Source of the DNA: Spirochaetaceae bacterium
GTDB lineage: Bacteria > Spirochaetota > Spirochaetia > Treponematales > Rectinemataceae
NCBI GenBank assembly: GCA_025355995.1
Contig: JANXYQ010000103.1
Coordinates: 1 to 64,000 of the forward strand
DNA: 64,000 nt
Reading direction: 5' to 3'
The position numbers and the translations under genes are program-made. Of this stretch, positions 1-64,000 are shown piece by piece (the first letter of the stretch is position 1; every line of letters starts with the position of its first letter). Under the pieces are notes generated by a model that was not told the DNA's origin, did no database searches, and saw only the letters and a program-made list of their open reading frames with translations.

Positions 1-1815
1 CACCAGATCAACATCATAGACACCCCCGGCCACGTGGACTTTACCGCCGAGGTGGAGCGGTCCCTGCGCGTCCTCGACGGCGCGGTCGCCGTCTTCTCGG
101 CGGTGGACGGGGTCGAACCCCAGTCCGAGACGGTCTGGCACCAGGCCGACCGCTACAGGGTCCCCCGCCTCGCCTTCGTCAACAAGATGGACCGCCTCGG
201 CGCCGACTTCGAGGCGGTGCTCGAGGATATGCGCAAGAAGCTCGGCGCGTCGCCGATCGCGATCATGCTGCCCCTCGGGCGCGAGGCCGCGTTCGAGGGA
301 GTCCTGGACCTCGTCGCCATGGAGGAGCTTCGCTTCGGCGGCGACGGCTCCGAGATCGCGCGCTCCCCCGTCGCCCCGGAGCGCATGGCCGAGGCCCGCG
401 CGGCCCGCGAGCTGCTGATCGACGCCCTCGCCTCCGCTTCCGACGAGATCACGGAGCTCTTCCTCGAGGGCAAGGACGTGCCGGCGGAGCTAATTCGCAG
501 GGAGCTGCGCTCCGCCTGCATCGCCCAGCGCCTCGTCCCCGCCCTCTGCGGCGCCTCGAGGCGCAACATCGGCGTCCAGCCGCTGATCGACGCGATAGTC
601 GACTACCTTCCCGCCCCCGACGAGGTGCCTCCGGCCAAGGCACACCACCTCAAGAAGGAGGAAGAGATCGAGGTGCCCTGCGACCCGGCGGGCAACCCCC
701 TGGGACTCGTGTTCAAGGTGCAGTACGACCGCGAGGCGGGCCCCCTGTGCTTCGTGCGCATGTACTCGGGGGTCCTGAAGAACGCCAGCACCGTCTACAA
801 CCAGAACAAGAAGAAGCGCGAGCGCATAACGCGGCTCCTGCGCATGCACGCCAACAAGTCCGAGCCCCTGGACGAGGTCGGGGCGGGCGACATAGCCGTG
901 ATAGTCGGGATGAAGTCGGCCCAGACCGGCGACACGATCGGCAGCGAGGGCTGGCCCCTGGTCCTGGAGAAGATGCACTTCCCCGAGCCGGTGATCATGG
1001 TCGCCATCGAGCCCAAGACCCTCTCCGACCGCGAGAAGCTCAAGGAGACCCTCGAGATACTCTCGAAGGAGGACCCGACCTTCACGACCCGCGACAACGA
1101 GGAGACCGGCCAGATCATCATCTCCGGCATGGGGGAGCTCCACCTGGAGGTCCTCGTCGCGCGCATAACGCGGGAATTCAAGGTGGCGGCCAAGCAGGGC
1201 AATCCCCAAGTCACCTACCGCGAGTCGATCACGAAGGCGGTGTCGCACACCGAGCGCTTCCACAAGGTCGTGGGCGGCAAGGACGTCGCGGCCGGCCTCT
1301 CGATCAAGGTCGAGCCCCTGGAGCGCGGCAGCGGGAACCGCTACTCGAAGCAGCTGCGCGCACCCCAGGTCCCCGACGAGGTCTTCGAGGCGATCGAGCG
1401 GGGCTTCAACTCGGCCTTCGGCTCGGGCATCCAGTTCGGCTACCCGGCGGTCGACGTGGGCGTGACCCTCGTCGGCATCGAGTACGACGAGCTCACCGCG
1501 ACGACCTTCGCCTTCGAGGCCTGCGCCAACATGGCCTTCGACGCGGCCTGCCGCGCCGCCGGCCCCGTCATGCTCGAGCCCGTGATGAAGGTGGACATCA
1601 CCTGCCCCAAGGACTTCCTCGGCGAGGCGATGAGCCTCGTCTCGCAGCGCGGCGGCCTCATACACGGCTCCGAGTCGAGGGCCGCGGCCGAGATGATCCA
1701 CGCCCAGGCGCCCCTGGTCGCGATGTTCGGCTTCACGACCAGCCTGCGCTCGGTGTCCCAGGGGCGCGCCTCGTTCAGCATGGAGTTTAGCCACTTCGAG
1801 CAGAAGCGGGGCTAA
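1..1815 (+). CDS. Elongation factor G, spirochaetal EF-G2 type (5' partial)
   Basis: Translational GTPase acting on the ribosome. The reading frame is already open at base 1, so the first roughly 85 residues (the G1 P-loop and switch I) lie outside the window. Visible are the G3 motif DTPGHVDF near the start, G4 NKMD at about visible residue 61, then domains II to V, ending GRASFSMEFSHFEQKRG. Phrases such as ERSLRVLDG, FSAVDGV, NIGVQPLIDAIVDYLP and FKVQYDREAG resemble, from memory, the second spirochaetal EF-G (Borrelia fus-2) more than the canonical one. That paralogue group is known for ribosome recycling rather than translocation. The paralogue assignment is inference; membership in the EF-G family is certain. 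An AhpD-like gene follows after 16 bases. Confidence 0.95.
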   Translation, partial: HQINIIDTPGHVDFTAEVERSLRVLDGAVAVFSAVDGVEPQSETVWHQADRYRVPRLAFVNKMDRLGADFEAVLEDMRKKLGASPIAIMLPLGREAAFEGVLDLVAMEELRFGGDGSEIARSPVAPERMAEARAARELLIDALASASDEITELFLEGKDVPAELIRRELRSACIAQRLVPALCGASRRNIGVQPLIDAIVDYLPAPDEVPPAKAHHLKKEEEIEVPCDPAGNPLGLVFKVQYDREAGPLCFVRMYSGVLKNASTVYNQNKKKRERITRLLRMHANKSEPLDEVGAGDIAVIVGMKSAQTGDTIGSEGWPLVLEKMHFPEPVIMVAIEPKTLSDREKLKETLEILSKEDPTFTTRDNEETGQIIISGMGELHLEVLVARITREFKVAAKQGNPQVTYRESITKAVSHTERFHKVVGGKDVAAGLSIKVEPLERGSGNRYSKQLRAPQVPDEVFEAIERGFNSAFGSGIQFGYPAVDVGVTLVGIEYDELTATTFAFEACANMAFDAACRAAGPVMLEPVMKVDITCPKDFLGEAMSLVSQRGGLIHGSESRAAAEMIHAQAPLVAMFGFTTSLRSVSQGRASFSMEFSHFEQKRG

Positions 1816-1831
1816 GGTCGAAGGAGGGTCC

Positions 1832-2146
1832 ATGGACAAGCGAAGGGAGAACTGGCTTTACTTCCGGGAGAGGCACCCCAAGGCGAACGCCGCATTCGAG
1901 GACTTCGGCAAGGCCATCAGCGAGGACGGCCCCCTCGCCGAGCGGGAGAGGGAGCTGATCAAGGTGGCCGTCGCCGCGGCCTCCCAGTACGACTACGCCC
2001 TGCGCTCCCATCTCGAGAGGGCGCGCGACTGCGGCTGCACGCCCCAGGAGATCGAGCAGGCGATCCTGCTGATCGCGACGACCGCCGGATTCCCGCGCAT
2101 GATGGCCGCGCTCATGATCATGCGGGAGGAGCAGGCGGCGGAATAG
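1832..2146 (+). CDS. AhpD-like / carboxymuconolactone decarboxylase family protein
   Basis: A 104-residue all-helical protein of the AhpD/CMD fold. The family core is visible as ERERELIKVAVAAASQYDYA, then RSHLERARDCG and an alanine-rich C-terminal helix. The CxxC redox pair of true AhpD peroxidase partners is absent: the equivalent stretch reads SQYDYALRSH, so only the histidine remains and thiol peroxidase activity is unlikely. It has a clear Shine-Dalgarno (AAGGAGG) before the ATG and sits 16 bases behind the EF-G gene, so it is probably cotranscribed. Its 3' end overlaps the convergent MocR gene by 29 bases. Substrate unknown. Confidence 0.85.
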   Translation: MDKRRENWLYFRERHPKANAAFEDFGKAISEDGPLAERERELIKVAVAAASQYDYALRSHLERARDCGCTPQEIEQAILLIATTAGFPRMMAALMIMREEQAAE

Positions 2147-3608
2147 CCGCTGCCGGCCGCGCCGACGCCAGCTCGCCGAGGCGGCGCACGGAGCATTCGA
2201 TCTCGCCTCCGGCCAGGCTCCCGTTCAGGCGAAAGAATCCGCGGAAATCCCCCGAGGCCGTGAAGATCGAGCCCGGCGCGAAGAGGATGCCCTCCCGTAG
2301 GGCGGCCTCGAACAGCAGGTCGGCGTCCATGCCGGCCGGGAGCTCCGCCCAGACGAGGATACCCCCCGCGGAGCGCGACACTTTGGTTCCCTCCGGAAAG
2401 CCCTCGGCGACGAGATCGCGCATCGCGCCTACCCTGGACGCGATCGCGGCGCGCAGCCGCCTCATGTGTCGGGCCGAGCCGTCGGCTAGGAAGCGGGCGG
2501 CAGCTGCCTGCGTGAGGCCTACCCCCGCCAGGTTCATCGCCGGCTTCTGCCGCTCGACGCGGTCCGCAAAGCGCCCGCTCGCCATCCAGCCCAGTCTTAG
2601 GCCGGCTCCCAGGGTTTTCGTGAAGGACGAGCAGTAGATGACGCCACCCGACCGGTCGTAGGCCTTGCAGGCTGGGGGCCTGGAGGCTGACCAGGAAAGG
2701 TAGCCATGGGCGTCGTCCTCTATGAGGGGTATGCCCGCGCCGTCGAGAAGCCTCACGAGCTCCCGCTTCGCCGCGTCGGGCATGGTGGCTCCCGAAGGGT
2801 TCGACAGGGTGGGCGACAGCAGGCAGGCCGAGGGGGAATGGTGGGCGATGGCGAAGCGGAGAACGTCCTGGCTCAAGCCCTCGCGGGGATCCGATGGAAT
2901 CTCGAGGCTCTTAAGGCCCAGCTCCCGCAGCACTTCGAAGAAGCTGAAATAGGCCGGCGACTCCACGGCGACGACGTCGCCTCGGCGGCAGGTGGCGCCG
3001 AGCGCCAGGTAGACCGCCTCGCTGCAGCCGTTCGTCACCAGGATACCGTCGGCCGGTACCGAGATCCCGGCTTCGGCCTGGAGCCGCGCGATCTGCCGGC
3101 GAAGCTCGCGGTCGCCCGCGCCGACGCAGAGGTCGAGCATCCGCTCGCCGTCGCGCCGCATGAGCTCGGCCATAATGGATCCCAGCTGGGCGCGGGGCAG
3201 GAGGTCGGGAGAGGTCAGGGCGAGGCCCATGGCGGCCGCCTGGGGCGAGGCGCTGCGGTCCCGTATCTCGCCGTAGATCTTGCAGAAGGGCAGCTCGGCC
3301 GGCGAGAGCCGCAAGGGAGCGGAGCTTCCCTCGGGCTCCCCGGGCGGTTCCCTTCGGACGAAGTAACCGGATTTGGGGCGGCAATCGATATATCGCCGGC
3401 GCTCGAGGAGGTCGTAAGCCTGGCGGACGGTGTTTACCGAGACTTCGAGGGATTCGCTTAGGCTCCGGATCGAGGGCAGCCGATCGCCGATGGAGTAGCC
3501 GCCCTGGGCGATGCGCGCGACGACCCACTCGGCGACTCCCGAATAGAGGGTGGACGAGCCTTCCCTGAGCTGACTGCGGCCGATCGGCCTTGCTGGCATG
3601 CCATCCAT
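2118..3608 (-). CDS. MocR/PdxR-family transcriptional regulator with aminotransferase domain
   Basis: A 496-residue fusion of an N-terminal GntR winged helix (about residues 20-95; GDRLPSIRSLSESLEVS then TVRQAYDLLERRRY) to a fold-type I aminotransferase domain. The PLP-binding lysine is in SSFTKTLGAGLRLGW. In this family the C-terminal domain binds PLP or an amino-acid-derived ligand and controls DNA binding; true catalysis is rarely shown. It is divergent from a LysE-type exporter 164 bases away, the usual arrangement for a regulator and its target. The ATG at 3608 has no strong Shine-Dalgarno, and an in-frame ATG lies nine bases downstream. Confidence 0.92.
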   Translation of the reverse strand: MDGMPARPIGRSQLREGSSTLYSGVAEWVVARIAQGGYSIGDRLPSIRSLSESLEVSVNTVRQAYDLLERRRYIDCRPKSGYFVRREPPGEPEGSSAPLRLSPAELPFCKIYGEIRDRSASPQAAAMGLALTSPDLLPRAQLGSIMAELMRRDGERMLDLCVGAGDRELRRQIARLQAEAGISVPADGILVTNGCSEAVYLALGATCRRGDVVAVESPAYFSFFEVLRELGLKSLEIPSDPREGLSQDVLRFAIAHHSPSACLLSPTLSNPSGATMPDAAKRELVRLLDGAGIPLIEDDAHGYLSWSASRPPACKAYDRSGGVIYCSSFTKTLGAGLRLGWMASGRFADRVERQKPAMNLAGVGLTQAAAARFLADGSARHMRRLRAAIASRVGAMRDLVAEGFPEGTKVSRSAGGILVWAELPAGMDADLLFEAALREGILFAPGSIFTASGDFRGFFRLNGSLAGGEIECSVRRLGELASARPAAAIPPPAPPA

Positions 3609-3627
3609 GGAAGTAAATTACCACGAG

Positions 3628-3650
3628 AAGGTTCTGTGAGTAAGGTACAG
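3628..3650. promoter_or_regulatory. Candidate MocR operator (direct repeat)
   Basis: Two nine-base copies, AAGGTTCTG and AAGGTACAG, start 14 bases apart and match at seven of nine positions. They lie 20-42 bases upstream of the MocR start in the MocR/LysE intergenic region. MocR proteins are known to bind short direct repeats near their own promoters. The assignment rests on position and repeat form only. Confidence 0.35.
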
Positions 3651-3772
3651 AAAGACCGTGGAGGATAGGCACAGATGCCAAGAATTCGTCGCCTGGTCGT
3701 TCGATAAATCAGGAAGTACGTCTTTTCGAGGCGCGCGGATTTCAACACACTAGACGTAGGGAGAACCTTCGC

Positions 3773-4387
3773 ATGAACCAACTCGTCCTGCCCTGTCTGA
3801 GCTACGCCTTGCTCATGACCTTCACGCCGGGGCCGAACAACGTGTCGTCTTCTGCGCTCGGCCTTAGGGAGGGCTATCGCGGAAGCCTTCCCTACCTGCT
3901 CGGCATCACGTCGGGCTTCCTGGTGATCATGCTCGGCGGCGGAATCTTCACCGAATTCCTCACCAAGAACTACGCCGCGATCTCGCCCTTGCTAAAATGG
4001 GTAGGCGTCCTGTACATGGCCTACCTGGCGATCTCGCTCTTCTTCCACTCGCCGAAAAAGAAGGACGATAAAGGCCAGAGCCGCCGCCGGGGCGTCCTCG
4101 GCGAGGGCTTCGTCGCGGGCATCCTCCTGCAATTCGTCAACCCCAAGGGGATCCTCTACGGCGTGACCATCTACACGTCGTTCGCCCCGATACTCACCGG
4201 CAGCCTCGGCCGGACCCTAGCCTCGGCCTCTCTCCTCACGGCGATCGGCTTCGCCGCGGTCTCGACCTGGTGCCTGATCGGGAGCGCCCTCGCGCGGCTC
4301 TTCGCCAAGGACTCGTTCCGGCTGGCCTTCAACATCGTCATGGCCCTGCTGCTGGCCTACTCGGCGCTGTCGATAGCCCTGCACTAA
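3773..4387 (+). CDS. LysE/RhtB-family amino acid exporter
   Basis: A 204-residue inner-membrane protein with about six hydrophobic helices. The family signature is at the N-terminus (FTPGPNN at residues 17-23, followed by ALGLREG). LysE/RhtB proteins export amino acids or derivatives by proton exchange. A short basic loop (PKKKDDKGQSRRR) separates the third and fourth helices. AGGGAG precedes the ATG. The gene is divergent from a MocR-type regulator, which suggests induction by an amino acid or PLP-related signal. The substrate cannot be read from the sequence. Confidence 0.92.
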   Translation: MNQLVLPCLSYALLMTFTPGPNNVSSSALGLREGYRGSLPYLLGITSGFLVIMLGGGIFTEFLTKNYAAISPLLKWVGVLYMAYLAISLFFHSPKKKDDKGQSRRRGVLGEGFVAGILLQFVNPKGILYGVTIYTSFAPILTGSLGRTLASASLLTAIGFAAVSTWCLIGSALARLFAKDSFRLAFNIVMALLLAYSALSIALH

Positions 4388-4432
4388 AAAGCCGCGGATG
4401 ACGAGAAGGGCGGCGCAGGTCATACTCTCGCC

Positions 4433-5623
4433 ATGAAACTCCTCCCTCGCCCCGCCCTCGCCCTCCTCCTGGCGATCGCCGCCTCCTTCCCGGCCTCCGC
4501 CGAAGCCCCGGTCAGGCCGACGATCTCGGTACTCGACTTCGCCAACCGCAGCGGCAGGGCCGACTACGACTGGCTCGCCCGCGGCCTCGCCGACATGCTC
4601 TCGACCGACCTCGCCGCTTCGGGCAAGCTCGCCCTCGTCGAGCGCCGCGACCTGGAAAAGGTGCTGCGCGAGCAGGAGCTTGGGCTCTCCGGCGCCGTAG
4701 ACGAGGCCTCCGCGCCGCGGATAGGCCGGCTGGCCGGCGCCTCGCGGATAGCGCTCGGCGGCTTCGTCGTGAGCGCCGGCATCCTGCGCATCGACGCGAA
4801 GGTGATCGACAGCGAGACGGGCGCCTTCGCTGCCGTGGCGAGCGCGCAAGGGGGGGAAGCCCGGGCCCTCTCCCTCGAGGCCGAGCTCGCGCGCAAGCTC
4901 ATGGCCGCCCTCGGCCTCGGCACCCCTCCCGACGCGGGCACGAGCTCGCTCGAGGCCGCGAAGGCCTACTACGCCGGGCTCATCCTCTTCGACTCGGGGC
5001 GCTACGACGAGGCCGTCGCCCTTTTCAAGGCCGCGACGGAGCGCGATCCGCTCTACGCCAAGCCCCGCGCCGGCATCGAGGAGTCCTACAAGTTCCTCAA
5101 GGACTTCAAGCGGCAGAGGCAGGTCAGGGAAATGAACGCCCTCATCTCGGACATCGACGCGCTCAAGGCCAGGCTCGCGGCGCCGATCTTCATGACCTTC
5201 GCCGCCGCGCTGACCGACCCCGCCGCCTTCGGCTACGCCGACGCGGCGGCCGTCTCGGCCGCCTACCAGGCGCGCCCCGCGCTCTGGAGCGGGGAGACCC
5301 CCGTCCAGGCGATGTGGAACCTGCAGAACCTCTACATGGAGCTCGGCGACAAGGGCATCGAGCAGTCCGAGGACGAGCTCCTGAAGGCGCGCTGCGAGGA
5401 CGAGATCGCGGCGATCGCGCGCGTCGCGGAGACGCGTTACCCGAAAGACCCCTTCCTCCCCGAGACCCTCTACATGGAGCTCTTCGGCCTGCGAGAAAGG
5501 GCCGACTGGGGCGCGTTGAAGGCGGCCTGCGAGCGGCTCATGACCCAGTGGCCCGATTATCGGATGATGTGGGCTATCGAGGACATGTACGAGGGGGCCC
5601 TCAAGGGACTCGAGGGTAAATAA
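4433..5623 (+). CDS. CsgG/FlgT-like exported protein with TPR region
   Basis: A 396-residue protein with a signal peptide (residues 1-24, cleavage after PASAEA). Residues about 28-155 resemble the CsgG-type ABD: VLDFANRSG, GLADMLSTDL, LALVERRDLEKVLREQELGLSG, ASRIALGGFV. A helical stretch with a TPR-like unit follows (YYAGLILFDSGRYDEAVALF, about residues 180-210). Such proteins are common in spirochaetes and are thought to act in the periplasm or at the outer membrane, often in lipoprotein or secretion assembly. There is no lipobox cysteine, so it is not a lipoprotein like CsgG itself. It probably forms a single-gene unit. Exact role unknown. Confidence 0.75.
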   Translation: MKLLPRPALALLLAIAASFPASAEAPVRPTISVLDFANRSGRADYDWLARGLADMLSTDLAASGKLALVERRDLEKVLREQELGLSGAVDEASAPRIGRLAGASRIALGGFVVSAGILRIDAKVIDSETGAFAAVASAQGGEARALSLEAELARKLMAALGLGTPPDAGTSSLEAAKAYYAGLILFDSGRYDEAVALFKAATERDPLYAKPRAGIEESYKFLKDFKRQRQVREMNALISDIDALKARLAAPIFMTFAAALTDPAAFGYADAAAVSAAYQARPALWSGETPVQAMWNLQNLYMELGDKGIEQSEDELLKARCEDEIAAIARVAETRYPKDPFLPETLYMELFGLRERADWGALKAACERLMTQWPDYRMMWAIEDMYEGALKGLEGK

Positions 5624-5627
5624 AAAC

Positions 5628-5656
5628 TTGCCGGCTACTCGAATTGCCCCTATAAT
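5628..5656 (+). promoter_or_regulatory. Sigma-70-type promoter of the TRAP operon
   Basis: TTGCCG and TATAAT are separated by exactly 17 bases, immediately after the CsgG-like gene. Transcription would start near 5663, giving a leader of about 64 bases before the TTG start of dctP. Confidence 0.6.
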
Positions 5657-5726
5657 GCCCCAGAAATGGAACGCTGTTTCACAATGGCTCTAGTCGTCCG
5701 GACAGCGCCCATTCAAGGGGGAAACG

Positions 5727-6707
5727 TTGAAAAGACTCGCGTTCCTAGTACTATTCGCCGTGGCAGGCTCCTTCCTATCCGCCGCCGGCAACGCGATCGA
5801 GCTGAAATTCGGCCACTACCTGGTCGAGACCCATCCGGCCCACATCGCCGCCCAGGCCTTCGCCGACGCGGTGGCCGCCAGGACGGGCGGGCAGATCAAG
5901 ATCACGATCTACCCGAACAGCAAGCTCGGCAGCACCCAGGAGCAGCTGGAGCAGGTGACTCTCGGCGCCCTAGACCTCGTCATTCCCACCGAGCCGGCGA
6001 TCGCGAAATACGCCAATAAATTCAACCTCGTAGGGGCGCCCTTCGCGTTCAAGGACTACGCCGCGACCGACAAATTCTTCGCCGGCGATTTCATCAAATG
6101 GGTGACCCCGGACCTCGAGAAGGCCGGCCTGACCTACCTGGCCCGCTGGGAATACGGCTTCCGCACCTACACCTCCTCCAAGCGGCAGATCAACACGCCG
6201 GCGGATTTCAAGGGACTGAAAATTCGCACGCCGCCTGATTTCGTGAACCAGGAGACGGTCAAGGCCCTGGGCGGCATGGCCCAGACCATCGCCTTCGCCG
6301 AGCTCCCCATGGCCCTCAAGCAGGGCGTCGTCGACGGGCAGGAGAATCCGATCGCGACCATCTACTCGAACAAGATGTGGGAGACCCAGAAGTACCTGTC
6401 GATGCTCAACTACACCTACAACTCGACCCACCTCCTCATGAACAAGGCCAAGTTCGACAGCCTCACGCCCGCCCAGCAGCAGATCCTCCTCGAGGAGGCC
6501 AAGAAGGCCGGGCTCGCGATGCAGAAATCGGTCCGGAGCCAGGAAGCCTCCCAGATCGAGGAGATGAGGAAGAACGGCATGGAAGTCGCCTATCCGGATA
6601 CGGCTCCTTTCAAGGCCGCCGCCGCGCCGGTGTACGACGCCCTCAAGGCGCAGGTCGGCGACGCGGTCTTCGCGACCTACATGGACCTGCTGAACAAGAG
6701 CAAGTAG
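5727..6707 (+). CDS. TRAP transporter solute-binding protein (DctP family)
   Basis: Periplasmic binding subunit of a tripartite ATP-independent transporter, 326 residues with a signal peptide (residues 1-23). The family pattern is clear: FGHYLVETHPAH near the mature N-terminus, EQLEQVTLGALDLV, LKIRTPP (residues about 168-174) with the arginine that usually contacts a carboxylate, and LPMALKQGVVDGQENP. It starts at TTG, with AGGGGGA upstream; there is no in-frame ATG at the signal peptide. It heads an operon with dctM and dctQ. The ligand is probably an organic acid, judging from the conserved arginine, but it cannot be identified further. Confidence 0.95.
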   Translation: MKRLAFLVLFAVAGSFLSAAGNAIELKFGHYLVETHPAHIAAQAFADAVAARTGGQIKITIYPNSKLGSTQEQLEQVTLGALDLVIPTEPAIAKYANKFNLVGAPFAFKDYAATDKFFAGDFIKWVTPDLEKAGLTYLARWEYGFRTYTSSKRQINTPADFKGLKIRTPPDFVNQETVKALGGMAQTIAFAELPMALKQGVVDGQENPIATIYSNKMWETQKYLSMLNYTYNSTHLLMNKAKFDSLTPAQQQILLEEAKKAGLAMQKSVRSQEASQIEEMRKNGMEVAYPDTAPFKAAAAPVYDALKAQVGDAVFATYMDLLNKSK

Positions 6708-6750
6708 CCCTTCCAGCGAAGGCTCGGGCTAAAGGCAGACGGAGAATAAA

Positions 6751-8040
6751 ATGCTCACTTTGTCCATTTTCGCGGTCCTCCTCGCGTTCATCATGATCGA
6801 CCTGCCGATCGTGGTCGCGATCGCGTTGACCGCCGTCCTGTTCTTCGTCGGCCTCGGTCAGGGCAGTTTCCTCGCCATGCTGCCGCAGAGGATGTACTCG
6901 GGCACGACGGGCTTCGTCCTGCTCGCCGTGCCCTTCTTCATCCTCGCCGGCAACCTCATGAATACCGGAGGCATCACCTCCCGCATCTTCCGCTTCGCGA
7001 AGGCCCTCGTGGGCCACGTCCCCGGCGGCCTCGGCCAGGTCTCGGTCATATCCTCGATGATCTTCTCGGGCATGTCGGGCTCGGCCGTGGCCGACGCCGC
7101 CGGCCTCGGGCAGATCCAGCACAAGGCTATGGTCGACAACGGCTACAAGCCGAACATCTCGGCGGCCATTGTCGCCTCCTCCTCGACCATCGGGCCGGTG
7201 ATCCCGCCATCGATCCCCTTCGTCCTCTACGGCGCGCTCACGGGCGTCTCGGTAGCCCGCCTCTTCATGGCCGGCTTCTTGCCCGGCGTCCTCATGGGGC
7301 TCGCGATGATGCTGGCGATAGCCGTCATGGCGAAGCCCCGCGGCTTCCCCCGCTCGCCGCGCGCGAGCCTGAGAGAGGTGGCCGTCAGCCTCAAGGAGGC
7401 CCTCCTCCCCCTCCTCGCCCCCGTGATCATCATCGGGGGAATCATGACCGGGATCTTCACGCCGACGGAGGCCTCCGTCGTGGTCTGCCTCTACGCGATC
7501 GCCCTGGGCTTCCTCTACAAGGACCTGAAGCTCAGGGACCTGCCCGAGATTTTCTGGAAATCGATCAAGCAGAGCTCCGCCCTCCTCTTCATAATGGCGG
7601 CGGCGAACTTCTTCGGCTGGATGACCATGTACCAGAGGATCCCGGACGACATCATCGCGAGCCTCACGAGCATCAGCGCCTCCGCCTCGGGCGTGACCTG
7701 GATTATAATCGGCATCGTCCTGATCCTCGGCTGCTTCCTCGAGGGCAACGCGATCTTCTTCATCACCATCCCCATCTTCCTCCCCATCATAAGCCGATAC
7801 GGCCTGGATCCCATCAACTTCGGCGTGGTCATGACCCTGCTGATCATGATCGGCAACTTGACCCCGCCGGTCGGCATGTGCCTCTTCGCCGTGTCGAGCT
7901 TCAGCAAGGTGAGCGTCATGGACCTGGCGAAGGAGTGCTGGCCCTACCTCGTCGGCATCCTTTTCGTGACAGTGCTGATAGCCTTCGTGCCGGAGATCGC
8001 CACCTGGTTGCCCAACCTGCTCATGGGCAAAGGCTCCTGA
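6751..8040 (+). CDS. TRAP transporter large permease (DctM family)
   Basis: A 429-residue inner-membrane protein with about 12 hydrophobic segments, the ion-coupled translocation subunit of the TRAP system. Family motifs are present: IFSGMSGSAVADAAGLG, NISAAIVASSSTIGPVIPPSIP and GNLTPPVGMCLF. GGAG precedes the ATG. It comes before the small permease dctQ, whereas many TRAP operons run P-Q-M. Sodium-driven import is typical of the family. Confidence 0.96.
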   Translation: MLTLSIFAVLLAFIMIDLPIVVAIALTAVLFFVGLGQGSFLAMLPQRMYSGTTGFVLLAVPFFILAGNLMNTGGITSRIFRFAKALVGHVPGGLGQVSVISSMIFSGMSGSAVADAAGLGQIQHKAMVDNGYKPNISAAIVASSSTIGPVIPPSIPFVLYGALTGVSVARLFMAGFLPGVLMGLAMMLAIAVMAKPRGFPRSPRASLREVAVSLKEALLPLLAPVIIIGGIMTGIFTPTEASVVVCLYAIALGFLYKDLKLRDLPEIFWKSIKQSSALLFIMAAANFFGWMTMYQRIPDDIIASLTSISASASGVTWIIIGIVLILGCFLEGNAIFFITIPIFLPIISRYGLDPINFGVVMTLLIMIGNLTPPVGMCLFAVSSFSKVSVMDLAKECWPYLVGILFVTVLIAFVPEIATWLPNLLMGKGS

Positions 8041-8050
8041 GGAGGCCGAG

Positions 8051-8587
8051 ATGAAGAAACTGATTCGCGCCTTGGGCAAGGTCGACGCCGTCGTCACTGC
8101 CGTCCTGAAATGGCTCACGATCGCATTCTTCCTCGCGATCGCAGTGATAGTCACGGCGACCATACTGCTGCGCATATTCCCCTTCACCTCGCTCCACTGG
8201 ACGGACGAGATAGTGGAGCTGTGCTTCGCCGGCCTCGTGTTCTTCGGGTCGGCGGGAGTCTGGATGGTCAAAGGCCATTTCAGCGTCGGCGACTGGATCG
8301 GCAAATTCGCCAAGGGCGAGAGGGGAAAAAACGGCTATCGCCTCCTCCTCGAGCTCATCACCCTCGGTTTCGCGATCGTCTTCTTCAAATATTCGCTCAG
8401 CCTCGCGCTGAGGGCCAGGGAAGCCACCTCCGTCTTCCAGATCCCGAAAAAGCTCATCTACTCGTGCATGCCTATCAGCTCCCTGATAATGATCGCCTAT
8501 TCGCTCATTTTCGTCGTTCGGGGCATCATCGGGACGATACGCCCCGAGGCATTGAAGGAACTGGAACCGAAGGCGGATATCGACTAG
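8051..8587 (+). CDS. TRAP transporter small permease (DctQ family)
   Basis: A 178-residue four-helix membrane protein that pairs with the large permease. Typical DctQ features are the early tryptophan after helix one (LHWTDEIVELCFAGLVFFGSA), then WMVKGHFSVGD and a conserved glycine-rich turn. A strong Shine-Dalgarno (GAGGAGG) lies in the ten bases after dctM, so the two are translated from one message. It is the last TRAP gene; an MFS carrier follows nine bases later. Confidence 0.94.
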   Translation: MKKLIRALGKVDAVVTAVLKWLTIAFFLAIAVIVTATILLRIFPFTSLHWTDEIVELCFAGLVFFGSAGVWMVKGHFSVGDWIGKFAKGERGKNGYRLLLELITLGFAIVFFKYSLSLALRAREATSVFQIPKKLIYSCMPISSLIMIAYSLIFVVRGIIGTIRPEALKELEPKADID

Positions 8588-8596
8588 ACTAGGCGC

Positions 8597-9856
8597 ATGA
8601 GCGACAACTCCGACCGCCTGCAGAAATCGCATATCCTCCTCATCCTCCTGGTGTCCACCGCCAGCTTCTTCGAGGGCTACGACTTCATCATCATCAACCT
8701 CGTCCTGCCCTATCTACAGAAGGAATTCTCCTTGAGCATCCTCCAGGCGGGCTTGGCCGCGTCGACTATAGCCATCGGGACTATAGTCGCCTTCTTCGTG
8801 CTGAGGCTGGGCGACTACTTCGGGCGCAAGGCCATGCTGATGTGGACCGTGGTCGGGTACACCGCGGCGACCGCCCTCACCGCGGCCAGCCACAGCATCT
8901 ACGGCTTCATCGCGATGCAGTTTCTCGCCCGCGTCTTCCTGGTAGCCGAGTGGGGCATCTCCACCGTCATCATCGCCGAGGAGCTGCCCGCGTCCAAGCG
9001 CGGCGTCGGGATATCGATAGTGCAGGCCGCGGCCGGAGTCGGCGGCATAGTGGGCAGCGCCATCTTCCCCATCGTCGCCAAGGTCTCCCTCGGCTGGAGG
9101 GCGATGTACCTCGTCGGCATCATTCCCCTCGTCATCGTCTTCTTCATCCGCCGCAGCGTCCGCGAGACCAAGCGCTACGCCGAGGTCCGGGCCTCCCAGC
9201 CCGACAAGCCGAAGTGGGCGGAGATCCTCCAGCCCAAGCACCGCAGGAACCTCGTCGTGATAGCCTTCCTCTGGCTATTCATGTACCTGGGCTACACGCC
9301 CATCCTGACCTTCTGGACCACATTCGCGATGGGCGACCGCGGCCTGAACGCCGGCCAGGTGAGCCTCATCGTCGCGATCTCCTACACCATCGGGCTCTCC
9401 GGCTTCATCGCCGCGGGCAAGCTCATGGACAGGTGGGGCCGAAGGCCGACCTGCGTCCTCTTCTTCGGCGTCGGCGCCGTAGCGACCTTCGCCGCCTTCA
9501 ACGCCCCGCCCTCGCCCATCCTCATGGGCGCCTCCCTCGTAGTCCTCATCTTCTTCGCCACGAGCTACCTCACCCTCTGCTCCACCTACACCGCCGAGCT
9601 CTTCCCGACACGGCTTCGCGCCTCCGCCGCCGCCTGGACCAACAACACCCTCGGCCGCGTGGGCATGGTGCTCGCGCCCACGATGGTCGGCCTCCTCGCC
9701 GGCCTCTTCGCCCGCCCCGCCGGCGCCGCCCCCGCCTCGAGCGGCGTCGGTCCCGCGGTCGGCCTCATGGGCCTCTTCCCCCTGCTCTGCGCGGTCATCG
9801 TCCTCGTCTTCCTGCCGGAGACGAAGAACCGGGAGCTGGAGGAGATCAGCAGGTAG
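8597..9856 (+). CDS. MFS transporter (sugar/aromatic acid:proton symporter-like)
   Basis: A 419-residue 12-helix major facilitator protein. Helix 1 carries FFEGYDFIIINLVLPYLQKEF, close to the D-GYD motif of the AAHS/metabolite:H+ subgroup. Loop 2-3 has GDYFGRKAML and loop 8-9 GKLMDRWGRRPT. It begins nine bases after dctQ, so the same message probably encodes two unrelated importers, perhaps for one substrate under different conditions or for substrate and product. Substrate unknown; organic acids are the commonest for this subgroup. Confidence 0.9.
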   Translation: MSDNSDRLQKSHILLILLVSTASFFEGYDFIIINLVLPYLQKEFSLSILQAGLAASTIAIGTIVAFFVLRLGDYFGRKAMLMWTVVGYTAATALTAASHSIYGFIAMQFLARVFLVAEWGISTVIIAEELPASKRGVGISIVQAAAGVGGIVGSAIFPIVAKVSLGWRAMYLVGIIPLVIVFFIRRSVRETKRYAEVRASQPDKPKWAEILQPKHRRNLVVIAFLWLFMYLGYTPILTFWTTFAMGDRGLNAGQVSLIVAISYTIGLSGFIAAGKLMDRWGRRPTCVLFFGVGAVATFAAFNAPPSPILMGASLVVLIFFATSYLTLCSTYTAELFPTRLRASAAAWTNNTLGRVGMVLAPTMVGLLAGLFARPAGAAPASSGVGPAVGLMGLFPLLCAVIVLVFLPETKNRELEEISR

Positions 9857-9916
9857 CTTCTATGCGATCCGCCGAAGAATGGGTATTTTAAGAATATCAT
9901 TCGGAGAGGAGGCTAT

Positions 9917-10264
9917 ATGCGCGGCTATAATTCCGGCCAGGGTTACAAGGACATACTTCCCGGCATCGAGATCAAGACCCTCGTCCACGGCGAGAAGAGC
10001 CTTATGACCAAGTTCCGCATGCACGCGGGCAGCGAGCTTCCCCTGCATAGCCATCCCTACGAGCAGATCGGATACCTCGCCCAAGGCAGGATCCGGCTGA
10101 CCATAGGCGCCGAAACCCACGACGCGGCCGTGGGCGACAGCTGGTGCATAGCCCCGAACGTCGAGCACCGAGCCGAGATTCTCGAGGACTCGATCGCCCT
10201 CGAGATATTCACTCCGCTCCGCGAGGACTATATCAAGTACCTGAATCCCGAGGATGCTTCATAG
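9917..10264 (+). CDS. Small cupin-domain protein
   Basis: A 115-residue single-domain cupin. Motif 1 is complete, with metal ligands in HSHPYEQIGYLAQG (H-x-H, E, G), and motif 2 is GDSWCIAPNVEHRAEI with the second histidine. All four usual metal ligands are therefore present. GGAGG precedes the ATG. It is the last clear gene of the TRAP/MFS cluster and may act on, or sense, the transported compound. The reaction cannot be predicted from sequence alone. Confidence 0.88.
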   Translation: MRGYNSGQGYKDILPGIEIKTLVHGEKSLMTKFRMHAGSELPLHSHPYEQIGYLAQGRIRLTIGAETHDAAVGDSWCIAPNVEHRAEILEDSIALEIFTPLREDYIKYLNPEDAS

Positions 10265-10268
10265 CGCC

Positions 10269-10496
10269 ATGCGCTATATCCGGTACCTGCTCTACCTTTT
10301 CTTTTGCTCGCTGCTCATCCTCGGCGGCTTTTTGCTCTGCGGTCTCGTCAAGGGTCCGGGCGCGCATCGCCTAAACTCTGTCGTGAAACCCCTCATCACG
10401 GTGGCGATATTCATCCTCATCCGATATTCAGGGGGCTTTCCAAGAAAGGGAGAATCTCCCTGCCCAAGCTCGAGGGCATCTCGTCGAACCCCCTGA
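10269..10496 (+). CDS. Small membrane protein, possibly a truncated lysoplasmalogenase-like gene
   Basis: Four bases after the cupin stop an ATG opens a 75-residue frame with two hydrophobic helices (RYIRYLLYLFFCSLLILGG and SVVKPLITVAIFILIRY), followed by a basic, low-complexity tail. The KPL-then-hydrophobic pattern recalls the N-terminus of YhhN/TMEM86 proteins, which are about 200 residues long, so this could be the stump of one truncated at the decayed toxin-antitoxin locus. It could also be chance coding. No clear Shine-Dalgarno. Confidence 0.25.
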   Translation: MRYIRYLLYLFFCSLLILGGFLLCGLVKGPGAHRLNSVVKPLITVAIFILIRYSGGFPRKGESPCPSSRASRRTP

Positions 10497-10509
10497 CGCT
10501 GGAATGCCG

Positions 10510-10866
10510 TTACCGCGGGGCAATATCCCTCGGGGCCAGGAAGGCAAGACGGAAGTCCATCCAGGCTTCGACCATCGTGATCGAGATACGGGGCGAGGAA
10601 GACGAGACGGCCCGTAGCGCATGACGCGCGCTCATCGCGAGCTCTCGAAAGCGGTCTTCGGCGATGCTTTCCATCCACTGCTCGATAATCCTTCCGCCTG
10701 ATGGAAGCTTCCCGATTCTGAACTTCCTTGCGATCTCCCAAGCCGAGGCAGCGCTGACACTCACCTCGGTAGATGAATCCAGGAGAATCCAGCGAACGCG
10801 AGGAGAGAGCTTCTCCGGCTCGGACCACCACCACAGCAACGCATGCGTATCGAGGAGAATATTCAT
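10510..10866 (-). pseudogene. Degenerate PIN-domain toxin (VapC-like)
   Basis: 118 residues begin like an intact PIN ribonuclease: the first acidic residue is in MNILLDTHALLWWWSEPEKL, and SAASAWEIARKFRIGKLP carries the central glutamate. After ARHALRA the frame diverges: the expected HHxDPFDRM segment with the C-terminal acidic residues is replaced by SSSSPRISITM, and the protein stops early at DIAPR. Without that acidic pair the active site is incomplete. The start codon overlaps the stop of the shortened antitoxin (ATGA), the normal layout of the family. Best read as an inactivated toxin. Confidence 0.7.
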
Positions 10867-10973
10867 TGCTCCCAGGCTCCGAGCTCGCTATCCGACAAGG
10901 GATCGAAGAACGAATCCAGAGTAGCTCCCGAATATCGACCTAGGACCCGCTCATGGACATTGACTATGCTCAT
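10863..10973 (-). pseudogene. Internally deleted Phd/YefM-type antitoxin remnant
   Basis: A 36-codon frame directly upstream of the PIN gene and overlapping it by four bases. It joins a typical antitoxin N-terminus (MSIVNVHE) to a typical C-terminal toxin-binding tail (SFFDPLSDSELGAWEQ). The roughly 45 residues in between, which form the Phd dimerisation and DNA-binding core, are missing. The short length, the overlap and the operator upstream support a decayed antitoxin rather than chance. Confidence 0.6.
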
Positions 10974-10983
10974 ATTTATATAT

Positions 10984-11002
10984 TAGTCCACATACTGGAC
11001 TA
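10984..11002 (-). promoter_or_regulatory. Operator of the decayed toxin-antitoxin locus
   Basis: A perfect inverted repeat, TAGTCCA and TGGACTA, with a five-base spacer, centred 20 bases upstream of the antitoxin ATG in an AT-rich stretch (TATAAAT next to it). Type II antitoxins repress their own promoter through such dyads. Here the operator has outlived the DNA-binding domain that would use it. Confidence 0.55.
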
Positions 11003-11054
11003 CGTTAATCATATATGGTTCGTGACTGTTCAGATCCACGAGAAGGAGTCGATA

Positions 11055-12230
11055 TCAATCCTTTGCCGTGGCTTTCGATTGAACGCCACAAAACGCCCTC
11101 AGTCCCCTCCCCGCCTTCATATGCGCAGCGAGCCGGCCAAGCTCCGGCCTCGAGTGCGCAAAGAACTGTTTGTATCCAGCGCAAAAATAGTTTAAACCTG
11201 GCTCGCCGTCGGGGCATTCGCAGAAACGGTCCTTGGGGCAGCCTCCGTTGCAGGAGGCGAGGACCTCGCACTCGCGGCAAAAACGCGGCAGCGCGTCTCG
11301 CTTGGCCGCCCCGAAGGCCAACATGCGCGGGTCGGAGCCGAGGCCCGCGAGGCTGGTCTCGCGCAGGCTGCCGATCCTGTGCTCGGCCTGGACGAAATGA
11401 TCGCAAGCGTAGAAGCTTCCCTCGCGCTCGAGGACCGCCACGTCGCCGCAGGTCTCCCGATGGACGCAAAGGGCGTGCGGAGCGCCGTAGATCGGCCGCA
11501 GGGCCTCGTCGAAGGCCTGCACGACGATACGCCCCACGTCTTCGCGGATCCACAGATCGAAGACGGCACAGAGGAAATCGCCGACCGCCTCGGGGCTCGG
11601 GGCGGCGGAAGCCGCGCCGGTCTGGCCGGGCCGTGGCGCGAGGGGAAGGAACTGCAGGTACTTGGCGCCGGCGTCTTTGAAAAAATGATAGACCCGTTCG
11701 GGCTCGGCGGCGCTTCGGGCGGTGAGGACGCAGAGCAGGTTGACGAAGACCTTTCTCTCCCGGAGCAGTTCGAGGGCGCGCATGACGCTCGCGTGGCTGC
11801 CCGAGCCGTCCGCGCCCGTGCGATATAGATCGTGCAGGTCGGCCGGCCCGTCGAGGCTCAGGCCCACCGAGAAACCCTCCTCCGCGAGGAAGTCGGCCCA
11901 TTCGGCGTCTATGAGGGTGCCGTTGGTCTGCAGGCCGTTCGTGACGCTCCTCCCGGCCGGCAGACGGGCGCGCTGAAGGCGCGTTATGCGGCGGAAATAC
12001 TCGAGGCCGAGGATCGTGGGCTCGCCCCCGTGCCATTCGAAGTGGACGGAGGTCGAGGGCGAGGACGCGATGCGTTGCGCGATATAGCTCTCGAGGAGCT
12101 CTTCGGGCATGGGCCAGGCGGCGGCCTCGAAGGCGGATTCCTTCTCGAGGTAGTAGCAGTAGTCGCAGCGCAAGTTGCAGCGGGCCCCGGCCGGCTTGGC
12201 CATGACGAGGCACTCTCGAGTCGCGGCCAT
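11055..12230 (-). CDS. Anaerobic sulfatase-maturase-type radical SAM/SPASM enzyme
   Basis: A 391-residue protein with the radical SAM cluster motif CNLRCDYC at residues 18-25, followed by the anSME pattern FEWHGGEPTILG, NGLQTNGTLID and GLSLDGPADLHD. A SPASM region at the C-terminus supplies cysteines for two more Fe-S clusters (CGDV, YACDHF, CRECEVLASCNGGCPKDRFC). These enzymes oxidise a cysteine or serine in a sulfatase to formylglycine without oxygen. No sulfatase is visible in the window, so the target must lie elsewhere or be another substrate. It is downstream of, and ten bases from, the dienelactone hydrolase gene on the same strand. Confidence 0.9.
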   Translation of the reverse strand: MAATRECLVMAKPAGARCNLRCDYCYYLEKESAFEAAAWPMPEELLESYIAQRIASSPSTSVHFEWHGGEPTILGLEYFRRITRLQRARLPAGRSVTNGLQTNGTLIDAEWADFLAEEGFSVGLSLDGPADLHDLYRTGADGSGSHASVMRALELLRERKVFVNLLCVLTARSAAEPERVYHFFKDAGAKYLQFLPLAPRPGQTGAASAAPSPEAVGDFLCAVFDLWIREDVGRIVVQAFDEALRPIYGAPHALCVHRETCGDVAVLEREGSFYACDHFVQAEHRIGSLRETSLAGLGSDPRMLAFGAAKRDALPRFCRECEVLASCNGGCPKDRFCECPDGEPGLNYFCAGYKQFFAHSRPELGRLAAHMKAGRGLRAFCGVQSKATAKD

Positions 12231-12240
12231 TCCGGACGCT

Positions 12241-13053
12241 CTAGCCCGACAGGACCTTGGCGAAGAAACCGAGGAGCCGCCAGTAGGAGTCCCGCGCCGC
12301 GCCTTCGTGATAGGAGGGGCCGTCGTCGTTGAAGAAGGCGTGGCTGGCTCCCGGGTAGACCTGCTTCTCGAAGGTGACGCCCGACGCGCGGAGGGCCTCC
12401 TCGAGGATGGGTATGCCCGCGTTGACCCGGGCGTCCTCGCCGCCGTAGAACCCGATGACGGGGCAGCGGATGGCTGCCGCCAGCTGCGGCTCGGGGGAGC
12501 TGCCGTAGTACACGGCGGCGCCAGCCAGCTCCGACTCCTCGCAGGCGAGCAAGGCCGATAGGCCGCCGCCCATGCAGAAGCCCACGCAGGCGACCTTCTG
12601 CTCCTTGGTTTCGGGCCGGTCGTTCCTCAAGTAGCGGAAGGCGGCGCGCAGGGAGGGCACGAAGCTAGCCATCCGCCCGACCGATCCGAAAATGGCAGCC
12701 TGGCTCTCCGCGATGCGGCTCCGCTCGGGCTCGGGGATCCCGGCCATCGTCTCCTCTCGCAGGGCGGGGTCGCGCATCGCGCCAGGGGGCATCCTGAACA
12801 TGGCCGCGAAGGCCGCCGTAATCCTCTCCCGCGAGAGCTCGGGCGGCCTCTCGCCGTTCACGGCGAAGAGGTCGGGGGCGAGGGCGGCGTAGCCCGCGGC
12901 CGCGATGCGGCGGGTCACGTCCTCGATATGGTCGTTGACGCCGCCCACTTCCTGCACGACGATCACGGCGGGAAGGGGGCCCTTGGCCCTCTCGGGAACC
13001 GCGAAGAATCCCGCCTGATCGCCGTAGCGGACGCGCTCGCATTTAATCGCCAT
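12241..13053 (-). CDS. Dienelactone hydrolase family protein
   Basis: A 270-residue cytoplasmic alpha/beta hydrolase. The nucleophile is a cysteine in GFCMGG (C160), with the acid in GGEDARV (about D207) and the histidine in GASHAFFND (H238), the triad arrangement of dienelactone hydrolase. An insert near residues 70-130 is longer than in the Pseudomonas enzyme. GGAGG precedes the ATG. It is transcribed ahead of the radical SAM gene. Family members hydrolyse lactones and small esters; the natural substrate is unknown. Confidence 0.92.
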   Translation of the reverse strand: MAIKCERVRYGDQAGFFAVPERAKGPLPAVIVVQEVGGVNDHIEDVTRRIAAAGYAALAPDLFAVNGERPPELSRERITAAFAAMFRMPPGAMRDPALREETMAGIPEPERSRIAESQAAIFGSVGRMASFVPSLRAAFRYLRNDRPETKEQKVACVGFCMGGGLSALLACEESELAGAAVYYGSSPEPQLAAAIRCPVIGFYGGEDARVNAGIPILEEALRASGVTFEKQVYPGASHAFFNDDGPSYHEGAARDSYWRLLGFFAKVLSG

Positions 13054-13156
13054 AGGGACCTCCAGGCCGCCTAGTATATACCGCTGCGACGGCCAGGGGA
13101 GCCCCTATTGCGATCCGGTCGCCTACAACCGATACTTGGCGTCTCTAGGAGGAACG

Positions 13157-14719
13157 ATGCGGGCATACGAGGGTAAAATCATAACCTGCGGGATCGGGAG
13201 CGCGAGCGCCCGCTATCTCGTGGAGGACAGGGGCAGGATCCTTTACGCGGGAGACGGCCTTCCGGAGGAATATCGCTCCGCGCCCAGGATCGAATTGGGA
13301 GCTCGGGCCCTCCTCCCCGCCTTCGCCGACGCCCACCTGCACTTCACCTCGTACGCCCTCTTCGCATCTAGCCTGGCGCTCGACCTCCGCGACGCCCGCT
13401 CCATTCCCGAGACGGTCGAGATGGTCCGCGCCGCGGTCCGCGGCGCGCGGCCCATCCTCGGGTTCGGCGTCTCCGCGCACGCGATAGCCGAGGGCAGGCT
13501 CCTCGAGAAGGCCGACCTCGACGCGGCCCTTCCGGGAGTGCCCGCCTATCTCATCAAGTACGACGGGCACGCCGCCGTCGCTAGCTCCGCCCTCCTCGAA
13601 CGCCTGCCCGCGCGCATACGCAGTCTGCGCGGCTACGACGGCGGCAAGGGGCAGCTCTTCCAGGAATCCTACTTCGCGGCGACGGATTTCATGACGAGCT
13701 CGGTGTCGCCCATCGCGCTGGCCGGGGCCATGCTCCGGGCCATCGACCTCATGGCGGCCAAGGGCATCGCCCTCGTCCACCCCGCGGAGGGCGTGGGCTT
13801 TCCCGGCGACATGGACCTGGTGCTGGCTCGGACGATCGCGCGCGGCGCGCGGAATCCGATCGCCTTCCGAGTCTTCTTCCAGACGATGGAAACGGCCAAG
13901 GCGCGCAAGCACGGCCTGCCGCGGATCGGCGGCTGCTTCGCCACCGCTCTCGACGGCTGCTTCGGCTCGGTGGACGCCGCCATGCTCGAGCCCTACTCGA
14001 ACGACCCCTCCAACCGCGGCATCCTGTTCTACCCTCAGGAGAAGGTCGACGCCTTCGTGGCCGAGGTCGAGGACATGGGGCTCCAGGTGGCGGTGCACGC
14101 GATAGGCGACGCCGCCTTCGACCAGGCGGTGACCGCCTTCGATCGAGCCCTCAAGGGAAAACCGCGCCGCGACCACCGCCACACGATCATCCACGCCTGT
14201 CTGCCGACGGCGCGCGGCCTCGACAAGGCGGCCGAGCTCGGACTCTGCGTGTCGGCCCAGCCGGCCTTCAACGACTGGCCCCTCGAGCCCATGAGCTACC
14301 TGGAAGGGATCCTCGGGACTCGCGCCCTGCGCCTCAACCCCGTGAAGACGCTGATAAAGGCGGGACTAACCGTCGCCGGCGGGTCGGACGCGCCCTGCAC
14401 CATCCCCGACCCGATCGCCGGCATCCACGCGGCCTGCAACCACCCCGACCCCGCGGAGTCCCTCGATATCATGCAGGCCATACGGCTATTCACGATCGAC
14501 GCGGCCAGGCTCTCCTTCGACGAGGCCGAGCGAGGGAGCCTCGAGGCCGGCAAGGTCGCCGACATGGTGATCGTCGACCGCGACCCCCTCGGCGTGAAGC
14601 CCTCGGAGCTGAAGGGCGTCAAGGTCGAGTCCCTGATCCTGCGCGGGAAGCCCTACGAGGGCGGAGGCGGCGTCGCCGGCGCGCTGGCGAAGGGACTGCT
14701 GTCGCGCGCCGCGACCTAG
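13157..14719 (+). CDS. Metal-dependent amidohydrolase (YtcJ-like, amidohydrolase 3 family)
   Basis: A 520-residue TIM-barrel hydrolase. Metal ligands are visible in FADAHLHF (H-x-H), VAVHAIGDAAFDQA, the HTIIHAC strand and GGSDAPC with the catalytic aspartate. LEAGKVADMVIVDRDPL near the C-terminus is the usual amidohydrolase closing motif. The ATG at 13157 is chosen because TAGGAGGAACG lies just before it; an in-frame TTG further upstream lacks this spacing. Members hydrolyse amides or N-formyl/N-acyl compounds; the substrate is not predictable. Convergent with the aldo/keto reductase gene. Confidence 0.92.
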   Translation: MRAYEGKIITCGIGSASARYLVEDRGRILYAGDGLPEEYRSAPRIELGARALLPAFADAHLHFTSYALFASSLALDLRDARSIPETVEMVRAAVRGARPILGFGVSAHAIAEGRLLEKADLDAALPGVPAYLIKYDGHAAVASSALLERLPARIRSLRGYDGGKGQLFQESYFAATDFMTSSVSPIALAGAMLRAIDLMAAKGIALVHPAEGVGFPGDMDLVLARTIARGARNPIAFRVFFQTMETAKARKHGLPRIGGCFATALDGCFGSVDAAMLEPYSNDPSNRGILFYPQEKVDAFVAEVEDMGLQVAVHAIGDAAFDQAVTAFDRALKGKPRRDHRHTIIHACLPTARGLDKAAELGLCVSAQPAFNDWPLEPMSYLEGILGTRALRLNPVKTLIKAGLTVAGGSDAPCTIPDPIAGIHAACNHPDPAESLDIMQAIRLFTIDAARLSFDEAERGSLEAGKVADMVIVDRDPLGVKPSELKGVKVESLILRGKPYEGGGGVAGALAKGLLSRAAT

Positions 14720-14726
14720 CGCCGAG

Positions 14727-15923
14727 CTAGCCCTTGATCTTCTGCACGAGCCGCACAAGGGCCGCGGCGGGCTTCAGTATCTTGATCGCGAGCTCGGCGT
14801 CGGCTTCCTTCAACTTCTTCCTGATCTCGATGTGCTGAGGGCACTTCTTCTCGCAGGCCCCGCACTCGGTGCAGAGCGAGGCGGCCGAGCTCTTGCCGCC
14901 GCTCATGCCCGAGGTGAAAAGCGTGTACTGGAAGCGAGTCTGCTTGCCGTTGAAGAGGTGCTTCGAGTTGAGCATCGAGAAGGCGTAGGGTATGTCGACG
15001 CCGAAGGGGCAGGGCATGCAATACGAGCAGCCCGTGCAGCCCACGCGCATCAGGCGCGAGTAGACCGAGCGGATGTCGGCCATCATGGACTTGTCGGCGG
15101 GCTTGAGCATGCCCGGAGACGACGCCTCCGCGAGGGAGATGTTCTCCTCGACGTGGGCCTCCTCGTTGAGGCCCGAGAGCACGCACGACACCTCGGCCTG
15201 GTCCCAGATCCAATCGAGGGCCCAGCCGGCCGCGCTCTTCTTGATCTCCGCCTTGCCTATCGTCTCGGCGACCTCGGCGGGCAGCCTTCCCGCGAGAGAG
15301 CCGCCGCGAAGCGGCTCCATGACGACCACGCCGAGGCCCTTGCCCGCCGCGTGAACCAGGCCCTCGCGGCCGGCCTGGTAGTGCTCGTCCATGTAGTTGT
15401 ACTGGATCTGGCAGAAATCCCAGGGATAGTCGTCGACCACCTTCTTGAACTCGTCCTTGTTGCCGTGCCAGGAGAAGCCCGCGAAGCGTATCTTACCCGC
15501 GGCCTTGGCCGCGGCGAGGAACTCGGGATAGCCTAAGTCGCGCAAGCGGGCCCAGGAGCCGAAATCGTTGAGCGCGTGCGCGAGGAGGAAGTCGACGCGG
15601 TCCGTGTCGAGGCGCCGGAGGCAGGTCTCGAGCGTCTTGTCCATGTCCTTCTGCGAGAAGACGATATACGGGGGGATCTTGTCGGCGATATAGACCTTGT
15701 CGCGAGTCGCGCCCTGCATCACCTTGCCTAGGATCGACTCGCTCTGCCCGCCCAGGTAGGCCCAAGCCGTGTCGTAGTAGTTGACCCCGCGGTCCAACGC
15801 CGTGCGGAGCTGCCGCTCGGTGCGCTCCGCGTCGATGCGGCCGTTCTTCTTCGGGTAGCGCATGCAGCCGTAACCCAGGGCCGACACCTTGACGCCCGTC
15901 CTGCCCATATCCCTGTAGATCAT
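14727..15923 (-). CDS. Aldo/keto reductase with C-terminal 4Fe-4S ferredoxin domain
   Basis: 398 residues. Residues 1-280 form an aldo/keto reductase barrel with the catalytic tetrad in YYDTAWAYLG (D, Y), DKIPP (K) and LLAHALND (H). Residues about 310-375 hold two cysteine groups, CTGCSYCMPCP and CTECGACEKKCPQ, expected to bind two 4Fe-4S clusters. Such fusions are common in anaerobes and are thought to take electrons from ferredoxin rather than NADPH alone. The ATG at 15923 follows GAGG at a good distance; a GTG six bases earlier is less likely. Substrate unknown. Confidence 0.92.
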   Translation of the reverse strand: MIYRDMGRTGVKVSALGYGCMRYPKKNGRIDAERTERQLRTALDRGVNYYDTAWAYLGGQSESILGKVMQGATRDKVYIADKIPPYIVFSQKDMDKTLETCLRRLDTDRVDFLLAHALNDFGSWARLRDLGYPEFLAAAKAAGKIRFAGFSWHGNKDEFKKVVDDYPWDFCQIQYNYMDEHYQAGREGLVHAAGKGLGVVVMEPLRGGSLAGRLPAEVAETIGKAEIKKSAAGWALDWIWDQAEVSCVLSGLNEEAHVEENISLAEASSPGMLKPADKSMMADIRSVYSRLMRVGCTGCSYCMPCPFGVDIPYAFSMLNSKHLFNGKQTRFQYTLFTSGMSGGKSSAASLCTECGACEKKCPQHIEIRKKLKEADAELAIKILKPAAALVRLVQKIKG

Positions 15924-16009
15924 GTTCACCTCGAGGGGCGCGAAGATTTATGGCCGAAGCCTGCGCCGCGGGAGGAGTGTAGCGCGGAGAGGGAAAATAA
16001 TGAAGGGCG

Positions 16010-16047
16010 GACTCGGGGCGCGCCCGCGCCCTAAGCCCGCCCGAGTC
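16010..16047 (-). terminator. Stem-loop after the surface-protein operon
   Basis: A perfect eight-base stem (GACTCGGG with CCCGAGTC) and GC-rich loop begins at the stop codon of the lipoprotein gene. On the minus strand it is followed after a few bases by TTCATTATTTTCCC, an imperfect U-rich tract, so it is a plausible but weak intrinsic terminator. Confidence 0.4.
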
Positions 16048-18398
16048 TACCAGGTTGCGCCACCGTCCAGGGACTTCATCAGCGTGATGGAGTACTTATT
16101 AGGATGCGACGCTGATTGGGTAACATATACGACGTAGACTTGCGCACCCGAGGCAGTAGTATATACCTCCGATCCGGTGCTCGCGAAGCTCGAGTCCGTA
16201 TCCAGCCACTGGCCGGACCAGCTGGCTCCGGAGTTCGCCGAGGACAGCATACGAATCCCCGCACTGTTCACGAAGGCGGCGTAGAGGGATCCGCCGGAGA
16301 GGGCCAAGGACATCGCCGGGGCCGCCGAGATGGTCGAGGTGCTCTCTCCCGTGATCGTGGTCGGCGTCGCGGACCAGGAGCTGAGGTTGAGGTCCGTCGA
16401 GACCGAGGACTTGAGGGGCGAGCCGCCGTCCAAGCGCCACAGCGAGTAGGCCTTGCTGCCGTCGATGGCCAGGTTCGAGGACCAGAGCGACCTGCCGACC
16501 CCATTGTCGTTGATGACGTAGTACAGATAGCTACTGGCGGTCGCGATCGTGCTCAACGTCACGACGGCGACGGTAGTCTTCGTCGCGTCCCCGTAGGTGA
16601 CATACAGCTTGGTCCCGTTGACTTGGAGGGAGGGGAAGTCTCCTCCCGTCTTCGAGTTGACCGCGGTCAGGTCGTAGAGGGTGAAAGCGGGGATCCCCAT
16701 GGTCGGAAGGACATCGGAGCGCACCGCGAGCGAGAGCTTGGCGCTCGTGGAATTGTAGTAGGCGATGTAGACGTTCGAGTTGGCGATCACGACGTTGGAG
16801 TTCTTGACCATGTAGAACGAGCTGTTCGGGAACGACCCGAGATAGTTGGTCGCGAAGTAGGTAGTATAGTCGGCCAGGGCGTTGCCGATGAGGCTCGTAG
16901 TGCTCGCGGTGGTGTATTTAAGCGTATTGGTCGAGGAATCCAGGTAGAACAGGTGCACGTTGCCCGACACTCCGAAGGTGAGGGCCGTGACCGTCGTCGA
17001 GGCCACCGCCTTAAGGGGGGTCGGCCAGGTCTTGCCGCCGTCGCGCGAGATGGACAGGTATATCCCGGCGGCGTTGTGGTAAGCCGCGATCAAGGTGGGC
17101 AAGGTCGGGCTCTGCCAGGCGGAGGACGGGGCGATGGCGATCTTCGGCGAGTAGAAGAACGCGGAGGTGGCGGAACTCGATATGGTCGTGCTGCCGTGCC
17201 ATTGGGTGGAGGTCCCGGCGCCGTGGAAGGCGAAGGCGGCGTTCGTCGGATCGTTAGTGTTGACGACGAAATCCACCGCGTAGGCGGTGTCGGGCGCGGG
17301 CGGCGCGAAGGAGACGCTGAAGGTCGTCGTGCCGTTGGGCGCGATGGTCAGGGCGACGGGTTGGACCAGGGAGCCGTAGGCGGCCTGTCCCGCCCCTCCA
17401 GTGATCGCCACGTAGTTCGGCCCGCCGGCGAGCACGAGGTTCGCCGTGCCGGTGTTCTTGATCGTGAAGACCTTGGGCGAGGCCGTTCCGAAGATCGTAT
17501 TCGGCCAGGTTGCGCTTCCCCCCGCGGCGATCGGCGCGGCTCCGTCAAGGAGCGTTAGCTGGGGCGCGGGCGCCGGGTCGCCGGTGGCCGAGATCGCGAA
17601 GGCAAAGGCCGCCGCGTTCGACGCGATGGTGACGCTTGCGCTTTTCGCGCCCGCGGTGGCCGGCGAGAATCGAATCGCGAAGGTGGCGGTCGCGCCCGCG
17701 GCTATGTTGGAGGCCGATAGGGCTTGAACGGAGAATTCGGAGGCGTTAGTCCCCGTGATCCCGGGGTTGCCGCTCAGGGTGAGGGCCGCCCCGCCGTTGT
17801 TCGTGATCGTGAAGACGGTATCGGCGGGAACCCCGACGGTCGCGTGCCCGAGGCCGAAGCCGCCGCCCGAGGCTATCACCGTCGCGCCCTGAGTGAGCTG
17901 GATCGAGGGCGTCGGCGCCGCGTCGCCGGTCGCCGAGATCGCGAGCGCGAAGACGGCGGCATTCGAGGCGATCGTGACGGTCGCGGCCTTGGGACCGACG
18001 GAGGCCGGCGAGAACCGAATCGCGAAGGTAGCGGTCGCGCCGGGGGCTATATTCGTGGAAGAGAGCGCCTGGATGGAAAATTCCGCGGCGTTCGTCCCGG
18101 TGATCCCAGGAGCGCCGCTCAGCGCCAAGGTCGCGCCGCCCGGGTTGGCGACGGTGAAGGTCGTGTCCTTCGATTGGCCGACGGTTTCATGGCCGAGCTC
18201 GAAATTTCCCGCCGGGGCTATGGCCACGGTGCCCTGGGACAGGGATAGGGCCGGGTCGGCGGAGGCCGCCGCCGCCGCCACCTTCGCGACTACCTCGGCC
18301 TTGAGCGCGAGGGATTGCTGGCAGCCCGATGCGAAGAGGGAGGCGAAAAGGGCGATCGTCGCGGGGCCCGCGAGCCGAGCTGTGCTCAGTCTTGCCAT
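16047..18398 (-). CDS. Lipoprotein with choice-of-anchor D repeats and Asp-box (BNR-like) region
   Basis: 783 residues. The N-terminal signal ends at a lipobox (LFASGC, C26), so it is an exported lipoprotein. Residues about 49-278 are two 115-residue choice-of-anchor D-type immunoglobulin-like units (ELGHETVG, GATATFAIRFSPA, ISATGD), followed by a third, divergent one to about residue 400. The C-terminal half is propeller-like with Asp-box motifs (SRDGGKTW, SANSGASW, SLDGGATW at the very end). It may bind glycans or proteins at the cell surface; sialidase catalytic residues were not found. The gene starts 13 bases inside the end of the upstream barrel-transglutaminase gene, so the two are translationally linked. 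Confidence 0.88.
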   Translation of the reverse strand: MARLSTARLAGPATIALFASLFASGCQQSLALKAEVVAKVAAAAASADPALSLSQGTVAIAPAGNFELGHETVGQSKDTTFTVANPGGATLALSGAPGITGTNAAEFSIQALSSTNIAPGATATFAIRFSPASVGPKAATVTIASNAAVFALAISATGDAAPTPSIQLTQGATVIASGGGFGLGHATVGVPADTVFTITNNGGAALTLSGNPGITGTNASEFSVQALSASNIAAGATATFAIRFSPATAGAKSASVTIASNAAAFAFAISATGDPAPAPQLTLLDGAAPIAAGGSATWPNTIFGTASPKVFTIKNTGTANLVLAGGPNYVAITGGAGQAAYGSLVQPVALTIAPNGTTTFSVSFAPPAPDTAYAVDFVVNTNDPTNAAFAFHGAGTSTQWHGSTTISSSATSAFFYSPKIAIAPSSAWQSPTLPTLIAAYHNAAGIYLSISRDGGKTWPTPLKAVASTTVTALTFGVSGNVHLFYLDSSTNTLKYTTASTTSLIGNALADYTTYFATNYLGSFPNSSFYMVKNSNVVIANSNVYIAYYNSTSAKLSLAVRSDVLPTMGIPAFTLYDLTAVNSKTGGDFPSLQVNGTKLYVTYGDATKTTVAVVTLSTIATASSYLYYVINDNGVGRSLWSSNLAIDGSKAYSLWRLDGGSPLKSSVSTDLNLSSWSATPTTITGESTSTISAAPAMSLALSGGSLYAAFVNSAGIRMLSSANSGASWSGQWLDTDSSFASTGSEVYTTASGAQVYVVYVTQSASHPNKYSITLMKSLDGGATW
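17565..18254 (-). repeat. Tandem 345-base direct repeats inside the lipoprotein gene
   Basis: Two adjacent 345-base units encode the first two choice-of-anchor D domains. For example, the GGCGAGAA..CGAATCGCGAAGG segment occurs at about 17660 and again at about 18005. Reading length is a multiple of three, so unequal recombination would add or remove whole domains. Confidence 0.75.
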
Positions 18399-20497
18399 AG
18401 GAGGTCTCCATGCGCCTTGGCGGCGTCCGCCGCCCTCGTGCCGTCGCCTTCGCCGCCGCCCAGGTAGGCGTACTTGGCGGCGAGTTGCGGGGCGAGGGCC
18501 TTAAGCTTGACGTAGTCCGCGAGCGAGGCGTCGAATTTGCCGAGAGCCGCGCTCACCCTCGCCGTCGAGAGGAGGGCGGTCGGGTCGTCGGGGGAGGCGG
18601 CGAGGGCCTTGCTGTAGTAGCCGAGGGCTTCCGCATACTTGCCTTGGAGGAAGAGGATGTTCCCCATGTTGTACACGGCATTGCCCGGGCTCTTGCCCTT
18701 GAGAGCGGAGCCGAATTGGTCGGCCGCCTTGTCGAGGAGGCCATATCGGGCGTACAGGACGCCGAGCTTATTGTAGAGCGCCGCGCTCGGCCCGTCTTTT
18801 TTCATCTCGGCCTGTATCGCGGCTATGCGAGGGCCCGTCTCGGAGCTTATGAAGGAGGCGAGCTCGGCCTTGAACGAGGCCCCCCCCGCCATAGGGTCCT
18901 TCTGTACCGAGGCTACCTGTGTCCCCGAGAGGACGACGGGCTGGTACAGCTTCCAAGCGTCGTGGACGGAATAGAAGGCGGCGCTGCCCTTGGCGAGGCC
19001 CTCGCGCCACTGCCGGGCCCCCTCGGCCCATGCCGTCGCGAAACCTTCCTTGCGCATCGTCGTCTCGATGGGGAGCCAGGTCGTGCCGTCGCGGACGATT
19101 AGGTCGTCGGGGTTGAGGAAGGTGCGCGCCGCTTGGTCGCCGCTCATCTCGAGGTCCACGGCCATGAGGATGTGCCCGGGCAGGGTGATGAGGGCCGTCG
19201 GAACGCCTACCGCCTCGAGGAGGGAGCAATAGAGCGCGGTCAGGTCGCCGCATTTGCCGGAATTGTAGGCGAGGGTCTGCTGTGGATAGAGGATGAAATC
19301 GACGACCTGCTTGTTGCTCGTCTCGAGGGCAGAGCTCGGGTCCTTGACGTAGGTTATGCCCTGGACGCGCAACGCCTCGTGAACGGCCATCGCGGCTTGG
19401 AGGTTCTGGCTCACGGCCGGACTCTGAAGGTCCCGCGTCGAGGCGGCGACGCTCTTCGTGAAGGAGAGGACCGAGGGGTCCTTGGATGATATGAAGGCCG
19501 CTGCCTTCCTGTCGTCATCCCAAGTGATCGCGTTGCGATCCAGCACCGACAGGGTGCCGACGTACTCGTCGGAATAGGTCCTGCCGTACTGGTTATATTG
19601 GATCTTGATCGACACCGGCAGCTTGGTAGCCTCCACGATCTCCAGGATCTTGTCGGTGAAGAGGCCGAAGAGCTGCACCTCGCCCGACTCGCCGGGGCCC
19701 AGCTCGGCGCTCACGATGGCGCTCTTGGGCTCGTCCATATAGCGCTTGACCTCGACCCAGGCCTTTATATCGCGGGCCGGCACGCTCTCGAAGTTGCGAA
19801 TCGCGATCGAGCCGATCGTATGATCGTCATAATGCTTGTAGAAGACGGGGAATACCGAATCGAGCCTAGAGCCGACGAAGCCTAGACCGCGCCCGCTCGA
19901 CTTCAAGGGGCTGTATCCCTTGGGAAGCTCCGTCCTCCCGGCGGAAGCGAGCCGTATCGTGAGCCCGAGATTCGCGGCGACCTCGTTGTCGAGCGCGTAT
20001 CTGTCGCGGAAGGAAGCGCCCAGTCCGAGGCTCAGGCTGGGTCCGAGGTCGAACCCGAGCTCCGCGCCGCCTTGGAAATACGGATTGCCCCCGGGGCTTC
20101 CCCCGCCATTGATGGAGGCCAGGAAATAGCCGGCTTCGCCGCCCATCCTTAGGTACAGCGATCGCGAGAGCTGGAAGTGGAGCCCGGCCCGAGCCCCGAG
20201 GTCCAGGATGGAGACGCTGGCACCGGCCGCCTGTGTCGGGAGGAAGGAGTACGAAAGGCCGCCGCCCGCATAGACGAGGGGCAGGGAGGGAAGGCGCAGG
20301 CTTCCCGAAATGCCGCTACCTCCGCCGGGTCCGAAATAGGAGGCATCCGCGCCGACGGGCAGGTTGAGCTCGGGAGCGACGGCGAAGGACCAGGGGGACG
20401 GGAAAGAGGAGCCCCCTAGAGCGTAGACTGCCGTTGAGATGGCGATAAGCATGGCCGAGGACGAGACCAGGCGGGTAATTCTCAATTTTTTCTCCAT
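18386..20497 (-). CDS. Outer-membrane barrel / transglutaminase-like / TPR fusion protein
   Basis: About 703 residues. A signal peptide (1-27) is followed by amphipathic strands (about 35-185; FAVAPELNLPVG, LGARAGLHFQL, LYLRMGGEAGYFLA) that look like a small outer-membrane barrel. A beta-rich linker follows to about 330. A transglutaminase-like domain (about 365-485) has Cys in NSGKCGDLTALYC (C416), His in LPGHILMAV (H442) and an acidic residue in WLPIETT (E478). The C-terminus (about 575-690) has TPR units (YNKLGVLYARYGLLDKAADQF and two more). The ATG at 20497 is preferred over the adjacent TTG. The downstream lipoprotein gene overlaps by 13 bases. The combination is not one I recognise as named. 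Confidence 0.8.
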   Translation of the reverse strand: MEKKLRITRLVSSSAMLIAISTAVYALGGSSFPSPWSFAVAPELNLPVGADASYFGPGGGSGISGSLRLPSLPLVYAGGGLSYSFLPTQAAGASVSILDLGARAGLHFQLSRSLYLRMGGEAGYFLASINGGGSPGGNPYFQGGAELGFDLGPSLSLGLGASFRDRYALDNEVAANLGLTIRLASAGRTELPKGYSPLKSSGRGLGFVGSRLDSVFPVFYKHYDDHTIGSIAIRNFESVPARDIKAWVEVKRYMDEPKSAIVSAELGPGESGEVQLFGLFTDKILEIVEATKLPVSIKIQYNQYGRTYSDEYVGTLSVLDRNAITWDDDRKAAAFISSKDPSVLSFTKSVAASTRDLQSPAVSQNLQAAMAVHEALRVQGITYVKDPSSALETSNKQVVDFILYPQQTLAYNSGKCGDLTALYCSLLEAVGVPTALITLPGHILMAVDLEMSGDQAARTFLNPDDLIVRDGTTWLPIETTMRKEGFATAWAEGARQWREGLAKGSAAFYSVHDAWKLYQPVVLSGTQVASVQKDPMAGGASFKAELASFISSETGPRIAAIQAEMKKDGPSAALYNKLGVLYARYGLLDKAADQFGSALKGKSPGNAVYNMGNILFLQGKYAEALGYYSKALAASPDDPTALLSTARVSAALGKFDASLADYVKLKALAPQLAAKYAYLGGGEGDGTRAADAAKAHGDLLWQD

Positions 20498-20527
20498 CAA
20501 AAATATCTTGATGGGAAAATACCTCTT

Positions 20528-20548
20528 AATATCTGATATTTCAAATAT
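20528..20548. promoter_or_regulatory. Overlapping AT-rich dyads upstream of the surface operon
   Basis: Two perfect 13-base palindromes overlap: AATATC-T-GATATT (20528-20540) and ATATTT-C-AAATAT (20536-20548). They sit 31-51 bases upstream of the barrel-transglutaminase start, in a 70-base AT-rich island that contains several TATA-like hexamers. The rest of the 20501-20771 interval shows no gene. They may be a regulator site or part of the promoter. Confidence 0.35.
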
Positions 20549-20771
20549 ATAGTATTATTAATTTTATATTTTCGCGGCGGCTCGGGCTGCAAACCGCTTG
20601 GCCTGACGAGCGCCCCGCGATCGCAGAAGCGCAATCCTCGATCGCCCTGCGCGTTGTGCGATTTACCAAGCCCAGCCGCGGCGGGCGTACGGGAGAAATT
20701 ATCGCCGATTGCGGGGAAAAATGGAGGAAGAGAGAGAAAAGCGCCGGGAGGCTGCCGAAAGACGGACGGTC

Positions 20772-21347
20772 CTAGAAGCTCGAAAGCACGTAGACGCCGA
20801 GCAGGGTTTCCACTGTAAGCAGTTCATCCTTGAAGGAACCCTCGTGCGCCTGCTTTTCCAGCTCGTTGATGTACCAGAAGAAGAGGCCGAACTTGGGGTC
20901 GATCCGGAAGCAGTAGGCGAGGAAATCCTCCGCCTTGCTCTGGTGGCCGAAGAGGAGGCTCGCTATGGAGTTGGCCAGCGCTACGAAGCGCTTGAAGGCG
21001 GGAGAGACGGCCCCGTCGCGGAATTCGCGCTCGAAGGCCAGCAAATCGTCGAGCAGGCGCGCCTTGGGCCGCTCCTCGGACTTCTCTACCCAGGTCTTGT
21101 GGACGAGGAGCTCGACGTTCTCGCGGAAGACGCGGAGCAGGCGATCCATGCGGGCGAGGCGCTCGGAGCCCTTGCCGGTCACGTACTGCTGGAACTCGCC
21201 GGCGTTCCCGAGGATGTCCGCCAGCTGGATCGCGAAGCGGTTGCGGCGGGCGTCGTCGGCGTTGATGAGGAGGGGCAGGGCCTCGAAAGCCGCTTTCTCG
21301 ATATCGGAGACGAGACGTTCGTCTATCGTTAGTTCCCGGGATGTCAT
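20772..21347 (-). CDS. Conserved-looking hypothetical protein, helical
   Basis: A 191-residue, mostly helical, acidic-basic protein with no signal peptide and no membrane segment. Recognisable pieces include IQLADILGNAGEFQQYV, RLLRVFRENVELLVHKTW and FGHQSKAEDFLAYCFRIDPKFGLFFWYINELEKQ. I do not recognise the family. Codon use matches its neighbours and the frame is long for its position, so it is probably real. It is divergent from the DUF4954 gene, separated by about 90 bases, and no partner can be inferred from context. Confidence 0.7.
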   Translation of the reverse strand: MTSRELTIDERLVSDIEKAAFEALPLLINADDARRNRFAIQLADILGNAGEFQQYVTGKGSERLARMDRLLRVFRENVELLVHKTWVEKSEERPKARLLDDLLAFEREFRDGAVSPAFKRFVALANSIASLLFGHQSKAEDFLAYCFRIDPKFGLFFWYINELEKQAHEGSFKDELLTVETLLGVYVLSSF

Positions 21348-21441
21348 GGCCTACCATGTCAAAAACCGGTCTATTGGTCAATACCCCGGGCGGCGAAGGG
21401 GCTTGCGAGGGCCTGCCCTCGGAGCTATCCTCGTGCAAACC

Positions 21442-23589
21442 ATGAACGATATAAAGATCGAAAACGAGGGTTCCTACGGCCTCGGCTTCGTCCCGAGCGC
21501 CTCCTTGGGGCCCGGCGAGGACGAATACCGCATCAGGGACGGGCAATTGCGCAGCGTACTGCGGCGCGAGAGTTCATCGTACAGGCGCCTGAAGCCCCAT
21601 GAGATCGAGGCCCTGGTCAAGAACGGGAACGGCTGCGAGGACTGGGACCTCTTCCGCGTGACCGATCCTTTCGTGCCGGAGCTCATCCGCAACTCGGAAT
21701 TCGCGGGGCTCGTGAGGCTGGGCAGGCTCAATCGGGCGGTCGTGGAGCACCACGACATCCGCGTCCCGGCGGGAATCACGAATTCGCACATCATCGCCTG
21801 CGACATCGGCGACTATTTCGCGATACACGACTGCGCCTATATCGCACACTACATCATCGGGGACGGCTGCCTCCTCATCTCCAACGACGAGATCCAGGTC
21901 TCCAACCACGCGAAATTCGGCAACGGGATCGTGATGGAGGACGAGGGCGAGGACCTCCGCGTCCAGATGGACCTCATGAACGAGGCCGGGGGCCGGTCGG
22001 TCCCGCCCTTCCGGGACATGACCTGCGCCGACGCCTACCTCTGGGCGAGGAGACGCGAAGACGCGAAGCTCCTGGAGGCCTTCAAGGCCATGACCGACGC
22101 CATGTTCGATCACCGGAGGGGCCGGTACGGCTCCATCGGCTCGGGCTCCGTGCTCAAGTCCAACCGCATCATCAAGGACGTCGCGATAGGGGAGAGCGCC
22201 TACGTGAAGGGCGCCAACAAGCTCAAGAACCTCACGATCCTCTCGAGCGACGAGGAGCGAACCCAGATCGGCGAGGGCGTCGAGATGGTCAACGGCATCG
22301 TGGGGCGCGGGTGCCGCGTCTTCTACGGCTGCAAGGCGGTGCGCTTCGTGATGGGCCCCAACTCCTCGCTCAAGTACGGCGCCCGGCTCATCCACTCGGT
22401 GCTCGGCGACAACTCCACGGTGTCCTGCTGCGAGATGCTCAACAACCTGATCTTCCCCGGGCACGAGCAGCACCACAACACGAGCTTCCTCATCGCCTCC
22501 CTCGTGCGCGGCCAGTCGAACATGGCGGCCGGCGCGACGATAGGCTCCAACCACAACTCCCGCGCGAACGACGGCGAGATCGAAGCGGGCAGGGGCTTCT
22601 GGCCGGGGCTCTCGACCTCGGTCAAGCACTCCTCGCGCTTCGCCTCCTACTGCCTCCTCTCCAAGGGGGACTACCGCTTCGAGCTCGACATCGCCCTTCC
22701 CTTCTGCCTCATCGACGACGACCGATCGCGCGAGCGCCTGGTCCTCGTGCCCGCCTATTGGTGGACGCACAACCTCTACGCGCTGATGCGCAACGAGGGC
22801 AAGCTCGCCGCTCGCGACCAGCGGGTCATCAAGACGCCGCGCATCGAGTTCTCGCCCTTCGCCCCGGATACCGCGGAGGAGATGATCGCGGGCCTGGGCC
22901 TCATCGAGGCCTGGATGGCCGCGGCTAGCGGCCGCGGCGAGGCCGGCGGCCCCGGCGAAGCCGGAGCCGCGGACCCGGAATTCCTCGAGATCCCGGCGCG
23001 CGTCGCGGAGAACTCGGACCGGCCGGTCGTCATCAAGCGGCCGCGGCGCGCGGTCGCCGCCTACCGCGAGATGCTGCTCTGGTATTCCGCCAAGGTCCTC
23101 CTCGAGGCGCCCGACGGTCGCGACCAAGGGGGCGCGCGAGGGCGGGAAACGGGTTGGGAGAACCTGGGGGGCCAGCTCGTCCCCGCCTCCAAGCTAGAGG
23201 CGCTGATCGCGAAGGCCCGCGAGGGCGGCATGAAGGATTGGTCGGACATGCACGCAGAGTACGCGCGGCTCGCCGACGAGTATCCCGCGGACAAGGCGGC
23301 CCACGCCTGGGCCGTGCTCCGCTGGCTGCGGGGCGGAGCCGACGAGCCCTCCGCCCTGCTCAAGTCCGCGCTGGCGGACCTGAAGGCCTTGAGCCAGCGC
23401 GTGGAGGACCAGGTCTTCGCGACCCGGGCCAAGGACTACGTCAACTCCTTCCGCCAGGCCACCTTCCGCGGCGAGGCGGAGATGCGCGCGGTGGTGGGCC
23501 TGCCGGAGGACAACGGCTTCGTGAAGAAGACCCGCGCCGACATGGCGGCGCTGCGCGAGCGCGCCTCCGCCCTCATCGCGAAGCTCTAG
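21442..23589 (+). CDS. DUF4954 family protein with hexapeptide-type beta-helix
   Basis: A 715-residue cytoplasmic protein. Residues about 60-480 contain repeated short hydrophobic turns (NRAVVEHHDIRVPAGI, IIGDGCLLISNDEIQVSNHAKFGNGI, MGPNSSLKYGARLIHSVLGD) like the left-handed beta-helix of nucleotide-sugar transferases such as GlmU. I identify it from memory as the DUF4954 family of Spirochaetes and Bacteroidetes. The C-terminal 230 residues are helical and may be lineage-specific. The ATG at 21442 is used; an in-frame GTG at 21433 lies eight bases after GGAG and is a credible alternative. Function unknown; a sugar-nucleotide or acyl transferase role is a structural guess. Confidence 0.85.
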   Translation: MNDIKIENEGSYGLGFVPSASLGPGEDEYRIRDGQLRSVLRRESSSYRRLKPHEIEALVKNGNGCEDWDLFRVTDPFVPELIRNSEFAGLVRLGRLNRAVVEHHDIRVPAGITNSHIIACDIGDYFAIHDCAYIAHYIIGDGCLLISNDEIQVSNHAKFGNGIVMEDEGEDLRVQMDLMNEAGGRSVPPFRDMTCADAYLWARRREDAKLLEAFKAMTDAMFDHRRGRYGSIGSGSVLKSNRIIKDVAIGESAYVKGANKLKNLTILSSDEERTQIGEGVEMVNGIVGRGCRVFYGCKAVRFVMGPNSSLKYGARLIHSVLGDNSTVSCCEMLNNLIFPGHEQHHNTSFLIASLVRGQSNMAAGATIGSNHNSRANDGEIEAGRGFWPGLSTSVKHSSRFASYCLLSKGDYRFELDIALPFCLIDDDRSRERLVLVPAYWWTHNLYALMRNEGKLAARDQRVIKTPRIEFSPFAPDTAEEMIAGLGLIEAWMAAASGRGEAGGPGEAGAADPEFLEIPARVAENSDRPVVIKRPRRAVAAYREMLLWYSAKVLLEAPDGRDQGGARGRETGWENLGGQLVPASKLEALIAKAREGGMKDWSDMHAEYARLADEYPADKAAHAWAVLRWLRGGADEPSALLKSALADLKALSQRVEDQVFATRAKDYVNSFRQATFRGEAEMRAVVGLPEDNGFVKKTRADMAALRERASALIAKL

Positions 23590-23605
23590 GCGGGCGCGGG
23601 AAGGC

Positions 23606-24817
23606 TCATCCGCCGTTGAGCTCGCGGGAGTGCCGTCGGTAGATCACCCAGGTGGCCGGCACCGCGAGCGTGAGCAGCGGGAAGAGTATCCGGGCGTAGC
23701 TCGACGTGAGGAGGGACAGGGCGAGGAAGGCTCCCGCGCCCAGGGCCCTGCCGGCGTTGAGCGAGATCTCGGCCGCCACGTTCCTGCCCGCGACCGTTCC
23801 CTCCTCGCGGAGGTAGCGCGCGAGGACGCCGAAGAAAGCCGCGTTGAAGGGCAGGAGGACGAGGGCCTCGGCGGCCTTCCATAGCGCGCCCGAGAGTCCG
23901 GCGCCGAGCGGGCTCGGCATCAGCGAGATGACTAGGGCCGAGGCGAGGGCGACGAGGGAGCCCCAGCCCCAGAAGGCCGAGTAGCGGCGCGGGGCGAGGG
24001 CCTTGCCCACGGCGTAGTTGGCGCCGATGCCGAATACGGCGAAGCCGATGGCGAGATAGCCCGCGGCCGTCTCGCTCCCCGCGCCCTGCAGGATCAGGAT
24101 GCTCATCACCGACCAGTTGGCCCCGTCGCGCAGCCCGTAGGCGAAGCTCGCCCTGAGGGCGAAGGCCCAACGGCCGTCCCCGCGGGAGCGCAGGTAGCGC
24201 CCGACCTCTATGCGCGCCGGGTCGGCGTCCTTGGGCAGGGAGAGGGCGGCCACCGTCATCGCCGCCGTGGCCAGCACGATGGAAAGGAAGAGCAGGGAGT
24301 AGCCGTCCTCGGGCCTGGGCGCCAGGCTGATCGCCAGCGTCGAGAATAGGGGGCCCGCGGCCATCGCCGCCGATCCCAGGGCTCCCGAGACGCCGAAGTA
24401 CCTGCCCTTGTCCGACTCCTCCGCCGCCCGCGCGACGATGATGTTGAAGGGAAACCAGAAGAAGCCGTTCGCGAGGCCGCTCAGGGTCCCCAGGGCGACG
24501 AGATGGCGCGAGCTATCCTGCCCGAGCGCCACGAGGAGGCCGTAGAAGGCGACGGAGAGCCCCAGGCCGAACGTGAGGGCCGAGCGGTTGCCGAAGCGCC
24601 TGGCGACGTGGGCGGCCGCCAGGAAGGCCAGCGGCATGAGGGCGAACTGGCCGAGGTTGAAGACGGTGAGGGCCGCGATCCCGTCGAGCCACCTGTAAAG
24701 GTACATGCTGACGAAGACGGTCGAGACCGCGTTCGAGAAGGCGAGGCCGACCGCGATGAACAGCGAGATCCGGGCCGCGCGGGAAAAGGGCCGCTTCTCC
24801 GCGGGGCTTCGGCTCAA
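23606..24817 (-). CDS. MFS transporter, translationally coupled to the sensor kinase
   Basis: A 403-residue 12-helix major facilitator protein (SLFIAVGLAFSNAVSTVFVS, AALTVFNLGQFALMPLAFLA, and so on), ending RRHSRELNGG. No ATG lies before the first helix. The best start is a TTG at 24817 that overlaps the stop of the upstream kinase (TTGA), which points to translational coupling. GLANGFFWFPFNIIVARAA and DKGRYFG are visible in the second quarter. The substrate is unknown. Coupling to a histidine kinase suggests the carrier may act as a co-sensor, or that its substrate is sensed. Confidence 0.85.
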   Translation of the reverse strand: MSRSPAEKRPFSRAARISLFIAVGLAFSNAVSTVFVSMYLYRWLDGIAALTVFNLGQFALMPLAFLAAAHVARRFGNRSALTFGLGLSVAFYGLLVALGQDSSRHLVALGTLSGLANGFFWFPFNIIVARAAEESDKGRYFGVSGALGSAAMAAGPLFSTLAISLAPRPEDGYSLLFLSIVLATAAMTVAALSLPKDADPARIEVGRYLRSRGDGRWAFALRASFAYGLRDGANWSVMSILILQGAGSETAAGYLAIGFAVFGIGANYAVGKALAPRRYSAFWGWGSLVALASALVISLMPSPLGAGLSGALWKAAEALVLLPFNAAFFGVLARYLREEGTVAGRNVAAEISLNAGRALGAGAFLALSLLTSSYARILFPLLTLAVPATWVIYRRHSRELNGG

Positions 24818-26106
24818 CTTCCGCCCGATCGGGGCGGCAGCTCGAAGCCGAGCGTGAATACGCTCCCGCCCTCGAAGGCATACGCGATCGAGGCGCCGAT
24901 CTTCTCGGCGAAGGACTTGACGATCATGGTCCCCAGGCCCTGCCTGACGGGCGGCCAGCTCGTGCCTACGCCGTCGTCCCTCACCTCGAGCTCGATCCTC
25001 TCCGACGCGGCGCCTGGGCTCGCCGCCCGGCGCAGGGCTATGGCGATGGTCCCAGCGCGGCCTTCGGGGAAGGCGTACTTGATCGCGTTGGTGGCCAGCT
25101 CGTTCATCACGAGGCCGAGGGGGGCGGCATAGGAGAAGGGAGCCTCGACTCGCGCGAAGTCCCTGACCAGGCTCAGCTCGCGGCGACCGGGCAGGGCCTC
25201 CGCGATCACTTCGAGGTATTCGTCCAGGCGCACGATGCCCGAGTCCTCCGAGCGCGAGAGCCTGTCGTGCGCCTGGGCGAGGCAGCGGATCCGGTCGCGG
25301 AGCGCGCCTAGCCTGGCTCCGCCCGTCGGGTCGCGCTCGGCCGTCGAGGCCTGATCTATCGATATCAAGCTGTCGACGAGAGCCAGGTCGTTCTTGGTCC
25401 TGTGCGCGATCTCCCGCACCAGGAGGGCCCTGTCGCGGGCCGCGGCGGCGAGCTCCTCGGTGAGGATCGAGGAGTGCAGGAGGATGAGGGCGAGGGCGAG
25501 TCCCGTAGCCATGACTCCGGACAGCAGTTGGATGGCCACTTCGCCCGAGCCCAGGCTCATCAGGTCGACGGAGAGCCCGGCCCGGAGCGTCATGACCAGC
25601 CGCGCGAGATAGGCGGCGGCGATGCCCAGGAGGAGGGCGGCGATGCTCCTGGAAATGACGCGAACGCCGGGCGAGGGCTTCCGGCCGATCGCGGCGGCGC
25701 CCAGGAGGCTGATGGCCATCACCGCGAGGTCGAAGAAGACGAGGCGCAGGAAGGCGAAGGGCCGGGCTATGGTGAAGTAGAGCGATTCCGCCGCGACGAG
25801 GGCGACGGCTAAGGCCATTAGCCTCCAGGGGACGGCCAGCCCGAGATACTGGCGGATCCCGGCGAGGACGAGCAGGAGGAAGCCCAGGAGCAGCGGGTTG
25901 CCGATGACGATGCTTATCGAATCCGGGATCAGGCCGCGCAGCGAAATGAGGACCATTCCGCAGAACAAGGAGCAATAGCCCGAAGCCCAGATGGCGACCC
26001 CACGCCGGCGGCGCCAGGTCGCGAGGGCGTAGATGCCCACGAGGAGCGCGGCCATGAGCAGTATGCAATTTATCGTGAAAAGGACCGACCTGTAATCTAG
26101 ACGCAT
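24814..26106 (-). CDS. Membrane sensor histidine kinase, HisKA_2 type
   Basis: 430 residues. Residues 1-210 form about seven hydrophobic helices with short loops and no extracytoplasmic domain. The phosphoacceptor is H235 in REIAHRTKNDLALV, the HisKA_2/HWE-like pattern. The ATPase domain follows, with N box MNELATNAIKYAF, G1 DDGVG and G2 QGLGTMI. No response regulator gene is next to it. It is the first gene of a two-gene unit with an MFS carrier that overlaps its stop codon. Confidence 0.9.
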   Translation of the reverse strand: MRLDYRSVLFTINCILLMAALLVGIYALATWRRRRGVAIWASGYCSLFCGMVLISLRGLIPDSISIVIGNPLLLGFLLLVLAGIRQYLGLAVPWRLMALAVALVAAESLYFTIARPFAFLRLVFFDLAVMAISLLGAAAIGRKPSPGVRVISRSIAALLLGIAAAYLARLVMTLRAGLSVDLMSLGSGEVAIQLLSGVMATGLALALILLHSSILTEELAAAARDRALLVREIAHRTKNDLALVDSLISIDQASTAERDPTGGARLGALRDRIRCLAQAHDRLSRSEDSGIVRLDEYLEVIAEALPGRRELSLVRDFARVEAPFSYAAPLGLVMNELATNAIKYAFPEGRAGTIAIALRRAASPGAASERIELEVRDDGVGTSWPPVRQGLGTMIVKSFAEKIGASIAYAFEGGSVFTLGFELPPRSGGS

Positions 26107-26147
26107 CGGGCTGGAGCCCCCGGAGTGTGAAGCTCGACAGAGTATAG

Positions 26148-26194
26148 ACGGCGCCCCCCCTTCACGGTCGATGAAAAATCGAAGGGGGCGCCGT
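26148..26194 (-). terminator. Strong hairpin after serC
   Basis: ACGGCGCCCCC..TTC (26148-26163) pairs with GAAGGGGGCGCCGT (26181-26194), with two bulged cytosines and a nested TCGAT/ATCGA pairing in the loop. It lies 13 bases after the serC stop and upstream of the sensor kinase. There is no U tract behind it, so it is a transcript-end or barrier structure rather than a classic intrinsic terminator. Confidence 0.5.
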
Positions 26195-26206
26195 GCAAAA
26201 CCGCAG

Positions 26207-27298
26207 CTAGCCGTTTCGCTTCTGGAAGTCCTTCATGAACTGGACCGTCGTCTCGACGTCCTTGAGGCTCACCGCGTTGTAGGCGGAGAGGCGGATGCCG
26301 CCGATGGAGCGGTAGCCCTTCACCTGGACGATGCCGGCGGCCTTCGCTTCCTTGATGAAGGCCTCGTCGCGGACCGCGTCGGGGTTCTTGAAGTCGACGT
26401 TCATCCAGGAGCGGGAATCCTTGTCGGCGAGCCCGGTGTAGAAGCCGCCGGAGCCGTCTATGGTGCCGTAGAGCAGCTTCTGCTTCGCGTCGTTGACCTT
26501 GCCCATCGCCGCGAGGCCGCCGTTCTTCTTGAGCCACTTCATCACCAGGTTGAGGATGTAGATGGAGAAGCAGGGCGGCGTATTGAACATGGACTCCTTG
26601 TCCTTGAAGACCTTGTAGGAGATCATCGTGGGCAGGTCGTCCTTGGCCTTGGCGAGGAAGCCGTCCTTGATCGCCACGACGGTGACGCCCGAGGGCCCGA
26701 GGTTCTTCTGGGCGCCAGCGTAGATCATGGCGTGCTTCTCGAACTCCATGGGGCGGCTGAAGATATCGCTCGACATGTCGGATATGAGGGGCTTGCCCTT
26801 GGCGTCCGGCGTGTAGTGCCACTCGGTCCCGCAGACGGTGTTGTTCGAGGTGTAATGAACGTACTCGGCGGCGGGATTGAGCTTGAGGTCGCCGGGCTTG
26901 GGGATGGCCTTGAAGACCTCGCCCTCGAGCTCCATGTTGGCGGGGAAGGTGATCTTGCCGAAGCGTTTGGCCTCCTTGACGGCGGCCTTGGACCAGTTGC
27001 CGGTGACGATGTAGTCGGCCTCCTTGCCCTCGCCCAGGTAGTTCATGGGGAGCATGAAGAACTGGGTCGAGGCGCCGCCCGTGCAGAAGAGGACGTGCCA
27101 ATCCTTGCCCATCCCGGCGAGCTCGCGGAAGAGGTCCATGGTCTCGTGGTGGAGGGCGTCGTACTCCTTGCCTCGGTGCGACACTTCCATCACGGAGCAG
27201 CCGGTGCCGTTCCAGTCGAGCATCTCGTCTCGGGCCTGCTCGAGCACCTCGAGGGGGATCGCGGCCGGGCCAGCGGAGAAATTGATCACTCGTTTCAT
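26207..27298 (-). CDS. serC: Phosphoserine aminotransferase
   Basis: A 363-residue PLP enzyme converting 3-phosphohydroxypyruvate and glutamate to phosphoserine. The N-terminus NFSAGPAAIP, then HRGKEYDALH, LFCTGGASTQFFMLPMNYL and SDMSSDIFSRP are typical, and the PLP lysine is in AGAQKNLGPSGVT. The C-terminus has GYRSIGGIRLSAYNAV. AAGGAG precedes the ATG. The gene lies ten bases behind the phosphoglycerate dehydrogenase gene, giving the first two steps of serine synthesis from one message; serB is not visible. Confidence 0.97.
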   Translation of the reverse strand: MKRVINFSAGPAAIPLEVLEQARDEMLDWNGTGCSVMEVSHRGKEYDALHHETMDLFRELAGMGKDWHVLFCTGGASTQFFMLPMNYLGEGKEADYIVTGNWSKAAVKEAKRFGKITFPANMELEGEVFKAIPKPGDLKLNPAAEYVHYTSNNTVCGTEWHYTPDAKGKPLISDMSSDIFSRPMEFEKHAMIYAGAQKNLGPSGVTVVAIKDGFLAKAKDDLPTMISYKVFKDKESMFNTPPCFSIYILNLVMKWLKKNGGLAAMGKVNDAKQKLLYGTIDGSGGFYTGLADKDSRSWMNVDFKNPDAVRDEAFIKEAKAAGIVQVKGYRSIGGIRLSAYNAVSLKDVETTVQFMKDFQKRNG

Positions 27299-27308
27299 GT
27301 GCCGCTCC

Positions 27309-28181
27309 TTATTTCTTCGCGTACTTCTGCATGCGCTCGACGATGCAGTCGCCGAGGCGGAGGAGGTTCTCCTCGGTCGAGGCGCCGAGGTGGGGGGTGA
27401 GCACGGCGCGGGGCGCGGTGAGCAGGGGGGAGAGCTCGGGCGGCTCCTTGTCGTAGACGTCGGTCGCGTAGCCGCCGAGGGTCCCGGCGTTGAGGGCGGC
27501 CGCAACGTCCTCGGTCTTGACGACCGGCCCGCGGCAGGTGTTGATGAGGTAGGCGCCCTTCTTCATCTTCGCGATGCTGCCTGCGTTGATCATGCCGCGG
27601 GTCTCGTCGGTCAGCGGAGTATGCAGGGAGATGAAATCGGACTTGGCGAGGAGCTCGTCGAGGCTCACCATGGCCGCGGCGTCGGAGGCGGTCACGTACT
27701 TGTCGTAGGCGATCACGCTCATGCCGAAGGCCTTGGCGCGGGAGGCGAGCTCGCGGGCGATGCGGCCGATGCCGACCAGGCCCAGGGTCTTGCCGCCGAG
27801 CTCGGTGCGCTCGAGCTCCTTCTTGAGCCACTTGCCCTGTTTCATGGAGGCGTCGGCCTCCGCGATGTGGTTGGGCAGCGCGATCATGAGCGCGAAGGCG
27901 AGCTCCGCCACCGCGAGGCTCGAGGCCTCGGGAGTGTTGTCCACGACGATGCCCTTGGACTTCGCGTACTCCACGTCGATCGTATCCACGCCCACTCCGC
28001 CGCGGATGACGTACTTGAGCTTGGGCGCCGCGTCGATCATCGCCTTGTCGACCTTGGTCTTCGAGCGGACGATGATTACCTCGGCCTCGGAAACGCGAGC
28101 TAGGTCCGTGACCACGTCGCCGAAGGGCTTGAGCCTCGCGGGCAGGTCCGACGCGAAGGCGTCCGCCAACAGGATGACCAT
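27309..28181 (-). CDS. serA: D-3-phosphoglycerate dehydrogenase, short form
   Basis: A 290-residue D-2-hydroxyacid dehydrogenase, the first step of serine synthesis. The NAD-binding motif is GLVGIGRIARELA; catalytic Arg is in VIRGGVGVDTID, the Glu region in DKEPPELSPL, and His in LTPHLGAS. It ends soon after the catalytic histidine and lacks the ACT domain used for serine feedback in longer enzymes, so it is probably not inhibited by serine in that way. A strong Shine-Dalgarno (AGGAGG) precedes the ATG. Pairing with serC supports the assignment over other D-hydroxyacid dehydrogenases. Confidence 0.93.
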   Translation of the reverse strand: MVILLADAFASDLPARLKPFGDVVTDLARVSEAEVIIVRSKTKVDKAMIDAAPKLKYVIRGGVGVDTIDVEYAKSKGIVVDNTPEASSLAVAELAFALMIALPNHIAEADASMKQGKWLKKELERTELGGKTLGLVGIGRIARELASRAKAFGMSVIAYDKYVTASDAAAMVSLDELLAKSDFISLHTPLTDETRGMINAGSIAKMKKGAYLINTCRGPVVKTEDVAAALNAGTLGGYATDVYDKEPPELSPLLTAPRAVLTPHLGASTEENLLRLGDCIVERMQKYAKK

Positions 28182-28242
28182 GGGTTCCTCCTAAAACGGA
28201 ATAACGTAGCAAAGCTGCGGGGTTGAGTTCAGGCTGAGGGCC

Positions 28243-28270
28243 ATTGTACAGAATCCGGGGGGTATGTCAA
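28243..28270 (-). promoter_or_regulatory. Promoter of serA-serC
   Basis: On the minus strand TTGACA (28265-28270) and TACAAT (28243-28248) are 16 bases apart. Transcription would start near 28236, leaving a leader of about 55 bases ending in the serA Shine-Dalgarno. The 28182-28491 gap also holds an AT-rich island (28310-28360) and a small dyad, but no gene. Confidence 0.65.
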
Positions 28271-28445
28271 GTCGAGCGAAAAAGGACGAATAGGGAGATC
28301 TACGACGTTTTTAAATTGGACTTATTTAAATTATTTTACATTATTATTTCCGGAACTCTGCCTTCGCCTTTCGGCTTCGGCACGCCGATGGAAGGTAGCT
28401 TAGCGCTGATTGCCCGCTGTGGAAGTGAGTATTGTTACTCGCTGG

Positions 28446-28465
28446 ATAGGGCATTCTTACCCTAT
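28446..28465. promoter_or_regulatory. Short dyad upstream of the hybrid sensor
   Basis: ATAGGG and CCCTAT are separated by eight bases, 27-46 bases ahead of the hybrid sensor ATG. It is a possible site for autoregulation by the LuxR-type HTH of that protein. Short and unsupported by other copies. Confidence 0.25.
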
Positions 28466-28491
28466 GCGGGCCATGGGACCTAAAGTAGAAT

Positions 28492-31395
28492 ATGCCGATG
28501 GACGGGAAAAGTACGAATGGCCTCAGTCCCGCCAAGATCATTCAACGCGCATCCGTCTCCCTCGTCCTTCTGGCCTTCATCGCCGGGGCCGGCGCCATCC
28601 TCGTATACGTATCGGAACCCAGCCCGGCGAACGCCCCGCGGGCGGCGCATGGCGCGATAGACCTCTCCTCCTGGGACTTCCCCCGGTCGGGCCCCATCGG
28701 CCTCTCCGGCGATTGGAGCTTCGCCCCTAGCGCGACGGCCTCGGCGGCGGGCCCCTCCCTGGTCAAGGTGCCGGGAGACTGGCGTAGAGGCTCGAGCGGA
28801 GACAGGACGATGGCGGAAGCCTACGGCAGCGCAAGGTACGACCTGACCCTGCTTCGGCGCGGCGGCCAGGACGGCCTCGCCCTCCTGGTGCCCGACGAGT
28901 CCATAGCCTGGAGCCTCTACGTGGACGGCGAGCTCCGCGCGGCCAACGGCCGGCCCGGGGAAACCGCCGCGACGACGGCGGTGCGCAGGGAAACCCTCCT
29001 GGTGGCCCTGCCCGACGCGGCCGAGACGGGGAGCGAGACCAGGCTGAGCATCCTGGTCTCGAATTTCTCCTACGACGTAGGCGGCCTCATCAACCCAATA
29101 AGCATCGGACCCTCCCGCTCCCTGGCCTCGCGGATGGAAGCCATGTCCATACTGAGCGGCTTCATCCTCGGCGGTCTCTTCGTGATCGCGCTCTATCACT
29201 TCTTCCTCTTCGCCCTGCGGGTCGACGACAGGTCCTCGCTCTACCTGAGCCTCTTCTGCTTCCTCTTCATGCTCCGGAGCCTGATGACAGGCCACTATCC
29301 GGAGCGCCTGATAGCGAGCGGCGCCCTCTCGGGCGCGGTCTTCGGGCTCTCGGTGAGGATGGAGTACCTCTGCCTCTTCCTCGGCATCCCGGTCTACCTG
29401 GCCTTCGCCTCCAGCCTATTCACATCCGAGTCCTCCCGCCGCGTCCTCAAGGCTTCCTTCGCGATCGGCCTCGCCTTCTCGGCGATCGTCGTAGCGACCC
29501 CCCTGCCCTTTTTCATGGCCTGGACCACGAAGCCCTACCAAGCGGTGACGGTGATATCGGCGATCTACGCCCTGGCCATCTTCTCGAGGGCCGTCGCCGG
29601 GCGAAGGCGCGGCGCGCTCTACGGCCTCGTGGGCTTCACCGCCTTCTTCCTGGTCGGAGTGAACGACATCCTCCACGCCAACCTCGTCATCAGGACGGCC
29701 CACCTCTCCCCGCTCGGCCTCATGGCCTTCATGATCGCGCAATCGCTCATCGTGTCCTCGCGCATCGCCGCCACCTTCGAGCGGGAGAGGCTGCTCGCGC
29801 GGGAGCTCGCGGAGGAGAAGCGGCTCCTCGACCGCAGGATCGAGGAGCGCACGGCCGAGCTGACCGCCACGAACGAGCGGCTGCGCGACATCGACGCGGC
29901 GAAGTCCCGCTTCCTCGCGACGATCTCGCACGAGCTTCGCACTCCCATCGCGCTGATCGTCTCGCCCGTGGAGCAGGTGACCCGAGGCAGGTACGGGGAG
30001 TCCATACCGCGGGACGGGGAGATCTTCGCCCGGCTCCTGCGCAGCGGCTACCGCATGCTCAACATCGTCGAGGGCATGTTCGACTTCGCGCGCCTCGAGC
30101 TGGGACGGCTGGCGCCCAGGCTCGAGCGCGTCGGCCTCGCCGATGCCCTCGCCTTCTACGCGTCCGAGCTCGAGTCCCTCGCCCTGAAGAAAGGCGTATC
30201 CCTTTCCTTCGAGAATCGCCTCGAAGGGCCCCTCGCCGTCTCCATGGATCCCAGGCTCTTCGAGATCGCCTTCTTCAACGTCGTCTCGAACGCCCTCAAG
30301 TTCACGTCGAGGGGCGGCTCGGTGACGATCGCCGCGGCGGGGCCGGGCCCGGAAGGCCTTGCCTCGATCTCGGTCAGCGACACCGGGATTGGCATAGCCC
30401 CCGACCTCCTGCCGAGGATCTTCGACAAGCTGGACTGGCAGGCCGACGAGAGCGAGCGCCTCTACGACGGCGCCGGCATCGGGCTCTCCCTCTCGAAGAA
30501 GATAATCGCGCTGCACGGCGGGTCGATCGGCGCCAGGAGCGAGCCCGGCGCGGGATCCACTTTCACGATACTCCTGCCGGCCGCGATCGACGCCCCGGGC
30601 GAAGGCTCGGCACTCGGCTCTCCCTCCGCCATAGGGGAGCGCGGGCGATCCATCCTCGGCGAATCCCTCGAAGAGCGGCCCGTCCCGCCCGTCGCCCAGA
30701 GGCGGGAGGACGGGCCTCTCGTGCTGCTCGTCGAGGACAACCGCGACCTCCTGGGCTTCATGCGCGAGCGGCTCGAGGAGCGCTTCCGCGTAAGGGCCGC
30801 CCCCGACGGCGAAGAGGCCCTGCGCCGCCTCCAGGACGGCCTCGGGGCGGACATAGTCGTCACCGACGTGATGATGCCCAAGATGGACGGCGCCAGCCTC
30901 TTCCGGGAGGCGAAGCGCCTGCTCGGCGATCGCTGCCCGCCCTTCGTTTTCCTCACCGCCCGCAACGACGGCGAGGAGCGTCGCGAGACCCTGGCCGAGG
31001 GCGCGGTCGACTATCTCGCGAAGCCCTTCGATCCGGAGGAGCTCGCACTCAGGATAGAGAGCATCCTCGCGATGCGAGCGCGCGCCGGGGAGGGCGCCAG
31101 GCGCGACGTCAAGGACGCGCTCGCCCGCTTCCTCGACCAGGGCTCCCCCGAGCGAGTCGTGCGGACGGTCGACCGCGGCGCGGATTCCCGACGCCGCGAG
31201 GAGGTTATGGCTCGCCTGACGCAGCGCGAGATCGAGATCGCCGAGCTGGCCTCGAGGGGCCTTCCGGACAAGCGGATAGCCCAGGAGCTCGGATTAGCCT
31301 CCCGCACGGTATCCAACACCCTCATCCGCATCTACCGCAAGGCGGGCGTCGACAACAGGCTGGAGCTGATGCGCCTGCTCGGCGAGGGCGCCTAG
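28492..31395 (+). CDS. Single-protein phosphorelay: 7TMR-DISM sensor, kinase, receiver and LuxR HTH
   Basis: 967 residues. After a first membrane helix (20-40) comes an extracytoplasmic beta-rich 7TMR-DISM-type domain (about 55-210; ISLSGDWSF-like pattern and LYVDGELRAANG). Seven helices follow (215-425), then a coiled linker and a HisKA domain with H480 in LATISHELRTPIAL, an ATPase domain (NVVSNALKFTSRG, DTGIGIAP, GAGIGLSLSKKI), a receiver (LLVEDNRD at about 744, DVMMPKMDG, LTARND, YLAKPF) and a C-terminal LuxR helix-turn-helix (LTQREIEIAELASRGLPDKR, from about 908). All catalytic residues are present. The HTH stays tied to the membrane, so the protein would act as a membrane-bound transcription factor. 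Confidence 0.93.
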   Translation: MPMDGKSTNGLSPAKIIQRASVSLVLLAFIAGAGAILVYVSEPSPANAPRAAHGAIDLSSWDFPRSGPIGLSGDWSFAPSATASAAGPSLVKVPGDWRRGSSGDRTMAEAYGSARYDLTLLRRGGQDGLALLVPDESIAWSLYVDGELRAANGRPGETAATTAVRRETLLVALPDAAETGSETRLSILVSNFSYDVGGLINPISIGPSRSLASRMEAMSILSGFILGGLFVIALYHFFLFALRVDDRSSLYLSLFCFLFMLRSLMTGHYPERLIASGALSGAVFGLSVRMEYLCLFLGIPVYLAFASSLFTSESSRRVLKASFAIGLAFSAIVVATPLPFFMAWTTKPYQAVTVISAIYALAIFSRAVAGRRRGALYGLVGFTAFFLVGVNDILHANLVIRTAHLSPLGLMAFMIAQSLIVSSRIAATFERERLLARELAEEKRLLDRRIEERTAELTATNERLRDIDAAKSRFLATISHELRTPIALIVSPVEQVTRGRYGESIPRDGEIFARLLRSGYRMLNIVEGMFDFARLELGRLAPRLERVGLADALAFYASELESLALKKGVSLSFENRLEGPLAVSMDPRLFEIAFFNVVSNALKFTSRGGSVTIAAAGPGPEGLASISVSDTGIGIAPDLLPRIFDKLDWQADESERLYDGAGIGLSLSKKIIALHGGSIGARSEPGAGSTFTILLPAAIDAPGEGSALGSPSAIGERGRSILGESLEERPVPPVAQRREDGPLVLLVEDNRDLLGFMRERLEERFRVRAAPDGEEALRRLQDGLGADIVVTDVMMPKMDGASLFREAKRLLGDRCPPFVFLTARNDGEERRETLAEGAVDYLAKPFDPEELALRIESILAMRARAGEGARRDVKDALARFLDQGSPERVVRTVDRGADSRRREEVMARLTQREIEIAELASRGLPDKRIAQELGLASRTVSNTLIRIYRKAGVDNRLELMRLLGEGA

Positions 31396-31402
31396 GCGAG
31401 GA

Positions 31403-32392
31403 TTACGGCGCGTAGTAATAGCAGGAGAGCACGAATACGTCGTCGCTCGTCCCGAGCCCGACCGCCCCGTCGAAATTCAGGTACTGGTCCGCCGCGGACA
31501 GGCTCTGATCCGTCCACGACAGGGAATCGGGGCTCGTCAGGATGAGGTGGCTCGCGCCGGCGACGACGTAGACGCCATTCGCGTAGGCCGCCGCCGAAAG
31601 GCCGTCGACGAGGTGGGGCAGGGTCGCGGCCGTCCAGGAGGCGCCGTCCGCGCTGCTCAGGATCACGTTCGTGTTGCCCTGGGTGATCCCGACCGCCACG
31701 TAGCGGCCGTTGCCGTAGGTCACCGCGTTGAGCTGATGCGCCTTGGTCGCGTCGGGGCTCGAGGTCCAGGTAGTCAGGCTGGAGCCGCGCAGGATATAGC
31801 CGCCCATGTAGTCGTTGTCCGTCCCGACGGCCACGAAGCCCCCGGCCCCGTAGGCGATCCCGTAGAGGTGATTGCTGCCGGAAACCGAGGCGACAGTGGT
31901 CCAGCTCACGCCGTCGGGGCTGTATTCGATGGCGTTGTTGTAGCCCGCGGCCACGAAATCACCTGCGCCGAAGCAGAGCGCCCAGGAATTCGACCCGCCG
32001 ATGTTGGCCTGGTAGGTCCATGAGCTCGCCGTCGCGTCGCTCACGTAGCAATTCCCCGCGGCATCGATCGCGACGAAGACGCCGTTGCCGTAGGCGACGG
32101 CGCAGAGGGCTGCGCCCGCGCTTACCGACTGGGCGAAGGCGGAGGCGCTCTGGGTCCAGCCGATGCCGTCCGTGCTGACCGAGGCCTCGGTTCCACCCAC
32201 CTCGACGACCAGGGAATTGCCCGCCGCGACGGCCCTGCTCGATTGGGAGGCGGTGAACCTGAATCCGGACGCTAGGCCGTTCGTACCGTCGGCGCCGTCG
32301 CTCCCATCCTTTCCCGCCGGTCCCGCGGGCCCGGTGCAAGCGGACAAAACCGCGAGGGCCAGGATCGAAGCGGGCAAAAAAACTCCTTTCAT
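31403..32392 (-). CDS. Lipoprotein with collagen-like stalk and five propeller repeats
   Basis: 329 residues starting at the ATG at 32392, which follows GGAGGAAATAT. Signal peptide with lipobox LSAC. Immediately after the cysteine are six collagen-like triplets (GPAGPAGKDGSDGADGTNG), then about five repeats of some 45 residues, each with YGNGxFVAVG and a following S-D-G-xxW turn (YGNGVFVAIDAAGN, FGAGDFVAAGYNN, YGAGGFVAVGTDND, YGNGRYVAVGITQG, YANGVYVVAG). This suggests a beta-propeller held off the membrane by a short stalk. Probably a surface-exposed binding protein; ligand unknown. It ends eight bases from the convergent sensor gene. Confidence 0.85.
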   Translation of the reverse strand: MKGVFLPASILALAVLSACTGPAGPAGKDGSDGADGTNGLASGFRFTASQSSRAVAAGNSLVVEVGGTEASVSTDGIGWTQSASAFAQSVSAGAALCAVAYGNGVFVAIDAAGNCYVSDATASSWTYQANIGGSNSWALCFGAGDFVAAGYNNAIEYSPDGVSWTTVASVSGSNHLYGIAYGAGGFVAVGTDNDYMGGYILRGSSLTTWTSSPDATKAHQLNAVTYGNGRYVAVGITQGNTNVILSSADGASWTAATLPHLVDGLSAAAYANGVYVVAGASHLILTSPDSLSWTDQSLSAADQYLNFDGAVGLGTSDDVFVLSCYYYAP

Positions 32393-32507
32393 ATATTTCC
32401 TCCGGAATGCGCGTAGATATCGCTTACCGGAATATATCACTATATTTATTATTCCATATATAACACTATCACTTTTTTACACTCGCTCGCGGGGGAGTCC
32501 CTCGGGG

Positions 32508-32535
32508 AAAAAAGCCCGGTCGCGTGCGGACCGGG
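32508..32535 (-). terminator. Intrinsic terminator of the sugar operon
   Basis: On the minus strand CCCGGTC pairs with GACCGGG around a seven-base loop and is followed directly by C and six T. It lies 37 bases after the lacI stop and so ends the transcript that starts at the sugar-binding protein gene. Confidence 0.8.
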
Positions 32536-32571
32536 TGCGGGCGATTCGAGGCGGCGGAAACGGCGCCGCCG

Positions 32572-33597
32572 TCAGGCCTTCCTGGCGCAGCTCGCCCGCT
32601 CGACTATCCTGTGCCTCAGGATGATACCTTCCGTGGAGGGACGGTCTCCCTCGATCCCGCGGATCAAGGACTCCACCGAAATGCTTCCGATGTCCGCGAT
32701 CGGCTGGTGCACCGTCGTCAGCGCTGGGCGCGTCATGGAGGCGAGGGCGCTGTCGTCGAAGCCCATGATCGAGATGTCCTCGGGCACTCGCAGGCCCTCG
32801 TCCATCACCCGGTTCATCGCGCCGGCGGCCATGTCGTCGCTGAGGGCGAACACGGCGCTGGGCCTGGGCGAGGTGCGCAGCAGCTCCCCCATGAGCATGT
32901 AGCCGTCCTGGGTCTTGAAGTCCCCGACCTTCACGAGGGCGGGATCGGCTTCGATCCCTTTCTCGGCGAGGGCCCTCCGGTAGCCGTCGTACCGCATGCG
33001 CGCGGTCGTCAGCCGCTCGCAGTCGCCGCCGATGAGCGCGATCGCGCGATGCCCGAGACCGGCGAGGTAGGAGGCGGCGTCGTAGGCGGCCGTCTCGTCG
33101 TCGATGTTGACGGAGGGCTCGCTCAGGCCCGCGGGCCTCGCGCTGGAGACGACGAGGGGTATGCCGATCGAGGCGGCGTAGCGCCTAATCGCGGCGGTCG
33201 TGGGCTCGTGCATCACGATTATCCCCGCTACCCTCATCCCTTTGAACAGCTTGAGGTAGCGCAACTCCTTCTCGGGGTCCTCGGCGATATTGCTGACTAG
33301 TATCGCATAACCTTTCGCGCTCGCGGCCTCCTCGATGGACCCGAGGATCGTTGAGAAGAAGCTCGCGGTGATGTCCGAGACGATCACTCCGATGAGATCG
33401 GTGCTCCGGCGGACGAGACTCCTAGCGATCGAGCTGGGGGAATAGCCCAGGGCCTCGATGGAGGCGGCGACCTTGGCCCGGATCTCCTCGCGGACGTAGG
33501 GATGGCCGTTGAGTACCCGCGACACCGTCGTTACGGATACCCCGGCGCTCGAGGCCACGTCCTTTATCTTCGGGTGCCTACCGGCCGTCTTATCCAT
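32572..33597 (-). CDS. LacI-family transcriptional regulator
   Basis: 341 residues. The N-terminal HTH is IKDVASSAGVSVTTVSRVLNG, with the hinge helix SPSSIARSL. Residues 60-335 form a periplasmic-binding-protein-like sensor domain (LIGVIVSDITASFFSTIL, GIIVMHEPTTAAI, FALSDDMAAGAMNRVMDEG, IMGFDDSALASM). The ATG at 33597 is chosen because the HTH begins ten residues later; upstream codons in frame do not extend the family match. It is the last gene of the sugar operon, 69 bases after the GH4 gene, and probably represses the operon from the operators near 39.1 kb. Confidence 0.95.
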   Translation of the reverse strand: MDKTAGRHPKIKDVASSAGVSVTTVSRVLNGHPYVREEIRAKVAASIEALGYSPSSIARSLVRRSTDLIGVIVSDITASFFSTILGSIEEAASAKGYAILVSNIAEDPEKELRYLKLFKGMRVAGIIVMHEPTTAAIRRYAASIGIPLVVSSARPAGLSEPSVNIDDETAAYDAASYLAGLGHRAIALIGGDCERLTTARMRYDGYRRALAEKGIEADPALVKVGDFKTQDGYMLMGELLRTSPRPSAVFALSDDMAAGAMNRVMDEGLRVPEDISIMGFDDSALASMTRPALTTVHQPIADIGSISVESLIRGIEGDRPSTEGIILRHRIVERASCARKA

Positions 33598-33666
33598 GGG
33601 TACGTCATTGTAGCGATTCCGCGGGCGCCAAGATACCACTCCGCTTAGGGCCGGCGGGAGGGGCGC

Positions 33667-35049
33667 TCATCCCCAGCTCGGCAGATAGGCCGCCTGGAGC
33701 TTGAAGCCGGCGTCCAGGAAGCGCTCCGCGTCGCGCGCGCTCTCCACCACCGGGTCGATGAGGAGGGCCTGGAGGAGGAGCTTCCGGGAGCGTTCCCGAT
33801 AGGCCTCGACTATGAGGCCCTGGATGGAGCCCTGCAGCCTGACCTGGGCCGCGAAGGCCGCGGGCAGAGCCGGGGCGGTGTCGGGATGGACGCCCCGAGC
33901 GTCGACGGTCGCCGGTATCTCCACGCAGGCGTCGCGGTCGAGGTTGGGCACGTAGAGCCCGTCGTTCAGCACGTTTACCGATTGCCGGAACAGCCCCCGG
34001 TCGAAGACGATGTCCGTCATCACGGGCACCGCCAGCTCGCCGGAGGGGACGATGTCCGCGGCCTCGAAGGCGGCGGCCCCCGAGAGCAGGTCGTCGCGGC
34101 GCTTGCCGGGGCGGTCGCGCATGAGGCCCGCGACGCTGGTCTTGTAGTGCCAGGCGCTGAAGCGTAGGTTGGAGTCCGCCGGGCCCTGGCCCGGTCCCAG
34201 GCTCTGCTTCTCTATCCCGAAGAGCCACTCGAGCCCCACGAATTCGTGGGCGAAGGCGACGTACTCCCCGATGTGATGGTCGGAGGGGTAGCCGAGGACG
34301 CCGAAGGCCTGCCAGAAATAGCGCGTGAGCGGCTCCAGCATCGAGTCGTCGCGGGAGAGCCTGGACTCGAACTCGGGCTTGAGGTCCTCCCCGGTGGCGG
34401 GATCGCGAAGGCGGTAGCAGGAGAAGAAATGGTTCATGCCCGCGGTTCGGATGTCGAGGTCCCCCGCCCGTCGACCCAGGACCTTCTCCACCAGCCGGTG
34501 GAACTCGTAGAAGCCGTGGCAGAGCCCGATGGCCTTGACCTTCGTCAGGGTAAGGATCGCCTTGAGCATCCTGGCCTCGGGGTTCGTGAAGTTCATCAGG
34601 GTGGCCCCGGGGCAGAGCCGCTCCACGTCGTTCGCGATGGGCAGGACTATCTCGAAGTTGCGCAGCGTGTGGAAGAGCGCCCCTGGCCCGCCGTTCTCGC
34701 CGTAGACGTGGCGCATGCCGTGGGCCAGGGGCAGCCTGAAGTCCTGCTCCCAGAGCTCCATCCGCCGGAGCTCGACGGCCACGAGGACGAAATCGGCCCC
34801 GGGGAGGGCTTCCTCGCGCCTCGTAGTCATTCGCACGGCTATTTCGGCCCCGGCCGCGGCGAACAGGCGCACGGCGTAACCGTGCATCGCCGCCAGGGCG
34901 GCCTCGTCGATGTCGACCAGCCAGAGCTCCACTCGCCTGCCCCGATGGAGCGTCCGCTCGAGAGCGAGGTCGGCGAGTAGGCCGCTCGAGAATTCCCTGC
35001 TCCCCGCGCCGATGAGGACTATCCTGAGTGCGGCCTCGACATCAGCCAC
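33667..35049 (-). CDS. Glycoside hydrolase family 4, probable alpha-glucuronidase type
   Basis: A 460-residue NAD- and Mn-dependent glycosidase acting in the cytoplasm. The Rossmann start is RIVLIGAGSREFSSGLLADL. The metal ligands are C177 and H178 in CHGF and N206-H207 in GMNHFF, and NFTNPEARM is the usual strand. The residues after the CH pair are used to sort GH4: as I recall, CHGx is the alpha-glucuronidase form, CHSV alpha-galactosidase and CHEV alpha-galacturonidase. The assignment is therefore alpha-glucuronidase, with moderate confidence. The gene overlaps the upstream phospholipase-like gene by eight bases. Confidence 0.92.
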   Translation of the reverse strand: MADVEAALRIVLIGAGSREFSSGLLADLALERTLHRGRRVELWLVDIDEAALAAMHGYAVRLFAAAGAEIAVRMTTRREEALPGADFVLVAVELRRMELWEQDFRLPLAHGMRHVYGENGGPGALFHTLRNFEIVLPIANDVERLCPGATLMNFTNPEARMLKAILTLTKVKAIGLCHGFYEFHRLVEKVLGRRAGDLDIRTAGMNHFFSCYRLRDPATGEDLKPEFESRLSRDDSMLEPLTRYFWQAFGVLGYPSDHHIGEYVAFAHEFVGLEWLFGIEKQSLGPGQGPADSNLRFSAWHYKTSVAGLMRDRPGKRRDDLLSGAAAFEAADIVPSGELAVPVMTDIVFDRGLFRQSVNVLNDGLYVPNLDRDACVEIPATVDARGVHPDTAPALPAAFAAQVRLQGSIQGLIVEAYRERSRKLLLQALLIDPVVESARDAERFLDAGFKLQAAYLPSWG

Positions 35050-35824
35050 GGCGGGCTCCCTTCCCCGCGAACGAGCGGGGCGCCAGGGCGCGGGGCGCGA
35101 GCTGCCCGGCGGCCTCTCTCAGGGCGGGCATGGCGAAGTCGAGGCCGTAGCCCGCGGCGCCGAATTCGCGCCCCATGAAATGGGCGTAGGTCCAGGGGTA
35201 GCGGCGCTTCAGCCTTTCGGAGCCCCGGCGCGCGAGCCTGGAGTAGAGGGCCAGCTCGCTCTCCATCTTGGCGTGGCCCAGGCGCAGCCGGGAGGCCCCG
35301 ATGCCGTAGCCTAGGGTCGAGTACACGCTCATGACGAGGAGCTCGGGATACCAGCGATCCCAGGCGGGCAGGCCCCGGTCGGCCAGGAGGAAGAGGTCGC
35401 AGTAGCGCTCGCACGTGCCGTGGGAGAGTCCCTCGCGCTCGCGCGCCTCCGTCAGGAAGCTCTTGAAGGGCGGGTCGTCGAAGTGCCAGGGCTCGTCGAG
35501 CGCGGCGTGGAGGAGGGTACCGAGGAAGAAGGCGGCGAAACGCCTCCCCTGCCCTTCCTCGAAGCGCATCATCGAGATTACGTAGGAGCCGTCCGCGATG
35601 GAGTCCCGGAGCGGGTCGAGGAAGGGCTTCCAATGCGCGGCTTCGGAGGCGTCGTCCTCTACTCCGCGGTAGCCCCAGTCCGGGAACACCGAGCCCGAGA
35701 AGAGGGCGTCCGCGGAGCCCGGGGCCAGCAGGATGGAGCGCAGCTCCTCGTCCTCCCGCCCTCCCGCGGCGATGCGGGCGAGCAGCTCCTCGGCGCTCGC
35801 GATGTGGGTCCTTAATCCGGCCAT
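35042..35824 (-). CDS. Zinc-dependent phospholipase C-like protein
   Basis: A 260-residue helical protein with no signal peptide. Probable zinc ligands are in SVFPDWGYRG, EAAHW and LLHAALDEPWH (an HxxxD then H arrangement), resembling the zinc-dependent PLC / S1-P1 fold. Known members are secreted phospholipases or nucleases; this one appears cytoplasmic. It lies between the permease and GH4 genes, ten bases from one and overlapping the other by eight, so it belongs to the sugar operon. A phosphodiester or phosphoester substrate linked to the imported sugar is one explanation. The family call is from motif pattern only. Confidence 0.65.
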   Translation of the reverse strand: MAGLRTHIASAEELLARIAAGGREDEELRSILLAPGSADALFSGSVFPDWGYRGVEDDASEAAHWKPFLDPLRDSIADGSYVISMMRFEEGQGRRFAAFFLGTLLHAALDEPWHFDDPPFKSFLTEAREREGLSHGTCERYCDLFLLADRGLPAWDRWYPELLVMSVYSTLGYGIGASRLRLGHAKMESELALYSRLARRGSERLKRRYPWTYAHFMGREFGAAGYGLDFAMPALREAAGQLAPRALAPRSFAGKGARRG

Positions 35825-35834
35825 CTCTTTCCCC

Positions 35835-36692
35835 TCATTTCTCGGCCGCGAAGCCGACCGATCCCTGGATGTAGTAGCGCTGGAAGGCGAGGAAAACGGC
35901 GATCGGGACGATCATGACCAGGACCGAGCCCGCCGTGAGGATGCCCCAGTCGGTGTAGAACTGACCCCGCAGCATCGGGATGACCTGGGTGATCATCATC
36001 TTCTTCGGGTTAAAGATCAGGATCAGTGGCCAGAAGAAGGTGTTCCACGACCAGACGAATTGCAGGAGGCCAGCGGAGATCAGCGAGGGGCCGCACTGCG
36101 GAAGCACTATCGAGAGGAAGATCCTGTAATCGGAGGCGCCGTCGATAGTGCCGGCCTCCTCGAGCTGGACGTCCTGGATCCTGATCACGTTCATCATAAA
36201 GAAGATGATCCAGGGCAGGGAGGTCACGGTGTTCATGAGGATGACGCCCGAGTATCTGTCGAGCAGGCCGAGGGAATACAGGCGCCGGAAGGCCGGGATG
36301 GCGATCATCTGGCCCGGGATCGCCATGAGGCAGAGTATGACCACCACCAGGACGGTCTTGAGCGGCAGCCGGTGCCTCGCGAAGGCGTAGGCCGCCATGG
36401 ACCCCAGGAGTATCGGGATGGCCGCCCCGAGGATCGAGCAGAAGAAGGAGTTCCAGAGGGGCTTGAGCATGGGCAAGGTCGTGCCGCTGAAGATCTTCGC
36501 GTAGTTCGACAGCGAGATGTGCAGCTGCTCCACACGCCACCAGCCGTTGGAGACCTCCTCGAAGGGGCGGATGGACTCGACCAGCACCCCGACGAAGGGC
36601 AGGAACCAGAGTACGCCGAGGCTCACGCCGACGATCGTCGTGATCGCCTTCCCGCCCTGGCCGGGCAATCGCCTGACGGCGGCGCGGCTCAC
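35835..36692 (-). CDS. Sugar ABC transporter permease (MalG/LplC type)
   Basis: A 285-residue six-helix inner-membrane permease. The EAA loop that contacts the ATPase is EEAGTIDGASDYRIFLSIVLP. The gene starts at a GTG that overlaps the stop of the first permease gene (GTGA), so the two are translationally coupled; there is no ATG in the first helix. It ends IQGSVGFAAEK, a usual C-terminus for this subgroup. The ATPase partner is not encoded in the operon. Confidence 0.93.
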   Translation of the reverse strand: MSRAAVRRLPGQGGKAITTIVGVSLGVLWFLPFVGVLVESIRPFEEVSNGWWRVEQLHISLSNYAKIFSGTTLPMLKPLWNSFFCSILGAAIPILLGSMAAYAFARHRLPLKTVLVVVILCLMAIPGQMIAIPAFRRLYSLGLLDRYSGVILMNTVTSLPWIIFFMMNVIRIQDVQLEEAGTIDGASDYRIFLSIVLPQCGPSLISAGLLQFVWSWNTFFWPLILIFNPKKMMITQVIPMLRGQFYTDWGILTAGSVLVMIVPIAVFLAFQRYYIQGSVGFAAEK

Positions 36693-37576
36693 GATTGCCT
36701 CACGGAGTTGCGGACGTTGAAGTAGATCGGCACGGCCGCCATGAGGGTCATCAAGGTCGCTATGGCCGTGCCCGTGCTGAAATGGGAGTATTTGAAGGCC
36801 TCGAAGTACATCTGCAGGCCCATGACGCTCGAGGCGCCTCCGGGCCCGCCGTAGGTCGACGAGTAGACGATATCGAAGCTCGTCAGCTCCATGATGATCG
36901 ACATCACCATCACGGTCTGGATGGACTTGCGGAGCAGGGGAATCTTGATGGACCAGAGCACCTGCCAGCCGTTGGCGCCGTCGATGATCGCCGCCTCGAT
37001 GTAGCTCGGAGGGATGGTGGTCAGCGCCGCGAGGAAGACGATCATGCTGTAGCCCGTCCAGGTCCAGACGCTCGTGAGGATCAGGGCGAGGAGGGCCGTC
37101 TCGGTATGGGAGAACCAGCTGACGTAGAGGGCCTTCACCCCGATGAGGCCGAAGAAGTTGCTCACCATGCCCGAGCTCTTGTCGAACATGAACTGGGTCA
37201 CTACGCCGATGATGACCCCGGGCACGACCATCCCGATGAAGATGAGCGACCGGATGAAGGAGATCCGGGGGACGTCTATCAGGATGAGGGCGCAGCCGAA
37301 GCCGAGGGCCATGGAGAGCGGCAGGTGGAGGGCGATCCACAGGAGGTTGTTGACGACGGCGCCGTAGGGCTGATGGCCGCGCAGGATGTTCTTGACGTTC
37401 AGGAGGGAGGAGTTGGCGAAGAGGTCGGCGAAGTTCTTGAAGCCGACGAAGGTCCCGCTCCCGTCGTTCGAGGTGAAGCTCATGTACAGGCTCTCGCCGA
37501 CGGGCAGGAGGAGGAAGAGGAATATCAGGATGAGGGCCGGGGCGACGAACACGAAGGTCGATACTTTAACGCGCAT
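36689..37576 (-). CDS. Sugar ABC transporter permease (MalF/LplB type)
   Basis: A 295-residue permease with six helices. The EAA loop is IEAAIIDGANGWQVLWSIKIPLL. The ATG at 37576 is preceded by AGGAGG at ideal spacing and gives the usual short N-terminus before helix one; the upstream in-frame codons are discarded. It is the second gene after the binding protein, separated from it by 142 bases that contain a stem-loop. Confidence 0.93.
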   Translation of the reverse strand: MRVKVSTFVFVAPALILIFLFLLLPVGESLYMSFTSNDGSGTFVGFKNFADLFANSSLLNVKNILRGHQPYGAVVNNLLWIALHLPLSMALGFGCALILIDVPRISFIRSLIFIGMVVPGVIIGVVTQFMFDKSSGMVSNFFGLIGVKALYVSWFSHTETALLALILTSVWTWTGYSMIVFLAALTTIPPSYIEAAIIDGANGWQVLWSIKIPLLRKSIQTVMVMSIIMELTSFDIVYSSTYGGPGGASSVMGLQMYFEAFKYSHFSTGTAIATLMTLMAAVPIYFNVRNSVRQS

Positions 37577-37634
37577 GGTCCTCCTGCCGTCACAAGGGTC
37601 CCGATACAATCGAATCAAGGAAACCGCCAAGGAG

Positions 37635-37676
37635 CGCTAAGCGAAGGATGGCCCGGGGAGCTTCCTCGACTTAGCG
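37635..37676 (-). other. Intercistronic stem-loop between binding protein and permease genes
   Basis: CGCTAAG (37635-37641) pairs with CTTAGCG (37670-37676) around a 28-base GC-rich loop. Hairpins here commonly stabilise the upstream binding-protein message, giving more binding protein than permease. The rest of the 142-base gap shows nothing else. Confidence 0.45.
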
Positions 37677-37718
37677 ACCCTCAGCGTACATCAGCGGTTC
37701 TCTTGCGCTCAATGGCTC

Positions 37719-38945
37719 CTATTTCTTGGCGCCAGCCCTCGTCTCCACCGCCGCGGCCTCCATCGCGGCCAGCACGCTTTCGAGGGTCTCGGTCGAGGGG
37801 TCCGACCAGAGGAGCTTGGACTGGTCCCACTCGGTCGGCTGGAATTTTCCGCCGATGGAGTCGTCCATGTCCGGGACGATCGCGATGTCCTTGATTACGC
37901 TCAGTATGTACTGCTCGGCCGGCGGATAGCTCTTGACCGGCACCTTCTTGTAGGTGGCGATGCGCCCGCCGTTCGATACCTGGATGGCCTGGCCCTCGGT
38001 CGCGAGGAACTGGAGGAGCTTCTTGGCCTCCTTCGGGTGCGGCGTATAGGCGGGGACGAACCAGAAGTCGGTCCACATCACGTTCACCTTCTGGCCGGGG
38101 AACATGAGGATGCCGTAGTCCGAGCTCGGCATCAGGCGTCCAGCGTCGGTCGTGCCGCCGAACAGCATGCCGTACTGGCCCTTCCACATGTTGTCCCTGA
38201 CGGTCTCGTCGGGTTCGCCGAAGAGTCCTTCCTTGAGCAGGGGCAGGAGGTACTTGCCGAGGAGGTCCTTGACCTTGGGGCTATCCCAGGCGACCGTGCC
38301 GTTCAGCAGGCCGAGGTAGAGGTCCTTGCCGCCGAAGGCGCAGATCCACTGCTCGATGACGGTGGTGTTCATCCAGCCCACGCCGGCCCCGGTGCCGATG
38401 GCGGCCTTGACGCCCGAAACCTTCGCGTAGGCGCGCAGCAAGCCGAGGAGCTCGTCCCAGGTCTTGGCGGCGCTCGGGTCCTTGAGCCCGGCGTCCTTCC
38501 AGGCCTTCTTGTTGTACTCGGGAATATTGTAGCCGCCGATGCTCGGCACACCATAGATCTTCCCGCCGACCTTCAGGAAATCGAAGCCGCCGTCCAGGAA
38601 GTCGCTCTCCTTGACGGTGCCATCGAGGGCCAGCACGTTGCCCTTGGCAGCCTCCCCGGTGATGTAGGAGGGCGCGGAGATGTCGATCACGTCATAGGGC
38701 GTCTGCTTGACCGAGAACTGGGTCGACAGGATGGTCGAGACATCCTCGAGCCTCCCCGTCCTGTACTCGATCTTGATGCCGGGATTGTCCTTCATGAACT
38801 TGTCCATCGCAGGCTGGAAGCCCTGGAGCTCCTTGTCCGCCCAGGGCGCCATCAGCCGCAGCGTGACGGTGCCTTGGGCGGCGAGAGCCGAACCCAGGGA
38901 CAGGGCCATCAGGATCGCCAATGCGACCGTTCCCATTTTCTTCAT
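37719..38945 (-). CDS. Sugar ABC transporter substrate-binding protein
   Basis: A 408-residue periplasmic protein with a signal peptide (1-23, ALAAQG) and the family-1 solute-binding fold: LRLMAPWADKELQGFQPAMD, DVIDISAPSYI, YGVPSIGGYNIPEYNKKAW, AAKTWDELLGLLRAY, MLFGGTTDAGRL. The mature protein lacks a lipobox. The Shine-Dalgarno is GAGGAGG. It is the first gene of the operon, downstream of two overlapping LacI-type operators. The ligand is probably an oligosaccharide containing a uronic acid, inferred from the GH4 type. Confidence 0.94.
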   Translation of the reverse strand: MKKMGTVALAILMALSLGSALAAQGTVTLRLMAPWADKELQGFQPAMDKFMKDNPGIKIEYRTGRLEDVSTILSTQFSVKQTPYDVIDISAPSYITGEAAKGNVLALDGTVKESDFLDGGFDFLKVGGKIYGVPSIGGYNIPEYNKKAWKDAGLKDPSAAKTWDELLGLLRAYAKVSGVKAAIGTGAGVGWMNTTVIEQWICAFGGKDLYLGLLNGTVAWDSPKVKDLLGKYLLPLLKEGLFGEPDETVRDNMWKGQYGMLFGGTTDAGRLMPSSDYGILMFPGQKVNVMWTDFWFVPAYTPHPKEAKKLLQFLATEGQAIQVSNGGRIATYKKVPVKSYPPAEQYILSVIKDIAIVPDMDDSIGGKFQPTEWDQSKLLWSDPSTETLESVLAAMEAAAVETRAGAKK

Positions 38946-39095
38946 GCTAGCCTCCTCTTTTTCGAGTACAGGGAAAGCCCGGTTCCGCTGAGCGGTCTTA
39001 AGCTTCGACGAAGCCTCCCGGACTCAATTTAATCGTCAATCCGCGACGTAGCTCGAAAATCAGCCTACCTCAGCTTAACGCTCCACTTTATTAGC

Positions 39096-39130
39096 ATTAT
39101 ATGAAATCGATAACATGGTATCGGTTTCAT
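39096..39130 (-). promoter_or_regulatory. Operon promoter with two overlapping LacI-type operators
   Basis: ATGAAATCGATAACAT (39101-39116) and ATGGTATCGGTTTCAT (39115-39130) are 16-base near-palindromes with a central CG, the form used by LacI-family regulators, overlapping by two bases. On the minus strand a perfect -10 hexamer TATAAT (39096-39101) touches the first site, so bound repressor would block RNA polymerase. The transcript leader to the binding-protein gene is about 145 bases. Confidence 0.7.
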
Positions 39131-39289
39131 GTTTTTCCAGTAAGGAACGCGCAATCGGGGGAAAAAGGGCCCACTGATTTGTTGGAGCGTTTCTCCAGGA
39201 GATACGAAAACCAATTTTTCAGCACCCAAAGCCCTCGCACTCGGAGTTGAGGCAGGAGATGCTCCCAGTCGCGTCTGAACTCTTGCAGT

Positions 39290-39305
39290 ATGGTACCGAT
39301 ATCAT
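39290..39305. promoter_or_regulatory. Third LacI-type operator
   Basis: ATGGTACCGATATCAT matches the second operator at 13 of 16 positions and keeps the central CG. It lies about 160 bases further upstream, 55 bases beyond the stop of the metallo-beta-lactamase-fold gene. A distant auxiliary site suggests repression by DNA looping, as in the lac system. The 39131-39289 stretch between shows no gene. Confidence 0.6.
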
Positions 39306-39360
39306 ATTTGTCAAGAGAAATAATGAGATCTGAACAATCCCTGCTTTCCAGCCCTGGGTC

Positions 39361-40128
39361 CTAGAATTCAAACCGAAGCGTTCCGTCGAGGTCGGTCCGA
39401 TAAACGGCCTCCCGCGAGAGGGATCTATAGAGTGCCAAGGCCTCGGCGGAGGGCAGGGCGGCGTAAACGCCTGCCGCGGTAGAGACTACCGTGAACCGCG
39501 GCGAGGCGGCCCGGACGAAGGCTTCGACCGCGCCTTCGATGCCTCCGTGGTGGCTCGCGTGCAGCAGGTCGCAGGCGAGGTTCGGAACCGAGCGCGCCAG
39601 GGCTTCGAGGCTCGCGCTCGAGGCGTCCCCTGTAAAGAGCAGCCGCCGTCCGCCCAGCTCGACGAGGACTACCAGGCAGGCGTCGTGGATCGTCCTCCCC
39701 GCCGCGCGGGCGAGGGCCTCGTCCGGGCCGATAATGGAAACGCGCAGGTCGTCGAGGATCCACCAGGGCGGTTCGAGCTCTGCCCGTCCGTAGGGCGACG
39801 CGAGCTCGGTCCCCCGTCGGGCGAAGAGAGCCTTAAGCTCCTCGAAGCTCTCCCACTCCTCGGGCGCCACACTGTCCTCGTCCCCCCGGAGCAGGTAGGG
39901 AGAATAGACGAGCCGCCCTATCTCGTAGCCGCGGTCGTAGAGGAAGGCGAGTCCGTCGAAGTGGTCGTAGTGCTGATGGGTCACGATGACCCCGTCGAGG
40001 AGGCGGCTCTCCGGGAGCTCGTCCTCGTAGGCCTCGATCCCAGAGCAGTCGATCAGCAGGCTGCGCCCTCCCGAGCGGAGTACGGCGCAGTTGGCGCAGC
40101 CTACCGAAAGATCCGCGAGTGTTCCCAT
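39361..40128 (-). CDS. Metallo-beta-lactamase-fold hydrolase
   Basis: 255 residues, cytoplasmic. The metal-binding motif THQHYDHFDG (H51, H53, D55, H56) is complete; FTGDASSASLEAL and LLHASHHGG give the other ligands. The layout (HASHHGG after a GD strand) is like the ComEC/Rec2 MBL domain or small MBL proteins related to it, but it has no membrane part. It lies six bases after the DUF1015 gene and is last in the nif3-lspA cluster. Substrate unknown. Confidence 0.88.
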   Translation of the reverse strand: MGTLADLSVGCANCAVLRSGGRSLLIDCSGIEAYEDELPESRLLDGVIVTHQHYDHFDGLAFLYDRGYEIGRLVYSPYLLRGDEDSVAPEEWESFEELKALFARRGTELASPYGRAELEPPWWILDDLRVSIIGPDEALARAAGRTIHDACLVVLVELGGRRLLFTGDASSASLEALARSVPNLACDLLHASHHGGIEGAVEAFVRAASPRFTVVSTAAGVYAALPSAEALALYRSLSREAVYRTDLDGTLRFEF

Positions 40129-40134
40129 CCCGAC

Positions 40135-41505
40135 CTAGCGGGTGATCCGCCTCGCCTCGATGTAGAACCTCTTCTCCGGAGCCTCGCCCATGGAGAAGGT
40201 CTTCCTGGGCATCACGCCATCGCGGATCACGGTGGCGAAGAAGCCCGACTTGTCGATCGGGGGCAGGTAGAGCCCGAGGTTGCCGTCCTTGGCCGCCAGG
40301 GCGAGGAGGCTCTCCGTGCCGTGAATGTAATCGATGCCGGAGCGGGGCCTCGATTTAAGGAAGGGATCGAGGAGCTCCTGAAGCGTGCCCGCCGCGAGCT
40401 TGGCCTTGGGCCTGGGGAAGGTGAGCACGAGGGCGCCCGAAGGGGACAGGCAGGCCACGCGCTGGGCATCGCCGGGCTGAGGGGCATCCACGACGGCTAT
40501 GGCGGCCTCCGCGGAGGGATAGCGGTCGAGCTCGAAGGCCGGTCCGCCGGCGAGCGCCCCCGAGAGGAATGCGATGAGGGCGGCCTCGTCGACTCCCGTG
40601 AGGAGCCGGTGTATGGGATGGAAGGGCAGTCCCTCGTCGTAGACGTTCACGAGCTCCGCGAGCGCGTAACGCGCCGGATGTTCCATGAGCCCGGCCTCGC
40701 CCACGCGCGCGGCCTTGATCTCCTCCCAGACGGCCTTGGCGGTCGCCAGTGAGTGGTTGCCGTCGCCCACCGCGAACAGGAGGGGCTCCGGCGAGCCGTA
40801 CTTCGCCGCGAAGGCGGCGGGATCGGCCAAGGCGCCGAGGGCTCCCGCGAGGGAGGCGAGCAGGGATCTGTCAGAGACCTTCCAGCCCCGGACGCGGCCC
40901 GAGCCGAGCATGAGCTCGAAGTCGTAGAGCTTGGGCAGCTTCCCCCTCTCGGCGTAGATCGGCTCGATCGCGCTTCGCTTCGGGTCGTCGAGGAGGAGCA
41001 TGATATGGGGCAACTCGAGGGCCGCGCCCCGGCGGATGCGCATGCGGGGGGGCAGCCGCTCGACAATGGTGCCCTCGGTAGGGCGGATCAGGGATTTCGA
41101 GTCGGCGCCGTAGCGGTAGGCCTCGAGGTCCACCGCGAGGACGAGGCCCACGCGGGGCTTCTCCTGGAAGGGAGTGAAGCGCTCGACGAGGACCAGGCCC
41201 GTCCCCGCGGACCGGAGCAGGCCCCGCGCCAGGTAGTCGCGCATGCTCGCCTGGATGCCGGCGATGCGCGCCTCGGAGTCGGGGTCCTCGAGATAGGCCT
41301 CGGGAAAGATCAGGCTAAGCGTCGAGGGCGCGCCGGCGACCGCTTTCCCCGCGCGCTCCCAGTACTCGCGCTCGGAGGAATACTGGTCGCAGGCCACGAC
41401 CGCCCACGTGGCGTAGTCCGTCCCCGCCGCGGGGAGGAGGACCTCGGGCGCGAGGACTCCGAGCGAGGCGAGGCGAGCGGCGGGATTGTCGCTAAGGTCG
41501 GCCAT
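40135..41505 (-). CDS. DUF1015 family protein
   Basis: 456 residues. Family hallmarks are APEVLLPAAGTDYATWAVVACDQYSSEREYW near the N-terminus (quoted in parts: LPAAGTDYATW, CDQYSSE), FAVGDGNHSLATAKAVWEE in the middle and IDYIHGTESLLAL near the C-terminus. The GDGNHS motif may be a catalytic or binding loop. In many anaerobes DUF1015 genes sit beside serA and serC; here serA-serC is 12 kb away. Function unknown. Confidence 0.9.
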   Translation of the reverse strand: MADLSDNPAARLASLGVLAPEVLLPAAGTDYATWAVVACDQYSSEREYWERAGKAVAGAPSTLSLIFPEAYLEDPDSEARIAGIQASMRDYLARGLLRSAGTGLVLVERFTPFQEKPRVGLVLAVDLEAYRYGADSKSLIRPTEGTIVERLPPRMRIRRGAALELPHIMLLLDDPKRSAIEPIYAERGKLPKLYDFELMLGSGRVRGWKVSDRSLLASLAGALGALADPAAFAAKYGSPEPLLFAVGDGNHSLATAKAVWEEIKAARVGEAGLMEHPARYALAELVNVYDEGLPFHPIHRLLTGVDEAALIAFLSGALAGGPAFELDRYPSAEAAIAVVDAPQPGDAQRVACLSPSGALVLTFPRPKAKLAAGTLQELLDPFLKSRPRSGIDYIHGTESLLALAAKDGNLGLYLPPIDKSGFFATVIRDGVMPRKTFSMGEAPEKRFYIEARRITR

Positions 41506-41514
41506 GTCGTCCCT

Positions 41515-41778
41515 TTATTTGAGGAGCCCGAAGCGCTCTTCGAGGTCCGGGCGCTTGCGCAGGCGCTTCAGCACCTTGCTGTAGATAAAGCCGGAGAGCA
41601 CCACGGCCCCGAGGAAGGACACGAGGATGACCGGCGCGGCGCTGGAGATCTTGATTCCCAAGGCCTGGGTGATGCCGAACGCGGCGGCCAGGAAGGCGAA
41701 GATGAGGAGCACCGTAAGCAGCATGTTGGACACCGTGGCGACGAGGAGGAAGAGGGCCCTCCTACCGTTCTTGGTCAT
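41515..41778 (-). CDS. Small two-helix membrane protein linked to lspA
   Basis: 87 residues with two hydrophobic helices (FLLVATVSNMLLTVLLIFAF and VILVSFLGAVVLSGFIYSKV) and a basic C-terminus (KRLRKRPDLEERFGLLK). AAGGAG precedes the ATG, which overlaps the lspA stop (ATGA), so it is translated with lspA. I do not recognise a named family; by position it may be a spirochaetal companion of signal peptidase II. Confidence 0.75.
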   Translation of the reverse strand: MTKNGRRALFLLVATVSNMLLTVLLIFAFLAAAFGITQALGIKISSAAPVILVSFLGAVVLSGFIYSKVLKRLRKRPDLEERFGLLK

Positions 41779-42287
41779 TTGTTTCTCCTTGAGTCGATGA
41801 CTATCGTCGAGATCACGAGCAGGAGGGCGCAGACCACGACGCTCGAGTCGGCGACGTTGAAGGTGGGCCAGCGCTGGTAGCCGAAAAGGCCGTAGAACTT
41901 GAAGCTGAGGAAGTCCACGACTCCCTCGGCCCTGAAGATCCTGTCGATTACGTTGCCTATCCCGCCGCCCACGATGCCGCAGAGTATCCAGCGCTGGAAG
42001 GCGGTGGGCTCCCGGCTCTTGAAATAGAAGGCGAGGACGGCGGCGACGAGGAGGAGGGGAAAGGCGATCAGGAGGAGGGCGCGCCAGGGGGGAGGCAGGT
42101 TGTCGAGGAGGCTGAAGGCCATGCCGAGGTTCTGTTGACGCACGATCCAGAAGAAGTCGCCCAGGGCGCTGAAGCCCACCGTGCCGGGCGCGACGAAGGC
42201 GACGACGATGGCCTTGCTGGCCTGGTCGAGGACGATTATGGCCAGGGTCAGGGCGAAGGGGGCGAGGGGCGCCCGGGGTTTCGGCAT
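41775..42287 (-). CDS. lspA: Lipoprotein signal peptidase (signal peptidase II)
   Basis: A 170-residue inner-membrane aspartic protease that cleaves prolipoproteins. Four helices. Motifs: LDQASKAIV in helix one, RQQNLGMAFSLL, GGGIGNVIDRIFRAEGVVDF with the first catalytic aspartate, and WPTFNVADSSV with the second. The ATG at 42287 follows GAAAGGAAAG, while an upstream in-frame ATG lacks a site. It fits the many lipoproteins in the window. Confidence 0.95.
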   Translation of the reverse strand: MPKPRAPLAPFALTLAIIVLDQASKAIVVAFVAPGTVGFSALGDFFWIVRQQNLGMAFSLLDNLPPPWRALLLIAFPLLLVAAVLAFYFKSREPTAFQRWILCGIVGGGIGNVIDRIFRAEGVVDFLSFKFYGLFGYQRWPTFNVADSSVVVCALLLVISTIVIDSRRNK

Positions 42288-42310
42288 GTTCTTTCCTTTC
42301 GTTGTGCCGC

Positions 42311-43072
42311 TCATAGGCCGGTCGGGACATCGATGAAGAGGGTCTTGAGGCCGGTTTCGCGGGCGAGGCGCTCGGCCACGGCCTTTACGCCCCACACCTC
42401 GGTCGCGTAGTGGCCCGCCGCGAGGAAGGCCATGCCCCCCTCGACGACCGCGTGGTAGACCGAGTGGGAGCTCTCCCCGGTGACGTAGAGGTCGATGCCG
42501 GCCTCGAGGGCCTGGAAGGCCTCCATGGCCGCGCCTCCGGAAACGACGGCCACGCTCGACGCCTTTTCCTTCGAGCCCGGGATGAGGGTCTTCGGACGCG
42601 ATCCGTCGGGGAGGACGCGTTGCGCGATCTCGTCCAGGGAGAGGGCCGGGTCGAGGGAGCCGCGGAAGCCGATGTCGACGCCGTGGTAGGAGCCGAAGGG
42701 CTTAATGTCCTTGAGCCCGATGAGACGGGCGAGGCAGGCGTTGTTGCCGAGCTCCGGGTGCTTGTCCAGGGGGAGGTGGCAGGCGTAGAGGGCCAGGTCG
42801 GCGTCGAGGAGGAGCCGCATGCGCTCCAGCAGCCCGTCCTCGACTCGCGAAGCCCTGCCCCAGAAGAGGCCATGGTGCACGAACAGGGCCTGGGCGCCCG
42901 CCGCCCTAGCCCTGCGGATGGTCTCCGCGCAGGCATCCACCGCGAAGGCCACCAGCTCGAGCGGGGTGCAAGAGCGCCCTACCTGGACCCCATTGAGGGA
43001 ATCGTCGATAGACTTGAGGGCCTCGATCTCGAGGAGGGAGCGGCACCAGAGGTCGAAGTCCTTGAGGTCCAT
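42311..43072 (-). CDS. Nif3-like dinuclear metal centre protein
   Basis: A 253-residue protein of the NIF3/YbgI family. Metal ligands are in FVHHGLFW, YACHLPLDKHPELGNN and, near the C-terminus, FLAAGHYATEVWG. The N-terminus SIDDSLNGVQVG and TGESSHSVYHAV are typical. Often annotated as GTP cyclohydrolase type 2-like; the real reaction is uncertain. The start codon is 15 bases from the U tract of a strong terminator hairpin and no Shine-Dalgarno is evident, which is unusual. Confidence 0.93.
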   Translation of the reverse strand: MDLKDFDLWCRSLLEIEALKSIDDSLNGVQVGRSCTPLELVAFAVDACAETIRRARAAGAQALFVHHGLFWGRASRVEDGLLERMRLLLDADLALYACHLPLDKHPELGNNACLARLIGLKDIKPFGSYHGVDIGFRGSLDPALSLDEIAQRVLPDGSRPKTLIPGSKEKASSVAVVSGGAAMEAFQALEAGIDLYVTGESSHSVYHAVVEGGMAFLAAGHYATEVWGVKAVAERLARETGLKTLFIDVPTGL

Positions 43073-43087
43073 GCGGGCGAGTATATA

Positions 43088-43131
43088 TAAAAAAAGGCCT
43101 TCCGGGGAAGGAGGCAAAACCCCGGAAGGCC
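43088..43131 (-). terminator. Strong intrinsic terminator just upstream of nif3
   Basis: GGCCTTCCGGGG (43096-43107) and CCCCGGAAGGCC (43120-43131) form a perfect 12-base stem with a 12-base loop. On the minus strand it runs into seven or more T (43089-43095). It points toward nif3, with 15 bases left before the start codon. Confidence 0.85.
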
Positions 43132-43184
43132 AAAAGACGAGCCGGAAAGAGCCTAGGAAACCCAGTCCGTCTCGTGAACCTGTT
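43088..43184 (-). ncRNA. Candidate small RNA or attenuator leader
   Basis: A sigma-70-like promoter ends at 43191, predicting a start near 43184. The RNA would hold a stem of nine pairs in ten (43137-43146 with 43166-43175), an inner CTGGG/CCTAG hairpin with a three-base loop, and then the perfect terminator. The total is about 97 nucleotides. It is either an independent small RNA or a cis leader controlling nif3-lspA by attenuation. I checked it against signal recognition particle RNA, tRNA and common riboswitch signatures and saw no match. Confidence 0.45.
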
Positions 43185-43190
43185 AACGAG

Positions 43191-43219
43191 AATATATGCA
43201 CATTATTCGAAAATCACAA
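43191..43219 (-). promoter_or_regulatory. Promoter of the small RNA / nif3 leader
   Basis: On the minus strand TTGTGA (43214-43219) and TATATT (43191-43196) are separated by exactly 17 bases. A seven-base inverted repeat (GCACATT / AATGTGC, 43198-43224) covers the spacer and the -35, and could be an operator. Confidence 0.55.
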
Positions 43220-43300
43220 TGTGCCTTTCCCGAAAACATCGCGCCCGGTGACATTGTTTACGTTCCCTTAATATTCGGGAGGGAATATTTTACTTTTTTT

Positions 43301-44473
43301 TCACATGGCCGCGTCCAGGACCGCCCGAAGCTCGTCGGGAGCGAGGCTTATCGGGTTGCCCCTCATGGAGCTGGCGGCCTGGGCCTTCCCGATCAGCTCC
43401 GGGAAGAGCTCGGGCCGGAGGCCGAAGGAGGCCAGGCCGCGGACGCCGAGAGCGGCGGCGAGCCGGGCGAGGGCGGGGCCGGCGTCCTCCGCCCGAGCGG
43501 CCGGCGAGCCGACGAGGAGGCAGGAGGCCTCCGAATATCGCGCCAAGGCCGGGCTTCCGGGGGACCTCGCCCGAAGGGCCGCCACGTTAGCCGAAACGAC
43601 GGGAGCGAGGAGGGCGGCGCAGGCGGCGCCGTGGGGGACGGGAAGGGCGCCCCCGAGGGGGCCGGCGAGGCCGTGGACCGCCCCGAGGCGCGCGTTGGCC
43701 AGGGCCAGGCCTCCCGAAAGGCTGGCGAAGGCCATGTCCTCGCGGGCCGCGGCGTCCCGCCCGTCGAGGCAGGCCCGCTCGAGCGAGCGGAGGAGCCTCG
43801 GCAGGGCCTCGCGGCAGATCGCGTCGACCATCGGGTTGGGGCTCGAGCAGGCGAAGGGCTCCAGGAGCTGGGTCAAGGCGTCCATCCCGGTCTCTGCCGT
43901 GACCCGCGGCGGCAGGCCGTAGGTCAGCTCGGGATCGACTATCGCGAGGCGGGGCATCATGCCGGGGGAGCGGAGGCTGACCTTGACGCCGTGCTCCCCC
44001 GAGGTCAGGACGGCGTTTCGGGTCGCCTCGGAGCCGGTGCCGGCCGTCGTAGGGATGGCTATGCAGGGGTAGGACGGCACGGCGAGGGGAAGGCCCGCGC
44101 CGATCACCTCGGCGTAATCCAGGGGGTCGCCGGGATTGGCGAGGAGGGCGGCTACGGCCTTCGCGAGATCCAGGGCCGAGCCGCCGCCGAAGCCGACGAC
44201 GATGGCGCAGGACGAGGCCCTGGCCAGGTCGAGGGCGGCTCGGGCGTCCTCGATGCGAGGCTCGTTCCCTATGGAGAAACGGGTGTAGCCAAGGCCCGCG
44301 GCGTCCAGGGAGGCGAAGAGCGGGGCTGCGCGGGAAGGATCGGCGCCGGTCACGACGAGGACCGCCGCTCCGCGACCGGCGCCGGCCGCGAGGGCGACCG
44401 CCGAGGGGCCTGCCTCGGAGAGGGTGCCCGGGCCGAAGAGGATCCGGCCGGGCGCCGCGAACTCGAATTTCAT
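43301..44473 (-). CDS. Iron-containing alcohol dehydrogenase
   Basis: A 390-residue group III alcohol dehydrogenase. NAD binding is in VVGFGGGSALDLAKAVA; PTTAGTGSEATRNAV is the family signature; iron ligands are expected in DALTQLLEPF, LGAVHGLAGPLGG and PHGAACAALL. It converts small alcohols and aldehydes with NAD(P)H. The ATG overlaps the stop of the LsrG-like gene (ATGA), so translation is coupled. Substrate unknown. Confidence 0.93.
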   Translation of the reverse strand: MKFEFAAPGRILFGPGTLSEAGPSAVALAAGAGRGAAVLVVTGADPSRAAPLFASLDAAGLGYTRFSIGNEPRIEDARAALDLARASSCAIVVGFGGGSALDLAKAVAALLANPGDPLDYAEVIGAGLPLAVPSYPCIAIPTTAGTGSEATRNAVLTSGEHGVKVSLRSPGMMPRLAIVDPELTYGLPPRVTAETGMDALTQLLEPFACSSPNPMVDAICREALPRLLRSLERACLDGRDAAAREDMAFASLSGGLALANARLGAVHGLAGPLGGALPVPHGAACAALLAPVVSANVAALRARSPGSPALARYSEASCLLVGSPAARAEDAGPALARLAAALGVRGLASFGLRPELFPELIGKAQAASSMRGNPISLAPDELRAVLDAAM

Positions 44474-44700
44474 CGATTCGGCTCGGCCGGGCCGATCTCG
44501 TCGTAGACCGCGCGGGTCCGCGGCTCGGCCATCAGGGGTTCCGCGAGGTCCTTCCACTTCTGGTAATGGGCGGTCAGCTTGTGCGCGGCCTGGGCCTCGG
44601 CGTCGCGGTAGGCCTCGATCAGGACGAAGCGGCAGGGATCCGACTCGTCCTCGAGAAGCTCGAAGCGCGTTATCCCAGGCTCCCGGCGGCTGTGCCCCAT
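44470..44700 (-). CDS. Antibiotic biosynthesis monooxygenase-fold protein (LsrG-like), start uncertain
   Basis: The first ATG gives 76 residues (EPGITRFELLEDESDP, FVLIEAYRDAEAQAAHKLT, HYQKWKDLAEPLMAEPRT), a dimeric alpha-beta barrel fold like LsrG/YgiN. Family members need one more N-terminal strand, and the open frame upstream supplies it (LIVNIRVAAGASEAFITATV), but without ATG, GTG or TTG. Possible starts are CTG at 44766 or ATA at 44775, the latter seven bases behind GAGGGGG. The true gene therefore probably extends into the end of the diguanylate cyclase gene. It may process a small quinone or sugar-phosphate compound. Confidence 0.7.
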   Translation of the reverse strand: MGHSRREPGITRFELLEDESDPCRFVLIEAYRDAEAQAAHKLTAHYQKWKDLAEPLMAEPRTRAVYDEIGPAEPNR

Positions 44701-44749
44701 GTTCTCGACCGTGGCCGTGATGAAAGCTTCCGACGCGCCCGCGGCTACC

Positions 44750-45742
44750 CTAATATTGACGATCAGCGTTTTTATGTAGCACCCCCTCTGCCAGCGGTTC
44801 CCAATAGCTCACCAAATCCCGGCCCAGGGCCTTGGATCGGTACATCGCCTCGTCGGCCCGCCGTATATAGAGCCCTATGCCCACTCCCGGCGCGGGCACG
44901 CCCGAATAGGCGCCGAAGCTGGCGGTGATGGAGACGATCCCCCCCTCGCAGGGAACGCGGAGCGCCCCGACCCTCGCGCGAAGCCGCTCCGCGACCATGA
45001 GGCTGTCCTCGGACTCGCTTCCCGGCAGAAGGACGACGAACTCCTCCCCCCCGTAACGGGCGAGCACGTCGCTGGACCGGAGCGCGCCTAGGCAGGCGGC
45101 GCAAAGCGCCTTGAGGACCTCGTCCCCGACGGCGTGGCCCCGTTCATCGTTCACGCACTTGAAGAGGTCTATATCTATCATGAGCACCCCGACGCTCGTG
45201 CCGGAGCGCCTGGAGAGATCGATGTCCCGCTCCCCGAGCTCGTCGAAGCGCCGCCGGTTCAGGACTCCGGTGAGCGGGTCGTGGGAGGCCTGGGCGGCGA
45301 GCTCCTCGAGCAGGACTGCGTTCTCGGTCACGTCCCTGAGGACGAGGACCATCCCCCTCCCGGCCCGGTTAAAGGCAAAAGCCCGAGCCTCTATCCTGCG
45401 GCAGCCCGAGCCCGAGCCCTCGCCGAGGAAAATCTCGGCCCCGCCCTCGCCCTTGGCCATGAGGTCGGCCAGCTCGGGAATGGCGCGCAGCGCGGTCAAC
45501 ATGCGGTAATCGGGGGCGTCGGCTAGGTCGAGGAGGAGCTTCGCCACGGCGTTGCAGCCGGAAACACGCCCCTGGCCGTCTATCACGATCATCCCGGCCC
45601 CTAGGGAGGCCAGGGTCCGCTCCCTCGCCGCTCCCAGGCCGGAGGCGAAAACCGCCCCTCCCCGACCGTGGGCGTAAATGGCGAAGGCTAGGGCGAGCGC
45701 GAGGAGGGCCAGCGAGGCGAATCCAAAGGCCGTGGGAATCAT
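44750..45742 (-). CDS. Membrane-anchored PAS-GGDEF diguanylate cyclase
   Basis: 330 residues: one N-terminal helix (about 5-25), a PAS-like domain (45-150; GMIVIDGQGRVSGCNAVAKL), and a GGDEF domain (155-320). The active-site motif is RYGGEEFVVLLPG, and an RSSD sequence lies exactly five residues before it, so the inhibitory I-site is intact. Upstream motifs DPLTGVLNRR and IDIDLFKCVNDERGHAVGD are normal. It makes cyclic di-GMP. It overlaps the extended LsrG-like frame. Confidence 0.93.
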   Translation of the reverse strand: MIPTAFGFASLALLALALAFAIYAHGRGGAVFASGLGAARERTLASLGAGMIVIDGQGRVSGCNAVAKLLLDLADAPDYRMLTALRAIPELADLMAKGEGGAEIFLGEGSGSGCRRIEARAFAFNRAGRGMVLVLRDVTENAVLLEELAAQASHDPLTGVLNRRRFDELGERDIDLSRRSGTSVGVLMIDIDLFKCVNDERGHAVGDEVLKALCAACLGALRSSDVLARYGGEEFVVLLPGSESEDSLMVAERLRARVGALRVPCEGGIVSITASFGAYSGVPAPGVGIGLYIRRADEAMYRSKALGRDLVSYWEPLAEGVLHKNADRQY

Positions 45743-45803
45743 CGAAAGCTACTATAGGTACGCTCTCGACGATTTAGCAAGATATTCCCGCAGGGGGCTG
45801 TCC

Positions 45804-47141
45804 TCAAGGAATTTGTGCTATGAGTTCCTTCAGGTAGGGCTTTTTCTCCAGGTCGCGCATCAGGCCTTCGGCGCGGGACTTGTTGAGGTATGCCTTATCC
45901 TGGAAGAAATAGCGATACTTGCTGTGTTCCTTATACGTGCCGGCCATGAGGGCGTAGGCGTCCTCGGTCATCACGAGCTCCTCGTCGGTCGGGATGACGA
46001 AGACCTTGACCTTGGAGCCGGGACCGGTGATGTCCAGCTCCGCGTTGCGGCATTTGGCGAGGTCGTTCTTCTTCTGGTCGATGACGATGCCGAGGTTCTC
46101 GAGGCCTTCCGCGGCGAGCTTGCGCGTGATGGGACCCATCTCGCCGACGCCCGCCGTGAATACGAGGGCATCCACGCGGCCGAGGGCGGCTGCATAGGCG
46201 CCTATGTACTTCTTGATCCTGTAGGATTCCATGTTCTGGGCCAGGAGAGCCAGCTTGTCGCCCTTGTCGGCGGCCTGCTCGACGTCGCGCCTGTCGGCCC
46301 AGCGGCCGGTGAGGCCCAGTATGCCCGATTTCTTGTTGAGGGCCTTGTCCACGTCGGCTGCCGTGAGCCCCGCCTTGCGTATCATATGGAAGATGACGCC
46401 GGGGTCGATGTCGCCCGACCTTGTCCCCATGACCAGGCCCTCGAGGGGGGTCATGCCCATGGAGGTATCGTAGGAGAGGCCGTCCTTGACCGCGTTGATC
46501 GAGGCCCCGTTGCCGATATGGGCGATGATGAGGTTGGTCTTGAAGGGATCCTGGCCGAGAAGGACGGCCGCGCGCTTGGCGTTGTAGAGGAAGCTCGTGC
46601 CGTGGAAGCCGTAGCGGCGTACGGCGTACACCTCCTCCCACTCGCGGGGCACCGCGTAGCTATAGGCGTAATCGGGCATGGTCTGGTGCCAGGCCGTGTC
46701 CATGATGGCGCAGTGCGGCACGTCGGGCAGGACGGCCTGCGCTGCCTCGATGCCCATGAAATTGGCGGGATTGTGGAGGGGGGCGAGGTCGTTCATGTCG
46801 CTGCAGCCGGCGAGAAAAGACTTCTCGATGATGACCGAACGGGTGAAGGTGGCGCCGCCGTGGACAACGCGATGGCCCACCGCCTTGATGCTCGACATGT
46901 CCTGTATCACCCCGTGCTCGGGGCTCACCAGGGTATTGAGGATGAGCTCGATCGCGACCGTGTGCGTCGGGCACTCGTGCTCGACTACGTGGTCGGTCTT
47001 GCCCTTAGCCTTGTGCGTGATCGAGGAGCCGCCGATCGAGACCCGCTCGACGAGGCCGGTCGCCAGCACGTCCTTCTTGTCCCAATCGTATACTTGATAT
47101 TTTACGGAGGAGGATCCGCAATTGAGTGTGAGAATGACCAT
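45804..47141 (-). CDS. ackA: Acetate kinase
   Basis: A 445-residue ASKHA kinase making ATP from acetyl phosphate. Motifs: [57 protein letters not shown]. The last 40 residues after [10 protein letters not shown] ([20 protein letters not shown]) extend beyond the roughly 400-residue norm. AAGGAG precedes the ATG. No phosphotransacetylase gene is adjacent. It points to acetate as a fermentation product. Confidence 0.97.
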
Positions 47142-47212
47142 GGAGTTCTCCTTAGGTAGGCGGGAATTTCTCCCAGTCTAGCATTCGAGGAGAACTTGGG
47201 CAATCGACCGAA

Positions 47213-48619
47213 CTACTCGCCCTCGCCGGTCGTCGCCACCGAGGCGAAAATGCCGTCGATTTCGCTGTCGGCCTCCAAGGACGAGGCGTCTGCGGCCAGG
47301 GCGACCATCGCCTGGACGCTCCCTCCCGTGGAGACGAGGCGGACGCGAGCCACCGCCTTCTCGCCGTCGCCCTTCGTCGCGCCGCCCGCGTAGTCCGCGG
47401 AGAGTAGGCCGTTGTCGGTATAGGGCTCTCCGTCGGCCTTGAGCGAGAGCAGCACTCCCGTCTCGTCCTTAAGTAGCTTGGCGAGGGCGGCATAGGCGTC
47501 CGCAAAGGCCTTCTTGGCCTGCTTGGCGGCCTGGTCCTTCGCGGGAACCTGGTAGGCGGTGAGGAGGAACACGAGGCTCTTGCCGTCGGGGGCGAATACG
47601 CCGACCCTCGATTGCCCGGTATACTCCTGCATGTCCCAGCCCTGGGGATAGGTGAAGGAGAGGCCGGAGGCGTGTTTGTAGGTCAGGGGCCCCATGTCGG
47701 CCTGGTCGGCGGTCCCTTTGTCCGTCCCGTAGTATTCCTCGTCGCTCGCGGGGGCGACCGAGTCGGACTCCCAGTTCTCGTCGAAGCTATTGTCGGCGAA
47801 TTGGCAGTTTACGGTGGAGGGCAGGATCGAGGAGCCGGCGAAGTAGTCGACCTTATTCCCCTTGAAGGCGCAGCCGTCGAAGGCCACCGAGTCCACGCCG
47901 CCGGATTCGGCGTAGATCTCTATGAAATTGCCGCCGGTGCTTCCCTCGAATTTCGTACCCTTGAACAGGACCTTGTCGGACTCCTCGAGGTAGAGCAGGG
48001 GATAGCCCTCGCTGGCCGAGACGCGGCAGGCGTTGAGCTCCAGGCCCTTGGTGTAGGAGGCCGACAGCGCTCCCGAGGTGGCCCCGGAAACCTCCGTGCG
48101 CTTGATCGCGGCGTCGGAGCACTCCCAGAGCTCGATCGCTATGGTGGTCGGCCCCTCGAAGGAGCAGCGGTCGAGGGTGAGCCCCTGGACCGACTCGGCG
48201 TAGAAGCTCCCGGCCCCGACGTCCGATCCCTTCTTGGAAGGGGTCCTGACGAAGCGTATGTTGTCGAAGGTGACGTTCTTGGACTCGTAGAGGCCTATTA
48301 TGGAGGAAAGGCTGGAGTCGGAGACGATCCGGGCGCCGTCCGCGCCGCGGATCGTGACGTTCTCGACCTTGTTGATCGACAGCTCCTTGCCGTCGTCTCC
48401 GTCGTTCCAGGAAACCCACTGGCTTTTTACGCCGTAGGCGGTCGAGAGCTTGTAGTCGCCCTTCTTGAGCACTATGGTCTTGCCAGGCGCTATGGCACCG
48501 ACGAGCTGCTTCGCGTCGGAGACGGTTATGGGCTGGGAAGTCTTCGCCTGGGCGAAGCCGGTGCCCGCGGCCGCGATAAGCATCGCGAAAGCGAGCGCGA
48601 GACGGCTGGAACGCGTCAT
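47213..48619 (-). CDS. Secreted right-handed beta-helix protein
   Basis: 468 residues with a signal peptide (1-25, FAQAKT). Residues 35-280 are short repeats of a parallel beta-helix (VENVTIRGADGARIV, SKNVTFDNIRFVR, VQGLTLDRCSFEG, SDAAIKRTEVSG, TKGLELNACRVSAS, VDSVAFDGCAFKGNKVDYF). Residues about 310-460 form a separate alpha/beta domain (LTYKHASGLSFTYPQGWDM). There are no clear catalytic residues of pectate lyases. A GGAGG precedes the ATG. It may bind or modify surface polysaccharide. Confidence 0.82.
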   Translation of the reverse strand: MTRSSRLALAFAMLIAAAGTGFAQAKTSQPITVSDAKQLVGAIAPGKTIVLKKGDYKLSTAYGVKSQWVSWNDGDDGKELSINKVENVTIRGADGARIVSDSSLSSIIGLYESKNVTFDNIRFVRTPSKKGSDVGAGSFYAESVQGLTLDRCSFEGPTTIAIELWECSDAAIKRTEVSGATSGALSASYTKGLELNACRVSASEGYPLLYLEESDKVLFKGTKFEGSTGGNFIEIYAESGGVDSVAFDGCAFKGNKVDYFAGSSILPSTVNCQFADNSFDENWESDSVAPASDEEYYGTDKGTADQADMGPLTYKHASGLSFTYPQGWDMQEYTGQSRVGVFAPDGKSLVFLLTAYQVPAKDQAAKQAKKAFADAYAALAKLLKDETGVLLSLKADGEPYTDNGLLSADYAGGATKGDGEKAVARVRLVSTGGSVQAMVALAADASSLEADSEIDGIFASVATTGEGE

Positions 48620-48655
48620 TTTAATCCTCCATGGCGGTTAGGCGGCGAGGCGAGC

Positions 48656-48684
48656 TTGAGCCCGGCCCCCGCGGCGCTTATAGT
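48656..48684 (+). promoter_or_regulatory. Promoter of the FAH-mntH-uspA operon
   Basis: TTGAGC (48656-48661) and TATAGT (48679-48684) are 17 bases apart. Transcription would start near 48691, about 38 bases ahead of the FAH-family gene. Confidence 0.6.
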
Positions 48685-48728
48685 ACATTCAAGGCTGGCT
48701 AAAAGTAAGCCCGACGGAGGTGCTAATA

Positions 48729-49448
48729 ATGGTTGTGCTGCCCATCCTCGGCTCCGAATCCAGCTACGCGCTGAACCCGCAAAAGATAATCGCCATCGGC
48801 CTCAATTACCGCGAGCATATAGCGGAGAGCCCCTCAGTGCTGGCCGCGAAGGCGGGCAGGGCCGCCATCGCGGCGCCGGACGAGCCCATACTCTTCGCGA
48901 AGACCCCCAACGTCCTGATCGGCCCCGGCGAGCCAATTACACTGCCCACCGCCTTCCTGGCGCATTACGCCTTTCCCGCGGCCAGGACGGACTACGAGGC
49001 CGAGCTCGCCGTGATCATCGGCCGCAGATGCAAGGACGTCGGGGCCGAGGAGGCCCTCTCCTGCGTACTGGGCTACACCTGCTTCAACGACGTGAGCCAG
49101 CGCGACATCCAGAACGGCGACCGATCGGGCTGGTTCCGAGGGAAGAGCTTCGACGGCTTCGGGCCGATAGGGCCGGCTATCGCGCCGGCCGCCCTCGTCA
49201 GCGACCCCCAGCGGCTCAAGATCGCCTGCCGCCTCAACGGCCGCGTAGTCCAGGAATCCAACACCGCGTCCATGATCTTCGGCGTGGCGGAGCTCGTCGC
49301 CTTCATCTCGCGGAACATGACGCTCGAGCCCGGCGACGTCATCGCCACCGGCACCCCGAGCGGCGTCGGCCCCTTGGCCGACGGCGACTTCGTGGAAGTC
49401 GAGATCGAGGGCATCGGAGTGCTCGCGAATCCGGTGATCGAGAGGTAA
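48729..49448 (+). CDS. Fumarylacetoacetate hydrolase family protein
   Basis: A 239-residue metal-dependent hydrolase/decarboxylase. Family motifs: IAIGLNYREHIAE, ILFAKTPNVLIGPG, DYEAELAVIIGR with the metal-binding Glu pair, GYTCFNDVSQRDIQ, GKSFDGFGPIGP and IATGTPSGVGPL. The ATG at 48729 is eight bases after GGAGG; an upstream in-frame GTG overlaps that site and is rejected. Probable activities are acylpyruvate hydrolysis or oxaloacetate decarboxylation. First gene of the operon with mntH. Confidence 0.92.
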   Translation: MVVLPILGSESSYALNPQKIIAIGLNYREHIAESPSVLAAKAGRAAIAAPDEPILFAKTPNVLIGPGEPITLPTAFLAHYAFPAARTDYEAELAVIIGRRCKDVGAEEALSCVLGYTCFNDVSQRDIQNGDRSGWFRGKSFDGFGPIGPAIAPAALVSDPQRLKIACRLNGRVVQESNTASMIFGVAELVAFISRNMTLEPGDVIATGTPSGVGPLADGDFVEVEIEGIGVLANPVIER

Positions 49449-49454
49449 TGGCCG

Positions 49455-50738
49455 ATGGCTAAATCGAGCATAAGCGAGAGAACGGCCGATAGCGCCAACG
49501 CCGTCTTGGCGGGCGCGGGAGGCAAGGGATTCCTCAAGCGCCTCCTCCCCTTCCTGGGGCCCGCCTTTATCGCGAGCGTAGCCTACGTCGATCCGGGCAA
49601 CTACGCGACGAACATCCAAGCCGGCGCCAAGTTCGGCTACACCCTGCTCTGGGTGATCTTCGCGTCCAACCTGATAGCCATACTCGTGCAGTCCATGTCG
49701 GCCAAGCTCGGGATAGCGACGGGCATGAACCTCGCGGAGCACTGCCGCGCTTCCTACCCGCCCTGGGCGGTCCGGTCGCTATGGGTCATGATGGAGATCG
49801 TCGCGATCGCCACCGACCTAGCCGAATTCATCGGCGCGGCCGTCGGCATACAGCTCCTGTTCGGCCTGCCGCTCTGGGTTGGCGGCCTCATCACGGCCGT
49901 CGCCACCTTCCTCATACTCGGCCTCGAGCGCTTCGGCTTCCGCCCCCTGGAGGCGGTGATCACCGGCTTCGTCGCCGTGGTGGCGCTCTGCTACCTCGTC
50001 GAGACCTTCCTCGATCGACCCGATTGGGCCGCACTCGGCATCGCGTTGGCCAGGCCGAAGCTACCGAACCAGGAGGCCATCCTGCTCGCGGTGGGAATCC
50101 TCGGCGCCACCGTCATGCCGCATGCCGTGTTCCTGCACTCCGCCCTAACCCAGAACAGGATCCGTCCGAAGGAGGTTTCCGGCCTCAAGCGGCTCTTCCG
50201 CTTCGAGCTCGTCGACGTCTTCATCGCGATGGGCATAGCGAGTTTCGTCAACGCGGCGATGCTCGTGATGGCGGCGGCCACCTTCCACAAGAGCGGAATG
50301 CCCGACGTCGGGACCCTCGAGAATGCGTACGTCACGCTCGAGCCCCTCCTCGGCAAGGCCGCGAGCATCGTATTCGGCGTATCGCTCCTTGCCTCCGGCC
50401 TCTCCTCTTCGACGGTAGGGACGAGCGCCGGGCAGATCATCATGCAGGGCTTCATCAAGCGGCACATACCGATCTGGCTGCGTCGCCTTATCACGGTGAC
50501 GCCCGCGATGGCCGTAATCATGCTAGGACTGGACCCCACGAGGTCGCTCGTGATAAGCCAGGTCCTCCTCAGCTTCGGGTTGCCGATCACGATTTACTCC
50601 CTGCTCCGCTTCACGGCGGATAGGGGCAAGATGGGCGATCTCGTGAACGGCAGGGTCACGAATGTCCTACTCGGGGCGGCGACAGCCCTGGTATCGGCCC
50701 TGAACGTATACCTGATCGTCGCGACGATAGCCGGATAA
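49455..50738 (+). CDS. mntH: Nramp-family divalent metal transporter
   Basis: A 427-residue, 11-helix proton-coupled importer of Mn or Fe. The metal site is visible in helix 1 (YVDPGNYATNIQAG) and helix 6 (GATVMPHAVFLHSAL), with the Met of MPH present. TDLAEFIGAAVGIQLLF is helix 3. It begins six bases after the FAH stop and is followed ten bases later by a UspA gene, an association seen in other bacteria where Usp domains follow or are fused to Nramp proteins. Confidence 0.95.
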   Translation: MAKSSISERTADSANAVLAGAGGKGFLKRLLPFLGPAFIASVAYVDPGNYATNIQAGAKFGYTLLWVIFASNLIAILVQSMSAKLGIATGMNLAEHCRASYPPWAVRSLWVMMEIVAIATDLAEFIGAAVGIQLLFGLPLWVGGLITAVATFLILGLERFGFRPLEAVITGFVAVVALCYLVETFLDRPDWAALGIALARPKLPNQEAILLAVGILGATVMPHAVFLHSALTQNRIRPKEVSGLKRLFRFELVDVFIAMGIASFVNAAMLVMAAATFHKSGMPDVGTLENAYVTLEPLLGKAASIVFGVSLLASGLSSSTVGTSAGQIIMQGFIKRHIPIWLRRLITVTPAMAVIMLGLDPTRSLVISQVLLSFGLPITIYSLLRFTADRGKMGDLVNGRVTNVLLGAATALVSALNVYLIVATIAG

Positions 50739-50748
50739 GGAGCAAGAG

Positions 50749-51726
50749 ATGTTCGAACGCATCATAGTCACCCTCGACGGCTCCTCGAGCTCGGAAGCCG
50801 CCCTGCCCGCGGCCGAGGGCCTCGCCCGCCGCCTGGGCTCCTCCGTCATGCTGCTCCACGTCGTCGAGGCCCGGCCGCCCAAGGCGGTCCACGGCGAGCG
50901 CCACCTCTCCTCCGCGTCCGAGGCGGAAGCCTACCTCGCGCCCCTCGTAGCCCGCCTCGAGCTCTGCGGCATCCGCGCCCGCGCCCACGTCCACGATTCG
51001 GATTCCGCTGGCGAGGTCACGGGCTCGCGCGGCGTCGTCGCCTCGGTCGCGGCGCACGAAGCGGAGTTCGGCAACGACCTCGCCGTGATGGCCGCCCACG
51101 GCAAGCGAGGCCTCTCGGACGCCCTCTCCGGCTCGCTGCCGCTCAAGGTGGCGGCCTCGGGCGGCGCCTCGGTCCTCCTCGTGCCTCGGCCGGCCCTGGC
51201 CGAGCACCGTCGCGCCAGCGCTCGCGCCGTCGAGGGAGCCTGCGAGGACCCCTCGACGACCGCCTTCGAGCCGCGCCGGCTCATAGTGCCCCTGGACGGG
51301 AGGATCGAGCACGAGGCGGCCCTGCCGGCGGCACTCGCCCTCGCGAAGGCCTTCGGCCTGCCCCTGCGGCTCGTGGCCGTCGTCCCGCGCTCCGGCTCCG
51401 ATGCGGGCGGCGCGGGCATGGCCTTCGCGAGGATGTCGCCGGCCCTGAGCGGCGCCTCCCTCGAGTACGCGGCCGGGGCCTCGGAGACCTACCTGGCCGG
51501 CATCGCCGCCCGGCTCGCGCCCGGAGGCTTGAAGGCCGACTGGAAAGTGCTGCGCGGAAGGCCCGCCAAGGCCATAGTTTCCGCCGCCGAGGAGGGAGAC
51601 CTACTCGTGCTGTCCACGCACCGGCGCCTCGGCCTCGACGCCAGCCTCGACGGCTGCGTGGCCTTCGGCGTAGCCCAGGCCTGGAAGGGGGCCATGCTCG
51701 TGGTCCCCATCCCGAAGGAAGGCTAG
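50749..51726 (+). CDS. Tandem universal stress protein (UspA x2)
   Basis: 325 residues: two Usp domains (1-150 and about 170-325), each starting with a FERIIVTLDGSSSSEAALPA- or RRLIVPLDGRIEHEAALPA-type strand. The nucleotide-loop pattern near the end of each domain reads SGSLPLKVAASGGASVLLVP in the first; in the second it is degenerate (LDGCVAFGVAQAWKGAMLVV). AAGGAG precedes the ATG. Last gene of the mntH operon; it may sense nucleotide or stress and modulate metal import. It overlaps the convergent ATPase gene by four bases. Confidence 0.88.
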   Translation: MFERIIVTLDGSSSSEAALPAAEGLARRLGSSVMLLHVVEARPPKAVHGERHLSSASEAEAYLAPLVARLELCGIRARAHVHDSDSAGEVTGSRGVVASVAAHEAEFGNDLAVMAAHGKRGLSDALSGSLPLKVAASGGASVLLVPRPALAEHRRASARAVEGACEDPSTTAFEPRRLIVPLDGRIEHEAALPAALALAKAFGLPLRLVAVVPRSGSDAGGAGMAFARMSPALSGASLEYAAGASETYLAGIAARLAPGGLKADWKVLRGRPAKAIVSAAEEGDLLVLSTHRRLGLDASLDGCVAFGVAQAWKGAMLVVPIPKEG

Positions 51727-52781
51727 GGGCCCACGCTCCTAACGCGCAGCCCGTCGGCCTTGCCGAAGAGGTGATATTTCGATAACGATACGGTCAAGGG
51801 AGCCCCGGTCGCGTACCGGCCTCCCGCGGGTGCGCGCAAGGAGATCTCGCCGTCCGCGGCGAGGAGCGTGAGGACGACGGCCTTCTTGAGCGCGAGCGGC
51901 CTCGCGTCGATTATGGTGCCCCTAACGGACAGCGCGCCTTCGCGCGCGCCGACCTCGACGTCATCGGGGCGGACGCCGATCGTATAGCCCTCCAGGTCCT
52001 TCGATACGAAGGCCCCGTCCAGGAGATTGATCGAAGGCGTCTCCGGCTCGAAATTGATGAAGTCCGCGGCGAAGACGCTCCGCGGCTCCTCGTAGATCTC
52101 CACGGCGGTTCCCACCTGCTCTATCTTGCCGTCCTTCATTATCGCGATGAGGTCGGCCAGGACGAGGGCCTCGACCTGGTCGTGGGTGACGTATACAGTG
52201 GTGATGCCGAACTGCTTCAGGAGGACGCGCAGCTGGGTCCGATACTTCTCGCGGAGCTTCTGGTCGAGGTTGGAGAAGGGCTCGTCGAGGAGGAAGAGCC
52301 TCGGATCGCGCGTGATGCAGCGGCCGACCGCGACGCGCTGCCGCTCGCCGCCGGAGAGGCCCTTGGGCATGCGGTCCATGAGCCTCTCGATGTCGACGCC
52401 GAGCAGCTCGGCGGTGCGGCGGTACTTCTCGGCCGCCTCGGCGTCCAGCTCGGGAGTGCGCTTCCTGAAGACGAAATAGGAGAGGACGTTGGTCCGCGAG
52501 TCCATGTTCGGGTAGAGGGCGTAGTTCTGGAACACCATGCCGATCCTGCGCTCGGAGGGAGGCACCTCCCCCATGTCAACGCCGTCGTAGAGTATGCTCC
52601 CCCCGTCCACGCTCTCGAGGCCGGCGATGAGCCTGAGCAGGGTGCTCTTGCCGCAGCCGCTGGGCCCAAGTATCGCGACGACCTTCCCGTCGGGGATATT
52701 GAGGTCGAGGCCCTCGATTCTGAAAGTCGAGCCGTCGGCCCGAAGGGTCTTGCGGACTTGTCGCAGCTCGATATGGGCCAT
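51723..52781 (-). CDS. Carbohydrate ABC transporter ATP-binding protein (MalK/MsmK type)
   Basis: 352 residues. Walker A GPSGCGKST, Q-loop FQNYALYP, signature LSGGERQRVAVGR, Walker B LFLLDEPFSNLD and H-loop VYVTHDQVEAL are all intact. A C-terminal TOBE regulatory domain follows (from about 240). GGGAG precedes the ATG. It lies 11 bases after a GH9 gene and has no permeases nearby, while the sugar operon at 33-39 kb lacks an ATPase. It is therefore a candidate shared ATPase for several sugar importers, as MsmX/MsmK are in Gram-positive bacteria. Confidence 0.94.
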   Translation of the reverse strand: MAHIELRQVRKTLRADGSTFRIEGLDLNIPDGKVVAILGPSGCGKSTLLRLIAGLESVDGGSILYDGVDMGEVPPSERRIGMVFQNYALYPNMDSRTNVLSYFVFRKRTPELDAEAAEKYRRTAELLGVDIERLMDRMPKGLSGGERQRVAVGRCITRDPRLFLLDEPFSNLDQKLREKYRTQLRVLLKQFGITTVYVTHDQVEALVLADLIAIMKDGKIEQVGTAVEIYEEPRSVFAADFINFEPETPSINLLDGAFVSKDLEGYTIGVRPDDVEVGAREGALSVRGTIIDARPLALKKAVVLTLLAADGEISLRAPAGGRYATGAPLTVSLSKYHLFGKADGLRVRSVGP

Positions 52782-52792
52782 CGCGCGCTCCC

Positions 52793-54586
52793 TTATCGTC
52801 CGCGCTCGTGGGCGACGCGGGCCGCGGTCGCGAGCAGGAACCACGAGGCGTGGGGCAGCCACTGCTCGGCCCAGCGCCAATTGTCGTCCGACTCGGCGCC
52901 GGCCTCGCCCGGGCGCAGGAAGGCGATGCCCTCCTCGTCATCGAAGGCGCCGGTGACGCCGTTGCAGATGCCTCCGGGGCAGTTGACGAAATCGTAACGC
53001 CCGTTGAAGGAGTACTGGATGTTGTTGCGGCCGTAGCCCTCGATCATGCAGGCGTCGAAGGGATTGAGGCCCATGATCCAGTCGAGCTGGTCTGCGGCGT
53101 ATCTCTCGAGCTCGGCCGAGAGTCCCCGGAGCGCTCCCGAAGAGGCCAGCAGGGTAGCGGAGCAGGCGAGGGAGGCGAGGCGGGCGTTCTCGCCCTGCCA
53201 CCAAGGCGCGGCCCGCGAGTTATGGGGAAAGAAGAAGCGACGCTTCACCCGCCCCGAGTCCTCGTCCTTGAACAGGAAGCGGGCGTAGCCGAAGGGATTG
53301 GCGACCTCCCCGGCAAGGGCGAGCTCGAGGCGCAGGGCCTTCGCGACGGCTTCCCTCGCCGCCGCCGTCGACGCGGGATCCTTCTCTATCTCCGCGTAGG
53401 AAAGCAGGGCGAAGGCGGGCAGGCCCGCGTCCGAGGCGTGGTAGAAAGGCCGCCCCGGGGCGACCTCCCAGTACCCGGCGCCCTCGGCCTCTTCGACCAT
53501 GCGCCCTCGGACCCTCGCCGCCATGTCCCGCGCCTTGAGGAGATAGCCGTATTCGCGCGTTGCGCGATACAGCTCCACGAGCGCCGACAAGGCGCAGTAC
53601 TCGTCTATGAGGTTCCACTCGCCGTCGTTCGCGTACAGTTCGTTGTCGCGCTCGAGTACGGCATATGCCGATTTGGCCGCCTCGACATACTCGGCCTGGG
53701 AGAAGGCGGTCCCGGGATAGCGATGCCTGGCGGCGCTCGCGAGGGCGGCTATCGCGAAGCCTCCGCCCGAGCGGAAGGAGACCTCGTAGTTGCGGTCGGT
53801 AACCGTCTCCTCCGCCGCCGTGGAGGCTTCGCCGAACTGGTAGCTGGAGCGGCGGTACTCGAGCTCGATCGTCCGCTTCTCGGAGACGATGTCGAAGGCC
53901 TTGTCGCGGGCGATGGAGCGGAAGAAGGAGCCCGAGGGCGCGCGCATCCGCATCAGGAAATCCGCTCCCCAGGTTCCCTCGTCGAGGAGGCGCCGGCCGA
54001 TCATCGAGTACTGCTCGTCGCCCGAGGCTTCCAGCAGGTCGTAGGCGCGGAAGAAGGCGAAGGCCGAGAAGGCCGCCTGCTGCGGGTTGAAGTAGCTCGC
54101 GTGGGAGAGGTGCGAGAGGTGGATGCCGTAGTCGCCCGAGGCGTCGTACCAGCCGCCGCGGAGATCGAGGGCGGAGGCGCCGGAGGAGGCGCGCGGCCCC
54201 GCGAAGCCTATGCGGCCGTCGCGATGCAGCCACTCGCCCGAGGAACGCTGGGCCTTGAAGTAGTAGCCGAGGCCCGAGATCATGCGGATGCCCACGAGGC
54301 TCTCGCGCACTTCGAAAATGCCCGAGCGGATCGTCCCCGAGGCCGTCTCCAGCTCGATGAGGTACTGCCCGTCCCCGCGGAGCGCCGAGAAGTCCAGCGT
54401 CCAATAGCTGCCCGTGTTCCACGAGGCTACCGGGCCGACGTAGTCCGCCTCGCCCGAGAAGGCGACGCTCGCCCCCTCCGCGCGGACCACCGAGAAGCGG
54501 CCGGCCCCCGCCTTCGCGTCGGCCTGCAGCACCGCCTTCTTGGGCCCCAGGCTCGTATATCCGATATGGTTCGTCAGTAGGGTCAT
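52793..54586 (-). CDS. Glycoside hydrolase family 9 enzyme, cytoplasmic
   Basis: 597 residues with no signal peptide. Residues 3-95 are the N-terminal immunoglobulin-like domain of GH9; the catalytic (alpha/alpha)6 barrel follows. The nucleophile-activating base region is GGWYDASGDYGIH (D148, D152); the acid is E574 in DDNWRWAEQWLP. GLNPFDACMIEGYGRNN fits the conserved GH9 C-terminal part. Cytoplasmic GH9 enzymes usually cleave small imported beta-glucosides or glucosaminides rather than polymeric cellulose. It is cotranscribed with the ATPase gene downstream. Confidence 0.9.
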   Translation of the reverse strand: MTLLTNHIGYTSLGPKKAVLQADAKAGAGRFSVVRAEGASVAFSGEADYVGPVASWNTGSYWTLDFSALRGDGQYLIELETASGTIRSGIFEVRESLVGIRMISGLGYYFKAQRSSGEWLHRDGRIGFAGPRASSGASALDLRGGWYDASGDYGIHLSHLSHASYFNPQQAAFSAFAFFRAYDLLEASGDEQYSMIGRRLLDEGTWGADFLMRMRAPSGSFFRSIARDKAFDIVSEKRTIELEYRRSSYQFGEASTAAEETVTDRNYEVSFRSGGGFAIAALASAARHRYPGTAFSQAEYVEAAKSAYAVLERDNELYANDGEWNLIDEYCALSALVELYRATREYGYLLKARDMAARVRGRMVEEAEGAGYWEVAPGRPFYHASDAGLPAFALLSYAEIEKDPASTAAAREAVAKALRLELALAGEVANPFGYARFLFKDEDSGRVKRRFFFPHNSRAAPWWQGENARLASLACSATLLASSGALRGLSAELERYAADQLDWIMGLNPFDACMIEGYGRNNIQYSFNGRYDFVNCPGGICNGVTGAFDDEEGIAFLRPGEAGAESDDNWRWAEQWLPHASWFLLATAARVAHERGR

Positions 54587-54671
54587 CGCGGCGAGTGTAG
54601 TTCCGCCCTATCGGGCGGTCAAGCTGGAAGGCAGGTTGCAGAAGCTCCCCCGGGCCTATAGTATCGAGGCT

Positions 54672-56576
54672 ATGACGCAAGGCGCATGGAGAAGGAAGCT
54701 CGCGGCCCTGGGACCCAGGGACATGGGACCCAGGAGCGGCGAGGTGCTGGGCAGGCTCGAGGAGCTGGCCATCGACGAGGGCGCCGCGGTCCTGGACGCC
54801 GCCTGGGGCTCGCTGCGCTCGGGTTCCGGGCCCAACGGCCTCCTGGTCCTCACGGACCAGCACCTCGCCTTCGTGGCGCCCGCCCCCGGCCCGTTGCGCG
54901 TCTGGTCCCTCCGCGGCCTCGCCGGCGGAGGGCCCCGCCCACCCCTGCGGGCCTCCGGCGCCGCCGACGAGGGCAGTTCGTGGTCGGTCGCCGTCGCAGC
55001 CGGGGCGATAGCCGAAGCCTGGCGGCTCGAGCCGCCCGCGCCCGAGCCCCGCCCCGCCCCGGCGGAAGCTCCACCGCGCGACGACTCCCCTTCCCCCCCG
55101 GGACAGGCTTCCGCAGGCGCCGTCGGGAGCGGCACCCTGGTCGCGGGCGCGAAGCGCTTCATGGAGGCGGTGATTTCCGACCTCGAGCTCCTCCTCCCCG
55201 ACGCCTGGGGGCTCGCGGCCGCCTGCTACGACCGCGTCGGCATGGCCGACGAGGAGCGTCGCGTCTTCGCAGCCCTGAGCCTCCTTCCCTTCATCGCCAA
55301 GACGGGACCCTCGGGCCCGGCCCTGCCCGGCCCCGAGGGCATGAAGGAATTCTTCCGCGCCGGATCGCTCTCGGACGAGAAGCGTGCGAGCCTCCTCGCA
55401 TGGGCGGGCGAGGTCGAATCTCAGGTCGCGGGCAGGCGCACCGCCGACTGGGGCGGAGGCCTCGCGAGGCTCAAGGCCCGCGACGAGGCCGAGGGTGGGG
55501 TCCGCTTCCATCGAGCGGCCGAGGCCTTCATACAATGGGCCAACATCTACGTGACCTCGGGCGGCCTCGACTGGGGCGATCCCTATTTCCTGAAATCAGT
55601 CTCGCACGACATACTCAATCCCATCGCCCATAACGCCGCGAAACGCGAGGCCGAGGCTCCGCGCGACCGTCCCGCCGCTCGAGACGCGGGCGTCGCGTCG
55701 GCGACCGCGACGGCGACGGGAACGTCGCGAGCGGCGGAGAAGGAGCCGGAGGCCAAGACCCAGGCCGCCCTCGACGCGGCGATGGCCAAGCTCGAGGCCC
55801 TGACCGGCATGGATCCGATCAAGGAGCAGGTGCGCAGCCTCTCGAACCTCATGCGCGTGCACCGCAGGCGCGAGGCCCTCGGCATGAAGGTGCCGCACAT
55901 CGCGCTGCACTCCGCCTTCACGGGAAGGCCCGGCACGGGCAAGACCACCGTGGCGCGCCTCCTCGGCGAGATCTTCGCGGCGCAGGGCTTCCTCGCGAAG
56001 GGACACCTCGTGGAGACCGACAGGTCCGACCTCGTCGCCGGCTTCGTCGGGCAGACCGCCGGCAGGATGGACGAGGCGGTGAGCCGCGCCCTGGACGGGC
56101 TGCTCTTCATCGACGAGGCCTACACGCTGGTCCCCGAGGGCGCGGGCAACGACTTCGGGGCCGAGGCCGTGGACACCCTCCTGAAGCGCATGGAGGACTA
56201 CCGCGACAGGCTCGTCGTGATCGTGGCCGGCTACCCCGAGGAGATGGAGCGCTTCCTCGACTCGAACCCGGGCCTCTCGAGCCGCTTCGGACGCCGGTTC
56301 GTCTTCGACGACTTCGCGCCAGAGGAGCTCGAGACGATCTTCCTGCGCTTCGTCTCGGACACGGGCATGAGCCTGACCGACGGCGCCCTGGGCAAGCTGC
56401 GCGTCTTCCTGAAGGCGGCCTACGACCAGCGCGACGACAGCTTCGGCAACGGCCGCTTCGTGCGCAACCTCTTCGAGAAGGCGCTCGAGCGCCAGGCAGA
56501 CAGGCTGGCGCCCTACGCCGACCTCACTCAGGAGCTGCTGTCCACGATCGAGGAGACGGACCTTCCGGATAAATGA
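54672..56576 (+). CDS. AAA ATPase of the CbbX/SpoVK class with N-terminal PH-like domain
   Basis: 634 residues. Residues about 20-110 look like a bacterial PH-like domain (GLLVLTDQHLAFVAPAPG, RVWSLRGL). A proline-rich linker and a helical region (about 150-300) follow, then a short charged linker. The AAA core (about 365-625) has Walker A FTGRPGTGKTTVARLL near residue 416, Walker B LLFIDEAYTL, sensor VIVAGYPEEME and the arginine finger NPGLSSRFGRR. The relatives CbbX and SpoVK remodel protein complexes; EccA of type VII secretion is also in this class. The ATG at 54672 is chosen for GAGG upstream and the fit of the first domain. The client is unknown. Confidence 0.88.
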   Translation: MTQGAWRRKLAALGPRDMGPRSGEVLGRLEELAIDEGAAVLDAAWGSLRSGSGPNGLLVLTDQHLAFVAPAPGPLRVWSLRGLAGGGPRPPLRASGAADEGSSWSVAVAAGAIAEAWRLEPPAPEPRPAPAEAPPRDDSPSPPGQASAGAVGSGTLVAGAKRFMEAVISDLELLLPDAWGLAAACYDRVGMADEERRVFAALSLLPFIAKTGPSGPALPGPEGMKEFFRAGSLSDEKRASLLAWAGEVESQVAGRRTADWGGGLARLKARDEAEGGVRFHRAAEAFIQWANIYVTSGGLDWGDPYFLKSVSHDILNPIAHNAAKREAEAPRDRPAARDAGVASATATATGTSRAAEKEPEAKTQAALDAAMAKLEALTGMDPIKEQVRSLSNLMRVHRRREALGMKVPHIALHSAFTGRPGTGKTTVARLLGEIFAAQGFLAKGHLVETDRSDLVAGFVGQTAGRMDEAVSRALDGLLFIDEAYTLVPEGAGNDFGAEAVDTLLKRMEDYRDRLVVIVAGYPEEMERFLDSNPGLSSRFGRRFVFDDFAPEELETIFLRFVSDTGMSLTDGALGKLRVFLKAAYDQRDDSFGNGRFVRNLFEKALERQADRLAPYADLTQELLSTIEETDLPDK

Positions 56577-56635
56577 CATAGGGCAGAAAGGGCTTGAATC
56601 ATTGATTCCCTGGCCTGTTCGCAATCGGAGCGCGG

Positions 56636-57252
56636 ATGAAAAAGACCGAGCCATCCAAGAAGCTGGGTTTTACCGCCTTAATGATTATTTGTGGGGCCCT
56701 CGAGGTCTTTTCCCAAGACGGCCCCTTCGTTATCAGGGACGTCGATCTCCGGGTCCAGGGGAGGACGCGATCCTTCGTCCTCATGCAAAAACTCCTCGCC
56801 GATGGCACAATGATAGGAAAGACCTTCGACAATCTCGCCTCCTTCGAGGCCTTCATCGAGCATCAGCGACAATTAATCTGCAATTACCGCGTCATCGCCT
56901 CGGCCCTATCGAGTTACGGGCTGAGCCCCGGAGCATCCGGGGGCAGCGATGCCCACGTCAGATTCGACGTCGTCGATACATGGAACCTCGCCCTCCTTCC
57001 CAAGCCCAGCCCTTCATCGACGCCGTGGTAGTGATGCCTTCTTGGCGATGGGCTCCGAGCGCCGATTGGCTCTGGGCATCGAGCGGGCTCGAACTCATCT
57101 TCTTCCCGACCCATTGGCGGAGTTTTATCGTGAGGACGGGAATCGGCTGGGACTTGATCAGCCTGGCTCAGACACATTCCCTTTGGGCGACCTCGCGACG
57201 GGACGGCAGGAGCCCATGGGAATACAGCATCGGAACGGGCTTGGCCTATTGA
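56636..57252 (+). pseudogene. Broken BamA/Omp85-like protein
   Basis: The first frame encodes 131 residues: a signal-like start, then a POTRA-like domain (FVIRDVDLRVQGRTRSFVLM, ASFEAFIEHQRQLICNYRVI, VRFDVVDTWNLALLPKP). It stops at 57031. From about 56995 a second frame carries barrel-like strands (WLWASSGLELIFFPTHW, SFIVRTGIGWDLISL) and ends WEYSIGTGLAY at 57252, with the aromatic last residue of outer-membrane barrels. The VDTWN-LPKP motif recalls, from memory, spirochaetal Omp85-like proteins that are much larger. A frameshift plus a large internal deletion is the best reading. Confidence 0.6.
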
Positions 57253-57267
57253 GGGAAGCCCGGAAGC

Positions 57268-57942
57268 TCAGAATCGATAGCTCGCGGCGAAGCTCAGGCT
57301 CGTCGCGTTCGATACGACGTGGACGTAGAATTTGCTGCCCGATCCGTCCTCGTCGCAGGTCCAGGATTGCCTCGTCCCGGGATCCGAGGTCGAGCGGAGG
57401 AGATCGAGGCCCTTATAGGGGTAGAATTCCACGTGCCCCCCGCCGGAGATGTCGAAATCGTAGGAGAAGCCCCTCTGCAGCATGGTGACGTACCAGCGGT
57501 CCGCGCCGCCGTAGGCATGGACGGCCCCGCCGTCGTACCAGATCAATTGCTCGGTATCGAGGGCGAAGCCGTCGTCGCTCGCGGAGCCTCCCGTCGAGCC
57601 GGACTTGAAGACCGTCTGAACGGTCGCGCGGTACTTCATCGCGCGGTAATCGGAGCCGACCGGAATCGAATAGCTCGTGCCCGTGACGAACGTGGTGTTC
57701 GGGAGGGGGCCCTCGTCCCAGCTGACCTGGTAGCCCTCGACCTCGTAGCCCTTCCATTTGTCGCTCGAGAGGTTAGGCGCGCCCCAGCCGATCGTGATCT
57801 CGCTCGCGTAGTCGCCGTCGCTCGCGCTGACCGCCGTCGGGGCCGCGTCGTCGAACAGCGCGTTGAAAAGGTCCTGGCAGCCCGCGAGGCCGAGGGCGGC
57901 CATGAGGGCGGCGAGTGCGAGGAAGGCGGGCCTGACCCTCAT
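57268..57942 (-). CDS. Lipoprotein with fibronectin type III-like domain
   Basis: 224 residues with a lipobox (LGLAGC). Residues about 35-125 look like a fibronectin type III domain (ASDGDYASEITIGWGAP, GYEVEGYQVSWDEGP, YRATVQTVFKSGS). The C-terminal half is beta-rich with WYVTMLQRGFSYDF and FYVHVVSNATSLSF. The ATG overlaps the stop of the upstream barrel gene (ATGA), so the two are coupled and probably work together at the cell envelope. Function unknown. Confidence 0.82.
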   Translation of the reverse strand: MRVRPAFLALAALMAALGLAGCQDLFNALFDDAAPTAVSASDGDYASEITIGWGAPNLSSDKWKGYEVEGYQVSWDEGPLPNTTFVTGTSYSIPVGSDYRAMKYRATVQTVFKSGSTGGSASDDGFALDTEQLIWYDGGAVHAYGGADRWYVTMLQRGFSYDFDISGGGHVEFYPYKGLDLLRSTSDPGTRQSWTCDEDGSGSKFYVHVVSNATSLSFAASYRF

Positions 57943-58622
57943 AGCCTGAACCCCGCGAATACCAGCAGGTTGCCAGCCCGGTCGAAGTAGTCGAAGCCGA
58001 GCCTCGCGGCGGCGGTTGCCGCGTCCATCAGGGAATCGACGACGAAGAGGTACTCCAGGCCGATCCGCGCGAAGCGAGCCGGTCTGTACTCGAGGCCCAG
58101 GCGGAACGAGAGGCCGAGGTAGGCCTTGAAGGACTGCTTGAATTGGTCGAAGGCGTCCGAAAGCCCGGGGTAATACTTCGTGGACTCGTTCGGCACGATG
58201 AGCGACAGGGCCGGCCCCGCGCCGACGCGGACGGCGAAAGGCGCGCCGTAGCTCTCCAGCGGGGCGATGTACCAGGCGACCGGGGAGATGAAGTGCTTGG
58301 TGTGATAGAAGATCCAGCTTGACCTCATGCCGGAAAAGCCGTCGGGCATCGAGCTCCATTGGACCGGGCCGGTCCAAGGACCCGAGCCGCTCTCGGGATA
58401 ATAGTACTCGGTCTCCATGAAGGCGTAGTCGAGGCTGAGCTCGAAGTTGGGCGAGGCGATATAGCGGAGGCTTAGGCCTGGAAATGCGGAGCGGAAGACG
58501 TCGGCGCGCGCGGATGGCGTGCCCGCGAAAAGGTCGACCCCTAGGCGGCCTCCCTGCGCGGCGGCGGACGCGAGGGCGCAGGAAAACAGAATCGCCGCGG
58601 ACGCGACCCGGATCGCATTCAT
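57939..58622 (-). CDS. Outer-membrane beta-barrel protein
   Basis: 227 residues with a signal peptide (1-22, SAAAQG). The rest is alternating amphipathic strands (GLSLRYIASPNFELSLDYAF, FAVRVGAGPALSLIV, YLGLSFRLGLEYRPA, ARIGLEYLFVV) ending in LVFAGFRL, consistent with an 8- to 10-stranded barrel. The lipoprotein gene downstream overlaps by four bases. No similarity beyond the general OmpW/OmpX-like type was recognised. Confidence 0.8.
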   Translation of the reverse strand: MNAIRVASAAILFSCALASAAAQGGRLGVDLFAGTPSARADVFRSAFPGLSLRYIASPNFELSLDYAFMETEYYYPESGSGPWTGPVQWSSMPDGFSGMRSSWIFYHTKHFISPVAWYIAPLESYGAPFAVRVGAGPALSLIVPNESTKYYPGLSDAFDQFKQSFKAYLGLSFRLGLEYRPARFARIGLEYLFVVDSLMDAATAAARLGFDYFDRAGNLLVFAGFRL

Positions 58623-58673
58623 ATATAGGCAAGTATATCCATTACGCCGAGAATCGCAATGCCGCCCAGAGCG

Positions 58674-59040
58674 CTACAGCTTGATCCAGATTTTCCTCGC
58701 GTCCATGACCAGGGCAGCGGCGGCGACGAGGGCCAGGACCAGGAAGGATCCGCCCCAGGCGAGGGAGGTGGCGGAGGAAGCCGGCGCGAGCGCCTTGAGA
58801 CCGAGGGTGAGGACCCCGCCGGCCATGTAGGCGAAGAGCGGGTTCCGGCCCAAGTCGCCCACGAGCGGCGGCTCCCTCCCCGCGATGCCGACGAGGACTT
58901 CGACCGCGGCCAAGGCGAGGAGGGCCGCGCCGAAGGTCAGCAGCAGGTAGCTGACCGAGAGCAGGTGCTTGTTCAGCGGCAGCGCGAGGGAGGAGGCAAG
59001 GGCGCAGGCGCAGATCGCGGTGCCATGGCTAGACTGTAGG
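58674..59040 (-). pseudogene. Remnant of a DUF5009/HGSNAT-like membrane acyltransferase
   Basis: The minus-strand frame ending at 58674 encodes LPLNKHLLSVSYLLLTFGAA, VGDLGRNPLFAYM and a last hydrophobic helix ending ARKIWIKL. These match, by pattern, the C-terminal three or four helices of heparan-alpha-glucosaminide acetyltransferase-like proteins, which are over 350 residues. There is no start codon ahead of the matching part, and the livF gene begins at once upstream, so only the 3' end survives. The frame contains an ATG at 58913, giving 79 residues, but this would cut the domain. Confidence 0.5.
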
Positions 59041-59071
59041 CCGAGGGCGGGCCCGACGCAAGGGAGGCGGC

Positions 59072-59788
59072 CTAGGCCTTCCCCAGGAAGGCCTCGACGA
59101 TCGCCGGATCGGCCAGGAGCTCCTCGCTCGGTCCCCGCTTGAAGAGCCTGCCGTGCGCGAGCACCAGTCCTGAGTCGGCTATGCGCAGGGCCTGGCGGGC
59201 GTTCTGCTCCACGAGGAGTATGGTCGTTCCGGAGCGCCTGATCTCGGCTATTGTCTCGAAGATCGCGGACACGAGCATGGGAGCGAGCCCCATGCTCGGC
59301 TCGTCGAGGAGGAGGAGCTTGGGCGCGGCCATGAGGGCGCGCCCTATCGCGAGCATCTGCTGCTCGCCTCCGGACAGGGATCCGGCGAGCTGGAGCCTGC
59401 GCTCCGCGAGGCGCGGGAAGAGGGCGTAGACCCGCTCCTCGTCCTTCGCCACCTCCGCGGCGGCGTCGCGGCGAGTCCAGGCGCCGAGCTCGATGTTCTC
59501 GGCGACGGTCAGGGGGGCGAGGATCGCCCGGCCCTCGGGCACCTGCACCAGGCCAGCCCTCACGATGCGGTCGGGCCGAAGGGCCGCGATGTCCCGGCCC
59601 CCGAAAGCGATGGAGCCCGAGGAGGCGCGGACGAGGCCGCTCAGCGCGAGGAGGGTGGAGCTCTTGCCCGCGCCGTTGGCGCCGATGACGGCTACTATGG
59701 CGCCGGCCTCGACCGAGAAGGAGAGGCCGCGCACCGCCTCGATGCTGCCGTACCGCACTTCGAGATCGCGCACCTCGAGGAGGCTCAT
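59072..59788 (-). CDS. livF: Branched-chain amino acid ABC transporter ATP-binding protein
   Basis: 238 residues. Walker A GANGAGKSSTLLALSG, signature SLSGGEQQMLAIGRALMA, Walker B LLLLDEPSMGLAP and H-loop VEQNARQAL are the standard LivF set. It starts one base after the LivM-LivG fusion gene stop and is the last gene of the liv operon. It pairs with the LivG domain to power import of branched-chain or related amino acids. Confidence 0.95.
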   Translation of the reverse strand: MSLLEVRDLEVRYGSIEAVRGLSFSVEAGAIVAVIGANGAGKSSTLLALSGLVRASSGSIAFGGRDIAALRPDRIVRAGLVQVPEGRAILAPLTVAENIELGAWTRRDAAAEVAKDEERVYALFPRLAERRLQLAGSLSGGEQQMLAIGRALMAAPKLLLLDEPSMGLAPMLVSAIFETIAEIRRSGTTILLVEQNARQALRIADSGLVLAHGRLFKRGPSEELLADPAIVEAFLGKA

Positions 59789-59789
59789 G

Positions 59790-61595
59790 TCATTCCCTCC
59801 CCAGGTAGGCTTCGAGGACGGTCTCGTCGCGCGAAACCGCCGCGGGCGAGCCCTGGGCGATCTTGCGGCCGAAATTGAGGACGACGATCTCGTCGCAGGC
59901 CGCCATGATGAGGTCCATGTGATGCTCGACGACGAGGATCGCGACCCCGTGGCGCTTCAGGTCCACTATGAAGTCGCCCAACGCGGCCGTCTCGATCTCG
60001 TTCATGCCCGCGGCGGGCTCGTCCAGCAGGAGCAGGCGCGGCTGCAGGGCGAGGGCGCGGGCTATCTCGACGCGCCGCTGGTCGCCGTAGGACAGCTTGG
60101 CCGCCTCCATCCCGGCGAGGCCGGAAAGGCCGAGGCGCCCGAGCAGGCCGAGCGCCTCGCGCCTCGCCTCGGCCTCCTCGCGCAGCATCGAGGGTAGGCG
60201 AAGCCAGGCGGCGAGCAGGCCGGAGCGGATCCGGGCGTGATGTCCCACGACGACGTTCTCGAGGACGCTCATCTCGCCGAAGAGCTGGATGTTCTGGTAT
60301 GTGCGGGCGATGCCCGAGCGCGCGATGCGGTGCGCCTTGCGGCCCTGGATCTCGCGGCCGAGCCACTCGATCTTGCCCGCGCTCGGCGGCAGCAGGCCCG
60401 AGACGAGATTGATGAGGGTCGTCTTGCCCGCGCCATTGGGTCCGATGAGGCCGTAGATCCGGCCCTCCTCCATATCGAAGCTGAGCTCGGAGAGGGCGAG
60501 GACGCCGCCGAAGCTGCGCCCGACCCCGCTCAGGCTGAGGAAGGTCCCCGGCCCGCCGGCGGAAAGGCCGCGCGCGGCCGAATCGCGCGCGGCCGAACCG
60601 ACCGCGGCGAAGGCGAGGACGTCGAGGGCATCGAGCTTCATCGCCTTCGCCGGGCCGGTGGCTCGGCGCTCGCCCCTGCGGACGAAGAGCGCGGCTATTC
60701 CGCCCGGGGCGAAGACGATGACGAGCATCAGGGCGAGGCCGTTCAGGATATTGGGCAGCTGGGCGAAGTCCTTGAGGAATCCGATCGAGGAGCCGAGACC
60801 GTCTCGCAGTAGTATCGGCAGCGCCGTGAGGAAGCCGGCGCCGAGTATCGGCCCGAACCACTGTCCCGAGCCTCCGAACACCGCGTAGCCGAGTATGTCG
60901 ACGGCTCGGTTGAACTTGAAATCGCCGTTGTCGAGGGAGCCGATGGAGTGGGCGTAGAAAGCCCCCGCGAGGCCGGCGATGCAGGCGCTGGCGAGGAAGG
61001 CCATGTTCTTATAGGCGACGACGTCGATGCCCATCGTCTCGGCCGCCTCGGGGTTCTCGCGGATCGCGCGCAGCGCCCTGCCGGTTTTGGACCTCGAGGC
61101 GGACCAGAACAGGTAGCAGAGGAAGGCGAGCGCGAGGGCGAGGCTCCAAGCCTGGGTCTTCTTCATCGCCTCGTAGGCGAAGCCGGTGGACAGGTTGGCG
61201 CCCGTGGCGCCGCCCGTGAGCCCCGGGAGGAGGATGATGGAGACGCGCACAATCTCTCCGAAGCCCAGGGTGCAGATGGCGAGGTAGACGTCCTTGAGGC
61301 GGAGCACGGGCAGGCCGATGACGAGGGCCACGGCGGCGCAGGCGAGGACGGCCGCTGGAATGGACAGGTAGACGGGCAGGCCGAGCTTGATCGTGAAGAT
61401 GGCCGACGCGTAGGCGCCTATAGCCGCGAAGCCGGCGCTCGCGAGCGAGAGGAGCCGCGCGTGCAGGGTCGCGAAGGCGCTAAGGGCCAGCATCGCGTTG
61501 ATGAGGAGGCGGTCCAGGTCCTGCGGGTTCTTGACGCAGAGGTAGGCGTCGGCGGCGACGACGACGGCAGCGACCGCCCAGGGGGCGATTTTCAT
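59790..61595 (-). CDS. Fused LivM permease and LivG ATPase
   Basis: 601 residues in one frame. Residues 1-305 form the LivM permease (LRLKDVYLAICTLGFGEIVRVS, GLTGGATGA, RALRAIRENPEAAETMGID, FGGSGQWFGPILGA). A 45-residue alanine-rich linker follows, then LivG (350-600): Walker A GPNGAGKTT (385-393), YQNIQLFGEMSVLENV, signature LSYGDQRRVEIARAL, Walker B LLLLDEPAAGMN and H-loop VEHHMDL. The gene overlaps livH by four bases (ATGA). Such fusions occur in a minority of bacteria. Function as in separate subunits is expected. Confidence 0.95.
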   Translation of the reverse strand: MKIAPWAVAAVVVAADAYLCVKNPQDLDRLLINAMLALSAFATLHARLLSLASAGFAAIGAYASAIFTIKLGLPVYLSIPAAVLACAAVALVIGLPVLRLKDVYLAICTLGFGEIVRVSIILLPGLTGGATGANLSTGFAYEAMKKTQAWSLALALAFLCYLFWSASRSKTGRALRAIRENPEAAETMGIDVVAYKNMAFLASACIAGLAGAFYAHSIGSLDNGDFKFNRAVDILGYAVFGGSGQWFGPILGAGFLTALPILLRDGLGSSIGFLKDFAQLPNILNGLALMLVIVFAPGGIAALFVRRGERRATGPAKAMKLDALDVLAFAAVGSAARDSAARGLSAGGPGTFLSLSGVGRSFGGVLALSELSFDMEEGRIYGLIGPNGAGKTTLINLVSGLLPPSAGKIEWLGREIQGRKAHRIARSGIARTYQNIQLFGEMSVLENVVVGHHARIRSGLLAAWLRLPSMLREEAEARREALGLLGRLGLSGLAGMEAAKLSYGDQRRVEIARALALQPRLLLLDEPAAGMNEIETAALGDFIVDLKRHGVAILVVEHHMDLIMAACDEIVVLNFGRKIAQGSPAAVSRDETVLEAYLGRE

Positions 61596-62524
61596 GCGCG
61601 GTCCGCCTTGCCCCTGCCCATGATGCCGTTGGGCTTCACGAGCAGGATGATGAATAGGATGAGGAAGGCGATGGCGTCCTTGATGTCGCTCCCGCCGGGG
61701 ACGTAGGCGATGGTCAGGGTCTCGACCAGCCCGAGGAGGAAGCCGCCGACGACGGCGCCCTCGATATTACCCATGCCTCCGAGGATCACGACGGCCAGGC
61801 CGCGGAGCTCGATCTGGTTGCCCATGCCGGGGACTATGTTGTTCGTGAGGAGGGCGACGAGTATGCCCGCCGCGCCGGCCAGGGCTCCCCCGACCAGGAA
61901 GGTGACGACGATCACCGAGTTCACGTCGATGCCGAGGAGCCGCGCGGCCTTCTGGCTCGCCGCCACCGCGCGGATCGCCTTGCCCATCCGCGACTTCCTG
62001 ATGAAGAGCCCGAGGGCCACCATGAGCAGGACCGAGGCCGCGAGGATGAGGATCTGCGCCCGGCTGATGCGCACGCCGCCGGCCCCCCCGATGAAGAAGG
62101 GCTTGGGGTTCAGGACGCTATTGGGGAAGCGCCTCGTCTGGACGCCGAAGACGGCCTCGGCGACGCTGACCATGATGAGCGAGGCGCCGATGCTGCTGAT
62201 CATGGAGCTGAGCTTGTCCGCTCCCTCGCGGCGCAGGGGCCTGAAGGCCACGAACTCCAGCATAAGCGCGATGGCGGCGCCGGCGATCATGGCCGCGACC
62301 AAGCCGAGCGGCAGGGGCGCGCCTCCCGCGGCCATGATGAGCCAGCCGACGAAGGCGCACCACATGAAGGTGGCCGCGTGCGCGAGGTTGAGTATGTCCA
62401 GGACCCCGAAGATGAGGGTGAAGCCCATCGCATACACGCCGTAAAGCGCGCCGCGCGACAGGCCGTCGACGAGGTTCTGGGCGAGGAAGACCGGATCGGC
62501 GAGGAGGCTCAGATCCATCGCCAC
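61592..62524 (-). CDS. livH: Branched-chain amino acid ABC transporter permease
   Basis: 310 residues and about eight helices. Family motifs: GLSRGALYGVYAMGFTLIFG, FMWCAFVGWLIMAAG, SSIGASLIMVSVAEAVFG, GKAIRAVAASQKAARLLGID, GLAVVILGGMGNIEGAVVGG. Two closely spaced ATGs (62524 and 62518) are possible starts. It lies 38 bases after the binding-protein gene, with a hairpin between them. Confidence 0.95.
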   Translation of the reverse strand: MAMDLSLLADPVFLAQNLVDGLSRGALYGVYAMGFTLIFGVLDILNLAHAATFMWCAFVGWLIMAAGGAPLPLGLVAAMIAGAAIALMLEFVAFRPLRREGADKLSSMISSIGASLIMVSVAEAVFGVQTRRFPNSVLNPKPFFIGGAGGVRISRAQILILAASVLLMVALGLFIRKSRMGKAIRAVAASQKAARLLGIDVNSVIVVTFLVGGALAGAAGILVALLTNNIVPGMGNQIELRGLAVVILGGMGNIEGAVVGGFLLGLVETLTIAYVPGGSDIKDAIAFLILFIILLVKPNGIMGRGKADRA

Positions 62525-62538
62525 GCTACGCTTTGGCG

Positions 62539-62557
62539 CGCCAAGCTTCGCTTGGCG
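62539..62557 (-). other. Intercistronic hairpin between livJ and livH
   Basis: CGCCAAGC and GCTTGGCG form a perfect eight-base stem with a three-base loop in the 38-base gap. There is no U tract. It probably protects the binding-protein message from 3' decay or partly reduces read-through. Confidence 0.5.
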
Positions 62558-62562
62558 TTATA

Positions 62563-63681
62563 TTACTGGAACAAGACGTATTTGCCGTCCTTTACGGTCA
62601 GCGGCACGCTCTGGCAGACGGGGTCGCGGTTCTCGTCGAAGGAGAAAGAGCCGAGGGTGGTGTCGAGGCCCTTGACCTTGCCCAGGGCGTCGCGGATCGC
62701 CGTCCTGTCGGCCGAGCCCGAGCCCTTGATGGCGTTGGCGACTATGAAGAGCCCCGAGTAGCCCTGGGAGGCGAACTGATCGGGATCCCCGCCGTACTTC
62801 TTCCTGAAGGCCTCGACGAAGGCCTTGCTCTTGGGCACGACGCTGTCGATGAACCAGGAGGAGCCGACGATGAGGCCCTCGGCCGCCTCCTTGGCGTTCT
62901 TGATGACGTTGGGGCTGTTGAATCCGTTGCCGCCGACGATGGGCACGGTTATGCCGATCTCGCGCGCCTGCTGGAGCACGGGGATGGCCTCGCCGACGAG
63001 GGAGCAGAGGACGAGGATGTCGGGCTTCTTGGAGAAGAGCTTCTGGAGCTGGGTGCGGAAGTCGGAGTCGCCCTTCGAATAGCTCTCGGTGGCGACCAGC
63101 TGGATGTTCAGCTTGGCGAGGGAGGCCTTGAAGACGTCGGCCTCGCTCTTGGAGTACTCCTGGTCGGCCTGGAAGAGCAGGGCGGCCTTCTGCGGCTTGT
63201 ACTTGGCGATGACCGCCGCGAGGGTGCCGGGAATGACAGCCGCTTGGGGCAGGCTGTCGCGGAAGATGAAATCGCCCATCGCGGTGATGCCGACGGCGGT
63301 AGTGCTCGTGCCGAGGACGGGGACGCCCGCCTTCTGGGCTACGGGGTCGGCGGCGAAGGCGGTGCCGCTGAGGGTGGGCCCGATGATGGCGGACACCTTC
63401 TCGTCGTTGATGAGCTTGGTGAATACACTGATGCCTTCCTGCTTGTCGGCCTTGTCGTCGGCGACGACGAGCGCTAGCTGGCTGGACCCGAGGAGCTTGG
63501 AGGCGTTGATCTCCTCCGCGGCGAGCTCGATGCCCTTGCGGATGGAGATGCCGTAGGCGGAGTTATCGCCGGTGAGCGTCTCGACGACGCCGATCTTGAT
63601 GGTCGCGGGCAGGGGAGCCGCAGAGGCGACGGCGGCCGCCGCGAACGCGATGGCGCACAGGATACTTCTCTTCGCTGACAT
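62563..63681 (-). CDS. livJ: Branched-chain amino acid binding protein
   Basis: 372 residues with a signal peptide (1-22). Type I periplasmic-binding fold: IKIGVVETLTGDNSAYG, KGIELAAEEINA, LVVADDKADKQEG, VSAIIGPTLSGTA, PVLGTSTTAVGIT, YKPQKAALLFQADQEYSKS, PIVGGNGFNSPNV. GAGGTG precedes the ATG. First gene of the liv operon behind a strong promoter. The exact amino acid or other ligand is open; many LivJ-like proteins bind aromatic acids or urea. Confidence 0.95.
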   Translation of the reverse strand: MSAKRSILCAIAFAAAAVASAAPLPATIKIGVVETLTGDNSAYGISIRKGIELAAEEINASKLLGSSQLALVVADDKADKQEGISVFTKLINDEKVSAIIGPTLSGTAFAADPVAQKAGVPVLGTSTTAVGITAMGDFIFRDSLPQAAVIPGTLAAVIAKYKPQKAALLFQADQEYSKSEADVFKASLAKLNIQLVATESYSKGDSDFRTQLQKLFSKKPDILVLCSLVGEAIPVLQQAREIGITVPIVGGNGFNSPNVIKNAKEAAEGLIVGSSWFIDSVVPKSKAFVEAFRKKYGGDPDQFASQGYSGLFIVANAIKGSGSADRTAIRDALGKVKGLDTTLGSFSFDENRDPVCQSVPLTVKDGKYVLFQ

Positions 63682-63720
63682 AGGCACCTCACTCAAGAAT
63701 TTTGAAGATAGGGTTTTCCG

Positions 63721-63749
63721 ATTCTCCAAAAAGTAACAGGCCGTGTCAA
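63721..63749 (-). promoter_or_regulatory. Promoter of the liv operon
   Basis: On the minus strand TTGACA (63744-63749) and GAGAAT (63721-63726) are separated by 17 bases. The leader to the livJ ATG is about 35 bases. Confidence 0.55.
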
Positions 63750-63798
63750 TACAGCCGCTTGCTTGCCCGGCGCGGCTCCGGGCCAGTACCTTCGTTCC

Positions 63799-64000
63799 AT
63801 GAACAACCGCAAACGAGTTCGCGCCTCGCTGGGCCTGATCGCATCGTCGTACCTGCTGCTCGCCCTGCCCCAAGCCGCCATGGCGCAGGGAACCGCCGAG
63901 CCGGCGCCGGCATTCAAGGCCTTCGACATCGGGGGCAAGGCCGTCTCCTTCCCCTCGGATTTCAAGGGCAGGATCGTCATGCTCGATTTCTGGGCGACCT
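63799..64000 (+). CDS. TlpA/ResA-like thioredoxin (3' partial)
   Basis: 67 residues are visible. A signal peptide or anchor (LIASSYLLLALPQAAMAQG) is followed by APAFKAFDIGGKAVSFPSDF and GRIVMLDFWAT, the strand that runs into the WCxxC active site of TlpA-like thiol-disulfide proteins. The window ends just before the cysteines. Divergent from the liv operon. Confidence 0.8.
   Translation, partial: MNNRKRVRASLGLIASSYLLLALPQAAMAQGTAEPAPAFKAFDIGGKAVSFPSDFKGRIVMLDFWAT

Follow-up and report, generated by a model that had tools for sequence, protein, structure and literature searches.

The 64,000-nucleotide stretch of spirochaete DNA analyzed here (the window) raises the question of what is made from the interval just upstream of nif3, where the minus strand carries, in this order, a promoter, a 5' hairpin, a terminator, and the nif3 start codon (ATG at 43072). 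The initial annotation of this locus reported the promoter TTGTGA-17-TATATT with a start near 43184, a stem with nine of ten positions paired, and a perfect 12-base terminator with a T run, all of which we find in the sequence (Table 1). It left two possibilities, a riboswitch-like leader controlling nif3 and lspA or a free small RNA of about 97 nucleotides, with nif3 dependent on read-through.

Anatomy and conservation of the predicted RNA gene

Table 1. Features at the nif3-linked RNA locus, in window coordinates.
Feature	Position	Strand	Basis and remarks
Sigma-70-type promoter of the RNA gene	43191..43219	-	TTGTGA (43219-43214), 17 nt, TATATT (43196-43191); 9/12 consensus matches
Small RNA gene, about 97 nt	43089..43184	-	Predicted start ~43184, end at the T run; layout also 5' of nif3 in relatives; both ends predicted
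5' hairpin	43137..43175	-	RNA fold; relatives have other 5' hairpins
Terminator hairpin, 12 perfect pairs, presumed effector	43096..43131	-	Anatomy, fold, R1 score 64.9 bits, covarying stem in relatives
CCUCCUU in terminator loop	43108..43114	-	Loop-agnostic comparison, permuted-loop control model, 16S tails of relatives
Terminator T run	43089..43095	-	Sequence
Putative nif3 -10 box, TATACT	43080..43085	-	7 nt before ATG; predicted by consensus
nif3 (DUF34/NIF3)	42311..43072	-	Pfam PF01784, 2.2e-56; lspA is next
Iron-containing alcohol dehydrogenase (ADH) gene, upstream of the RNA gene	43301-44557	-	Pfam PF00465

The 5' hairpin pairs ACGAGACGGA (43175-43166) with TCCGGCTCGT (43146-43137) at 9/10 positions, while the terminator stem GGCCTTCCGGGG/CCCCGGAAGGCC (43131-43120 / 43107-43096) is a perfect 12-bp helix that encloses a 12-nt loop and runs into seven T. 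For the 111-nt stretch containing them RNAfold predicts -44.2 kcal/mol, whereas shuffled sequences average -29.7 (z = -4.15, reached by 0/200 shuffles). Only two strong terminators were found in the whole 64-kb window by a scan that ignores the loop sequence, and that of the RNA gene is by far the stronger. A promoter scan over 1.2 kb returned 2 sites against 0.1 expected. By consensus, the locus has a predicted promoter and a predicted terminator of its own, as an anti-Shine-Dalgarno RNA gene should.

Conservation was followed from nif3 itself, independently of the RNA: with the nif3 protein as query, the locus was found in 91/99 relatives, and the upstream regions of 50 of these 91 loci were scanned for any strong terminator, leaving the loop unconstrained. 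Strong terminators were found in the family of the window (f1) and in three genomes belonging to one genus of family f4, and their loop is GCCUCCUU; the loops recovered by this search read GCCTCCTT, and the stems differ. In G005 the scan paired the stem wrongly, and in G014 it reported the 5' hairpin; the terminators of both carry GCCUCCUU. It also read four loci in the wrong orientation, among them G002 and G011, which have the hairpin. The weak structures of three further f4 genomes (G084, G043, and G057) are unrelated.

Terminator stems across the relatives include GGCCTTCCGGGG, AGGGCCTCACGGGG, GACCCCGCCGGG, GAGCCTTCCGTGG, GAACCCTTCATGG, and others. In an alignment of 25 terminator sequences, 11/13 stem pairs show double changes around a constant loop, and stem covariation is 0.503 compared with 0.218 for shuffled alignments (0/500) and at most 0.149 for slid controls. 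Because this alignment, which also underlies the R1 model described below, was chosen for its loop (CTCCTT), the unbiased evidence for loop constancy is the loop-agnostic scan together with a loop-permuted model; by both, the anti-Shine-Dalgarno sequence is conserved and unpaired. The initial annotation had proposed compensatory changes in the 43137-43175 stem as a check, but strong covariation is found in the terminator stem instead: the 5' hairpin of the window shows no recognizable conservation, even in a relative of the same genus.

Several related genera have a different, conserved 5' hairpin with the loop GGCGAAAC. An invariant CGAAAC occurs in this loop in the type-A RNAs of these genera, and is absent from the RNA of the window; it is possibly a second pairing site or a protein site.

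The loop sequence of the terminator, the informative part of the locus, went unmentioned in the initial annotation. It reads GCCUCCUU (UUUUGCCUCCUU) and copies CCUCCUU, the anti-Shine-Dalgarno tail of 16S rRNA. The 16S tail GGATCACCTCCTTT was found in 6/30 relatives searched, in several of them at two or more places, as rRNA operons would give; this exact stretch was not seen in the draft genome of the window or in most others, perhaps because rRNA operons are often lost from draft assemblies. We also considered whether the loop is kept as a -35 element of nif3, since the hairpin of the window overlaps with a weak TTCCCC. This was rejected as the cause of conservation because the loop is identical where the hairpin lies farther from nif3 (G001, G005, and G032) or elsewhere in the genome.

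Most nif3-linked relatives have TTGACR-17/18-TATATT or TATGTT before the hairpin, better consensus matches than the homologous promoter in the window, which is the weaker one. The predicted RNAs of these relatives measure 64-111 nt from start to loop.

Siblings, promoter types, and distribution

R1, a covariance model of the terminator hairpin, matches in 77/99 relatives at E <= 0.05 and in 99/297 Spirochaetia genomes at E <= 5e-4. On these 297 genomes, hits of at least 40 bits number 61 for R1 and 2 for the loop-permuted control (counted by hand); the control keeps the same stems, and many of its hits are the same loci at lower scores. Ten genomes match in a phylum-wide sample (n=198), all of them Spirochaetia. 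Many free-living spirochaetes have this loop in predicted small RNA genes. An exact-pattern scan of 84,980 species yielded ten contigs: eight from spirochaetes, all true, and two, from Acidobacteria and Gracilibacillus, that we rejected as chance matches, since neither places the motif in the loop of a matching hairpin. Essentially no anti-Shine-Dalgarno terminator hits occur in family f3, which belongs to the same order, either among the 99 relatives or among the 297 genomes of the class. This suggests that the element was lost or has strongly diverged there, and, since this family does without it, the hairpin appears to be dispensable.

The genome of the window contains three strong copies: the window locus, C11:66218-66259 (loop UCCUCCUCCUU), and C32:30403-30445 (loop UCCGCCUCCUU). 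Outside the order, several of the RNAs carry two tandem anti-Shine-Dalgarno hairpins (L172, L176, L178, L184, L186, L187, and L179), as in the alpha-r14 layout discussed below. The sibling types most likely constitute one multi-member family in the class Spirochaetia, whose types may be related by descent.

Two promoter types precede these terminators. TTGACN-16/18-TAnnnT occurs within 170 nt upstream of 50/82 distinct anti-Shine-Dalgarno terminators (2.4 expected from background), and GTAAC...GTTGT upstream of 14/82 (0.25 expected), nearly always at the single spacing GTAAC-N13-(C/G)GTTGT; the 82 terminators are related by descent, and these counts are not independent events. Siblings of the GTAAC-N13-CGTTGT type have the loop UCCUCCUCCUU or CCUCCUUU and include the C11 copy (G000:C11:66218-66259, minus strand; L190), as well as L056, L057, L009, L062, L165, L172, and L182. 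The resemblance of this motif to an ECF-type promoter suggests that these members may be controlled by an alternative sigma factor.

Relation to nif3 and the alcohol dehydrogenase gene

TATACT or a close variant precedes the nif3 ATG in 42/46 genomes, mostly by 6-8 nt and irrespective of an adjacent RNA gene, and several genomes without the RNA gene have TTGTCC or TTGCCC 18 nt before this -10 box. The initial annotation saw no room for a second promoter between terminator and gene, a claim contradicted by the box at 43085-43080. The nif3 mRNA is probably leaderless and made from its own promoter, independently of the RNA gene. If so, the missing Shine-Dalgarno sequence would be explained, since a leaderless mRNA would be expected to lack one.

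In many genomes the hairpin lies directly 5' of nif3, which is the position expected of a cis-acting attenuator, or of a terminator-embedded riboswitch, that opens on a signal and lets nif3-lspA be transcribed by read-through. Judged from its -10 box, however, nif3 would not be transcribed by read-through only, and relatives lacking the hairpin have this box as well; copies with the same loop stand away from nif3 behind promoters of their own, and what the conserved loop reproduces is the 16S tail. We consider a cis-acting role very unlikely. Alternatively, the hairpin could be merely the terminator, within the 3' untranslated region, of the ADH gene, which has the same orientation and lies 5' of it in the window, G002, and G005 (G001 has a partial match), an arrangement confined to some of the closer relatives of the window. 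Yet the gene upstream of the RNA varies between relatives, in most of which no ADH gene was found upstream and the hairpin is still there, whereas in G004 an ADH gene adjoins nif3 and the hairpin is missing. Moreover, the RNA promoter sits between the ADH gene and the hairpin, and a plain terminator would not hold its loop constant while its stem changes, making this explanation extremely improbable.

The small RNA reading is favored because promoter and terminator are conserved, the upstream genes vary, and sibling copies occur elsewhere. Between the two possibilities left by the initial annotation, these observations speak for the free RNA, while the -10 box of nif3 and the copies elsewhere speak against the leader.

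Proposed function and comparison with known systems

We consider it likely that the locus encodes a free trans-acting small RNA, one of a multi-member Spirochaetia family, which would be transcribed from its own promoter and would block ribosome-binding sites with its terminator loop, as its sequence predicts. Anatomy and conservation point to a free-standing gene with its own sigma-70-type promoter and intrinsic terminator, in which the terminator hairpin would double as the effector: the 12-nt loop would expose CCUCCUU, identical to the 3' tail of 16S rRNA, and by pairing with the Shine-Dalgarno sequence of an mRNA could block ribosome binding and lower translation. Sharing this seed, the siblings may regulate overlapping targets, each in different conditions and seemingly independently of Hfq; no match to Hfq (PF17209) was found in 30/30 genomes (G000 and 29 relatives) by a search that finds Hfq in E. 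coli, B. subtilis, and Caulobacter.

Perfect complements of GCCUCCUUC precede 21 ATG codons in the genome of the window, compared with 3 for the reversed pattern. Searching for GAAGGAGGC before ATG gave too many sites for a specific target to emerge, 21 in this genome and others in all relatives; the complements are simply strong Shine-Dalgarno sequences. A seed too generic for prediction of single targets, and identical in several siblings, would also suit an RNA whose loop is a sponge for protein or RNA, or acts directly on the ribosome, and the tandem hairpins of some members suit titration equally well. Nevertheless, among RNAs of such layout the best studied target translation initiation regions by pairing (PMC10746234, PMC4132741), and the loop context varies by type (GCCUCCUU, UCCUCCUCCUU, and ACCUCCUUUU), as would be expected of pairing more than of a single protein site; we regard action other than mRNA silencing through the Shine-Dalgarno sequence as unlikely.

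The initial annotation could assign the RNA to no recognized class. This agrees with Rfam 15, which gives 0 matches in the window at the gathering threshold and only sub-threshold ones in related loci, but the architecture does resemble that of known anti-Shine-Dalgarno small RNAs, and relaxed-threshold searches bring up alpha-r14, LhrC, and some unrelated families, all at sub-threshold scores. The alpha-r14 or "cuckoo" RNAs of alphaproteobacteria (RF02344), such as NfeR1 of Sinorhizobium meliloti, are Hfq-independent and have three hairpins with CCUCCUCCC and differing stems (PMC10746234). Like these, the spirochaete RNA is a short hairpin RNA in which an unpaired anti-Shine-Dalgarno motif is constant and the stems vary; unlike them, it comes from a different phylum and carries CCUCCUU or CCUCCUCCUU on one hairpin or two, of which the terminator is always one. 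The window RNA, with GCCUCCUU in one hairpin, has 0 matches to RF02344, and the best-scoring of the siblings (which have one or two hairpins) reaches 24.4 bits (L057) against a threshold of 58.8.

LhrC1-5 of Listeria monocytogenes (RF00616) are multicopy RNAs that bind the Shine-Dalgarno region through redundant CU-rich sites, one of which is located in the terminator loop (PMC4132741). The spirochaete RNAs are likewise multicopy with a terminator-loop site, but the LhrC motif is UCCC, from a Firmicute, and does not copy the 16S tail; the window has 0 matches to RF00616, and the best sibling (L179) scores 31.8 bits against a threshold of 110. RepG of Helicobacter pylori pairs with its target through the C/U-rich loop of its own terminator hairpin (PMC8295292), a use of the terminator loop that we propose here as well. 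RepG, however, recognizes a G-repeat in one mRNA leader, whereas here the seed would be a 16S tail copy shared by several siblings per genome. By Rfam score or motif, the spirochaete RNA belongs to none of alpha-r14, LhrC, and RepG.

On the basis of its sequence and conservation, the locus is a real, conserved, previously unannotated small RNA gene of the anti-Shine-Dalgarno kind. As a set in spirochaetes these RNAs are new, and their mode of action would be a variation on one already known. The literature searched, most subscription journals being outside it, contained no description of anti-Shine-Dalgarno RNAs in spirochaetes, where trans-acting small RNAs appear to have been little studied outside Borrelia. 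More tentatively, and with slightly less than even confidence, we propose that a class without detected Hfq uses a 16S-tail seed in the terminator loop, shared by multi-member small RNAs wired to different sigma factors, for a lineage-specific layer of global translational control with an origin separate from that of its alphaproteobacterial counterpart. The R1 covariance model can be used for annotation of anti-Shine-Dalgarno small RNA genes, and whether the 16S tail, copied by itself, can be a selective regulator becomes directly testable in cultured environmental spirochaetes. If the proposal is correct, this class-wide set, multicopy, sharing one identical seed and using two promoter types with no Hfq detected, would be an independent second case beside that of the alphaproteobacteria.
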